A stretch of DNA of 33,277 nucleotides, taken from positions 1-33,277 of IMG/VR virus record IMGVR_UViG_3300021499_000007; one strand, given 5' to 3'. The stretch comes from a virus. A model generated the notes under the pieces. The model made no database searches, was not told the origin of the DNA, and worked only from the letters and a program-made list of their open reading frames with translations. Below, one piece after another: positions 1-33,277 of the stretch (the stretch's first letter is position 1; each line of letters opens with the position of its first letter). Made by a program: the position numbers and the translations under genes.

Positions 1-62
1 GGACAATCAAAAAGCATACATTCTTCACAACTACAACTTCTATCTCCCCACCAGCATCCCAT
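1..62 (-). CDS. Cys-rich mini-protein, cut by the window edge
   Basis: ATG at 62 with a GGAGGTGAGG-type ribosome binding site just upstream opens a frame that begins MGCWWGDRSCSCEECMLFDC and runs off the left end. It is the same gene as the complete copy at 33109..33231, with Asp instead of Glu at residue 19 and a silent change in the next Cys codon. If the genome is circular this is simply the start of that gene seen twice. A consensus promoter lies directly upstream at 102..129. Function unknown; the closely spaced cysteines suggest metal binding. Confidence 0.6.
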   Translation of the reverse strand, partial: MGCWWGDRSCSCEECMLFDC

Positions 63-107
63 TTTTTCCTCACCTCCTTTTTTATTTTTTCTAATTTTTT
101 TATTATA
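1..107. repeat. Left copy of the terminal direct repeat
   Basis: These bases match 33170..33277 almost exactly. The visible differences are two substitutions near the outer edge (positions 3 and 6) and one substitution plus one extra base in a T-rich tract. The repeat covers the start of a Cys-rich mini-gene, its ribosome binding site and the -10 box of its promoter. The simplest reading is an assembly overlap of a circular or circularly permuted genome. A true short terminal repeat or a duplicated mini-gene is also possible. Confidence 0.85.
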
Positions 108-129
108 ACATATAAATAAAATTTGTCAA
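102..129 (-). promoter_or_regulatory. Sigma70-type promoter driving the Cys-rich mini-gene and genes beyond
   Basis: Read on the minus strand: TTGACA (129..124), 16-nt spacer, TATAAT (107..102), both perfect consensus. It follows the 139..357 gene and precedes the mini-gene starting at 62. It resembles the promoter at 3154..3181, sharing the spacer length and the stretch ATGTTATAAT. It probably restarts transcription of the early/accessory block across the circle junction into 33231..27572. Confidence 0.8.
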
Positions 130-138
130 GTCTTTAAA

Positions 139-357
139 TTAAATTTTACATTTTAAAGAACAAAGTTGCCCTTTCTGATCTACTAAAAGACCTTTATACT
201 GCTTTCTGAATTTTAGAAAATCCTTACAATTACAATTTGGTAAAATATAGACTTTTTCTTCTTTTACTTTGATTTTTTCCAAGGATAAGTAAGCATAGAT
301 AAGCAAAAACAAACTAAATATGAATAAAGCTAAAATTATTATCCAAAACTTTTTCAC
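139..357 (-). CDS. Small membrane-anchored or exported protein
   Basis: 72 aa starting with GTG at 357, directly abutting the TAA of the previous gene (TAAGTG), so translation is probably coupled. Residues ~4-25 form a strongly hydrophobic segment preceded by lysines: a signal anchor or signal peptide. The rest carries CNC at mid-length and a CSLKC motif near the C-terminus, four cysteines that could pair as disulfides outside the cytoplasm or bind metal. Last gene of the operon that begins at 3123. No family recognised; an envelope role such as superinfection exclusion would be a guess. Confidence 0.7.
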   Translation of the reverse strand: MKKFWIIILALFIFSLFLLIYAYLSLEKIKVKEEKVYILPNCNCKDFLKFRKQYKGLLVDQKGQLCSLKCKI

Positions 358-540
358 TTATTCTTCCTCAAAAAGCTTTTTAATTGCTTCATATTCTTTT
401 CTTGAAATTGTTTTCGCTCCATAAGGAATCCACCTCTTTCCATCCCAATACATTTCAACTATTTGAACTAAATTCTTTATTATCTTTCTTGCTGAAGTCT
501 TATATCTTTCTGTCTTTCTTATAACAACTTCTTCCATCAT
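358..540 (-). CDS. Small hypothetical protein
   Basis: 60 aa, starts at 540 with tandem ATGs that overlap the TGA of the upstream gene (ATGATGG), so it is probably translationally coupled. It is basic in the first half (RKTERYKTSARKIIKN) and acidic at the end. A central WDGKRWIPYGAKT stretch looks like a small beta-hairpin, followed by a helix. No family recognised. Part of the continuous minus-strand early operon downstream of the helicase. Confidence 0.75.
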   Translation of the reverse strand: MMEEVVIRKTERYKTSARKIIKNLVQIVEMYWDGKRWIPYGAKTISRKEYEAIKKLFEEE

Positions 541-974
541 AACCTCTTTATTATTATAATTCTATGCAACCCAACTCTTTTCCCTGCCCTTACTAATAAA
601 GTCATTATTCTTCTTTTTATTTCTTTTTTTGCTTTTTCATCCTCAACACCTTTTAATTTCTCTACCAAAATCTCTAAAGCATTTTCTTCTGTTTCTTTTA
701 AATATTCTAAAAAAGGAGTGTAATAACTTATTTTCCCTTCTCTCCATAACTTTGTAACTATATTTTCAGTTATTATCCTTCTTATTACCTTCCCTGGTTC
801 TTTTCGCCAATATCTAAAAAGCAACACCAAAATCTCTGAATTCACTTTAAAAAACAATGCAGGAATTATAGTTCCGTCATTTTTATAATATTTCACTACA
901 TAAGGGATTCTCTCAATTTCTTTTAAAAAGTTATAAAACTTTATACTGTTCCTTTTAAAGCTAAAAAGCTTCAT
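537..974 (-). CDS. Hypothetical protein, mixed alpha/beta, C-terminally basic
   Basis: 145 aa, ATG at 974 inside the end of the upstream gene (14-nt overlap), with GAGGG as ribosome binding site. The N-terminal ~60 residues look alpha/beta (IPYVVKYYKNDGT...ILVLLFRYW). The remainder is helical and rich in Lys/Arg, ending HRIIIIKRL. No catalytic motif or zinc cluster visible. Its position behind the helicase and wHTH genes suggests a replication or host-takeover role, but nothing in the sequence proves it. Confidence 0.75.
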   Translation of the reverse strand: MKLFSFKRNSIKFYNFLKEIERIPYVVKYYKNDGTIIPALFFKVNSEILVLLFRYWRKEPGKVIRRIITENIVTKLWREGKISYYTPFLEYLKETEENALEILVEKLKGVEDEKAKKEIKRRIMTLLVRAGKRVGLHRIIIIKRL

Positions 975-1212
975 TTTCTATTTCCCTCAAAATCTTTTTT
1001 GCTGTTTCTAAAAACCTCTTCAAAGCTTTTTCATAATCTCTATCTTTTTCATTGAAAATTATCCCTTTTCTTTCTTGATAATAAGTTACCTCCCATTCCT
1101 TATCCTCAGGCTCATAAAGCAACGAGATTCTTTCTATCAATTCTCCTAATTCATATTTGTTTTCTTTCTTTCCATCTATTACATTCAAAGTAATTTCATA
1201 TTTTGCTTTCAT
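961..1212 (-). CDS. Small acidic hypothetical protein
   Basis: 83 aa from ATG at 1212, behind a strong AAGGAGGTGGGT site; an in-frame GTG six bases upstream lies within that site and is unlikely to be the start. It begins MKAKYEITLNVIDGKKEN, resembling the start of the next upstream gene (MKEKYEIVLKIEMKP), so the two may share an N-terminal beta element. The rest is acidic and helical, with no winged helix. Function unknown. Confidence 0.8.
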   Translation of the reverse strand: MKAKYEITLNVIDGKKENKYELGELIERISLLYEPEDKEWEVTYYQERKGIIFNEKDRDYEKALKRFLETAKKILREIENEAF

Positions 1213-1233
1213 ACCCACCTCCTTTAAAATTTA

Positions 1234-1548
1234 CTAAACAACATAAACCCCTCTTGCAATTTTTTTGATTTTGCCTCTTTTTGCAAGCCTTTCTAAAGCT
1301 TTAGAAACTGCAGCATAATTTAATTTGTAATATTCGGCAATTTCTTTAGGAGTTGCTTTTTGGTTTTTCATTAAAAATTCTAAACAATAATCAGCTGTCA
1401 CTTTTTTATCTTTATTTTCATCAATTGTTTGTTTCTCAGTAATCACATCAAAACCTACTACAAACTTACAAATTTCTTTTTCAAAACTCAAATTACCTTT
1501 TAAAGGTTTCATTTCTATTTTTAAAACAATTTCATATTTTTCTTTCAT
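1234..1548 (-). CDS. Winged-helix protein, paralog of the helicase C-terminus
   Basis: 104 aa from ATG at 1548 behind AGAGGAGGTGGG. The C-terminal ~55 residues form a winged helix-turn-helix (CLEFL..., EIAEYYKLNYAAVSKALERL, then a basic wing ending GVYVV). This aligns with the last third of the adjacent helicase (EYYKLNYEVIKKALQRL, RGLFAL). The similarity extends upstream (FEKEICKFVV against FEENLCSFRL), so essentially the whole protein looks like a duplicated copy of the helicase C-terminal region. It likely binds DNA, perhaps at the origin or an operator, and could compete with or load the helicase. Target unknown. Confidence 0.8.
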   Translation of the reverse strand: MKEKYEIVLKIEMKPLKGNLSFEKEICKFVVGFDVITEKQTIDENKDKKVTADYCLEFLMKNQKATPKEIAEYYKLNYAAVSKALERLAKRGKIKKIARGVYVV

Positions 1549-1562
1549 TTTTCCCACCTCCT

Positions 1563-2960
1563 CTAAAATGGTATATCATCTGTATTGCCTTTTATTATCG
1601 TCGGTTCTTTCTCTTTTGATTCTTCTTCCTTTTCTTCTTCTGTCTTCAAAGCAAAAAGACCTCTTGTAAGCCTTACTACTAATCCTTTGTTTATAAGTCT
1701 TTGTAAAGCTTTTTTGATTACTTCATAATTTAATTTGTAATATTCAGCAATATCATTAATTTTAGCTTTTTTATGAATTTGCAAATATTCAAGACAACAA
1801 TCAATAGTTTTTCTTTCCTGTTTACTTTCATCTATAACCTTTGTTAATCTAAAAGAACACAAATTTTCTTCAAAATGAACTTCAAATTGATAAGAATTCT
1901 TTTTTAACCCCAAATTATCTTTAATTGATTGCAACTTTAGTTCAAATCCATCTGAAATTTCCCCTGTTTGTTTTAAATACCAAACAATTCTTGGGTAAGT
2001 CATATATAAAATACTACCCTTCGGCAACGGATTTTCTTCTTTTAAATCTTGTTTCGATGGATGCATTATCAATAAAGAAGCAATTCCTCTTGGCTCCAAA
2101 ACATTCTTAATATAAGTAAAAATATACTCTGCTTGTCTTAGCTCATTTTTTGTCATTAAAGCTGATGTAATGCTATCAAAAATAATCAAATTAGGTTCAT
2201 AACAACTTATAGCCCGTCTAATCTCTTTTTTCACTATTGATTCATAAAAAGTATAAGGTAAAAATAACCATACAAATTCTTCAATTTCTTGATCCAAAAA
2301 AATTTTTTCATTTTGTTTATAATAGTTTTTAATTGCCTCAATCTTTTCTTTAAGTTCTTCCTTATTCCCTTCAAAAGCCAAATAAAGCACTTTACCTTTA
2401 TAATGCTCATAATTGTAAATTTTTTCCTCATTTTGAATTAAAGGAATCCCATTTTGTATTCTAAATGCAAGCCAAATTGAAAAAAGAGTTTTTCCAGTTC
2501 CCATAGGAGAACATAAAATCACAGGGCTACCATGAAGAATAAAAGGCTCATAAAGAAATTTTTTGTCTATTCCTCCATCTGTTTTAAGCAAACTTTCTTG
2601 ATACTTTTTAATCGCTTCTTCTAATAAAGTAAAAAAATTTAAATCTTTTCTACCAAGCTCTTTATTAACTACATAATTTAATCTTTCCCATTTGTCTAAG
2701 TTAAATTTATAGTCAATGTAAATATTCTTTTTTTTATCTCTGCTTAGAAATTTCCTAATAAAAAATTTAGAATCATTAAACAAACTTCCATTGCCTTCAA
2801 TTTCTACTTCCAAATAAACTTCAAATCCTGTTTCTAAAGAACTTAAATGAATATCAAAAATTGCATAATCAGGCTCAATAAAAGGCTTTTTAATAATTGA
2901 CTTAATAAAATTTTCTTTTAAAATCTCTAATTCATAATTTCCATCGTTAACTCTTATCAT
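1563..2960 (-). CDS. RepA/AAA_25-type RecA-fold ATPase, probable replicative helicase
   Basis: 465 aa, ATG at 2960 overlapping the upstream RHH gene by 14 nt, with AAGGAGG site. Residues ~1-130 are of unknown fold. Then a RecA-like ATPase: Walker A around 151-158 (SPMGTGKT), VLYLAFEGN (191-199), Walker B with LIIFDS (D262), and an LLIMHPSK motif typical of RepA-like hexameric helicases. A winged helix-turn-helix occupies ~385-440. The tail ends DDIPF, like the C-terminal tip of bacterial SSB. The location next to tandem 11-bp repeats supports a role in replication initiation or as DnaB substitute. RadA/Sak4-like recombination ATPases are an alternative, but the wHTH and iteron neighbourhood favour RepA. 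Confidence 0.85.
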   Translation of the reverse strand: MIRVNDGNYELEILKENFIKSIIKKPFIEPDYAIFDIHLSSLETGFEVYLEVEIEGNGSLFNDSKFFIRKFLSRDKKKNIYIDYKFNLDKWERLNYVVNKELGRKDLNFFTLLEEAIKKYQESLLKTDGGIDKKFLYEPFILHGSPVILCSPMGTGKTLFSIWLAFRIQNGIPLIQNEEKIYNYEHYKGKVLYLAFEGNKEELKEKIEAIKNYYKQNEKIFLDQEIEEFVWLFLPYTFYESIVKKEIRRAISCYEPNLIIFDSITSALMTKNELRQAEYIFTYIKNVLEPRGIASLLIMHPSKQDLKEENPLPKGSILYMTYPRIVWYLKQTGEISDGFELKLQSIKDNLGLKKNSYQFEVHFEENLCSFRLTKVIDESKQERKTIDCCLEYLQIHKKAKINDIAEYYKLNYEVIKKALQRLINKGLVVRLTRGLFALKTEEEKEEESKEKEPTIIKGNTDDIPF

Positions 2961-3123
2961 TTTCTGCCTCCTTCCTTATTTCTTTCTTAACAACCCATCT
3001 TAAAAAACTTGATAACTCCATTCCCAATTTTTTCGCCACCTCCTTAACTTTTTCTTTTTCTTCTGCCTCTAAATTAAAACAGACCAATTTTCTTTTACCA
3101 AAAAACTTTCTTCTTCCTCTCAT
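2947..3123 (-). CDS. Ribbon-helix-helix DNA-binding protein
   Basis: 58 aa, ATG at 3123 behind AAAGGGAGGTGG. It starts with a basic arm (MRGRRKFFGKRK), then a predicted beta strand (LVCFNLEAEEKEKV) and two helices with KKLGMELSSFLRWVVKKEI, the usual RHH pattern (CopG/Arc/MobC-like). First gene of the left-going operon, directly under a perfect consensus promoter and next to the iterons, so it probably autoregulates that promoter or controls helicase dosage, as plasmid RHH proteins do. It overlaps the helicase start, giving coupled translation. Confidence 0.85.
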   Translation of the reverse strand: MRGRRKFFGKRKLVCFNLEAEEKEKVKEVAKKLGMELSSFLRWVVKKEIRKEAENDKS

Positions 3124-3153
3124 TTCTCCACCTCCCTTTAAGATTTTATAAAA

Positions 3154-3181
3154 ATTATAACATGTTTTTTATTTTTGTCAA
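3154..3181 (-). promoter_or_regulatory. Consensus sigma70-type promoter for the RHH-helicase operon
   Basis: On the minus strand: TTGACA (3181..3176), 16-nt spacer, TATAAT (3159..3154), about 30 bp upstream of the RHH start codon. Both hexamers are perfect. It is likely recognised by the unmodified host RNA polymerase and is a good candidate for the main early promoter. Confidence 0.85.
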
Positions 3182-3229
3182 GCATTTAAAAAATTTTTTT
3201 TGAATTTTTATTCTACCAAACAAACTAAT

Positions 3230-3284
3230 TTGGGAATAACTTGGGAACAACTTGGGAATAGCTTGGGAAATGTTTGGGAAATTA
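3230..3284. repeat. Five tandem 11-bp iterons
   Basis: Five back-to-back 11-mers start at 3230, 3241, 3252, 3263 and 3274. Each begins TTGGGAA; the first three end TAAC, CAAC, TAGC and the last two diverge (ATGT, ATTA). A period of 11 bp is about one helical turn, so a bound protein would array along one DNA face. An imperfect palindrome (ATTATTCCGGGAAATAAT) follows at ~3281..3298. Likely binding sites for the helicase wHTH, its paralog or the RHH protein. Confidence 0.85.
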
Positions 3285-3337
3285 TTCCGGGAAATAATTA
3301 TTTTTATCTTAAAATAATTCTAAACTTCCATTTTGCA

Positions 3338-3360
3338 AAGCCCGCAGAAAATCTGGGCTT
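3338..3360. other. Hairpin in the candidate origin
   Basis: AAGCC (3338-3342) pairs with GGCTT (3356-3360), and CAGA (3345-3348) with TCTG (3352-3355), leaving a three-base loop and a two-base bulge. The surrounding ~45 bp (to about 3385) is clearly more GC-rich than the rest of the gap. It could be a primosome or single-strand initiation site, or a protein-binding structure. No T-tract follows on either strand, so it is not a typical terminator. Confidence 0.5.
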
Positions 3361-3405
3361 CCGCCGATCGCCAAAGTTTCGCATTGTTATTTAGGACATT
3401 TTATA

Positions 3406-3440
3406 TATTTATTTATTAGAAGAATAATAATAAATAAATA
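3406..3440. repeat. AT-only inverted repeat, possible DNA-unwinding element
   Basis: TATTTATTTATTA (3406-3418) and its exact complement TAATAAATAAATA (3428-3440) flank a 9-nt spacer. The 13-bp arms contain no G or C. Beside the iterons this would suit origin melting. A cruciform or operator function is an alternative. Confidence 0.65.
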
Positions 3441-3488
3441 ATAAGAAGAAAAAATAAAAAAAATAATTCTACTAAAAAGCCTTTTTAT

Positions 3489-3516
3489 TTGAAAAACTAA
3501 ATAACTGTTTTATTTT
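3489..3516 (+). promoter_or_regulatory. Probable promoter of the glycyl-radical domain gene
   Basis: TTGAAA (3489-3494), 16-nt spacer, TATTTT (3511-3516), about 30 bp upstream of the start codon at 3546. The -10 box is weak, but the 16-nt spacer equals that of the other promoters in this genome. The ribosome binding site AAAAGGAGGAAGTT follows at ~3532-3545. Confidence 0.45.
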
Positions 3517-3545
3517 TTTCATAACTCTACTAAAAGGAGGAAGTT

Positions 3546-3755
3546 ATGTCTAACATAATACAGCTTCCTGTTCCTGTTAAAAGCAAAAGCAAGGTTGAAA
3601 CTAAAAGGGTTAAAGTTGTGCCTTGTGAAATCTATTCAAGAGTTGTCGGCTATTTTAGACCTGTTTCGCTATGGAATGTTGGCAAACAGCAGGAATTTAA
3701 AGAGAGAAAAACAATTGATCTTAATAAGGTTGCTCAATTTTGTAAACAGGCTTGA
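3546..3755 (+). CDS. Stand-alone NrdD-type glycyl-radical domain protein
   Basis: 69 aa, ATG at 3546 behind AAAAGGAGGAAG. The middle matches the C-terminal glycyl-radical segment of class III anaerobic ribonucleotide reductase: SRVVGYFRPV then WNVGKQQEFKERK. The radical glycine would be G35, followed by the conserved Asn-x-Gly-Lys. The catalytic ~600-residue barrel is absent. This parallels YfiD/GrcA, which replaces the oxygen-cleaved radical domain of pyruvate formate-lyase, so it may repair or supplement host NrdD and keep dNTP synthesis running. It is the only plus-strand gene in the left half of the map and has its own promoter. Alternative: remnant of an nrdD gene, but its tidy start and stop argue against decay. 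Confidence 0.8.
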   Translation: MSNIIQLPVPVKSKSKVETKRVKVVPCEIYSRVVGYFRPVSLWNVGKQQEFKERKTIDLNKVAQFCKQA

Positions 3756-3779
3756 TTTTTCTCTTTTTAGTGGTATAAT
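3752..3779 (+). promoter_or_regulatory. Possible plus-strand promoter at the end of the glycyl-radical gene
   Basis: TTGATT (3752-3757), 16-nt spacer, TATAAT (3774-3779). No plus-strand gene follows until 26472, so a transcript from here would be short or antisense to 3863..4300 (the lysis end of the late operon). It may be fortuitous in AT-rich DNA, but the perfect -10 and the typical spacer are notable. Confidence 0.35.
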
Positions 3780-3787
3780 TAATACTA

Positions 3788-3861
3788 AGAAGGGAGGCAT
3801 CAAATAAACCATACCACACCTCCTTTCTCCCCACCTCCTTTAAAATTTTTGCCTCCCTTCT
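3788..3861. repeat. Perfect 12-bp inverted repeat between convergent genes
   Basis: AGAAGGGAGGCA (3788-3799) and TGCCTCCCTTCT (3850-3861) are exact complements separated by 50 bp. The loop, read on the minus strand, holds two further AAAGGAGGTG sites. It lies between the plus-strand glycyl-radical gene and the minus-strand gene ending at 3863. It could be a bidirectional transcription barrier or an operator pair, though no T-tract is obvious. Confidence 0.6.
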
Positions 3862-3862
3862 C

Positions 3863-4066
3863 CTATTTTATCCTATCAATAGGAACTACATCCCATTCTA
3901 CTGAATGCAACTTTTTCAACTTGCCTTCTTCAATTCCTTTTAACAATATTCTATAAACTCTTTCTCCTTCTTTACCTAATTTCTTTCTTAACCACTCTTT
4001 ATCTAAAGGTAATGTATGAAACCTTCTTTGTAACCTTTTTAAACATAAATAATCCATTTTAGTCAT
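3863..4066 (-). CDS. Small basic hypothetical protein at the end of the late operon
   Basis: 67 aa, ATG at 4066 with AAAGGGAG upstream. Helical and basic (CLKRLQRRFHTLPLDKEWLRKK), with a C-terminal short beta-like segment (HSVEWDVVPIDRIK). Last gene of the long minus-strand late block, downstream of lysis genes. No family recognised; a lysis or control accessory is possible but not shown. Confidence 0.65.
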   Translation of the reverse strand: MTKMDYLCLKRLQRRFHTLPLDKEWLRKKLGKEGERVYRILLKGIEEGKLKKLHSVEWDVVPIDRIK

Positions 4067-4087
4067 TTCTTTTAACTCCCTTTCAAA

Positions 4088-4279
4088 TTACCTCTTAATA
4101 GCCTCATATTTGCCCTCAGATAAAAGGAAACACTTAAACAAGTATCTCAGGTATTGTTTTATTTCTTCATTTGATTCTGGAGCAAAATAACACCCTATTA
4201 TTTCGTCCTGAGATAAAAGGAAGAACCTTAACAAAGGTTTTAATACTTGTTTAGGTTCTTCATGCGATTTTAGAGGCAT
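4088..4279 (-). CDS. Doubtful 63-aa frame with an internal duplication
   Basis: An open frame without any visible ribosome binding site at its ATG (4279). The protein contains a 31-residue duplication: KQVLKPLLRFFLLSQDE recurs as KQYLRYLFKCFLLSEGK. A related copy at 17627..17748 has several in-frame stops but keeps CYFA, YLF and GKYE. The preserved frame between the two halves hints at a past coding role. The missing ribosome binding site, inverted ends and hairpins suggest that the DNA or RNA element matters more than the protein. Confidence 0.3.
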   Translation of the reverse strand: MPLKSHEEPKQVLKPLLRFFLLSQDEIIGCYFAPESNEEIKQYLRYLFKCFLLSEGKYEAIKR

Positions 4280-4296
4280 TTTTGAAGCTATTAAGG
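4091..4296. repeat. Composite repeat element with inverted ends (copy A)
   Basis: The left end TACCTCTTAATAGCCTC (4091-4107) is an imperfect inverted match of the right end GAAGCTATTAAGGGTA (4281-4296). Inside, two ~93-bp halves are related, both beginning AGATAAAAGGAA (4118 and 4211). The second holds a hairpin AACCTT-AACA-AAGGTT at ~4224. A related, shorter copy occupies 17627..17748. It looks like a small dispersed palindromic element, perhaps host-derived. Confidence 0.6.
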
Positions 4297-4314
4297 GTAT
4301 ATTTTTAAGAGGCT

Positions 4315-4938
4315 TTACCAGAATTTATACTTTTCTGTTTTCCATTCTTCTAATGGTTTTCCATACTTATAGATTTTCTTTGAGTAAGAATAGTTTATAT
4401 CACAATCAGTTCTGTATTGTTTGCACTTACCTTTAACACGCCAGACACATATTTTCTTGGGCTTTTTTAAACATTCTTGATATCCTTGTTTCCAAGAACA
4501 GCATCCTTTAGTTTCTTTTAAAACCTTCCAACAAGACCTGTTATAGCATTGATAAGTAATAAAAAGCTTTCCACACTTATTAATCTTGTGATACTTGTGA
4601 AGAATATAAGCTTGAGCTAAAAAATAATCAAAGCTATCCTTTTTTTTCCAACTGGGGAATAATTTAGAAAGTTCCTTATCCCACCATCTTGGTGTAATCT
4701 GAGCATAACCTAAGCTGCCCCAACCATCTAAAGAAGTTCTCCATCTACAATTTGATTCTACCTTTAACTGAGCTACAGAATACCAATAAGGATAATCTAT
4801 ACCAAAAAACCATTCATGAGCTTTTCTTACTTTGTCTGAAAATTTCTTACAATCTTCAATTCCTGCTACACTAAGACATGGCAAAAATAAGAGCAGAACC
4901 AATAAGCAAAATGAAATAATAAGATTTTTTATCTTCAT
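4315..4938 (-). CDS. Endolysin: exported lytic transglycosylase (SLT-like)
   Basis: 207 aa from ATG at 4938; a TTG seven codons upstream is less likely. Residues ~6-26 form a hydrophobic signal peptide or signal-arrest-release anchor (ending LSVAG). The catalytic domain shows AQLKVESNC with catalytic Glu 61, then GSLGYAQITPRWW (74-86), the classic SLT/goose-lysozyme arrangement, cleaving the MurNAc-GlcNAc bond in peptidoglycan. Twelve or so cysteines in the C-terminal half imply disulfides, so it matures in the periplasm. It overlaps the holin candidate by 68 nt and sits beside the spanins. Confidence 0.88.
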   Translation of the reverse strand: MKIKNLIISFCLLVLLLFLPCLSVAGIEDCKKFSDKVRKAHEWFFGIDYPYWYSVAQLKVESNCRWRTSLDGWGSLGYAQITPRWWDKELSKLFPSWKKKDSFDYFLAQAYILHKYHKINKCGKLFITYQCYNRSCWKVLKETKGCCSWKQGYQECLKKPKKICVWRVKGKCKQYRTDCDINYSYSKKIYKYGKPLEEWKTEKYKFW

Positions 4939-5137
4939 TTGTCCACTCAATTTTCCCAAGCCTTATTCTCCTAAAAAGATAAGATAAGAAATACCACCAA
5001 ACCACCAAAAAAGTCTTTTTTATTATCACTTGGCAAGGAGCTGTAAAATCAAAAACCCAACCCGTCAAAAACAAAACCAAACAAACTATAATTAAAACTA
5101 TTGCTAAAAACCATTCCTTAAAATATTTCTTCATCAT
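4871..5137 (-). CDS. Holin candidate, about three membrane segments
   Basis: 88 aa, tandem ATGs at 5137/5134 behind AAAGGGAAAG. Hydrophobic stretches at ~9-30, ~38-55 and ~70-87 are joined by a basic, amphipathic linker (LFRRIRLGKIEWTNEDKK). Size, topology and position between the spanins and the transglycosylase fit a holin that permeabilises the inner membrane to trigger lysis. No precise holin family is assigned. It overlaps both flanking genes. Confidence 0.7.
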   Translation of the reverse strand: MMKKYFKEWFLAIVLIIVCLVLFLTGWVFDFTAPCQVIIKKTFLVVWWYFLSYLFRRIRLGKIEWTNEDKKSYYFILLIGSALIFAMS

Positions 5138-5300
5138 TCTTTCCCTTTACTTTTTCTTTTAAATAATCAACCTTTCCTTCTACAATCTCAAGCTTTTCCA
5201 AAACTTCCTTTTTAACCTTCTTAGCATAAATCACTCCTAAACCAAACCCAACAAGAAAAGCTACTGCACAAACTAAAACTATAATTAAAAATTCTTGCAT
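5118..5300 (-). CDS. Small one-TM lysis-region protein
   Basis: 60 aa from ATG at 5300 (ribosome binding site GGAGGTG; an upstream GTG lies within it). One N-terminal membrane helix (~4-26, with the small-residue run GFGLGVIYA), then a charged coiled-coil (VLEKLEIVEGKVDYLKEKVKGK). The topology fits an antiholin or pinholin partner. It overlaps the holin candidate by 20 nt. Confidence 0.65.
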   Translation of the reverse strand: MQEFLIIVLVCAVAFLVGFGLGVIYAKKVKKEVLEKLEIVEGKVDYLKEKVKGKNDEEIF

Positions 5301-5321
5301 TTTTAACACCTCCTTTTTTTA

Positions 5322-5570
5322 TTATTCACAAGCTTTTATTGCTTCTCTTAAAAGCTCTATTTCTTTTTCAAGCTTAAGATAATTGTTTAAAATAATTTGC
5401 AATTTCTCTGGATAAGTTGCATTATCAGGAATAGGCTCTAAATCAGCTTTAGGAACCTCAGGAATCTTACACTTAATATAAACAGGCTTCTCTATATACC
5501 TAATTTCAGGTTTCATTAAACCACAAGCACTTAATAACAATAAAGAAAATAAAAATATTATTCTCTTCAT
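5322..5570 (-). CDS. Outer-membrane spanin lipoprotein (Rz1-like)
   Basis: 82 aa, ATG at 5570 overlapping the stop of the inner spanin (ATGA). A lipoprotein signal ends in the lipobox LSAC (Cys16). The mature part is proline-rich at first (EKPVYIKCKIPEVPKADLEPIP) and then helical. The o-spanin inserts in the outer membrane and pairs with Rz to fuse the membranes at lysis. The gene directly follows rather than nests in Rz, a known arrangement. This implies a diderm host. Confidence 0.87.
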   Translation of the reverse strand: MKRIIFLFSLLLLSACGLMKPEIRYIEKPVYIKCKIPEVPKADLEPIPDNATYPEKLQIILNNYLKLEKEIELLREAIKACE

Positions 5571-5947
5571 TTTTCTTTTTCTTTCTGAATTTTTATAAAC
5601 TCATCAATCATAATAGCCATCTTTTGACAATCCTCAGTAGGAACATAAACTCTCTTAGTTATCACTTTAGGAATTTTTATAACTTTAGGTTTTTTATTTA
5701 TTAACTTAAGTAATTTATTTACTTTGGCTTGGTATTTTTGCTGCTGAACTTGCAGTTCTTTTACTAAATCCGCATTTACTTTTTTACAATCTGCCAGTTG
5801 CTTTTCTAAATAAAAAACTTGCTTTTCTAATTTATCGCTTTTCTGTTTTAAATAATAAAAATAGCTTCCAAATGCTCCTATCAACAAAACAATCAATCCA
5901 TAAAAAAGCCACTTATAAGTTCCTCTATAAACTAAGAATTGCCACAT
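5567..5947 (-). CDS. Inner-membrane spanin (Rz-like)
   Basis: 126 aa, ATG at 5947 behind TTGGAGGAATA, inside the end of the speD gene (23-nt overlap). One membrane helix near the N-terminus (~13-32), a periplasmic coiled coil (~33-85, with ADCKKVNADLVKELQ), then a proline/lysine linker and a C-terminal VPTEDCQKM...DEFI segment characteristic of Rz proteins. It acts with the lipoprotein next door in the last step of lysis. Confidence 0.85.
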   Translation of the reverse strand: MWQFLVYRGTYKWLFYGLIVLLIGAFGSYFYYLKQKSDKLEKQVFYLEKQLADCKKVNADLVKELQVQQQKYQAKVNKLLKLINKKPKVIKIPKVITKRVYVPTEDCQKMAIMIDEFIKIQKEKEK

Positions 5948-6317
5948 TATTCCTCCAAGGCAAAGCTAAATAATCAAACTTTATATCTTTACCTAAGACT
6001 GTTTTTAAAATATTCAAGACCTTTTTCTCTCTAAAATTTTTACAAGAAGATATCTCATATCTCATATACTTTTTCTCTGGCCAAGTATGAATATAAACAT
6101 GACTTTCTACTAAAACCATACCAGCAGATAATCCATATTCACCTTTAAATCCACTTCCACCAGGAACAGGAAAATGAGCAATCTGTAATGTATGCAGAAC
6201 TGGCGTCATATTAGCAGCCTCGATTGTTCTTATTAAAAGTAACTTCATAATTTCATCTGAAGATAAAAGCTCAGGAGGAACCTCATACACATTTACTAAT
6301 AGCACTTTCCCCTCCAT
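5925..6317 (-). CDS. speD: S-adenosylmethionine decarboxylase proenzyme (polyamine synthesis)
   Basis: 130 aa, the usual length of the prokaryotic class-1b enzyme. ATG at 6317 with AAAGGAGGAAC. The self-cleavage site is VESHVYIHTWPE: cut before Ser72, which becomes the pyruvoyl cofactor. Catalytic His77 and Cys92 are at +5 and +20 from it, exactly as in Thermotoga SpeD (Ser63, His68, Cys83). It makes decarboxylated AdoMet, the aminopropyl donor for the SpeE homolog at 11715..12572. The gene sits between the basic-protein genes and the spanins, overlapping Rz, so it is expressed late. Host-derived auxiliary gene; all key residues present. Confidence 0.93.
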   Translation of the reverse strand: MEGKVLLVNVYEVPPELLSSDEIMKLLLIRTIEAANMTPVLHTLQIAHFPVPGGSGFKGEYGLSAGMVLVESHVYIHTWPEKKYMRYEISSCKNFREKKVLNILKTVLGKDIKFDYLALPWRNNVAILSL

Positions 6318-6339
6318 TCATAGGTTCCTCCTTTTTTTA

Positions 6340-6624
6340 TTATTTTTTCTTCTTTTTACCTCTTTTTCTCTTTACTGTTTTTACTTTAGCTACTTTAGCC
6401 AACCTTTGCCCTTTTTTAGTTTTTAAACTTCTTAACAGGCTAATAGCTTTTGTTCTTCCTCCTCTTGGTCCTTTCTTAGCAGTTATGCAAACTAAAACTT
6501 TCCTTCCTGGTTTATTTGGCACAGGAACAACTCTATAAGCAATACACCCTCTTTTACTACCTAATTTCTCTCTTACATATTTACCAGTCTTATACTTATA
6601 AATTGCTCCTTTTTTAAGAGGCAT
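6340..6624 (-). CDS. Protamine-like very basic protein
   Basis: 94 aa with about 25 Lys and 10 Arg and only one acidic residue, net charge near +34. ATG at 6624 behind AAGGAGTAA. The middle part could form a small beta fold (GCIAYRVVPVPNKPGRKVLVC fragment region, residues ~27-47), while the C-terminal third is a lysine-rich tail ending KRKRGKKKKK. Likely a nucleic-acid-binding virion or packaging protein. It heads a trio of basic genes next to speD. No family recognised. Confidence 0.8.
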   Translation of the reverse strand: MPLKKGAIYKYKTGKYVREKLGSKRGCIAYRVVPVPNKPGRKVLVCITAKKGPRGGRTKAISLLRSLKTKKGQRLAKVAKVKTVKRKRGKKKKK

Positions 6625-6628
6625 TTCA

Positions 6629-6853
6629 TTACTCCTTCTTTTTTCTTCTTGCCCTTGAAATTTTCATTCTTCTTTGCAAATCTTTCCCCCATCGAGTAAG
6701 TTTTTGAGTTCTCGGCCTTAATAACCCAACAGCTTGTAATGTTATGGTTGCAACTCTAAAAGCTTCCTTTTCATCAAGTTTTCTATGTTTTTCTAATGCC
6801 CCGACAGCTTTCATAAGGAGGTAGGGCTTATCAACATCTCTCTTTTTAGCCAT
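6629..6853 (-). CDS. Small basic helical protein
   Basis: 74 aa, ATG at 6853 behind GGGAGGAGGT. Helical (YLLMKAVGALEKHRKLDEKEA, then FRVATITLQAVGLL), ending in a basic tail (RRMKISRARRKKKE). About 24 basic against 8 acidic residues. Middle gene of the basic trio. Probably DNA-associated in the particle or during packaging; unassigned. Confidence 0.78.
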   Translation of the reverse strand: MAKKRDVDKPYLLMKAVGALEKHRKLDEKEAFRVATITLQAVGLLRPRTQKLTRWGKDLQRRMKISRARRKKKE

Positions 6854-6871
6854 ACCTCCTCCCTTCTTTAA

Positions 6872-7138
6872 TTATTTTTTCTTTTTCTTTTTCCTTCCCT
6901 TAGCAATCTTTCTTGCATTTTGAGCAAAAACAGCCTCTCTTAAAAGCTCAGTATTTCCTGTTTCTCTGGCTTCTCTTTTAGCCTCATTAATACACTCCTG
7001 AGTTACTCCTTTATACCCTTTCCTTATACAATACCTTGTAAACTTCCCTACTGTTCCCTTTCTTTCCATCCTTTCTTTTGCTTCCTGTAACCAATACCTG
7101 TCCTCTTTTTTGGTTGCTTTTTTCTTTTTTCTTGCCAT
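6872..7138 (-). CDS. Basic protein with lysine tails at both ends
   Basis: 88 aa, ATG at 7138 behind AAGGAGGTGCGCC. Begins ARKKKKATKK and ends KGRKKKKKK. The core (KGTVGKFTRYCIRKGYKGV, then NEAKREARETGNTELLREAVFAQNARKI) resembles in layout the small 'KGALHRQLG...RRAVLAQTL' proteins common in phage structural regions, but this is a loose, from-memory likeness. Two cysteines. Likely a DNA-binding minor virion protein; lies directly after the largest ejection gene. Confidence 0.78.
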   Translation of the reverse strand: MARKKKKATKKEDRYWLQEAKERMERKGTVGKFTRYCIRKGYKGVTQECINEAKREARETGNTELLREAVFAQNARKIAKGRKKKKKK

Positions 7139-7152
7139 GGCGCACCTCCTTA

Positions 7153-10100
7153 CTACATTATTTGTCTTGCAAAAGCTTGTATTTCTTTTCTTATTCCTTT
7201 TTCTGCTCTCTTATTCAATTCAGCCCACCTTACCACTTCTTCAGGTGTAATATGCATTAAGTTCCAATATCTATAATAAATCATATCTCCCTTTTTACCA
7301 GCCTCCACAGCCTTTTCTTTGACCTTCTCATTATATTCTATTAATGCTCTTAAAGCAGCTTTTTTCTCTTCTGCTGTTTCTGCCTTGCTTAAAGCAGTTC
7401 CAAGCTTTCTCAAAATTTCGTTTCTTCTTCTTTGAATTTCTCTTTCTAAAGCTCTCATATCAAAAACTTTCTGAACACGCATTGGTTTGAATCCTAAAGC
7501 CATCATAAAAGCTTCTTTACCTGTTAAGCTCACAGGTCTTCCTTCTTCATCTAAAACAACCTCTCCAAATGTAGTCCTTAATCCAGCTTTACCTTTTATT
7601 CCTCTATACACATCTCTTATAGCAAGTGGCATGAGTTCCATTATAGCCCCCTCTTTATCTCCTCTTTTCCAAAGACTAATTGACCTTTTAATCTGTCTTA
7701 AAAGATTTTGAATTACACCTCCATAAACTCGCATTGGGTCTTCGCTAAATCCAACCCCTACACTTATTGAAATTGAAGGGGAAATATAGCCTGCTGGTCC
7801 ATATTTAAGTTCAGGATGTTTGCTTAAATCTATCTCTAATTCTCTACCTGTAAATTTTCTATAAAGAGGTTTAACTACATGTTCTTTAACCAACTCTCCA
7901 CCAGGTAAAGCAACTACTCCACCCAGCACCATTGGAGAACCTAACAACCAACCTAAAGCCTTCCAATCCTTTTTCCTTGCAAGATTAAATGCATATCTGA
8001 AATAATGAAAAGTAAATGTTTGTAATGCAGTTAATAATCTTCCCCAAGATTTTCTTTCTATTGGTGCTCTGTTATATCTACTTGCCCAGAAATGTCCTTC
8101 CAACATTACTTCTAAAGCCTTTTTATAAGCTTCATCAAAAGGCATTTTCTTTATCTTGCGAAAATAATCAAAAGCTCCCATAAAATGAACTGCTCTATTA
8201 ACAAAAGTTTCTACATATCTAAAAGGAAGCATTGCAGTATCTACAATAGTATTCATTCCTCTCCACTGATTCATCATTTCGTCAACAATATTTGCATCAA
8301 GCCAGCCTTCTTGAATTGCCTTTCTCAAAGCCTTTCTATCCTCTAAATCCAAACCTCTTTTCCCAAATACTTTTTTAAGCCCAACAAACAACTGTTTAGT
8401 AGGAACTTTATTATGAACATAAGCAGCCAAACCAGATGTTAAATTTTGAGTAGCATTAATAAGAGCAGATTTTACTCTACCTCCTAAAAACCAAAGAACA
8501 ATCAATCTATTAAGCTGCCTAACTTCTCTTGGTTCAGGTGTTCCAAATGCATAACTTAAATAATCGCTTAACTCTCTAATAAGCCCTTCAGGTTTATATC
8601 CTTTTCTATGAACAAGTTTATAAAATGCCTTATAAGCATGTTCCATTGCTTGTTTTTTAGCTTTAGACAATCCATATCCATATAAATATCCCCTTAATCT
8701 TTTTTCAGCATCTTCAAGCTTTAAGCTAAATCCAGGAATATTCTTTCTTCTAATTAAATGGGCACTCCATCCTAAGCTCTTTAAGAAATTATCTATATCT
8801 TCTGCTAAATTCATATAGAAATTAGCAACATCTTCTTTAGGAAGTTTCTTAGCTCTTTCAGCTGAAGTATGTAAGAATGCTATAATCTTAGAAAATGGAA
8901 TTTCTGCTCCTGCTTCAACAGGAATTCTGCTTATTTCTTCAGCAACTACTTTAACATTTTTAGGAATTGATTTGACATCAAAAGGAACCCCTAATTCTTT
9001 AAACCACTTCTCAACTACAGAATAATCACCTTTTTCAAAAGCTTCAGCAATTCTTTTTGCTTCAGCACTTGTTCCAACATCATGAGCAAAAATAACTTCA
9101 TTAGTCTCAGGATCAATAAGCTTAACCATAAATCCGCCAGTTCTCTTCTGAGGCATGTAGTAAGAGACTGGATGCATTTCAGCATACCTTACAAGATGAC
9201 GATAAAAAGCAGCATGCTTAGTTTTTAATTCATCAGGAACAACTTTAGGATCTGCCTTCTCTAACGCCTTAGTCAAAATCTCCTTTTCTTCATTTGACAT
9301 TGGTTTAGCATCTATATATTTCTTTAAAGCTTCTTTATAGCTATCCTTAATATCCTTCCAAACTATTTCTAAAAACCTTCTTACTCTTCTATAAACATTT
9401 TTTTCTTCAGAAGACAAATTTTTGACATTAGGATCAGGTTTGCCTGTTAAAGATTCTCTATAAAGAATTCTAAAAACTTTTTCTTTACTTTCTTTAGAAA
9501 GTTTATTAAGAGGTTTCATAATTGTTTCATCAACAGCATAAGCCCATCTATTAGCCTGAGGCTCTCTTATCCACTTCATCGCATATTCAATCTCTTTAAC
9601 CTCAGGATAATAATCTCCATATCTTCTAACAATATCCTCCAAATTATATAATTTTGCTGTCCAAGTCTTAATTCCTTTTATATCTTTTCCTCTTATTTCT
9701 TTTCCATAACCTAAAATATCAGCAAGCCTATATAGCTCTTTCTTAGCTGCTTTTTCTCTTGTGACTTTAGCAAACTGATTTAGTGTTTTGAATCCTTTTT
9801 TAAGAACTTCATCTAAAGGCAAGCCAGCATAAAGCTTAACTTCAGTTAAAGGAGGAATTTCTTCTGCTTTTGTTTCAACTTTTTCAGGTTTCAAAATTGG
9901 CTCAACTTCTTCAGTTTCCTTAACCCCTTTAGTAATTTCTTCTAAATCAGGAGCTAATCCTTTCTCGACTTTTAAAACTTTCTTAGGCTTTTCTTCTAAA
10001 ATTTCAGGTTTTTCAACAACCTCTGGTTCTTTAATTTCTGGCTTTAATACTTCCTCAATTTTTTCAACTTCTTCTTCTAATTTAGGTTTAGCTGGTCTTT

Positions 10101-10662
10101 TAGCAACCTTTGGTTCTTTAGCAGCCTTTAATAAAGCTTTTGTTCCTCTTTCTGCTGCTACACCAACTCCAACTCCTACTAAAGGAGCTAAAATACTTGC
10201 AAGAACAGGATGTTTTTCTTCTAAAGGTTCAGCTACAGCTGTAGTTCCTGCCTCAGCAAGCAAACTGCTACCAACAGCACCAGCAGTTCTTCCTGTCTCT
10301 TTTAAAGCTGCTTTAGCTCCTGCTTTAATAGCCTGACGGGCTATATCTTTTATTCCAAACCCTACAGGAGCAGATAAAGCAAAAACAGGATCAAACCAAG
10401 GCCATTTCTCTAATTCTTCTATTTGTTCAGGAGAATAAATTGTAGACATTATTTTTCTTTTCTTCTCTACAGGAAACTTATCCCAATCCTTTACATTAAT
10501 AGCCAAAACTTGAGCGAATATATCAGGTTTTTCAGCAAGAGCTTTTGTTAATTTAATTTGTTTTTCTTTAGATAAATCTTTAAAATCAGGCAGAACAAAA
10601 GGCAAAATCTTAAAAAGCTGTGTTCTTGCCCAACTTAATCTTGCTTCTTTATCATTTGGCAT
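7153..10662 (-). CDS. Large internal virion / DNA-ejection protein
   Basis: 1169 aa, the longest gene. ATG at 10662, ribosome binding site GGGGAG. N-terminal ~100 residues, then a small-residue-rich hydrophobic part (LAPLVGVGVGVAAERG, ~160-175), a Pro/Glu/Lys-rich linker (~190-290), and a long helical body. A C-terminal region with PMVLGGVVALPGG and YISPSISISVGVG recalls the 'large polyvalent protein' domains found in podovirus ejection proteins. Such proteins leave the capsid first and form a conduit across the envelope. No lytic-transglycosylase motif was found. Position after two other ejection candidates supports the role. Confidence 0.75.
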   Translation of the reverse strand: MPNDKEARLSWARTQLFKILPFVLPDFKDLSKEKQIKLTKALAEKPDIFAQVLAINVKDWDKFPVEKKRKIMSTIYSPEQIEELEKWPWFDPVFALSAPVGFGIKDIARQAIKAGAKAALKETGRTAGAVGSSLLAEAGTTAVAEPLEEKHPVLASILAPLVGVGVGVAAERGTKALLKAAKEPKVAKRPAKPKLEEEVEKIEEVLKPEIKEPEVVEKPEILEEKPKKVLKVEKGLAPDLEEITKGVKETEEVEPILKPEKVETKAEEIPPLTEVKLYAGLPLDEVLKKGFKTLNQFAKVTREKAAKKELYRLADILGYGKEIRGKDIKGIKTWTAKLYNLEDIVRRYGDYYPEVKEIEYAMKWIREPQANRWAYAVDETIMKPLNKLSKESKEKVFRILYRESLTGKPDPNVKNLSSEEKNVYRRVRRFLEIVWKDIKDSYKEALKKYIDAKPMSNEEKEILTKALEKADPKVVPDELKTKHAAFYRHLVRYAEMHPVSYYMPQKRTGGFMVKLIDPETNEVIFAHDVGTSAEAKRIAEAFEKGDYSVVEKWFKELGVPFDVKSIPKNVKVVAEEISRIPVEAGAEIPFSKIIAFLHTSAERAKKLPKEDVANFYMNLAEDIDNFLKSLGWSAHLIRRKNIPGFSLKLEDAEKRLRGYLYGYGLSKAKKQAMEHAYKAFYKLVHRKGYKPEGLIRELSDYLSYAFGTPEPREVRQLNRLIVLWFLGGRVKSALINATQNLTSGLAAYVHNKVPTKQLFVGLKKVFGKRGLDLEDRKALRKAIQEGWLDANIVDEMMNQWRGMNTIVDTAMLPFRYVETFVNRAVHFMGAFDYFRKIKKMPFDEAYKKALEVMLEGHFWASRYNRAPIERKSWGRLLTALQTFTFHYFRYAFNLARKKDWKALGWLLGSPMVLGGVVALPGGELVKEHVVKPLYRKFTGRELEIDLSKHPELKYGPAGYISPSISISVGVGFSEDPMRVYGGVIQNLLRQIKRSISLWKRGDKEGAIMELMPLAIRDVYRGIKGKAGLRTTFGEVVLDEEGRPVSLTGKEAFMMALGFKPMRVQKVFDMRALEREIQRRRNEILRKLGTALSKAETAEEKKAALRALIEYNEKVKEKAVEAGKKGDMIYYRYWNLMHITPEEVVRWAELNKRAEKGIRKEIQAFARQIM

Positions 10663-10665
10663 TTC

Positions 10666-11712
10666 TTACTCCCCAAATAAAATCTGATACAAAGTTTCTC
10701 CAGTTATCTTTGCTTCTTCAGGAATAGCAGTAGTCTTTTTAGTTTTTCCAGTTTTTCTTCCTAAAAGTTCTTTAAGCCTATTATAATAATCCCTTATTAA
10801 CTCCCACCTCTCTTCTTCAGACTCAGCAGTTATCCATCTTGTATCTTTCTGAGCAAGCTGAATTGCTCTATCTAATATTCTTCTTTCTTCTGCTGGGTTT
10901 AAACCTGTTTCTCCTTTTTCCTTTTCTGAACGATAAATAACAACTTTAGGTGGAGTAGGTTTGCCAAGAAGCTCAGTCTCTTTTTTAGTTTTTGCAGCAG
11001 CAGCTTTGGCTTTTTCAACTTGAGCAAGATTTAAAGCACTTCTTGCTAAACTTTCTAAAATTTGAGCTTTAGATTTTTCTAAATTGGTTAAAGTTTTTGA
11101 AGCATTTAAAAAAGCTTCCTGTATTTCTCTTGTTGTTTTAGGCTCTAAACCAAGTTCTAAAGCTCTTAAAGTTGCTTCATGAGAAAACCCTATCCAATCA
11201 AAACTACCATCCTCTTTACAATACTTAGGATAAATACTTCTAAGATGATCCGCATAACTTTTTAAAACACTTCTTTTCTGCTCATCTTTAGCTTGATTAG
11301 CAAGAAATTCAAGATTAGTTATAATCAATTTAGTAGCCAATTTATTTTTAAAGTCTTGCCACATTTTTTCTCTTTCCAAATAACCTTGTAAATAATCCTG
11401 TCCTATTAATAACCCACCCTTTGTTAATCCTGCTGCAAATCTTTCATCTGCTCCTAATGCTTTCGCTAAAGCACCTCCTAAAGCTGAACCTATCATTGCT
11501 AATGCTGCTTGTTTATAAACTTTTTGCTTTTCTTCTTCACTTATAGGTTGAAACCAATCCTTTAAAACAGATAAATCAAAAAGTCCAACATTAGGTTGAG
11601 CTCCTTGACTTAATGCATTTGTCACAGCACTTGCTAAAGCTCTGTCTTTCTCCTCTTTTATTCTTCTGCCTAAATCTGTATTGCTTAATATTTCTAAAAG
11701 TCCAGTTGGCAT
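10666..11712 (-). CDS. Ejection-type internal virion protein
   Basis: 348 aa, ATG at 11712 with GGAGGTTAAC. Almost wholly helical, alanine- and lysine-rich. A short hydrophobic Gly/Ala segment (MIGSALGGALAKALG, ~74-88) could insert in membrane; coiled coil ~185-245 (SLARSALNLAQVEKAKAAAAK). Lies between speE and the giant ejection gene. Composition and place fit the second of three podovirus ejection proteins. Confidence 0.65.
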   Translation of the reverse strand: MPTGLLEILSNTDLGRRIKEEKDRALASAVTNALSQGAQPNVGLFDLSVLKDWFQPISEEEKQKVYKQAALAMIGSALGGALAKALGADERFAAGLTKGGLLIGQDYLQGYLEREKMWQDFKNKLATKLIITNLEFLANQAKDEQKRSVLKSYADHLRSIYPKYCKEDGSFDWIGFSHEATLRALELGLEPKTTREIQEAFLNASKTLTNLEKSKAQILESLARSALNLAQVEKAKAAAAKTKKETELLGKPTPPKVVIYRSEKEKGETGLNPAEERRILDRAIQLAQKDTRWITAESEEERWELIRDYYNRLKELLGRKTGKTKKTTAIPEEAKITGETLYQILFGE

Positions 11713-11714
11713 TG

Positions 11715-12572
11715 TTAACCTCCTACACTAACTTTTAAATGTTTTATCCAGCAAAGCGAGTAAACATAAGCATCATAAGCATCTTCCTCAGCATTTCCCT
11801 TTTTAAGAGCTTCTCTTAAATCCTTGCTCCAGCTTGTAGCAGATAAAAACATCTGTTTATCAAATGCCTTTGTTTCTATATTATTTAGCCTTTCCCATTT
11901 AGGCTCTATTTTATCTACATTTGTTGCAAACCAAAACCCTTGTATCCCAGATAACATTTCTACTTTTAAAGGCACAACCCATTTAAACAGTTTTCTTAAT
12001 TTTGCCCCAATTACTGCCATAACAGGAAACATCAATGCACCACCAGACTGAACTACCAAAACACCATAAGGTTTTAAAATCCTTTTTATTTCTTCATAAT
12101 GTTCTAAAGAAAAAAGCTTGCTTAAACTTGGACTTGTAGGATCAGGATAATCAGCAAAAACTATATCGAATTTATGCTTTCTGCATTCCCTAACCCAATA
12201 ATAAGCATCTTTGTTATAAATTTTTACTCTTTCATCATTAAAAGCATAACAATTAAGAGCAGATACAAGAGGATGCTTTTTAGCAAGATCTGTTACATCT
12301 GGATCTATATCAACTACAATCACTTTTTCAGCAAATTTAAGAGCTTCTCTGCAAGCCAAACCATCTCCACCTCCTAAAATTAGCACCTTTTTAGGTTCTT
12401 TCCCTGCTATAACATAAGCAGAATGTATAGCCAATTCATGATACCTATATTCATCAGCAGAGTGAAATTGAGTGCAAAGATTTAAATCAAGCCTTAAATG
12501 CCCTGTTTCAGGATCATGGAAAAGCTCTATCAAATTGTATTGAGATTTAAGGTAAACTATTCTTTGCCACAT
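11715..12572 (-). CDS. speE: Spermidine synthase-type polyamine aminopropyltransferase
   Basis: 285 aa, ATG at 12572 with AGAGGAG. Hallmarks in order: ADEYRYHE (39-46), the AdoMet-type loop ILGGGDGLACREAL (65-78), VVDID (86-90), NKDAYYW (D122), and the catalytic-loop DYPDP (141-145) in place of the usual DSxDP. Uses decarboxylated AdoMet from the phage SpeD to add an aminopropyl group to a diamine or triamine. The DYPDP variant, as I recall it, resembles a broader SpeE subgroup, so the substrate (putrescine, spermidine, others) cannot be fixed. Embedded between two ejection-protein genes, hence late. Gene symbol by homology. Confidence 0.87.
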   Translation of the reverse strand: MWQRIVYLKSQYNLIELFHDPETGHLRLDLNLCTQFHSADEYRYHELAIHSAYVIAGKEPKKVLILGGGDGLACREALKFAEKVIVVDIDPDVTDLAKKHPLVSALNCYAFNDERVKIYNKDAYYWVRECRKHKFDIVFADYPDPTSPSLSKLFSLEHYEEIKRILKPYGVLVVQSGGALMFPVMAVIGAKLRKLFKWVVPLKVEMLSGIQGFWFATNVDKIEPKWERLNNIETKAFDKQMFLSATSWSKDLREALKKGNAEEDAYDAYVYSLCWIKHLKVSVGG

Positions 12573-12588
12573 TTAATCTATCTCCTCT

Positions 12589-13737
12589 TTAAAAAACTAA
12601 AGCTCCTAAAGCACTTGAAAATGGAGAACCAAATTGTGCAGCCAATTTTCCAGCCATGCTACCTGCAGCAGCTTCAGCAGCAGCACTACCACCTAAACCT
12701 AATAATCCAGCTAAACCAGATCCTAACCAAGATAATCCACCACCAGGTCCTAACCAATAACCAAGCCCTAATCCTAAAGCAGAACCAGCTATTTGACTAA
12801 ATGGACTTGGTCCTTCTACTTCTCTTACAGTCGTAGGAATTCCCATTCTTCCGCTATATAAAGTACTCCAAAGATTAAATAGGTTTTTATATCTCTGCTC
12901 ACCAGAATATCTCAAAGCTTCTTCTCTTGCTGCTGCTCTTGCCAATTCATCAGCTAAAGCCCTTCTTCTTGCTTCTTCTTCTAATTCTGCCCTTCTTAAT
13001 TTATCTTCTAAGGAAACTCTATAAGCTCTTTCATACTCCAAAGCTCTCCGCCACTGATCCATTTTAGATGCACTTATTGCCTTTTCTTTTTCTAAAGCTC
13101 TCCTAAATTCATCTTCCATGGATCTTATTATTGCTCTTTCTCTTTCTAAAGACCTTCTATATTCATCCTCTAAAGCTTGCCTTCTTGCTGCTTCTAAAGC
13201 CTGTAATCCAGCCCATCTTAATTCTCTTCCTCTTTCAGCAAGCCTTGCTCCCAATTCTTTCATTGCCTCTTGAGCAATTGTAGAATTAATCACTCCTCTT
13301 GTAGCAAGCTGATTAAGATATCTTCCCCATTCTTCTTGATAAGGAAGCATTGATAAATAGGGTCTACTCATTTCGCTTACAAATTGCGGAGATGGTTCAT
13401 AATGTTTAGCTAAAACATCTAAAAGTTCCTTGCTTGGCTCATAATGCTTAGACATCACTCTTAAAAATTCTTCGCTTGGCTGATAATATTCTCCTACTAA
13501 AGAAGCAAAAGAAGGAGTTGGTGTATATGGTGTAGCTAATGCTTCTAAATATTTTTCACTTGGTTCATAATGTTTAGCTAAAACATCTAAAAATTCTTCA
13601 CTGGGTCTATAATATTCTGTATGAGCTATATTAAAAAGGTCAGATAATAATTGTGTTTCTTGCGGTGTAGGAGGAGGAATTGTTCTTGTTTGAGTAACTT
13701 TAGTTTCAGTGCTTCCTCCACCAAAAATGCTACCCAT
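12589..13737 (-). CDS. Repeat-rich internal virion protein
   Basis: 382 aa, ATG at 13737 with AAGGAGGAA. Residues ~42-127 consist of six 14-residue repeats of the type HYEPSxxFLxVLAK. Residues ~186-275 hold about five 18-19-residue helical repeats (EDEFRRALEKEKA type). The C-terminal ~75 residues are Gly/Ala-rich and hydrophobic (GSALGLGLGYWLGPGGG), a possible membrane-insertion segment. N-terminal MGSIFGGGS is typical of phage tail/ejection proteins with a glycine-rich start. Best guess is a first ejection protein or tail-hub internal component. Confidence 0.68.
   Translation of the reverse strand: MGSIFGGGSTETKVTQTRTIPPPTPQETQLLSDLFNIAHTEYYRPSEEFLDVLAKHYEPSEKYLEALATPYTPTPSFASLVGEYYQPSEEFLRVMSKHYEPSKELLDVLAKHYEPSPQFVSEMSRPYLSMLPYQEEWGRYLNQLATRGVINSTIAQEAMKELGARLAERGRELRWAGLQALEAARRQALEDEYRRSLERERAIIRSMEDEFRRALEKEKAISASKMDQWRRALEYERAYRVSLEDKLRRAELEEEARRRALADELARAAAREEALRYSGEQRYKNLFNLWSTLYSGRMGIPTTVREVEGPSPFSQIAGSALGLGLGYWLGPGGGLSWLGSGLAGLLGLGGSAAAEAAAGSMAGKLAAQFGSPFSSALGALVF
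13357..13614 (-). repeat. Six 42-bp coding repeats in the ejection protein gene
   Basis: In-frame units of 14 codons. The pattern is aromatic-Tyr-x-Pro-Ser/Thr, then two variable residues, Phe/Leu, and a hydrophobic helix end. Units 1, 4, 5 and 6 are closest; unit 3 (PYTPTPSFASLVGE) is most diverged. Confidence 0.8.
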
Positions 13738-13739
13738 TT

Positions 13740-14150
13740 TTATTCCTCCTTAAAAGGTAATTCTAATGTAGTTGCAATTTTTTTAGTCCCTGCTAATCTT
13801 CTCCAAGCTTCAGGATTTCTTTCTGTAGAAAAATACATTGCAGATGCTCCTATTTTCTTAGCCAAAAAACTTAGCTCTTTATGCATTTTTTCACGCTTAT
13901 CAGTTGCTTCCTGCAAAAGAATTAAAGCTCCATAATGTTCGTCCAAATACATTACACAAAATCCATGAACCTTTTTTTCTTTTTCATCAATTAATACAAA
14001 AAACCTATAAGAACTATTAGGAATAAAACAAGCTGCCAACCTATTTAATTCTGCTTCATCTAAAGAATGTTTAATTTTTGCTAAATATTTTTTCCAAAAA
14101 GGCAAAATTTTTTTAATCATTTCTGGATTTTGTGTTTGTATTAATTGCAT
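13740..14150 (-). CDS. GNAT-fold protein of the tail/ejection region
   Basis: 136 aa, ATG at 14150 right after the tail-fiber stop. Pattern of a GNAT acyltransferase fold: N-terminal helices (KILPFWKKYLAKIKHSL), strands RFFVLIDE and HGFCVMYLD, YGALILLQEA, and a C-terminal ATTLELPF strand. The acetyl-CoA pyrophosphate loop (R/QxxGxG/A) is not clear, so it may be catalytically dead. Similar GNAT-like proteins are encoded near internal virion genes in podoviruses (T7 gp13 type), where they help virion assembly. Moderately sure of the fold. Confidence 0.6.
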   Translation of the reverse strand: MQLIQTQNPEMIKKILPFWKKYLAKIKHSLDEAELNRLAACFIPNSSYRFFVLIDEKEKKVHGFCVMYLDEHYGALILLQEATDKREKMHKELSFLAKKIGASAMYFSTERNPEAWRRLAGTKKIATTLELPFKEE

Positions 14151-14152
14151 CG

Positions 14153-16210
14153 CTAATGTGGTTTAACATCAGTATAAACAGTAAAGCTTTGCTCTGTAGC
14201 AGTAAAGCTTACTCCTGCTACACTCCAGCTCTGGCTTGTTGCAGAGTAAGAAGCTTCACTTAAAGTAAGAGAAGTCTTTCTTAAAGAATAATCAGCATCA
14301 TATTTTGCAAAAACATTATCATTAAGAGTATAAGCGATTGTTCCGTCATATTCTTCAAAATCAGCCAATTTTGCTATAAAAGCACGAGAATAATCACTAA
14401 AAGTGCAATAACCACAAACATAAATATCTCCATTGCTATTACTGCAAATTCCTGTCAAGTGAATATCTACATCTCCTCTGTTTATTCCACATTGTTTCAA
14501 AACACCTAAAAGAAATCTATCTGTCTTAAGCACATATCCATTACCTTCTACCATTGATGCCATACAAACATTGCCATCTGGTAAAGAGCATAAACCAAAG
14601 AAAGAATCTGGTTCTTTATCTATTGCTTGTTGTCTAACAGCATTAAGATCATTATCAAACTTTGTTATTCTCAAACTACAATCACTTGACGAAGCATAAT
14701 AACGGTTAATAATCAAAACATTATTATCACTATCTATTGCAATACCGTAAGCTGTATAATAATCGCCCAAATAAACCTGTTTCTGAACTGTTAAGCTATT
14801 ATCAAGCTTTATTACATATCCTTTGCTACCACAAGCAAAAACATTACCATTTGAATCAATAGCAATATCATATAAATAATCATCCCCACCACTATCCAAA
14901 GTAATTTGATTAATAATATTCAAATCACTATCAAGCTTCGCAATATAAAAATCATCATTGGTCCCATTATAAGCAGAACCACAGACAAAAATATTCCCAT
15001 TAGAATCAATTGCTATATCTTGTAAAATATCATTATCACCGCTATCTATTGTTGCCTGTGAAACAACATTTAAATCATTATCAAATTTCGCAATATAAAA
15101 ATCATTATTCGTCCCATTATTACTGTAACCACAAACATAAACATTATTACTGGAATCAACAGCTATTCCCATTGCCCTGTCAACTCCACTTCCACCATCT
15201 ATAGTAATCTGTTTAAGAACCTTCAAATTTTTATCAAATTTGGCAAGATAAATATCATAATCACTCCCATTATACCAATAACCACAAACAAAAACATTCC
15301 CATTAGAATCTACTGCCACATCTTTCAAAACAAGATCATCTCCTCCATCTATAAGCCCTAAAACAGATAAATCAGCATATACAGTTACAAAATCTGCCTT
15401 AGTTGTTGTTATTGAAGCATTTTTCACATGATAAGTAAAAACAACAGGAGTATCGCTTACATAATCAGGTAAAGTAACTGTAAAGCTATTGCTATCGCTC
15501 CAATCAGAAGGATCTATTGTTACATTTGAATCACTACAAGTTATTTTATACTGTAAACTACCACCTTCAGGATCAGAAGCATCAATAGTAAAAGTATAAG
15601 ATTCTCCACCTACCAAAACCTCTTCTCTATCCACTGAATTAATCTCAGGTGGAAGGCTATCAGTAACATCTACAGTAAAGCTTGCCCATGAACTTACATT
15701 ACCAATATTATCAACTGCTCTGCATTTAAAAGTCAGTGTTTCTCCTACATGAGTTGAATCAGGCATAGTATAATCAATGCTATCTCCTGTAGTAGTAGAA
15801 CCATCTGGTAATTGCCACTCAAAATGATCGACAACTGCTTTATTATCTTTGTAAGCTGTTAAAGACCCAGTAGCTGAAAGAGTAATGGTAGTATTATACT
15901 TACCACCATAAGGACCATAAATAGTTGGCATAGTAACAGTTCCGCCCACACTGCTAAGTATTTCTGCCAAAAAATCAACCCATTTTTCACCATCATAAAG
16001 TTTAAATTTGTAAGTTCCCTCTGAAGTATCAAGCCATAAATGATATGTTATAGGATCAGTAGGAGGAACATCTCCTGCATCCAGCTTTCTTACACGGTTA
16101 AGTAAATTGTAAATTCTATCAAGCTCATTTATATGCTTTTCTATTGCTTGCGAAGTTGTATCTCCTGTAGGACTAAAATCTACAGGATATTGCTTTGTCC
16201 ATTCACCCAT
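14153..16210 (-). CDS. Tail fiber / receptor-binding protein with a beta-propeller
   Basis: 685 aa, ATG at 16210 with GGAGGTG. N-terminal part (~1-85) with a helix and FKLYDGEKW motif is a common fiber attachment module. Two Ig/PKD-like domains follow at ~95-185 (ITLSATGSLTAYKDN, GNVSSWASFTV) and ~186-280. Residues ~285-620 form seven blades of SBBP-like repeats (DSNGNVFVCG, then YLAKFD), and the C-terminal ~65 residues are beta-rich. It probably binds the host surface. Unlike trimeric fibers, a propeller could bind sugars or protein directly. No enzymatic motif visible. Confidence 0.75.
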   Translation of the reverse strand: MGEWTKQYPVDFSPTGDTTSQAIEKHINELDRIYNLLNRVRKLDAGDVPPTDPITYHLWLDTSEGTYKFKLYDGEKWVDFLAEILSSVGGTVTMPTIYGPYGGKYNTTITLSATGSLTAYKDNKAVVDHFEWQLPDGSTTTGDSIDYTMPDSTHVGETLTFKCRAVDNIGNVSSWASFTVDVTDSLPPEINSVDREEVLVGGESYTFTIDASDPEGGSLQYKITCSDSNVTIDPSDWSDSNSFTVTLPDYVSDTPVVFTYHVKNASITTTKADFVTVYADLSVLGLIDGGDDLVLKDVAVDSNGNVFVCGYWYNGSDYDIYLAKFDKNLKVLKQITIDGGSGVDRAMGIAVDSSNNVYVCGYSNNGTNNDFYIAKFDNDLNVVSQATIDSGDNDILQDIAIDSNGNIFVCGSAYNGTNDDFYIAKLDSDLNIINQITLDSGGDDYLYDIAIDSNGNVFACGSKGYVIKLDNSLTVQKQVYLGDYYTAYGIAIDSDNNVLIINRYYASSSDCSLRITKFDNDLNAVRQQAIDKEPDSFFGLCSLPDGNVCMASMVEGNGYVLKTDRFLLGVLKQCGINRGDVDIHLTGICSNSNGDIYVCGYCTFSDYSRAFIAKLADFEEYDGTIAYTLNDNVFAKYDADYSLRKTSLTLSEASYSATSQSWSVAGVSFTATEQSFTVYTDVKPH
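14831..15310 (-). repeat. 150-bp propeller-blade coding repeats
   Basis: Blades 1-4 of the tail-fiber propeller begin near residues 301, 352, 402 and 452, a ~50-codon period with visible DNA-level similarity. Blades 5-7 downstream are more diverged. Such repeats can recombine to alter receptor specificity. Confidence 0.7.
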
Positions 16211-16213
16211 CTT

Positions 16214-17626
16214 TTACACCTCCACTACTTCTAAAATTAATCCTAAAAGCTTCATGCTTCCAGATTGCACCATTAGCTCAGGCTGTAAATATGGTATTCT
16301 ATGATTGCATTTGAATTGCACTAAGCTACTTTCCTGCTGAACTACAGGATCATCATCATAATAAGCTATATCATCATCATAATAAGCAATATCACCACTT
16401 GGTATTAAATCTAAACTTTTATTTAACTTATTTATTTTCAAATTCATAGTTCCTAAACTAATCCCTTGATAAAACATTTTGCCTTTCTTTAACAAAAATT
16501 GTCTACTTGGATGTATTCTTTTTGTTATCAATCTTGCTTGTATATCCTCTCCATCATCGTCAGTTAAAGTGCTATCCATTCTGTATAATCCATCTTCTAA
16601 AGCTAAATAAACAGTATTTTCAATCCAAGTAACAGCACAACACTTTTTAGGAAATTTAAATGCTGTCCATGCTCCATTGTAATAATGAAAAACATAAACA
16701 AATTCACTATTTTTTATTCTTACCCAAACCTGCCCTTTAGGCTTAACATGCCAAATTCTCACAGTATTAGGGTTAAATTCTTTTAACCATTTATTAACTT
16801 TTTCTCCTATATCCCTTACCTTTATATCTCCATACTCAAAAACAGTATTAAGACTTCTCACTCCACTTCTATCCATAAAAATAATTAAATTCCCTACTTC
16901 TACCGCAGCTAATCTTGATAAAAGTCCACTATCTTCTGAAACCTGATAAACAGCCCAATTAGGATAAACCCCAATTACTCGATAAATCCTTCTGTTATCT
17001 TTAAAAACAATTATATCTTTGCTTAACATCTTAACCGCAATAATATTTCCACCATCTTTATATCCAACCTCAAGCTTGATTGCATCGCTATCAGTCCCTT
17101 CAAAATTCCAATTCGTCTCATCTCCTATTCCAGACCAATATAAATAATCATCCCCTTGCTTGCTGACTATAACCCGTCCATACTGCACATTCACATAATC
17201 GCAAATAGGAGAAGTATAAATTGTAGTTAAAGTTGTTCCATCTGTAAACTGTAAATTTCCACCAGAAGCAATCAGAACCTTATTCCCCCATTCAGCAAAA
17301 ATAGGAATTTTATCTCCTGATAAATCACCAAGCTCTGTAAACGTCCCATCAAAATTGTATTTATAAAGTTTTGTTCCAGAAGAAACCAATAAAAAATCTA
17401 AATTTTTTGCATAAAAAAGCTGATCTATATTGCTACCTAAATCTGCAAGCTTTTTTGTTCCATCCCGAGTTTTTAAAACACCGCTTGAAAAATCATATTC
17501 CCAATTAAGAAGAACTACACATTCATTTTCGGCAAGGGCCTCGGGTGGCAAAGTATGATTAAGCCCACCTGAAAAATCAGTAAAATGCACTATCCTTGTT
17601 CCGCTGTGCTTTGTTCCAAGTCTCAT
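16214..17626 (-). CDS. Tail nozzle / tubular protein B-like
   Basis: 470 aa, ATG at 17626 with only AAAGGG as ribosome binding site. Begins with RIVHFTDFSGGLNHTLPPEAL and NECVVLLNWEYD, the signature start of podovirus nozzle or stopper-like proteins, then a beta-propeller-like body (KLYKYNFDGTFTEL, LQFTDGTTL, DYLYWSGIGDETNW, IIVFKDNRRIYRVIG). It would follow the adaptor ring at the portal vertex. A short direct repeat IAYYDDD occurs twice near residue 415. Fold and order are consistent; exact family not proven. Confidence 0.7.
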   Translation of the reverse strand: MRLGTKHSGTRIVHFTDFSGGLNHTLPPEALAENECVVLLNWEYDFSSGVLKTRDGTKKLADLGSNIDQLFYAKNLDFLLVSSGTKLYKYNFDGTFTELGDLSGDKIPIFAEWGNKVLIASGGNLQFTDGTTLTTIYTSPICDYVNVQYGRVIVSKQGDDYLYWSGIGDETNWNFEGTDSDAIKLEVGYKDGGNIIAVKMLSKDIIVFKDNRRIYRVIGVYPNWAVYQVSEDSGLLSRLAAVEVGNLIIFMDRSGVRSLNTVFEYGDIKVRDIGEKVNKWLKEFNPNTVRIWHVKPKGQVWVRIKNSEFVYVFHYYNGAWTAFKFPKKCCAVTWIENTVYLALEDGLYRMDSTLTDDDGEDIQARLITKRIHPSRQFLLKKGKMFYQGISLGTMNLKINKLNKSLDLIPSGDIAYYDDDIAYYDDDPVVQQESSLVQFKCNHRIPYLQPELMVQSGSMKLLGLILEVVEV

Positions 17627-17748
17627 TTTAAATACCCTTTAACGCCTTCATATTTGCCCTATAATAAACAGAAGACATCAAACAAATATCAAAACCTTTA
17701 TTAAAGGCTTTCTTTTTATTACAGAGCAAAATAACACGCATTTTTATA
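17627..17748. repeat. Degenerate second copy of the composite repeat (copy B)
   Basis: The only sizeable gap inside the virion genes. The left end TACCCTTTAACGCCTTCATATTTGCCCT matches copy A at 4091 (two short runs: ~TACC..TTAA and CATATTTGCCCT), and AGCAAAATAACAC near 17723 matches ~4183 at the same spacing. Hairpin CCTTTATTAAAGG lies in between. Read in the copy-A frame it has several stops but keeps CYFA and GKYE, so it is a decayed copy. It also supplies the region just upstream of the nozzle start. Confidence 0.6.
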
Positions 17749-18318
17749 TTAAACTTTAAAAGGTAATTCTCTTTCGTAATAAGTTTGAGTTACTGAATTG
17801 GCAATTTCATAAATCTGAGCACCAAAAGCTTTCAATAGCTCCTGTTCCACATTTAAAGAAAACTCATTTCTGTTCAAAGCCAGAAAAATCACCATTTCTT
17901 TTAACAAATTAACCATATAAACAGGCACAGGAAGTTCATCATCTAAAGAAGAAATAAATGAAAAAAGAGTATAATAAAATAAATCCAAACTTGTATTATT
18001 TGAATAAATCTTATCACCAATTATCTTATAGCCATATTGATCAGCTGGTTTAATAGCAGGATAGCTTTTTAATAAGTTGCCTTGGCTATCCAGAACTCCT
18101 TCTTCCCTTACAAAATCACTTGGTAAATCAGCTACTCCATCAGTTAGACTCAAAGTAGTATATTTTAGCAAAATAGGGGAAGAAAGCCTTATTAGCTCAT
18201 TTGAAATAAATCTTAAAGCATCATTAACATAACTTATAAGCTCATTATCAGAATATTCTGCTTTATCGGTATCATTAATTTGATAACGAACTTGGTTTAA
18301 AAACTCTTCTACTGTCAT
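17749..18318 (-). CDS. Head-tail adaptor protein
   Basis: 189 aa, ATG at 18318 with AGGTAGG. N-terminal helices (EEFLNQVRYQINDTDKAEYSDNELISYVNDALRFI), then VADLPSDFVREEGVLDSQG and C-terminal helices: the pattern of the DUF6682/gp4-like adaptor that docks on the portal ring. Position between capsid and nozzle genes fits. Assignment is by motif recall. Confidence 0.72.
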   Translation of the reverse strand: MTVEEFLNQVRYQINDTDKAEYSDNELISYVNDALRFISNELIRLSSPILLKYTTLSLTDGVADLPSDFVREEGVLDSQGNLLKSYPAIKPADQYGYKIIGDKIYSNNTSLDLFYYTLFSFISSLDDELPVPVYMVNLLKEMVIFLALNRNEFSLNVEQELLKAFGAQIYEIANSVTQTYYERELPFKV

Positions 18319-18334
18319 TTTTACCTACCTTTTT

Positions 18335-18610
18335 TTAAATTTCTCCTTCAGAGCATCTAAATTCAGGATGTTTTTTCAATATTTTTTTAATTGCTTTAGG
18401 ATTTCTCATAATTTCTTCTTGCTGCTCTTTAGGCAAGCTTAAAAGAAAATCCAAAGGAATAGAACCAATTTTTCGCCAAGTTCGCTTCTTAGAAAACCCT
18501 TTGCCGATCAACTTTCTTTCCTCATAATTCTTTCTTAAAAACGGTGTTATATCAGAAACAACTTGCAAAATAAATTTGTCTTTTTCAATTTTTAAAATTT
18601 CTTTTCTCAT
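18335..18610 (-). CDS. Small head-neck region protein of a common phage family
   Basis: 91 aa, ATG at 18610, weak ribosome binding site. The pattern 'RKIGSIPLDFLLSLP ... KKILKKHPEFRCSEG' matches, in layout, a small protein found beside major capsid genes in many podoviruses ('...HVARIPLVVV... FLNDPDNRAFRT'). Function in that family is unknown as far as I can recall. Lys-rich. Confidence 0.65.
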   Translation of the reverse strand: MRKEILKIEKDKFILQVVSDITPFLRKNYEERKLIGKGFSKKRTWRKIGSIPLDFLLSLPKEQQEEIMRNPKAIKKILKKHPEFRCSEGEI

Positions 18611-18625
18611 TTATAAACTCTTAAA

Positions 18626-18862
18626 CTAACTTAAGCTCTCAAGAAGCTCAGAAAGCTTCTTAGCATTTTCTTTTCTTAAACGGTTTCTTTCAGCAATTTC
18701 TTTATTTTTCTCCAAAATTGAACGAATTGTTTCTTCGTCTGCATCTTCTGGAATTTCAAGCGGTTCTTCAAGTGGCTCTGTTGTGAAAAAAATACTATTA
18801 GCATTTATTTTTCCAGCATCTGCAAGTTTTTTAAGTTCATTTAATTGTTCATCTGTTAACAT
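18626..18862 (-). CDS. Small acidic head-region protein
   Basis: 78 aa, ATG at 18862 with GAAGGAGGTG. Two helical ends joined by an acidic, proline-containing middle (TTEPLEEPLEIPEDADEE). The C-terminal helix is coiled-coil-like (ILEKNKEIAERNRLRKEN). No family recognised. Possibly a chaperone or capsid accessory by position. Confidence 0.68.
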   Translation of the reverse strand: MLTDEQLNELKKLADAGKINANSIFFTTEPLEEPLEIPEDADEETIRSILEKNKEIAERNRLRKENAKKLSELLESLS

Positions 18863-18886
18863 TTTGCACCTCCTTCTTCTTTTTCA

Positions 18887-20188
18887 TTAAACTTGTATAT
18901 TAGAACCTTGTTCAGTTCCAGTTGCAGGAGTAACATTAAGCAATCCACCTACAAGAACGCAATTATAAATTGGAGCATCTGTTAAGGAAGAATCAGCAGT
19001 AACAGAATATTCATTTGTAGGATCAAGAGTTTCTATTGTTGCATTTGTAATTAACCAATTCTTGGCTGAAATACTATTTCCAGCAAATTTAATAGCTTCG
19101 CTTGCACCATTACCTATAAATGTTCCACCTTCAATTCTTGCATAACTATAAGTATTCAAATATAAACCATAGCAATCTGCATAATTTGTTATAACAGAAT
19201 AATAAATTTTAATTGCATCTGATGAAGAAACACTAATAGGATTACCACCTGAATCAACAACTGTAGCATATAAGTATTCACCTGCTGCTCTTTCAACTCT
19301 ATTAAAATCAAAAAATTTCCAACCAATAGAATCAACAGGAATTCCAGATGCTATTTCATCACCACCTTCAGTTGTTCCAAGCTTTAAAGTTGCACCTGAT
19401 TCTTGAGCTGTATTAACATAAACAGCAATTGAAAGAAGCATATAAGGTTTATCAGAATAAGGCTGAAAACTTTCTGAAAAATTTGTATCATGTGAACTTA
19501 TTACCCCCCCAATACTTTTACAACCTGTAATAGTAGGTGATGCAGAACCCCAAATCACTATACCATGGCAGGAATTTACTGCCGCTGAAATTTCATTTAT
19601 AAATTTGCAATTAACAAGTCTGCATGTTTTATCAGTAGTTCCTTTAATACAACAAGCATGAACACTAGAAGTAATATCCCCTTTTCTTCTAATAGTTATA
19701 TCTCTCCATTCACTTTCAACAATTGAATCAAAAACAACACCATGAACATTAGAATCTGTCTGAACCGTAATATCAGCAGAAAAACCAATAATGTCAACAT
19801 AAGATTTGGCATTTATTTGAGCATCATCAACTATTTTACCTATTACAACTATACAATATCTATTAGTTTCTGAAGCATCTGTAATTGAATTTAATGCATC
19901 GCTTAATTTTGTATAGTCTCCTCCTTCACCAACAGTAAGAAGTTTACTATATTTACTTAAATTTAAATAATGCCAAACTCCATTAGCATAAATATAAAGT
20001 CTCTTTCCTGGAGTTTTAGCATTTGTATTTCTTACTACTCTTATATCAAAATCTGTCTCAGCTGGTAAAGTAGGAGAATAATTAGCAAATTCTTCACCAT
20101 AATCAGACTCATCATATCCTATTAGTCCAGATAAAATAAGATTAGGTTCTTTTTCTCTTGCATTTTGTGCATAAGCTGTTGGTCTCAT
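18887..20188 (-). CDS. Beta-helix protein, candidate head fiber
   Basis: 433 aa, ATG at 20188 with AAAAGGAGGTG, directly after the capsid gene. Residues ~84-230 begin VGEGGDYTKLSDALNSI, the start typical of pectate-lyase-like right-handed beta-helices, with repeated VVF/IVI/CK strands (SPTITGCKSIGG). A jelly-roll-like insert ~236-325 and a return to the helix (IEGGTFIGNG) follow. The place between capsid and neck genes, far from the tail fiber, suggests a capsid-surface fiber rather than a tailspike. No catalytic residues identified. Confidence 0.62.
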   Translation of the reverse strand: MRPTAYAQNAREKEPNLILSGLIGYDESDYGEEFANYSPTLPAETDFDIRVVRNTNAKTPGKRLYIYANGVWHYLNLSKYSKLLTVGEGGDYTKLSDALNSITDASETNRYCIVVIGKIVDDAQINAKSYVDIIGFSADITVQTDSNVHGVVFDSIVESEWRDITIRRKGDITSSVHACCIKGTTDKTCRLVNCKFINEISAAVNSCHGIVIWGSASPTITGCKSIGGVISSHDTNFSESFQPYSDKPYMLLSIAVYVNTAQESGATLKLGTTEGGDEIASGIPVDSIGWKFFDFNRVERAAGEYLYATVVDSGGNPISVSSSDAIKIYYSVITNYADCYGLYLNTYSYARIEGGTFIGNGASEAIKFAGNSISAKNWLITNATIETLDPTNEYSVTADSSLTDAPIYNCVLVGGLLNVTPATGTEQGSNIQV

Positions 20189-20221
20189 ACTACACCTCCT
20201 TTTCTATTAAAATTTTAATAA

Positions 20222-20242
20222 AGGGGAAGCATCGCCTCCCCT
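20222..20242 (-). terminator. Hairpin terminator after the major capsid gene
   Basis: Minus strand: AGGGGAGGC-GAT-GCTTCCCCT, a 9-bp stem with one G-U pair and a 3-nt loop, followed by TTATTAAAATTTT. The T-tract is imperfect, so partial read-through is likely, letting capsid mRNA exceed that of the genes below. A processing site is an alternative. Confidence 0.65.
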
Positions 20243-20250
20243 ACTTATTT

Positions 20251-21126
20251 TTAGCTTAAGTCTTTAATAATAGCATTTGCCTTTTCAGCTCTTGCCTCGA
20301 GAGTAAGCTCACCAATGATCGCCTTGGCCACATAATCTCCAGTGGGAGGTATGTCTTTTACCTTGAATGGTCTTAGATAAGCAGTTTTCCAGTAATTTGT
20401 ATCAAGAATAAATAACATATTAGTAAGCATATAACGATGAGGAATAATTCTTACAACTCCAAAATCAGATTCATAAACATCTACAGCAGCTATCAATCTT
20501 TTATCCTCAGCCTCAAGAGTTTTGGTAGCACCAGCAGTAAATCCACTTATTACTCTTTTGTGCTTACCGCAAACAACTACTGTGTTAGGATCTCCTCCAG
20601 CCTGCCAAGCACTCTGAATTCCATCATTAAGAAGATCTTCTGTAAGATCCCTTGGAGTTCCACCATTATCATCAACATTTGTAGTAACAAATGCTTGAAT
20701 TCCACCCAGTTTTCTTGCTTCTGTAGCACTCCCAGCAACCGCAGAAGTATTATTAATAATTGCATATTCAACATCCTTAGCTATCTCTTTCATTCTGTTC
20801 GCAATCTGATAAGCAAGCTCAGATTTAATACCATATTTCTTAACAGCTTCTTGAGAACCAGAAACCTTGGCTACTTTCTCAAAAATTTGAGTATAATTTC
20901 CTTTTCTTGTTCTTGTGGTAGATGAATCAGAACCATAATCGCTTCCTTCAACTTTTGCATTATCACCAGGAGGATTTAATTCATCCTCCAACCATTCATG
21001 ATAAATAGCATCAGCTTTAGTCTTTCCAAACATGCTATAAAGTGGAGTTTCAGTAGGGGTAATATTAGTTATTATATCGCTAACATCCTCTCTATTTCCT
21101 ACAGCTGTGTATGTGGTTACTGCCAT
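20251..21126 (-). CDS. Major capsid protein, SU10/DUF5309 type
   Basis: 291 aa, ATG at 21126 with AAAAGGAGGTGTAAGCC, the strongest site in the late operon. VGNREDVSDIITNITPTETPLYSMFG at the N-terminus (two adjoining stretches), then HEWLEDELNPPG, then IANRMKEIAKDVEYAIINN helix, and the C-terminal VVRIIPHRYM and LRPFKVKDIPPTGD strands match the DUF5309 family (SU10 capsid, HK97 fold). Preceded by scaffold and portal, followed by a terminator. Confidence 0.85.
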   Translation of the reverse strand: MAVTTYTAVGNREDVSDIITNITPTETPLYSMFGKTKADAIYHEWLEDELNPPGDNAKVEGSDYGSDSSTTRTRKGNYTQIFEKVAKVSGSQEAVKKYGIKSELAYQIANRMKEIAKDVEYAIINNTSAVAGSATEARKLGGIQAFVTTNVDDNGGTPRDLTEDLLNDGIQSAWQAGGDPNTVVVCGKHKRVISGFTAGATKTLEAEDKRLIAAVDVYESDFGVVRIIPHRYMLTNMLFILDTNYWKTAYLRPFKVKDIPPTGDYVAKAIIGELTLEARAEKANAIIKDLS

Positions 21127-21151
21127 GGCTTACACCTCCTTTTTAAATTTT

Positions 21152-22150
21152 TTAAACTATTCCAAGCTTAATTAGAGCCTCTGCTTGCTCCTCAGGTTTC
21201 ATTCTTGCAAAATCCTGAGGAGAAATCTGAGGAGGAGTTTCTATCTCCCCTTTACCAGCTCCTTCTACCTTTGGAGGCTCAGGAGCTGTTTTTTTAACTT
21301 GAGGCCTTTCAATAGCCTCAGAAGCTTTAACAGATTCATTTTGCAATTCTTTGCCCAGCTTTTCTTTATAAAATTCCTTTCTCATTCTTTCCCAGAACGG
21401 AAGAAAAACATCTAAATCATCATTCTGAATAGCAGCAACAATTTTTTTATATTCTCTTGCAGGAAGATCGTCTAATTTCTGCTTGATATATTCATTAATT
21501 TGGTCAAAATAAGGTTCTTGAGTTTTAAGCTCATTTATTTTCTGCTGAACCATTCTTTTTCTTTCAACCTCTTGAGTAATTTTAGCAGCCTCAATAGCAA
21601 GAGCAGTAAGATGTTTGGGATTAAGCTCGTCAAATTTCTCTCCTAACTTTAACTCTACCCTTTTTCGAGCTTCTTCCTGAATAGCATCATAAAGCTGTTT
21701 TTCATCAAGAACCTGAGATTGCTCTTGCTGCTGTAATTTTAATTCTTCTTGCTTTCTTTGAGCTTCAGCTCTAAGGATGGCTTCATAATAAGGTCTCAAA
21801 TCAGGTGGGACACGAGAAGGATCAATCTGGCTAAACTCTAAACGAGCAAGTTCCTCAGGTGTATAATACTGAACCTCTTCTCGAGGCTCTGCTTTGGTTT
21901 CTTCAGTTTTTTCCTCTGTCTCAAGCTTTTCTGCAGAAGCTGTTTCTTTTTTCTCTTCTTCTTCACCAGCAGGTTCTTCTAAGCCCCAGTCATCTAAATT
22001 GATCTGTAAATTACCTTCTTCATCTAAAAAGAATTCTGGTTCTTCTTGCGGGGCTTTCTGCTGCTCACCAGCTTCCGCAGTTGCCTGCTCCTTTACCTCC
22101 TCTTCTTGAGGAGCTTCACCAGCAGGCTGCTCTTTTAGTTCTTCTACCAT
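21152..22150 (-). CDS. Capsid scaffolding protein
   Basis: 332 aa, ATG at 22150 with GGAGGGATAAAAG. The N-terminal ~100 residues are extremely Glu-rich and disordered, the rest helical coiled coil (EAQRKQEELKLQQQEQSQ, KMVQQKINELKTQ), ending in a short basic/helical tail (DFARMKPEEQAEALIKLG). Position between portal and capsid, length and composition are typical of scaffolds. Confidence 0.85.
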   Translation of the reverse strand: MVEELKEQPAGEAPQEEEVKEQATAEAGEQQKAPQEEPEFFLDEEGNLQINLDDWGLEEPAGEEEEKKETASAEKLETEEKTEETKAEPREEVQYYTPEELARLEFSQIDPSRVPPDLRPYYEAILRAEAQRKQEELKLQQQEQSQVLDEKQLYDAIQEEARKRVELKLGEKFDELNPKHLTALAIEAAKITQEVERKRMVQQKINELKTQEPYFDQINEYIKQKLDDLPAREYKKIVAAIQNDDLDVFLPFWERMRKEFYKEKLGKELQNESVKASEAIERPQVKKTAPEPPKVEGAGKGEIETPPQISPQDFARMKPEEQAEALIKLGIV

Positions 22151-22153
22151 CTT

Positions 22154-22450
22154 TTATCCCTCCTCTTCTTTTTTTATTTTTTCATCCAATTCTTCAACTT
22201 CTTTACTAAAGAATATAACATTTTTTGCTTCATTTTCAAGCATTTTCTCAATTTCCTGTAGAACTTCCAATTTTGCTTTTAAATATAGCCATTCATCAGG
22301 ATTCTTCTTCTGCTGCCACTCCAGGAATATTAGCTTTTTTTCTTCTTCCAGATACTCTTGAAACGCTTTCAGTAAGTCTTTGGCTTTCAAGGAGCGGAAG
22401 TATTTCTTCAACGCCTGCTCCCGCAGTTTCTCTATTTCCTGTAGCTGCAT
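22154..22450 (-). CDS. Small helical protein overlapping the portal gene
   Basis: 98 aa, ATG at 22450 with its own GGGAGGT site inside the portal gene. Highly charged helices (EKLREQALKKYFRSLKAK, EYLEEEKKLIFLEWQQKK). It overlaps the portal coding end by 155 nt in another frame. Its site, length and continuation past the portal stop suggest a real gene. It could be a scaffold helper or a decoration-type protein. No family recognised. Confidence 0.68.
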   Translation of the reverse strand: MQLQEIEKLREQALKKYFRSLKAKDLLKAFQEYLEEEKKLIFLEWQQKKNPDEWLYLKAKLEVLQEIEKMLENEAKNVIFFSKEVEELDEKIKKEEEG

Positions 22451-24209
22451 TTAAACCTCCCTGCAATAATTTTTGCTGCATTTTTTCTGGATCTGTCAAA
22501 AATTCATCTACATTTTTAAATCCTAAGGCTTCTATAAACTTCTTTGCAATATTATAAATGTTCTTAGGAGTAACAATACCAACCTGAACAAGTTGTGGAT
22601 AAATTTGCATTATCATTTGTAAGTTTTGCAATTGCTGTTCTTTTACTCCTACACCCATTCCTGCGCTCACTTCCAAGTCAAATTCACCTCTTATATCCTC
22701 TGGTGATATCTGCAACCTTTCATTTGTAAGCCTAATAACTATATCTTGCGTAATAAACCGCTGATTTAGCTCAATCAAAAACCTAAAGAATTCTTTTATA
22801 CCTGTCTCAGCAAAAATTCTTGCAATAAGCTCTAACCTTTGCTGAGCAGCTGCCATGATAAGCCTTACACCCGTTGCGGTTTTGTTCAAAGACCTCGCAT
22901 CAAGTCCCTGATTATATCTGGTTACTCCAGTTCTATTCTCTTTAAGTCCTTCTATATATTCAAGAAAATTATAAGTCCAAGAAGCCAAAGGCTGAATAGG
23001 CAAAGGTCTAATAGCCCCTAATTGCCTTACTCTAATAAACTCTTTATCTAAAACAAGGTCTTGTAAGTTAACAGCAGTTTCAAGCACTTCAAGCTTTGGA
23101 TCATTATTAAGAGCAATATTAACCAAAATCTGTCTGATTAATGCAGTTTTTATTGCTTGAATATCAGCTAAAATATCAGAAAAGCTTTTACCCCAAATTT
23201 CATAAGGTTCAAGAATCGGAGCAAGCACAAAAAAGGGTGGTCTACCATAAAGATTTTCTTCTACTCTCAGAATCGTATCATTAACAACAGTTACAATAAC
23301 AGGCTCAAGCAAACCATCATTGTTAATATCATACTTAGTATAGCATTCATAAAGCTTAAAAATTTTTCTTGCTTCATCTACCTGCGGAGGAGTAAATTGG
23401 CTTTGATTTGGCCTAAGAGCAAAATTTAGCTCATCCCAGTTTACATTTTCCTGCTCTTGTCCTTTTCTTATTGCTTCTTCTACCGCATCTTCATCATAAA
23501 TTCCTTCCTGAGCTCTTTTTCTTAAATAATCAGCTGTAACTAACTTTCTGTGAGCAACAAATGTAGCATCTTTAATATTCGATGCGTCAGGATGATAAAT
23601 AAATTCATTCGGAGGAATGTTTGTAAAAACAGGCTGGTTCTTTTTAATCTTTTTTAGCTTATAAGTTACAACAGCATAAACATTATTTTCGGTTGGTTCT
23701 ACTTTAACAACTTCTATATTTTCTGCTTGCTTCATTGCTTCAGCTTCCTCTATTGAAAAAAGCCCTTTCATTTGAAAATCTTCTGTCTCTCTTTCCCACC
23801 AACATTTAATAACGCCTAATCCACTCACAAGAGCATCTTTAAACCAGCGATAAAAAATCATAAAACCAGGATTCTGAACTTGTATTTGAAAATTGATAAG
23901 TTCTTGCATTAACTCTGCTTTTCTTTCATCTTCAGCTTGCCTGCCTTTAATAGTAACAACATCCTCTCCACCAAAGAAAATTCTCATAAGGCTTGGTAAA
24001 GCCCATTCGATTACATCAGCAGTATCCGTTGAAACAACAGAAGACCTCTTACCAAGTTTGGGAAACTTTTGAGCGTAATAATCTGGATCTGCATTATAAA
24101 TTTGATAACGCTCAACAAGCTTGGGTTTTATATAAGACTCAAAATAGCCCTCGGCAGACTCGATATCAATCCTAATCTTTTCTAAAAGCTCTCTTTCTTC
24201 TAATTTCAT
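22296..24209 (-). CDS. Portal protein
   Basis: 637 aa, ATG at 24209 with AGAAGGAGA. N-terminal helices (IRIDIESAEGYFESYIKPK), a VVSTDTADVIEWALPSLMRIFFGG segment (adjoining stretches ~56-80), and the C-terminal portal signature NQGLDARSLNKTATGVRLIM (a few residues) with RFLIELNQRFI stem helices, as in P22-like and other podovirus portals. Ring at the packaging vertex for DNA entry and exit. The last 52 codons overlap the next gene. Confidence 0.85.
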   Translation of the reverse strand: MKLEERELLEKIRIDIESAEGYFESYIKPKLVERYQIYNADPDYYAQKFPKLGKRSSVVSTDTADVIEWALPSLMRIFFGGEDVVTIKGRQAEDERKAELMQELINFQIQVQNPGFMIFYRWFKDALVSGLGVIKCWWERETEDFQMKGLFSIEEAEAMKQAENIEVVKVEPTENNVYAVVTYKLKKIKKNQPVFTNIPPNEFIYHPDASNIKDATFVAHRKLVTADYLRKRAQEGIYDEDAVEEAIRKGQEQENVNWDELNFALRPNQSQFTPPQVDEARKIFKLYECYTKYDINNDGLLEPVIVTVVNDTILRVEENLYGRPPFFVLAPILEPYEIWGKSFSDILADIQAIKTALIRQILVNIALNNDPKLEVLETAVNLQDLVLDKEFIRVRQLGAIRPLPIQPLASWTYNFLEYIEGLKENRTGVTRYNQGLDARSLNKTATGVRLIMAAAQQRLELIARIFAETGIKEFFRFLIELNQRFITQDIVIRLTNERLQISPEDIRGEFDLEVSAGMGVGVKEQQLQNLQMIMQIYPQLVQVGIVTPKNIYNIAKKFIEALGFKNVDEFLTDPEKMQQKLLQGGLNAATGNRETAGAGVEEILPLLESQRLTESVSRVSGRRKKANIPGVAAEEES

Positions 24210-24232
24210 TTTTATCTCCTTCTATTTGATTT

Positions 24233-24517
24233 TTAAAATAAATGTTTGAGAAGCAAAGCAATTGTAGTTCCAACTAAGCTTCCAACTGTAGCAAAAATCC
24301 CCATTAACCAAGCCAATCTTGTTTCAAGCCTTAAAAATTTATCATCCATTTTCTTCCTCCACTCCTCCAGATTTTCTAACCTTATATCAAAAGAATTTAG
24401 CTTTTCTCTACATGTAACAAAATTACAACATGTTTCTTGCCTGAATGCTTCAAGTATATCCTTTACTTTTCTACCATATTCACAACCAACATGATTTAAA
24501 TTTGCACCATCAGCCAT
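24233..24517 (-). CDS. Coiled-coil protein with a C-terminal membrane anchor (XhlA-like)
   Basis: 94 aa, ATG at 24517 with AAAAGGAGGAAG. N-terminal Cys cluster (CEYG, ETCCNFVTC), coiled coil (FDIRLENLEEWRKKMDDKFL), and a single TM at ~68-92 (LAWLMGIFATVGSLVGTTIALL). The coil-plus-TM layout is that of XhlA/hemolysin-like phage proteins linked to lysis, yet it lies between terminase and portal. Could be a membrane-targeting factor; role unproven. Confidence 0.65.
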   Translation of the reverse strand: MADGANLNHVGCEYGRKVKDILEAFRQETCCNFVTCREKLNSFDIRLENLEEWRKKMDDKFLRLETRLAWLMGIFATVGSLVGTTIALLLKHLF

Positions 24518-24530
24518 TCTTCCTCCTTTT

Positions 24531-25910
24531 TTAAAAAGCAGTTACAGATGGTATCTCTATTTCTTCTGTTCTATAAAAAACTGGTGGAGTGGCAATTTGC
24601 TCCATATAAGCCAAAGCATCGATAAGATCATCATGTTTGCCTCTCGGAAACATCAATAATTCACTTTCAAGTTCTGTAAGAAAAGCTGCATTAACAGGAA
24701 ACCAGATTGTTCCTGTCGCAAACCTTGGTTGTAAAGCTTGTATTCTCAATTCTTTAGCTTTCTGAGCTTTCAAAGGAACAATCTCAAAAAATTGATTTCT
24801 TTTTACCATTTCTTTTTCCAAGAAATGAGCCAAAGCCTGTTGATAAGCAACTTTTTCAATGCCGACTTTTAAAGGCTGGTATTTGACAACTGCACGAAAA
24901 ATAGCTTCTATTGTTTTTGAAGGATCATAACGCCCATAGTCAATATCAAGAACAAACCAGTGATTCTGTGGGCTTACCGCTACAGTAACAATTGCTGTAT
25001 AATCTGCTGTATAAGCCTCGCTAATGGCTAAATCAACCGTGGTAAAAACTGAGTAATTATTTTCACGCCACTTCAAATCTTTCGGATTGTAATATTTAAA
25101 ATATTCACGCTTAAAAACTTGGGTCTCAGGAGCAATAGGCTGATTCATATATTCTGCATACCAAAGATGAAGCAAGCCTTGCTTGCGATATTCTTCCTTT
25201 TTAGCCTGAATTGCTTCTAAAGAATATTTTTCAGGCCAGGTTGGGTTATCATTTTCATCTAAAACGCCATACCTTAACGCAACAAATCCCTCAGGTGGCT
25301 CATTAAGCAAATTATTCAAAAGACTATCCTCATGTAAAATAGTTCCAATAATAAAAAACCTTCCCGCTAAACTTAAAGGAAGAACATCAGCAAAAAACCA
25401 TTCTTTTAGCTTCTGTCTCTGTTTTTCTGAGGAAATTTCTTCAAGCTTTTCTATATCATCAAGAATAATTATGTCAGGTCTTTTTTCTTGATAACGCAAA
25501 CCTCTCAAATTTTGTCCAGCTCCAAAAACCTTGATTAGATGTAATTCGCCTGTCAGTTTGTCCTGGTATTCTAAAACATCGACTTTATCTGTAATTACCT
25601 CGGCAACTTGCGTTAAAAGAGGATGGCTTTGAATCTCTGCTCTTAAAGTTCTGAACTGCTCTTCTGCTCTGTCTTTAGAAGCAGCTATATAAACTAAAAA
25701 ACGATATTTTCCTGTTAAAATGTTCCAAACAGGAAAAAATAGCCAAGCATAGGTTGATTTCGCAAACTCACGCGGTAAAGCAATAATAATATTTTTGTCT
25801 GTCTCTGTTAAAAGTTTAGCAAGATGATAATGAACCTTTGACGGTGGCAAGCTGCAATAGCGAGGGAAAATTAATCTCGCAAGATCAACTAAAGACTTTT
25901 TAGCTTTCAT
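24531..25910 (-). CDS. terL: Terminase large subunit
   Basis: 459 aa from ATG at 25910 (overlapping the upstream stop by 11 nt); an upstream GTG would add a lysine-rich extension and is less likely. Motor: ALPREFAKST (44-53) as Walker A-like loop and PDIIILDD (D151, D152) as Walker B. Nuclease: VDLAIS (D293), GIEK (E352), HDDLIDAL (D427/D428/D431). This is the RNase-H-fold headful-type nuclease. Together with the small subunit it packages the genome through the portal. Confidence 0.92.
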   Translation of the reverse strand: MKAKKSLVDLARLIFPRYCSLPPSKVHYHLAKLLTETDKNIIIALPREFAKSTYAWLFFPVWNILTGKYRFLVYIAASKDRAEEQFRTLRAEIQSHPLLTQVAEVITDKVDVLEYQDKLTGELHLIKVFGAGQNLRGLRYQEKRPDIIILDDIEKLEEISSEKQRQKLKEWFFADVLPLSLAGRFFIIGTILHEDSLLNNLLNEPPEGFVALRYGVLDENDNPTWPEKYSLEAIQAKKEEYRKQGLLHLWYAEYMNQPIAPETQVFKREYFKYYNPKDLKWRENNYSVFTTVDLAISEAYTADYTAIVTVAVSPQNHWFVLDIDYGRYDPSKTIEAIFRAVVKYQPLKVGIEKVAYQQALAHFLEKEMVKRNQFFEIVPLKAQKAKELRIQALQPRFATGTIWFPVNAAFLTELESELLMFPRGKHDDLIDALAYMEQIATPPVFYRTEEIEIPSVTAF

Positions 25911-26250
25911 CTTTATTTTCTTTTTCTTCTTTCTCTTCCTCACCTAAAAGTGCCTTCCTTATTTCGCACAACAAAGGCTTAACGCTAATATCATAACTGC
26001 TTTCAAGCTTTTCAGGCAATAAACGACTTAACGCAACCTCGCAAGATTTTACCGCGAGCTCTAAAAGGAATCTTTTTCCCAGTTTGCTTTCTGAAATGTC
26101 TTTAATCCAGTTTTCTTTCTCAGCAAGATCAAAAATTTCTGCAATTGCTTTTTGCTTCTTTCCATAAAGAATAGCTTCTCGCTTCTTTATTTCTTCTAAA
26201 ACTGCATCAAGAAGTTCTTTTTCGTCAATCTTTGCTTTTTCCCTCATCAC
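25900..26250 (-). CDS. Probable terminase small subunit
   Basis: 116 aa; GTG at 26250 or ATG at 26247, with no clear ribosome binding site. Helical and highly charged (DEKELLDAVLEEIKKREAIL), C-terminal acidic/basic tail (LLGEEEKEEKENKDES). First gene of the late operon and immediately before terL, the standard place for terS. No DNA-binding motif is unmistakable. A promoter at 26256..26283 would start RNA close to the start codon. Confidence 0.65.
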   Translation of the reverse strand: MMREKAKIDEKELLDAVLEEIKKREAILYGKKQKAIAEIFDLAEKENWIKDISESKLGKRFLLELAVKSCEVALSRLLPEKLESSYDISVKPLLCEIRKALLGEEEKEEKENKDES

Positions 26251-26255
26251 TTTTA

Positions 26256-26283
26256 AATATAGACCAAAATCCAGAAATTACAA
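26256..26283 (-). promoter_or_regulatory. Probable late-operon promoter
   Basis: Minus strand: TTGTAA (26283..26278), 16-nt spacer, TATATT (26261..26256). The expected RNA start (~26249) falls on the first codons of the small terminase gene, implying leaderless mRNA or a different true start. Moderate match only; a phage-activated promoter could lie elsewhere in 26284..26400. Confidence 0.4.
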
Positions 26284-26403
26284 GCCTTTTCATTTCCTTT
26301 TAAATTTTTCAAAAAATTCCCAAAATTTTAAAATCTTCCCTTCTCTTTTTCCTCAGAATTCCTCTAACCAGATTTTATCACCATTTTTTAGGTAAAATAA
26401 AAC

Positions 26404-26431
26404 TTGACAAAAATAAAATTTCGTTTATATT
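26404..26431 (+). promoter_or_regulatory. Promoter of the plus-strand cassette
   Basis: TTGACA (26404-26409), 16-nt spacer, TATATT (26426-26431). The start codon at 26472 lies about 40 bp downstream behind AAAAAAAAGGAGGTGGG. Strong -35 and acceptable -10; arranged back to back with the late promoter in the 221-bp divergent gap 26251..26471. The rest of that gap shows only AT-rich runs. Confidence 0.75.
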
Positions 26432-26471
26432 TTATTTGTAGAAAATAAAAACAAAAAAAAGGAGGTGGGCT

Positions 26472-26855
26472 ATGTTAAAAATTAAAAAAATCTCTTTAGA
26501 AGAATTGAAAGAATTTCATAAAGAAAAATTTCTACCTGCATTTTTAGAAAATTTAATAATTATTGAGGATGAAAATAATTTAAAAGTCTTCCTCATCCCT
26601 GGGCAAGTATTCCTTACATTTGAAGCAAAAGAAATTTTTGAAAACGAAAGCCTTGACACTTTTCTAAAAACTTTTTCAATCGCCATTTTTCAGTTTCACA
26701 GAAAATGCAAGACAGAAGTTTCTATTGAAACCCCTAACTATCAAATCTCCGAATTATTTGGAGATTCGGAGACCGATTTTACAAATTGTAGATATTGTCA
26801 CCTTTGCAACTGTTATCATTATTACTCTTCAACTAATCTAAATTGGCATGATTAA
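26472..26855 (+). CDS. Hypothetical protein with C-terminal Cys/His cluster
   Basis: 127 aa, ATG at 26472 with a perfect AAGGAGGTG. Alpha/beta body with a conserved-looking FLIPGQVFLTFEAKEIFE section. The C-terminus carries CRYCHLCNCYHYY (CxxCxxCxC plus His), suggesting zinc binding. First gene of the plus-strand cassette. No family recognised. Candidate anti-defence or host-control protein by setting. Confidence 0.75.
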   Translation: MLKIKKISLEELKEFHKEKFLPAFLENLIIIEDENNLKVFLIPGQVFLTFEAKEIFENESLDTFLKTFSIAIFQFHRKCKTEVSIETPNYQISELFGDSETDFTNCRYCHLCNCYHYYSSTNLNWHD

Positions 26856-26878
26856 AATAAAAAAAAGGAGGTGCTATT

Positions 26879-27166
26879 ATGAAATTAAAAGAATTAGAAA
26901 AAACCATTTTAAAAGAACTTAACTCAAATCTAAAAAAATTTGCGACTTTAGATGATGCTATCATTGAAACAATAGAAAATCTTAGTGAAGATTATTATTT
27001 TCTTGATCATTATACTTCATGGCCAGATGGTCGTGGAGGAGATATTCTTTCTGCTCATTTTAAAATTGATAATAAATATTATTGTTGCATGTTTTATGAT
27101 AAAAACTTAATAAACTTAAAAGAAATCACAAAAGAAATTTATGAAAAAGATAATCCTTTTAATTAA
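26879..27166 (+). CDS. Hypothetical acidic protein
   Basis: 95 aa, ATG at 26879 behind AAAAAGGAGGTGC. N-terminal helices (KLKELEKTILKELNSNLKK), then beta-rich middle (YYFLDHYTSWPDGRGGDILSA) with CC pair near residue 73, and an acidic C-terminus. Second gene of the cassette. The WPDGRGG loop is distinctive, but no family is recognised. Confidence 0.75.
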   Translation: MKLKELEKTILKELNSNLKKFATLDDAIIETIENLSEDYYFLDHYTSWPDGRGGDILSAHFKIDNKYYCCMFYDKNLINLKEITKEIYEKDNPFN

Positions 27167-27188
27167 AAATAAAAATAGGAGGTGGGTT

Positions 27189-27362
27189 ATGTGGGAAATT
27201 TTAAGGCAAAACTACATTATTTTAGAAGCAAAAAAGTTTAAAAAATTCAATGAGAACTATAAAGAATTTTTGTCTATTTTTTTCAAAATCGAAAAACATG
27301 AAATCTTCGATCACCTTCTCATCCTCAAAAAAAGAGAAAAATATCTTGGAATTCAAAAATAA
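27189..27362 (+). CDS. Small basic hypothetical protein
   Basis: 57 aa. ATG at 27189 is chosen because AATAGGAGGTGGG precedes it; an upstream in-frame ATG at 27141 lies within the previous gene. Beta-alpha pattern (WEILRQNYIILEAKKFKKF, HEIFDHLLILKK), Lys-rich. Function unknown. Third gene of the cassette. Confidence 0.7.
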   Translation: MWEILRQNYIILEAKKFKKFNENYKEFLSIFFKIEKHEIFDHLLILKKREKYLGIQK

Positions 27363-27381
27363 TAAAAAGGAGGAGGAAGGC

Positions 27382-27600
27382 ATGGCTTATCCAAGATTAA
27401 ATCAAAGAGTTAAAGCTATAATTACATGGGGAAGGTCTAAACTAAATGGTATGCATATCGGGAAAATAATTTCTAAACCTTTCAGAGCAAGGAGTGGTGC
27501 AGTTCTTGCTTATATGGATTGCGAGGTTTGTGGAAAGAAACATTGCATCCCTTGGACAAGCGATACAAGAATTATTCGCTTTGAGGCTTTGGAGGATTAA
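27382..27600 (+). CDS. Small CxxC-containing protein, possible beta-barrel nucleic-acid binder
   Basis: 72 aa. ATG at 27382 behind AAAAAGGAGGAGG; longer in-frame reading upstream overlaps the prior gene and lacks a site. Beta-rich with basic loops (KAIITWGRSKLNG, KIISKPFRARSGAVLAYMD) and DCEVCGKKHC near residue 46, a CxxC..HC half zinc site. Ends convergently with the minus-strand gene at 27572 (29-bp overlap). No family recognised. Confidence 0.72.
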   Translation: MAYPRLNQRVKAIITWGRSKLNGMHIGKIISKPFRARSGAVLAYMDCEVCGKKHCIPWTSDTRIIRFEALED

Positions 27601-27856
27601 TTATCCTCATTTTGCTGTTTCTTTCTTCCATATAGGCAGCACGAAGCTTTGCTTTCCTCCAAGCCTCTATATCAGCAACATGAATTACAGGGCGGCGAAA
27701 TTTTTCGCTTGTCTCTAAAAAAAATATAGGTATGCCCCAATTTCTCCAATTTCTTACTAAAGTGTTTTCAGGAATTCCTAAATACCGTGATATATCCCTC
27801 CAACCTACTATAAACCCACTCCCTTTTAATTTTTCCGTAATTTTAGGATAGCTCAT
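27572..27856 (-). CDS. Helix-turn-helix DNA-binding protein (AlpA/excisionase-like)
   Basis: 94 aa, ATG at 27856 with GGAGGTG; it overlaps the resolvase stop. GWRDISRYLGIPENTLVRNW forms the HTH, then IPIFFLE and RRPVIHVADIEAWRKA make the wing and recognition tail typical of excisionase/MerR/AlpA-like factors and some small terminases. Its position as last gene of the early block, near the late promoter, makes a late-gene activator or terminase partner possible. Confidence 0.75.
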   Translation of the reverse strand: MSYPKITEKLKGSGFIVGWRDISRYLGIPENTLVRNWRNWGIPIFFLETSEKFRRPVIHVADIEAWRKAKLRAAYMEERNSKMRIINPPKPQSE

Positions 27857-28316
27857 TTTTAATTAAACACCTCCTCATATATTCTGCTATTAAAAGTGCG
27901 TCCGATTTTCCATCACATTTTCCAATCTCACTTGCAAGATAAGGAAACAAGGCTTTAGCTCTTTCCAAAGATAATTGTTTTATTTCTTTTCTTGTTTTCT
28001 TTTTATGGCTTCCTAACATTTCTTTTTGCCATCTCTTAGGATGTATTTCTTCATAAGATATTCTTAAAGCTTTCAAAATCCCTAAAACTATTCCATATTG
28101 AACTCCTAATCTAAATGTAGAACAAACCCCTTGCCGAGGAAAAGGTTGCTGCTTTTCTACTCCTACTATAATTGTGTCTCTTTTCTTTTTTCTCTCGAAC
28201 AATTCAATAAGCTCTGTAAAGTCCTCAGGCATTTTATAAACTTCTGCCTGAAGTGTCTTAATATCTATAAATGCTATTCCGCCCTTTTTTCCTATATCTA
28301 TCCCTGCTATTATCAT
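27843..28316 (-). CDS. RuvC-like Holliday junction resolvase
   Basis: 157 aa, ATG at 28316 overlapping the upstream TGA. RNase-H fold acidic residues: D7 in AGIDIG, E54 in VGVEKQ, D135 and D139 in GKCDGKSDALLIAEY. PFPRQGV and IHPKRWQKEML are typical of phage RuvC-type nucleases. Resolves recombination or packaging intermediates; the only clear recombination enzyme besides the RecB/Cas4-like nuclease. Confidence 0.85.
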   Translation of the reverse strand: MIIAGIDIGKKGGIAFIDIKTLQAEVYKMPEDFTELIELFERKKKRDTIIVGVEKQQPFPRQGVCSTFRLGVQYGIVLGILKALRISYEEIHPKRWQKEMLGSHKKKTRKEIKQLSLERAKALFPYLASEIGKCDGKSDALLIAEYMRRCLIKNELS

Positions 28317-28699
28317 TTTTCCTTCATTAAATACAAACGAATAAGCATTTTTGCTCTTACATTTGCTTCTAATTCATCAACTTCTATATAATGCTTTCCT
28401 TCTCTTCTTTTCCAAAAATCAGTATAACACTCCCACCAATTCTCTTCTTTTAAAGAAGCAGCAAATTTAGGCAAATGCTCTCCCAATTCTCTTACAGTAG
28501 GAGCTTTGATTCTCTCTAAGTTGTTTATTTTTAAATCATGCTCTATATCTTCATTTGTCATTTTCTCAAAAAATGAAAGAAAAACTTTTCCTTGCCTATC
28601 AATAGTCCAATAATAACCCCCTCCACTTTGAGGATACCCTAAATCCTTTAACTTTTTGCAAAGCTCTAAAGAAGGAACCTCTTTTTTTAAATCAAACAT
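28313..28699 (-). CDS. Conserved-looking phage hypothetical protein
   Basis: 128 aa, ATG at 28699 with AAGGAGAGA. Starts FDLKKEVPSLELCKKLKDLG and has SGGGYYWTIDRQGKV, a layout I recall from many phage and prophage proteins of unknown function ('...LKELGYPQ...YW'). KAPTVRELGEHLPKF and C-terminal helices follow. Role unknown. Confidence 0.75.
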   Translation of the reverse strand: MFDLKKEVPSLELCKKLKDLGYPQSGGGYYWTIDRQGKVFLSFFEKMTNEDIEHDLKINNLERIKAPTVRELGEHLPKFAASLKEENWWECYTDFWKRREGKHYIEVDELEANVRAKMLIRLYLMKEK

Positions 28700-28702
28700 T
28701 GC

Positions 28703-28999
28703 CTATCTCTCCTTAATTCTGTAATAACAAATCAAAACTACAATTGTCCCTACTAAAACAAAACATTCCAAAGAACAAAAAATGTTTCCATAAATTTTTT
28801 CAAATCCTATTTTAAATCCAATCAGAACAAAAACCACAAGACAAAAAGTTGCATTAAGCCAAACAGCTCCTTGATAAATTAAACTAATGTCTTTTGCTGT
28901 CTTTCTTTTTATAAGAAGCCTTATCTGAGCAATTGCAAAACTTCCTGTAATTATCGATAAAACAAGTATCAAACTTTGCAAGTAAGGTAATGCTTCCAT
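28703..28999 (-). CDS. SemiSWEET/PQ-loop-like small membrane protein
   Basis: 98 aa, ATG at 28999 with AAGGAGG. Three hydrophobic segments (~8-30, 44-64, 72-92). The features match SemiSWEET sugar transporters: TM1 ending AIAQIRLLI (usual PQ replaced by AQ), then KTAKDISL, Trp47 in TM2 and Asn72 at the start of TM3, which line the pocket in that family. It would work as a dimer moving sugars or similar small solutes across the inner membrane. A holin-like role is an alternative. Confidence 0.6.
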   Translation of the reverse strand: MEALPYLQSLILVLSIITGSFAIAQIRLLIKRKTAKDISLIYQGAVWLNATFCLVVFVLIGFKIGFEKIYGNIFCSLECFVLVGTIVVLICYYRIKER

Positions 29000-29011
29000 C
29001 TTTCCTCCTTA

Positions 29012-29209
29012 CTATGTTTTTGTATTCTTTTCTTCATATAACATTTCAATAAGCATTATCATTGCTTTTAAAGCTTTTTCGCAAAAAGTTTTCTTCTTTA
29101 TCGCTTCATGCCAAGAACTCAAAATAGTATCCCATGCTTTCTGCGGATCTTTTTCTTTTAATTCTTTTTTCAGCTTTTCAAGTTCTTTTAATGCCTTGCA
29201 CTCTTTCAT
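29012..29209 (-). CDS. Small helical hypothetical protein
   Basis: 65 aa. ATG at 29209 is chosen, one base after the previous stop (TAAAATG), rather than an in-frame GTG at 29230 inside that gene. Charged helices (KALKELEKLKKELKEKDPQ, then WDTILSSWHEAIKKK), with two Cys. Unassigned. Confidence 0.7.
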   Translation of the reverse strand: MKECKALKELEKLKKELKEKDPQKAWDTILSSWHEAIKKKTFCEKALKAMIMLIEMLYEEKNTKT

Positions 29210-29210
29210 T

Positions 29211-29498
29211 TTATTGAACTGCTGTTTCACTGCTTAAGGTTTCTATTAGAAAATCTACATCTTCTCTTAATAAAAGAACCTGAACATAACCATTCGATAT
29301 CCAACAATCTGTTTGCTCATACTTTCCCCAGTTTTCCTTTGCTGCCTTTAACTGCTGCACAAAATACTCTTTCTCTGCTTCATTCACTAAATAAATCGTC
29401 ACTCTCCCTAAACCATAAGTAAGAGCATAACTTTCATCCTGCGTCGACTTCCTTATTTTCCACCTATCGTTTTGTCCTATTAACATACTTTGCATCAT
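29211..29498 (-). CDS. Hypothetical protein, alpha/beta
   Basis: 95 aa, ATG at 29498 with GGAGGTG. Pattern: WKIRKSTQDES, YGLGRVTIYLV, AEKEYFVQQLKAAKENW helix, and YVQVLLLREDVDFLIETL. This small beta-alpha-beta unit is unassigned. Coupled to the next gene. Confidence 0.72.
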   Translation of the reverse strand: MMQSMLIGQNDRWKIRKSTQDESYALTYGLGRVTIYLVNEAEKEYFVQQLKAAKENWGKYEQTDCWISNGYVQVLLLREDVDFLIETLSSETAVQ

Positions 29499-29514
29499 TT
29501 TTACACCTCCTATT

Positions 29515-29712
29515 CTATTTTTCTATTTCATTTTGTTTCTCATATAACAAAAGCACTGCTTTTAGAAGATACCGCATAATTCTTTCTAAACTACGCAATG
29601 TTAAAAAATATAAATATCCATGCTTTGTATATTTATCCGTAAAGTAATAATCATACATAAAAGCTATTTCATTCATTACTTCTTCCAATTCTTCTCTCTT
29701 TTTATCCTCCAT
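29515..29712 (-). CDS. Small helical hypothetical protein
   Basis: 65 aa. ATG at 29712 behind GCAGGAGGTATAAAG is chosen over an in-frame start 54 nt upstream inside the nuclease gene. Acidic first helix (KREELEEVMNEIAFMYDYYF), second helix (SLERIMRYLLKAVLLLY). No family recognised. Confidence 0.72.
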   Translation of the reverse strand: MEDKKREELEEVMNEIAFMYDYYFTDKYTKHGYLYFLTLRSLERIMRYLLKAVLLLYEKQNEIEK

Positions 29713-29714
29713 CT

Positions 29715-30608
29715 TTATACCTCCTGCATTTTTATTTTTTCTTTTAATGCTTGCCATTGCGGACAAAAATCAGCTACCTCGCAAAAATAAAGACAACCAA
29801 TTGGAATAATCTCTTTCACTATTTCTTTCTTTACTTTTTTAGCATATTCTTCAGCTTTCTTTTCATCTGAAAATCTTTTATTCCCCACTACATAATTTAC
29901 TCTTAACATCATATCTTCCTCGCTACAAATAAATTGCTCTTCATGCAATTTTAATCTTTGTATAATAAATTCTTCTACTTTGCTATCTTCCCAAATAGGA
30001 TACTCCACTATCACTAAAGGTGAAGGAAGCTTGCTTCTCAATGGTGAAAAATCTCTTAACAGGAATACATTCTTAATTGCTTTAACTTTAATTCCTTCCT
30101 TTTTCTCAAGCATATATCTATAAATTTGCAATTGCTTTTCATATTTATCAAACTTTTCATGTGTTATTACAAATTCAGAAGTCACTTTATAGTCATAAAT
30201 TATCTCATCCTCAAACAAATCAAATTCTCCTACTATTTTCCAATTACCTATTTCAAGTTCCATTTGCTTTTTCTCCTTTAAACGCAATAATCTTTTTGCT
30301 TGTAATAAAAGCATTTTTTTATCATTAAGCATCTCAGCCTTTTTCATCTCTTCTAAAATCTCTTGAAACTCTTTTAGCTCAAGCAATGAGTGAATCATTA
30401 TTCCCATTATTTGATAATGAAAGTTAGTTGTTCTTCTACTTATATTTTCATAATTCTCTCTTAGAAGTTTTCTTTTAAGAGGAGAACCTATTAGCTCTGT
30501 CACCCTGATCGTATTTTCAGGCAGCAGTTTATATTCTTTCGTATAAATTGAAAAAAGGCTTGTCGGTATTAGTTCTTCTGTAAAATCTTTTATAACTGTT
30601 ATTTTCAT
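29715..30608 (-). CDS. RecB/Cas4-like PD-(D/E)XK nuclease
   Basis: 297 aa, ATG at 30608 with AGGAGG. Core nuclease: HSLLE (His73), GEFDLFEDE with D130, DYK (D139-K141), then QLQIYRYML (~159-167). C-terminal CLYFCEVADFC (three Cys, ~272-282) resembles the Cas4/AddB iron-sulfur site, but the usual N-terminal fourth Cys is absent (VTELIGSPLKRKLL). Likely a 5' or 3' exonuclease in replication or recombination. No CRISPR neighbours are present. Confidence 0.78.
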   Translation of the reverse strand: MKITVIKDFTEELIPTSLFSIYTKEYKLLPENTIRVTELIGSPLKRKLLRENYENISRRTTNFHYQIMGIMIHSLLELKEFQEILEEMKKAEMLNDKKMLLLQAKRLLRLKEKKQMELEIGNWKIVGEFDLFEDEIIYDYKVTSEFVITHEKFDKYEKQLQIYRYMLEKKEGIKVKAIKNVFLLRDFSPLRSKLPSPLVIVEYPIWEDSKVEEFIIQRLKLHEEQFICSEEDMMLRVNYVVGNKRFSDEKKAEEYAKKVKKEIVKEIIPIGCLYFCEVADFCPQWQALKEKIKMQEV

Positions 30609-30620
30609 TTTTGCCTCCTA

Positions 30621-30860
30621 TTAATTTTCATAAATTGCATTTATTTTTACAATTATTTCATCTTCATCAGGTCTTTTTCCTTTTAATTCAAAAGTTATTA
30701 TTTTATTTTCTTCATCTTCTTTTATTTTCACGCTATCAAAATCTTCCCATAAATAAAAATCGCATCTATTCATTGTCTCTATTATTGCATGCATTAATCT
30801 GAAAATAGCTTCTTTTTTGGTTTTTAAATCATATAAGTTTATACTTATTCCTGCTTTCAT
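30621..30860 (-). CDS. Hypothetical protein, beta-rich
   Basis: 79 aa, ATG at 30860 overlapping the upstream stop. Begins KAGISINLYDLKTKKEAIF; two beta strands near the C-terminus (KIITFELKGKR, EIIVKINAIY). Acidic. Unassigned; sits between the nuclease and the first Cys-cluster gene. Confidence 0.72.
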   Translation of the reverse strand: MKAGISINLYDLKTKKEAIFRLMHAIIETMNRCDFYLWEDFDSVKIKEDEENKIITFELKGKRPDEDEIIVKINAIYEN

Positions 30861-31231
30861 TTTAAATCCTCCATTTTTGTTTTATAATAAAATGCACTTA
30901 CATAATTGCGCAATACTTCTATTTTGCTTCTAATTACATTCCAAGCTGAACCTGGCTGATAACAAAAACCATTTTCCTTCCCATAAGGACATTTATCACA
31001 GCTCTTTATTTTCCCCAGTTCTTTTGCAATACAAAAATAACATTCAGAACCACTAAGAGGAAATAAATCAATATAGGACAATAAAAGAAACTTTTTTATT
31101 CTCATTAACTCTTCCACTGTCTTAGCCTTTTCACTTCTTTCAATCCAATCTTCAAATATTCTGCAAGCTAATTCTTTCCAATGCTTTAAATTCTTTATAT
31201 AAACTTCTTTCACTTCCTTATCTACATCCAT
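30857..31231 (-). CDS. Cys-cluster protein, paralog 1
   Basis: 124 aa, ATG at 31231 with GAGGTG. Helical N-terminus (YIKNLKHWKELACRIFEDWI), TVEELMRIKKFLLLS, then CYFC, SCDKCPYG and FC: a likely zinc site (C-x2-C, C-x2-C, C). C-terminal helix (SAWNVIRSKIEVLRNYV). It shares order and spacing with the 32427..32798 gene. Role unknown. Confidence 0.78.
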   Translation of the reverse strand: MDVDKEVKEVYIKNLKHWKELACRIFEDWIERSEKAKTVEELMRIKKFLLLSYIDLFPLSGSECYFCIAKELGKIKSCDKCPYGKENGFCYQPGSAWNVIRSKIEVLRNYVSAFYYKTKMEDLK

Positions 31232-31512
31232 TTTATTTCACCTCCTTCTTTTTTTATTTCTCCTTCTTTTAACATTGCCATTTCAATCAAATAGTATTTA
31301 AAAAGAAACTCTGCATAACTACTTAGTCTTTCTAAATAATATTTCTGCTGTAATAAAGATGCTTTTTCAATTTTCTCTATTACTTCTTCTGCGATTTCTT
31401 CATTAGATTTAAAAGGAAACAAAAGTCTTATCAAGTCATCTATTACCTCATATCTTTCTCTTAAAAACTTCAAAATTTCTTCAAGCAATTTTTTAACTTC
31501 TTTTAATTCCAT
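31222..31512 (-). CDS. Small helical hypothetical protein
   Basis: 96 aa, ATG at 31512 with AAGGAGGGAG. Leucine-rich amphipathic helices (VKKLLEEILKFLRERYEVID; KYYLERLSSYAEFLFKYYL). The end overlaps the next gene by 10 nt. Unassigned. Confidence 0.72.
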   Translation of the reverse strand: MELKEVKKLLEEILKFLRERYEVIDDLIRLLFPFKSNEEIAEEVIEKIEKASLLQQKYYLERLSSYAEFLFKYYLIEMAMLKEGEIKKEGGEIKWM

Positions 31513-31921
31513 TTTTTTCTCCCTCCTTCTTTTTTATAACAAAAGCTACTTCTAGCTCATTTTTATATTTGTAAAAAATTAAATAACTACCTACTCTCTC
31601 TATCATAAAACTTCCCCAGTCTTTTTCTTTTATTTCTATTTCTTTCAAAAGTTTATTCTTAACAAAAGTCTCAATAATTTTGTCCATTACCTTATCCTCA
31701 ACCGCCTTTGCTCTATAAAGATCCAACCAAATCACAAACGGAATATTTAAAACATCTGTTTCTTCTTTCAGAGCAAATTTATTTATTAAATAAACTTCTA
31801 AAACATAAATTTTCCCTTTTCCCTTGATTAAGAAATATTCATTAATTCCTTCTCTTTTCGGACATCTTAAAATCTGCACTTCTTTAAAATCTAAAGTCTT
31901 TAAAGCATCTTTCACTCTCAT
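31493..31921 (-). CDS. Hypothetical alpha/beta protein
   Basis: 142 aa. ATG at 31921 with AAAAGGAGGTGG is chosen; an in-frame start at 31954 lies in the previous gene. A beta-rich front (EYFLIKGKGKIYVLEVYLI) and a second pair of strands near the C-terminus (GSFMIERVGSYLIFYKYK, ELEVAFVI) surround helices. Could resemble a nuclease-like fold, but no catalytic triad is evident. Confidence 0.72.
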   Translation of the reverse strand: MRVKDALKTLDFKEVQILRCPKREGINEYFLIKGKGKIYVLEVYLINKFALKEETDVLNIPFVIWLDLYRAKAVEDKVMDKIIETFVKNKLLKEIEIKEKDWGSFMIERVGSYLIFYKYKNELEVAFVIKKKEGEKNGIKRS

Positions 31922-31937
31922 TCTTCCCACCTCCTTT

Positions 31938-32228
31938 TTATTCAGTCTCATCAAGTTTCATTTCAGATAAAATTTCTTCTATCTTTTCTACCTTTTCCTC
32001 TCTTTCATCAATAAAATCCTCAAAAACTAAAACCTTTTTACACAATGCCAAATTCCATATCTTTTTTCCTTTGCTCTCAAATACTTGTGGTTCTTCAAAT
32101 AAAGGACACCATGTTCCACACGGCTTCCAGCCATGTAAAAAAGGGCAATGCTGCAGGAGATATTTTTCTTCCCCTGCAACCTTCCTCAGTATTCTTAAAT
32201 TTCCCTCAAAATCAATTTTTCCTTTCAT
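31938..32228 (-). CDS. Cys-motif hypothetical protein
   Basis: 96 aa, ATG at 32228 with GAGGAATAG. CPFLHGWKPCGTWCPLFEE and later LALCKK give four cysteines in a pattern (C...C..WCPLF...LC) I recall in many phage small proteins of unknown role. The C-terminus is acidic helix. Confidence 0.75.
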   Translation of the reverse strand: MKGKIDFEGNLRILRKVAGEEKYLLQHCPFLHGWKPCGTWCPLFEEPQVFESKGKKIWNLALCKKVLVFEDFIDEREEKVEKIEEILSEMKLDETE

Positions 32229-32230
32229 AG

Positions 32231-32413
32231 CTATTCCTCAATTTGAATTTGAAAATATTTTACTTTTTCCCAAGGTTCTTTTATTTCTAACTTTTGAGTA
32301 TAAGGATTGTAATAAAACCTTTTCTGCCAGTTTTTAAACATACTATCTGAACTTTTAATTAAAGTTGCATTGCTAATTAAAATTAATCCTATTATTAAAA
32401 CTATCTTTTTCAT
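32231..32413 (-). CDS. Small secreted protein
   Basis: 60 aa. ATG at 32413 with G6-T-G4 (AAGGGGGGTGGGGTA) as ribosome binding site; an in-frame start 51 nt upstream would disrupt the signal peptide. Residues 2-21 are a signal peptide (KKIVLIIGLILISNA). The mature part holds RFYYNPYTQKLEIKEPWEK, whose YNPY...EI core recurs in the secreted protein at 32810..33088. Likely envelope-acting. Confidence 0.72.
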   Translation of the reverse strand: MKKIVLIIGLILISNATLIKSSDSMFKNWQKRFYYNPYTQKLEIKEPWEKVKYFQIQIEE

Positions 32414-32426
32414 TACCCCACCCCCC

Positions 32427-32798
32427 TTATTTGTATTCTTCTCCTCTATAATAAAGAAATTCAATTTTCCTTAATAGCTCATTTCTTGCTTTTAAAATGC
32501 TATAATAATCTGAGTCGGATTCAAAACAAATTCCATGCAACTTTCCATATTCACATTTTTCACAATCTAATTTTTCTGTTCCTTGCCCATGCAATAAACA
32601 AAAATAACATGCTGTGGCTTGTAAAGGTAACTCTCTAACCATAATATATAAAAGATTCCTCTTATACCTCATAAGATCTTCCACTGTTCTTACTCTCTCC
32701 ATTTCCTCTATACAAAGTTCCAAGTGACAATTTAGTTCTTTCTTCCATTCTTTTAAATTTTTTACCAATTTTTTTCTTATTTCTTCATTAACTATCAT
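32427..32798 (-). CDS. Cys-cluster protein, paralog 2
   Basis: 123 aa. ATG at 32798 behind AAAGGAGAATGCC is chosen over the upstream in-frame start. KNLKEWKKELN, TVEDLMRYKRNLL, ACYFC, LDCEKCEYGK, GICF, and the C-terminal ARNELLRKIEFLYY line up with the gene at 30857..31231. Probably a zinc-binding helical protein kept in two divergent copies. Confidence 0.78.
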   Translation of the reverse strand: MIVNEEIRKKLVKNLKEWKKELNCHLELCIEEMERVRTVEDLMRYKRNLLYIMVRELPLQATACYFCLLHGQGTEKLDCEKCEYGKLHGICFESDSDYYSILKARNELLRKIEFLYYRGEEYK

Positions 32799-32809
32799 GG
32801 CATTCTCCT

Positions 32810-33088
32810 TTACCAATCTTCATCATCAAAATAATATTTCGGTCTTATCTCATATTCATTAAGCAAGGGATCTTTTTCAATTATATAAGGATTGTAATAA
32901 CCTCCTGGCTCAAAATCTTCATCTCCTCCAGTAGGATACTTAGGTCTAATTTCATACTCATCAAGTAAAGGATCTTTTTCAATCACATAAGGATTTTCAT
33001 AACTACCTGGTTCAAAAAGATTATCTGCTTTAGCTAAGGTAGTTCCTAAAACCAAAGTTAATCCTGCTATTATTGCTAATTTTTTCAT
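32810..33088 (-). CDS. Secreted protein with two 34-residue repeats
   Basis: 92 aa, ATG at 33088. The site is a G8 tract (minus strand A8-G8-TGTGTT-ATG). Signal peptide to about residue 21 (TLVLGTTLAKA). The mature protein is a near-perfect tandem repeat: FEPGSYENPYVIEKDPLLDE and FEPGGYYNPYIIEKDPLLNE, each followed by YEIRPKY. Acidic, no Cys. Probably periplasmic. Paralogous in motif to 32231..32413. Function unknown. Confidence 0.8.
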   Translation of the reverse strand: MKKLAIIAGLTLVLGTTLAKADNLFEPGSYENPYVIEKDPLLDEYEIRPKYPTGGDEDFEPGGYYNPYIIEKDPLLNEYEIRPKYYFDDEDW

Positions 33089-33108
33089 AACACACCCCCC
33101 CCTTTTTT

Positions 33109-33231
33109 TTATTCTTCTTCTTTCTCCTCTTCTTCCTCTTCTTCATCTAAAAGAGGATTACAATTGAATGGGCACTCAAAAAGCATACATTCTTCACAAC
33201 TACAACTTCTATCTCCCCACCAGCATCCCAT
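33109..33231 (-). CDS. Cys-rich acidic mini-protein
   Basis: 40 aa, ATG at 33231 behind GGAGGTGAGG. Cysteines at 3, 10, 12, 15, 20 and 24 in the first 24 residues, then an acidic tail (DEEEEEEEKEEE). The compact Cys cluster plus tail suggests a tiny metal-binding interaction module, for example one that mimics nucleic acid. First gene of the accessory block below the promoter seen at 102..129. No family recognised. Confidence 0.75.
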   Translation of the reverse strand: MGCWWGDRSCSCEECMLFECPFNCNPLLDEEEEEEEKEEE

Positions 33232-33277
33232 TTTTTCCTCACCTCCTTTTTTATTTCTTTCTAATTTTTTTATTATA
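33170..33277. repeat. Right copy of the terminal direct repeat
   Basis: Matches 1..107. It stops inside the promoter, right after the -10 box (ATTATA on the plus strand, 33272-33277). Differences to the left copy within the mini-gene are one conservative codon change and one silent change, which is more like natural variation than random error. Confidence 0.85.

Follow-up and report, generated by a model that had tools for sequence, protein, structure and literature searches.

A phage-encoded stand-alone NrdD glycyl-radical domain related to the small subunits of a split class III ribonucleotide reductase in Thermodesulfobacteria

A 33.3-kb virus record (hereafter the window, the whole stretch of DNA that was analysed), in which family profile searches identify an SU10-type portal and a terminase, carries a 69-amino-acid gene for a stand-alone NrdD-type glycyl-radical subunit (3546..3755, + strand). 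On balance, we favour the view that its product is the small subunit that bears the radical in a split class III ribonucleotide reductase, pairing with a large NrdD subunit supplied by the host, being activated by host NrdG and thereby sustaining dNTP supply. Four lines of evidence support this reading: homology, an intact radical motif, selection at the protein level and the presence of a split NrdD in the likely host class.

A 69-amino-acid gene encoding only the radical loop

The gene runs from ATG to TGA and is preceded by a Shine-Dalgarno sequence, AGGAGG, that can be read directly at 3535..3540 (+). Its product matches Pfam family PF13597 (NRDD) with 35.5 bits (E 6e-9; cut-off 26.2 bits), the match being confined to positions 533-560 of 562, that is, to the last ~28 positions of the profile, which make up the radical loop; TIGR02487 is matched at positions 551-580 of 581. 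The corresponding glycyl-radical core, residues 27-55, is encoded by 3624..3710 (+), and the GGC codon at 3648..3650 (+) specifies Gly35, the predicted radical glycine, by homology between the RVVGY of the phage protein and the RIVGY loop of T. maritima NrdD (PDB entry 4coi). Both the RVxGY radical-glycine motif and the downstream NxGKxxEF motif are present. Across 26 stand-alone relatives, Gly35, E28, S31, R32, Y36, P39, W43, G46, K47, E50, F51 and R54 are invariant, and 13 distinct positions, among them Gly35 and the RVVGY...NxGKQxEF frame, show little or no variation. The initial annotation, which described a lone NrdD radical loop with Gly35 as its radical site, is thus borne out.

Structural comparisons were less informative. 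A phmmer search of PDB with the single protein gave no match, and a profile search reached 4coi and 4u3e only weakly (E about 0.6). The AlphaFold model is mediocre (pLDDT 72, pTM 0.40), and the single Foldseek match obtained with it, to YfiD (6owr), is non-significant (E 6.7).

Profile searches of the window found no second NrdD match, and the ten-stranded barrel with catalytic cysteines that characterises a complete NrdD is absent both from the 69-amino-acid protein and from the record as a whole. The gene might in principle be the decaying remnant of a former full-length nrdD, the circumstance that was expected to undermine the initial annotation, and a related phage contig does encode a complete NrdD together with an nrdG-like protein. 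We regard decay as very improbable indeed, however: the gene has its own start codon and ribosome site, no nrdD remnant accompanies it, and its product is closer to natural small subunits than to the tail of the NrdD on that contig. The nature of the substitutions seen in a sibling phage (G001, 27.7 kb), which aligns to 3380-30509 of the window with 92-98% identical DNA, argues in the same direction. The two copies of the gene differ at 10 codons, eight synonymously and two non-synonymously (pN/pS 0.066; binomial p 1e-4), and because eight of the ten changes are synonymous (pN/pS 0.07) the ORF is a real gene under purifying selection. Given the lack of other NrdD sequence and the low pN/pS, we reject a pseudogene. 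Related phages that share the portal lack the gene, which suggests that it is dispensable in this lineage, although many of the contigs concerned are fragments. A separate difference between the siblings lies in a putative virion gene, where an 81-nt tandem repeat is present in 4.7 copies in G001 (L119, 16518-16901) but is not expanded in the window (about 19516-19577).

From the left end of the window to about 26.4 kb, this is the sole likely gene on the + strand, in agreement with its earlier description as isolated. The leader at 3380..3545 (+) may hold a promoter or another regulatory element: the ~160 nt that immediately precede the gene are almost unchanged in G001, which is stronger support for regulation than the weak, AT-rich promoter-like match at 3489-3516 (9/12 bases). 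The promoter that the initial annotation assigned to the gene is only suggested. Similarly, the proposed position beside an origin finds a counterpart in four 11-nt iteron-like direct repeats with a TTGGGAA core at 3227..3281, which adjoin the gene and neighbour an AAA_25 ATPase gene (1563-2960, - strand), and which suggest a possible replication origin.

Other features of the window were also seen. At 3181-3154 (- strand) the sequence matches a sigma-70-type promoter perfectly (TTGACA-16-TATAAT with TG) and points leftwards to the replication-gene block. A small winged-helix protein (1234-1557, - strand) looks like a duplicate of the winged helix at the C-terminus of the neighbouring AAA_25 ATPase. 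The phage also encodes S-adenosylmethionine decarboxylase (5925-6317) and a protein resembling spermidine synthase (11715-12572), both on the - strand, which suggest polyamine synthesis.

Split NrdD in Thermodesulfobacteria and the probable host

Among bacterial genomes, those of the class Thermodesulfobacteria hold the nearest relatives of the 69-amino-acid protein, as short ORFs that stand alone. At these loci a large NrdD ORF ends soon after the zinc-site motif (CPxHGY...CPYPHT) and is followed by the short ORF and sometimes then by nrdG. NrdD matches occur in 38 of 41 genomes of the class and, on our reading of the matches, 36 of these 38 encode a separate small radical domain; of the other two, one (G022) has a fused NrdD only and one an N-terminal fragment only. 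The small-subunit genes encode 55-80 amino acids and each has its own ribosome site, whilst the junctions with the large-subunit genes use each of the three relative frames, have either TAA or TAG as the stop, vary in spacing and sometimes overlap. Large and small subunits are therefore encoded by truly separate genes, and the varying frames and stops rule out stop-codon read-through between them. The large subunits retain the YC.G and MCC cysteine motifs that are invariant in fused NrdDs too, and align to residues 100-613 of 4coi; the small-subunit profile aligns to residues 615-634, a weak match (E 0.63), so that the two chains, large then small, appear to tile T. maritima NrdD. NrdG2 is over the cut-off in 36 of the 41 genomes. 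A PF02867-type reductase is found in 38 of the 41, and since most members of the class thus have a second reductase, class III activity may not be limiting.

Comparison with host NrdD, as proposed in the initial annotation, places the phage protein among the Thermodesulfobacteria small subunits, which it resembles in domain, size, motif and separate gene, with up to 78% identity across the core. The host copies differ in following a large-subunit gene in an operon, whereas the phage copy has no such partner gene and is extended at its N-terminus. A cognate large subunit without a radical loop is present in the probable host class; the phage record has none. Because NrdD is natively two polypeptides in that class, the phage protein is first of all a homologue of a normal subunit.

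Split NrdD layouts are also found in Cereibacter, in one Anaerolineae genome, in one Victivallaceae genome and on Cupriavidus necator plasmid pHG1. In C. necator H16 the pHG1 genes, encoding proteins of 676 and 66 amino acids followed by nrdG, have the same two-gene layout, but the small protein is distant in sequence from the phage protein (WTRVMGYHRPV) and belongs to a bacterial operon. NrdDG is reported to be essential for full denitrification in this strain (PMC2864759, citing Siedow 1999), which makes it very probable that a split NrdD is functional in vivo. The Victivallaceae MAG (G021, locus L057) combines fused and split forms of NrdD with an extra, lone radical-loop gene of 41 amino acids.

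Gene similarity and MAG binning suggest that the phage probably infects heat-loving anaerobic Thermodesulfobacteria. In a tree of the small proteins, which rests on 43 columns only and is moderately supported (94/81 and 97/86; AU p 0.06 for a host-only clade), the phage copy lies inside the Thermodesulfobacteria small subunits together with other mobile copies. A Thermodesulfobacteria MAG (G014) that itself has a split NrdD holds phage contigs which share 76-88% identity with the window across most of the structural genes. In other MAGs, extra unlinked small-subunit genes sit on mobile contigs (L092, L090/L091), that of L092 adjoining tail, baseplate and SSB genes. No CRISPR-like repeat array emerged when the host loci around weaker DNA matches were scanned for simple repeats. 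The same MAG, G014, includes a 47.8-kb phage-like contig (C1) that has early genes in common with the window; at 26259-29763 (L221, L222) it encodes a radical-SAM nrdG-like protein and the complete NrdD mentioned above, of 995 amino acids, with no lone loop.

Lone loops in other viruses, plasmids and Patescibacteria

Similar short genes, a search for which had been proposed, proved to be present in Thermodesulfobacteria, in Patescibacteria and in many viruses. A profile scan of viral contigs identified 234 relatives; the best 80 include 68 stand-alone ORFs (about 41-177 amino acids, with a few duplicates) and 11 fused NrdDs. When long contigs with a lone loop were considered (30-204 kb, n=33), 32 had no other NrdD match, the remaining one (G090) also encoding a large subunit. 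Three further viruses (G002, G005 and G006) likewise carry both parts as separate genes, bringing to four the viruses other than ours with this arrangement; in G006 the two are about 17 kb apart. With three queries, 50,697 deposited phage records yielded the ANMV-1 virus as the only stand-alone case, matches in Bacteriophage sp. and Oceanotoga appearing to sit in longer NrdD genes. The ANMV-1 protein (AJP62049, 'anaerobic ribonucleoside triphosphate reductase') is, like ours, a virus-encoded stand-alone NrdD radical domain, but is of a longer form with an added CHDCG..KCxxCF segment. Lone loops thus come in two forms, a short one, as here, and one of about 90-130 amino acids with an extra cysteine-rich part, found in ANMV-1 and in Patescibacteria. 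Lone loops are not confined to viruses and chromosomes: plasmid pAt1 of Allochromatium tepidum has a lone 61-amino-acid NrdD radical-loop gene (L077, 2460-2645) with no nrdD adjoining.

Beside lone viral loops lie genes typical of phages (for terminases, head proteins, primase and lysis), and no partner recurs constantly among the neighbours inspected. Such varied surroundings would suit a domain recruited for another job, as a regulator or as a cofactor of a different glycyl-radical enzyme. This we consider improbable, given that conservation falls on precisely the residues that typify NrdD radical loops. The 69-amino-acid protein matches NrdD families only, with no match to a glycyl-radical domain of the pyruvate formate-lyase type.

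Pyruvate formate-lyase provides a functional parallel. YfiD/GrcA and phage T4 Y06I are small, free glycyl-radical domains that complete a larger enzyme, Y06I being phage-encoded (PMC8683613); they differ from our protein in enzyme family and activase, and in that the enzyme patched by Y06I is a fused one cleaved by oxygen. Pyruvate formate-lyase is the only enzyme with validated spare-part radical domains (YfiD and T4 Y06I), with other glycyl-radical enzymes being an open question, although the authors suggest that these may have them too (PMC8683613). The initial annotation cast our protein in this part, as a replacement for a damaged radical domain of host NrdD. The proposal was right about the lone, intact domain; it took for granted that host NrdD carries a radical domain of its own, and in the likely hosts the domain is separate, so there would be no fused enzyme to patch. 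That 32 of the 33 long viral contigs have a lone domain without a large subunit does speak for a spare part, as does the situation in Patescibacteria, where all six genomes examined keep an intact NrdD as well as a separate loop gene. For the phage protein, though, a role mainly in the rescue of oxygen-cleaved NrdD, and not as a standing subunit, seems to us unlikely. The patescibacterial pairing of intact NrdD and lone loop fits better, as judged from gene content, with a true spare-part arrangement. At the patescibacterial loci (L033, L038, L042, L047, L051 and L074) the loop gene, which encodes a ~95-amino-acid protein with a CHDC segment and an NrdD radical loop, is usually directly downstream of the intact NrdD.

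Proposed role and implications

How might a separately encoded small subunit act? The host assignment and the scheme that follows, from docking and activation to an advantage for the phage and any role in repair, are inferred. During infection the phage protein would dock into the barrel of the host large NrdD subunit, which would contribute catalytic cysteines, an ATP-cone and a zinc site whilst lacking a radical glycine. Gly35 would then receive its radical through host NrdG, and the assembled enzyme would make dNTPs for phage replication. NrdG is known to generate the glycyl radical, and oxygen cleaves NrdD at that site (PMC3019208). Since the subunit is separate, the phage copy could add to, outcompete or replace host copies, including those cleaved by oxygen at the radical glycine. 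In P. copri NrdD, dATP renders the glycyl-radical domain mobile (PMC11226230), which makes exchange of a separate radical domain plausible. Phages that encode complete nrdD and nrdG (T4, for example) likewise provide class III reductase function; here, the radical loop alone is supplied.

The small protein could in principle be a decoy or inhibitor instead, occupying NrdD or NrdG and blocking or redirecting host dNTP synthesis. Stand-alone fragments can be dominant negatives, and copies of the phage lineage have drifted away from those of hosts (PVSxWN versus PVQNWN). But a decoy would have no need of the radical glycine and the core residues, all of which are under purifying selection, and phages usually need more dNTPs; we hold this reading to be improbable, slightly more so than recruitment for another job.

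In the open-access literature that was searched, we found no paper describing a split NrdD or radical loops of this enzyme encoded on their own. Some of the small ORFs are already named nrdD in NCBI annotation, so they are known as sequences whilst their meaning has apparently gone undiscussed. As tiny genes that often go unannotated and hardly occur in cultured phages, lone loops are likely to have been overlooked.

More broadly, we would give even chances to the proposition that lone NrdD loops are widespread viral and cellular exchangeable radical carriers, which would serve a split NrdD as a subunit and a fused one as a spare part. If this is true, a phage gene of ~50 codons would provide host dNTP synthesis with its oxygen-labile component, and the first spare part outside pyruvate formate-lyase would be in hand. 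The split NrdD found across a bacterial class offers a natural two-component system for a direct test of the spare-part question, and the lone loops of dozens of uncultivated viruses suggest a very cheap means by which phages may influence anaerobic dNTP synthesis.
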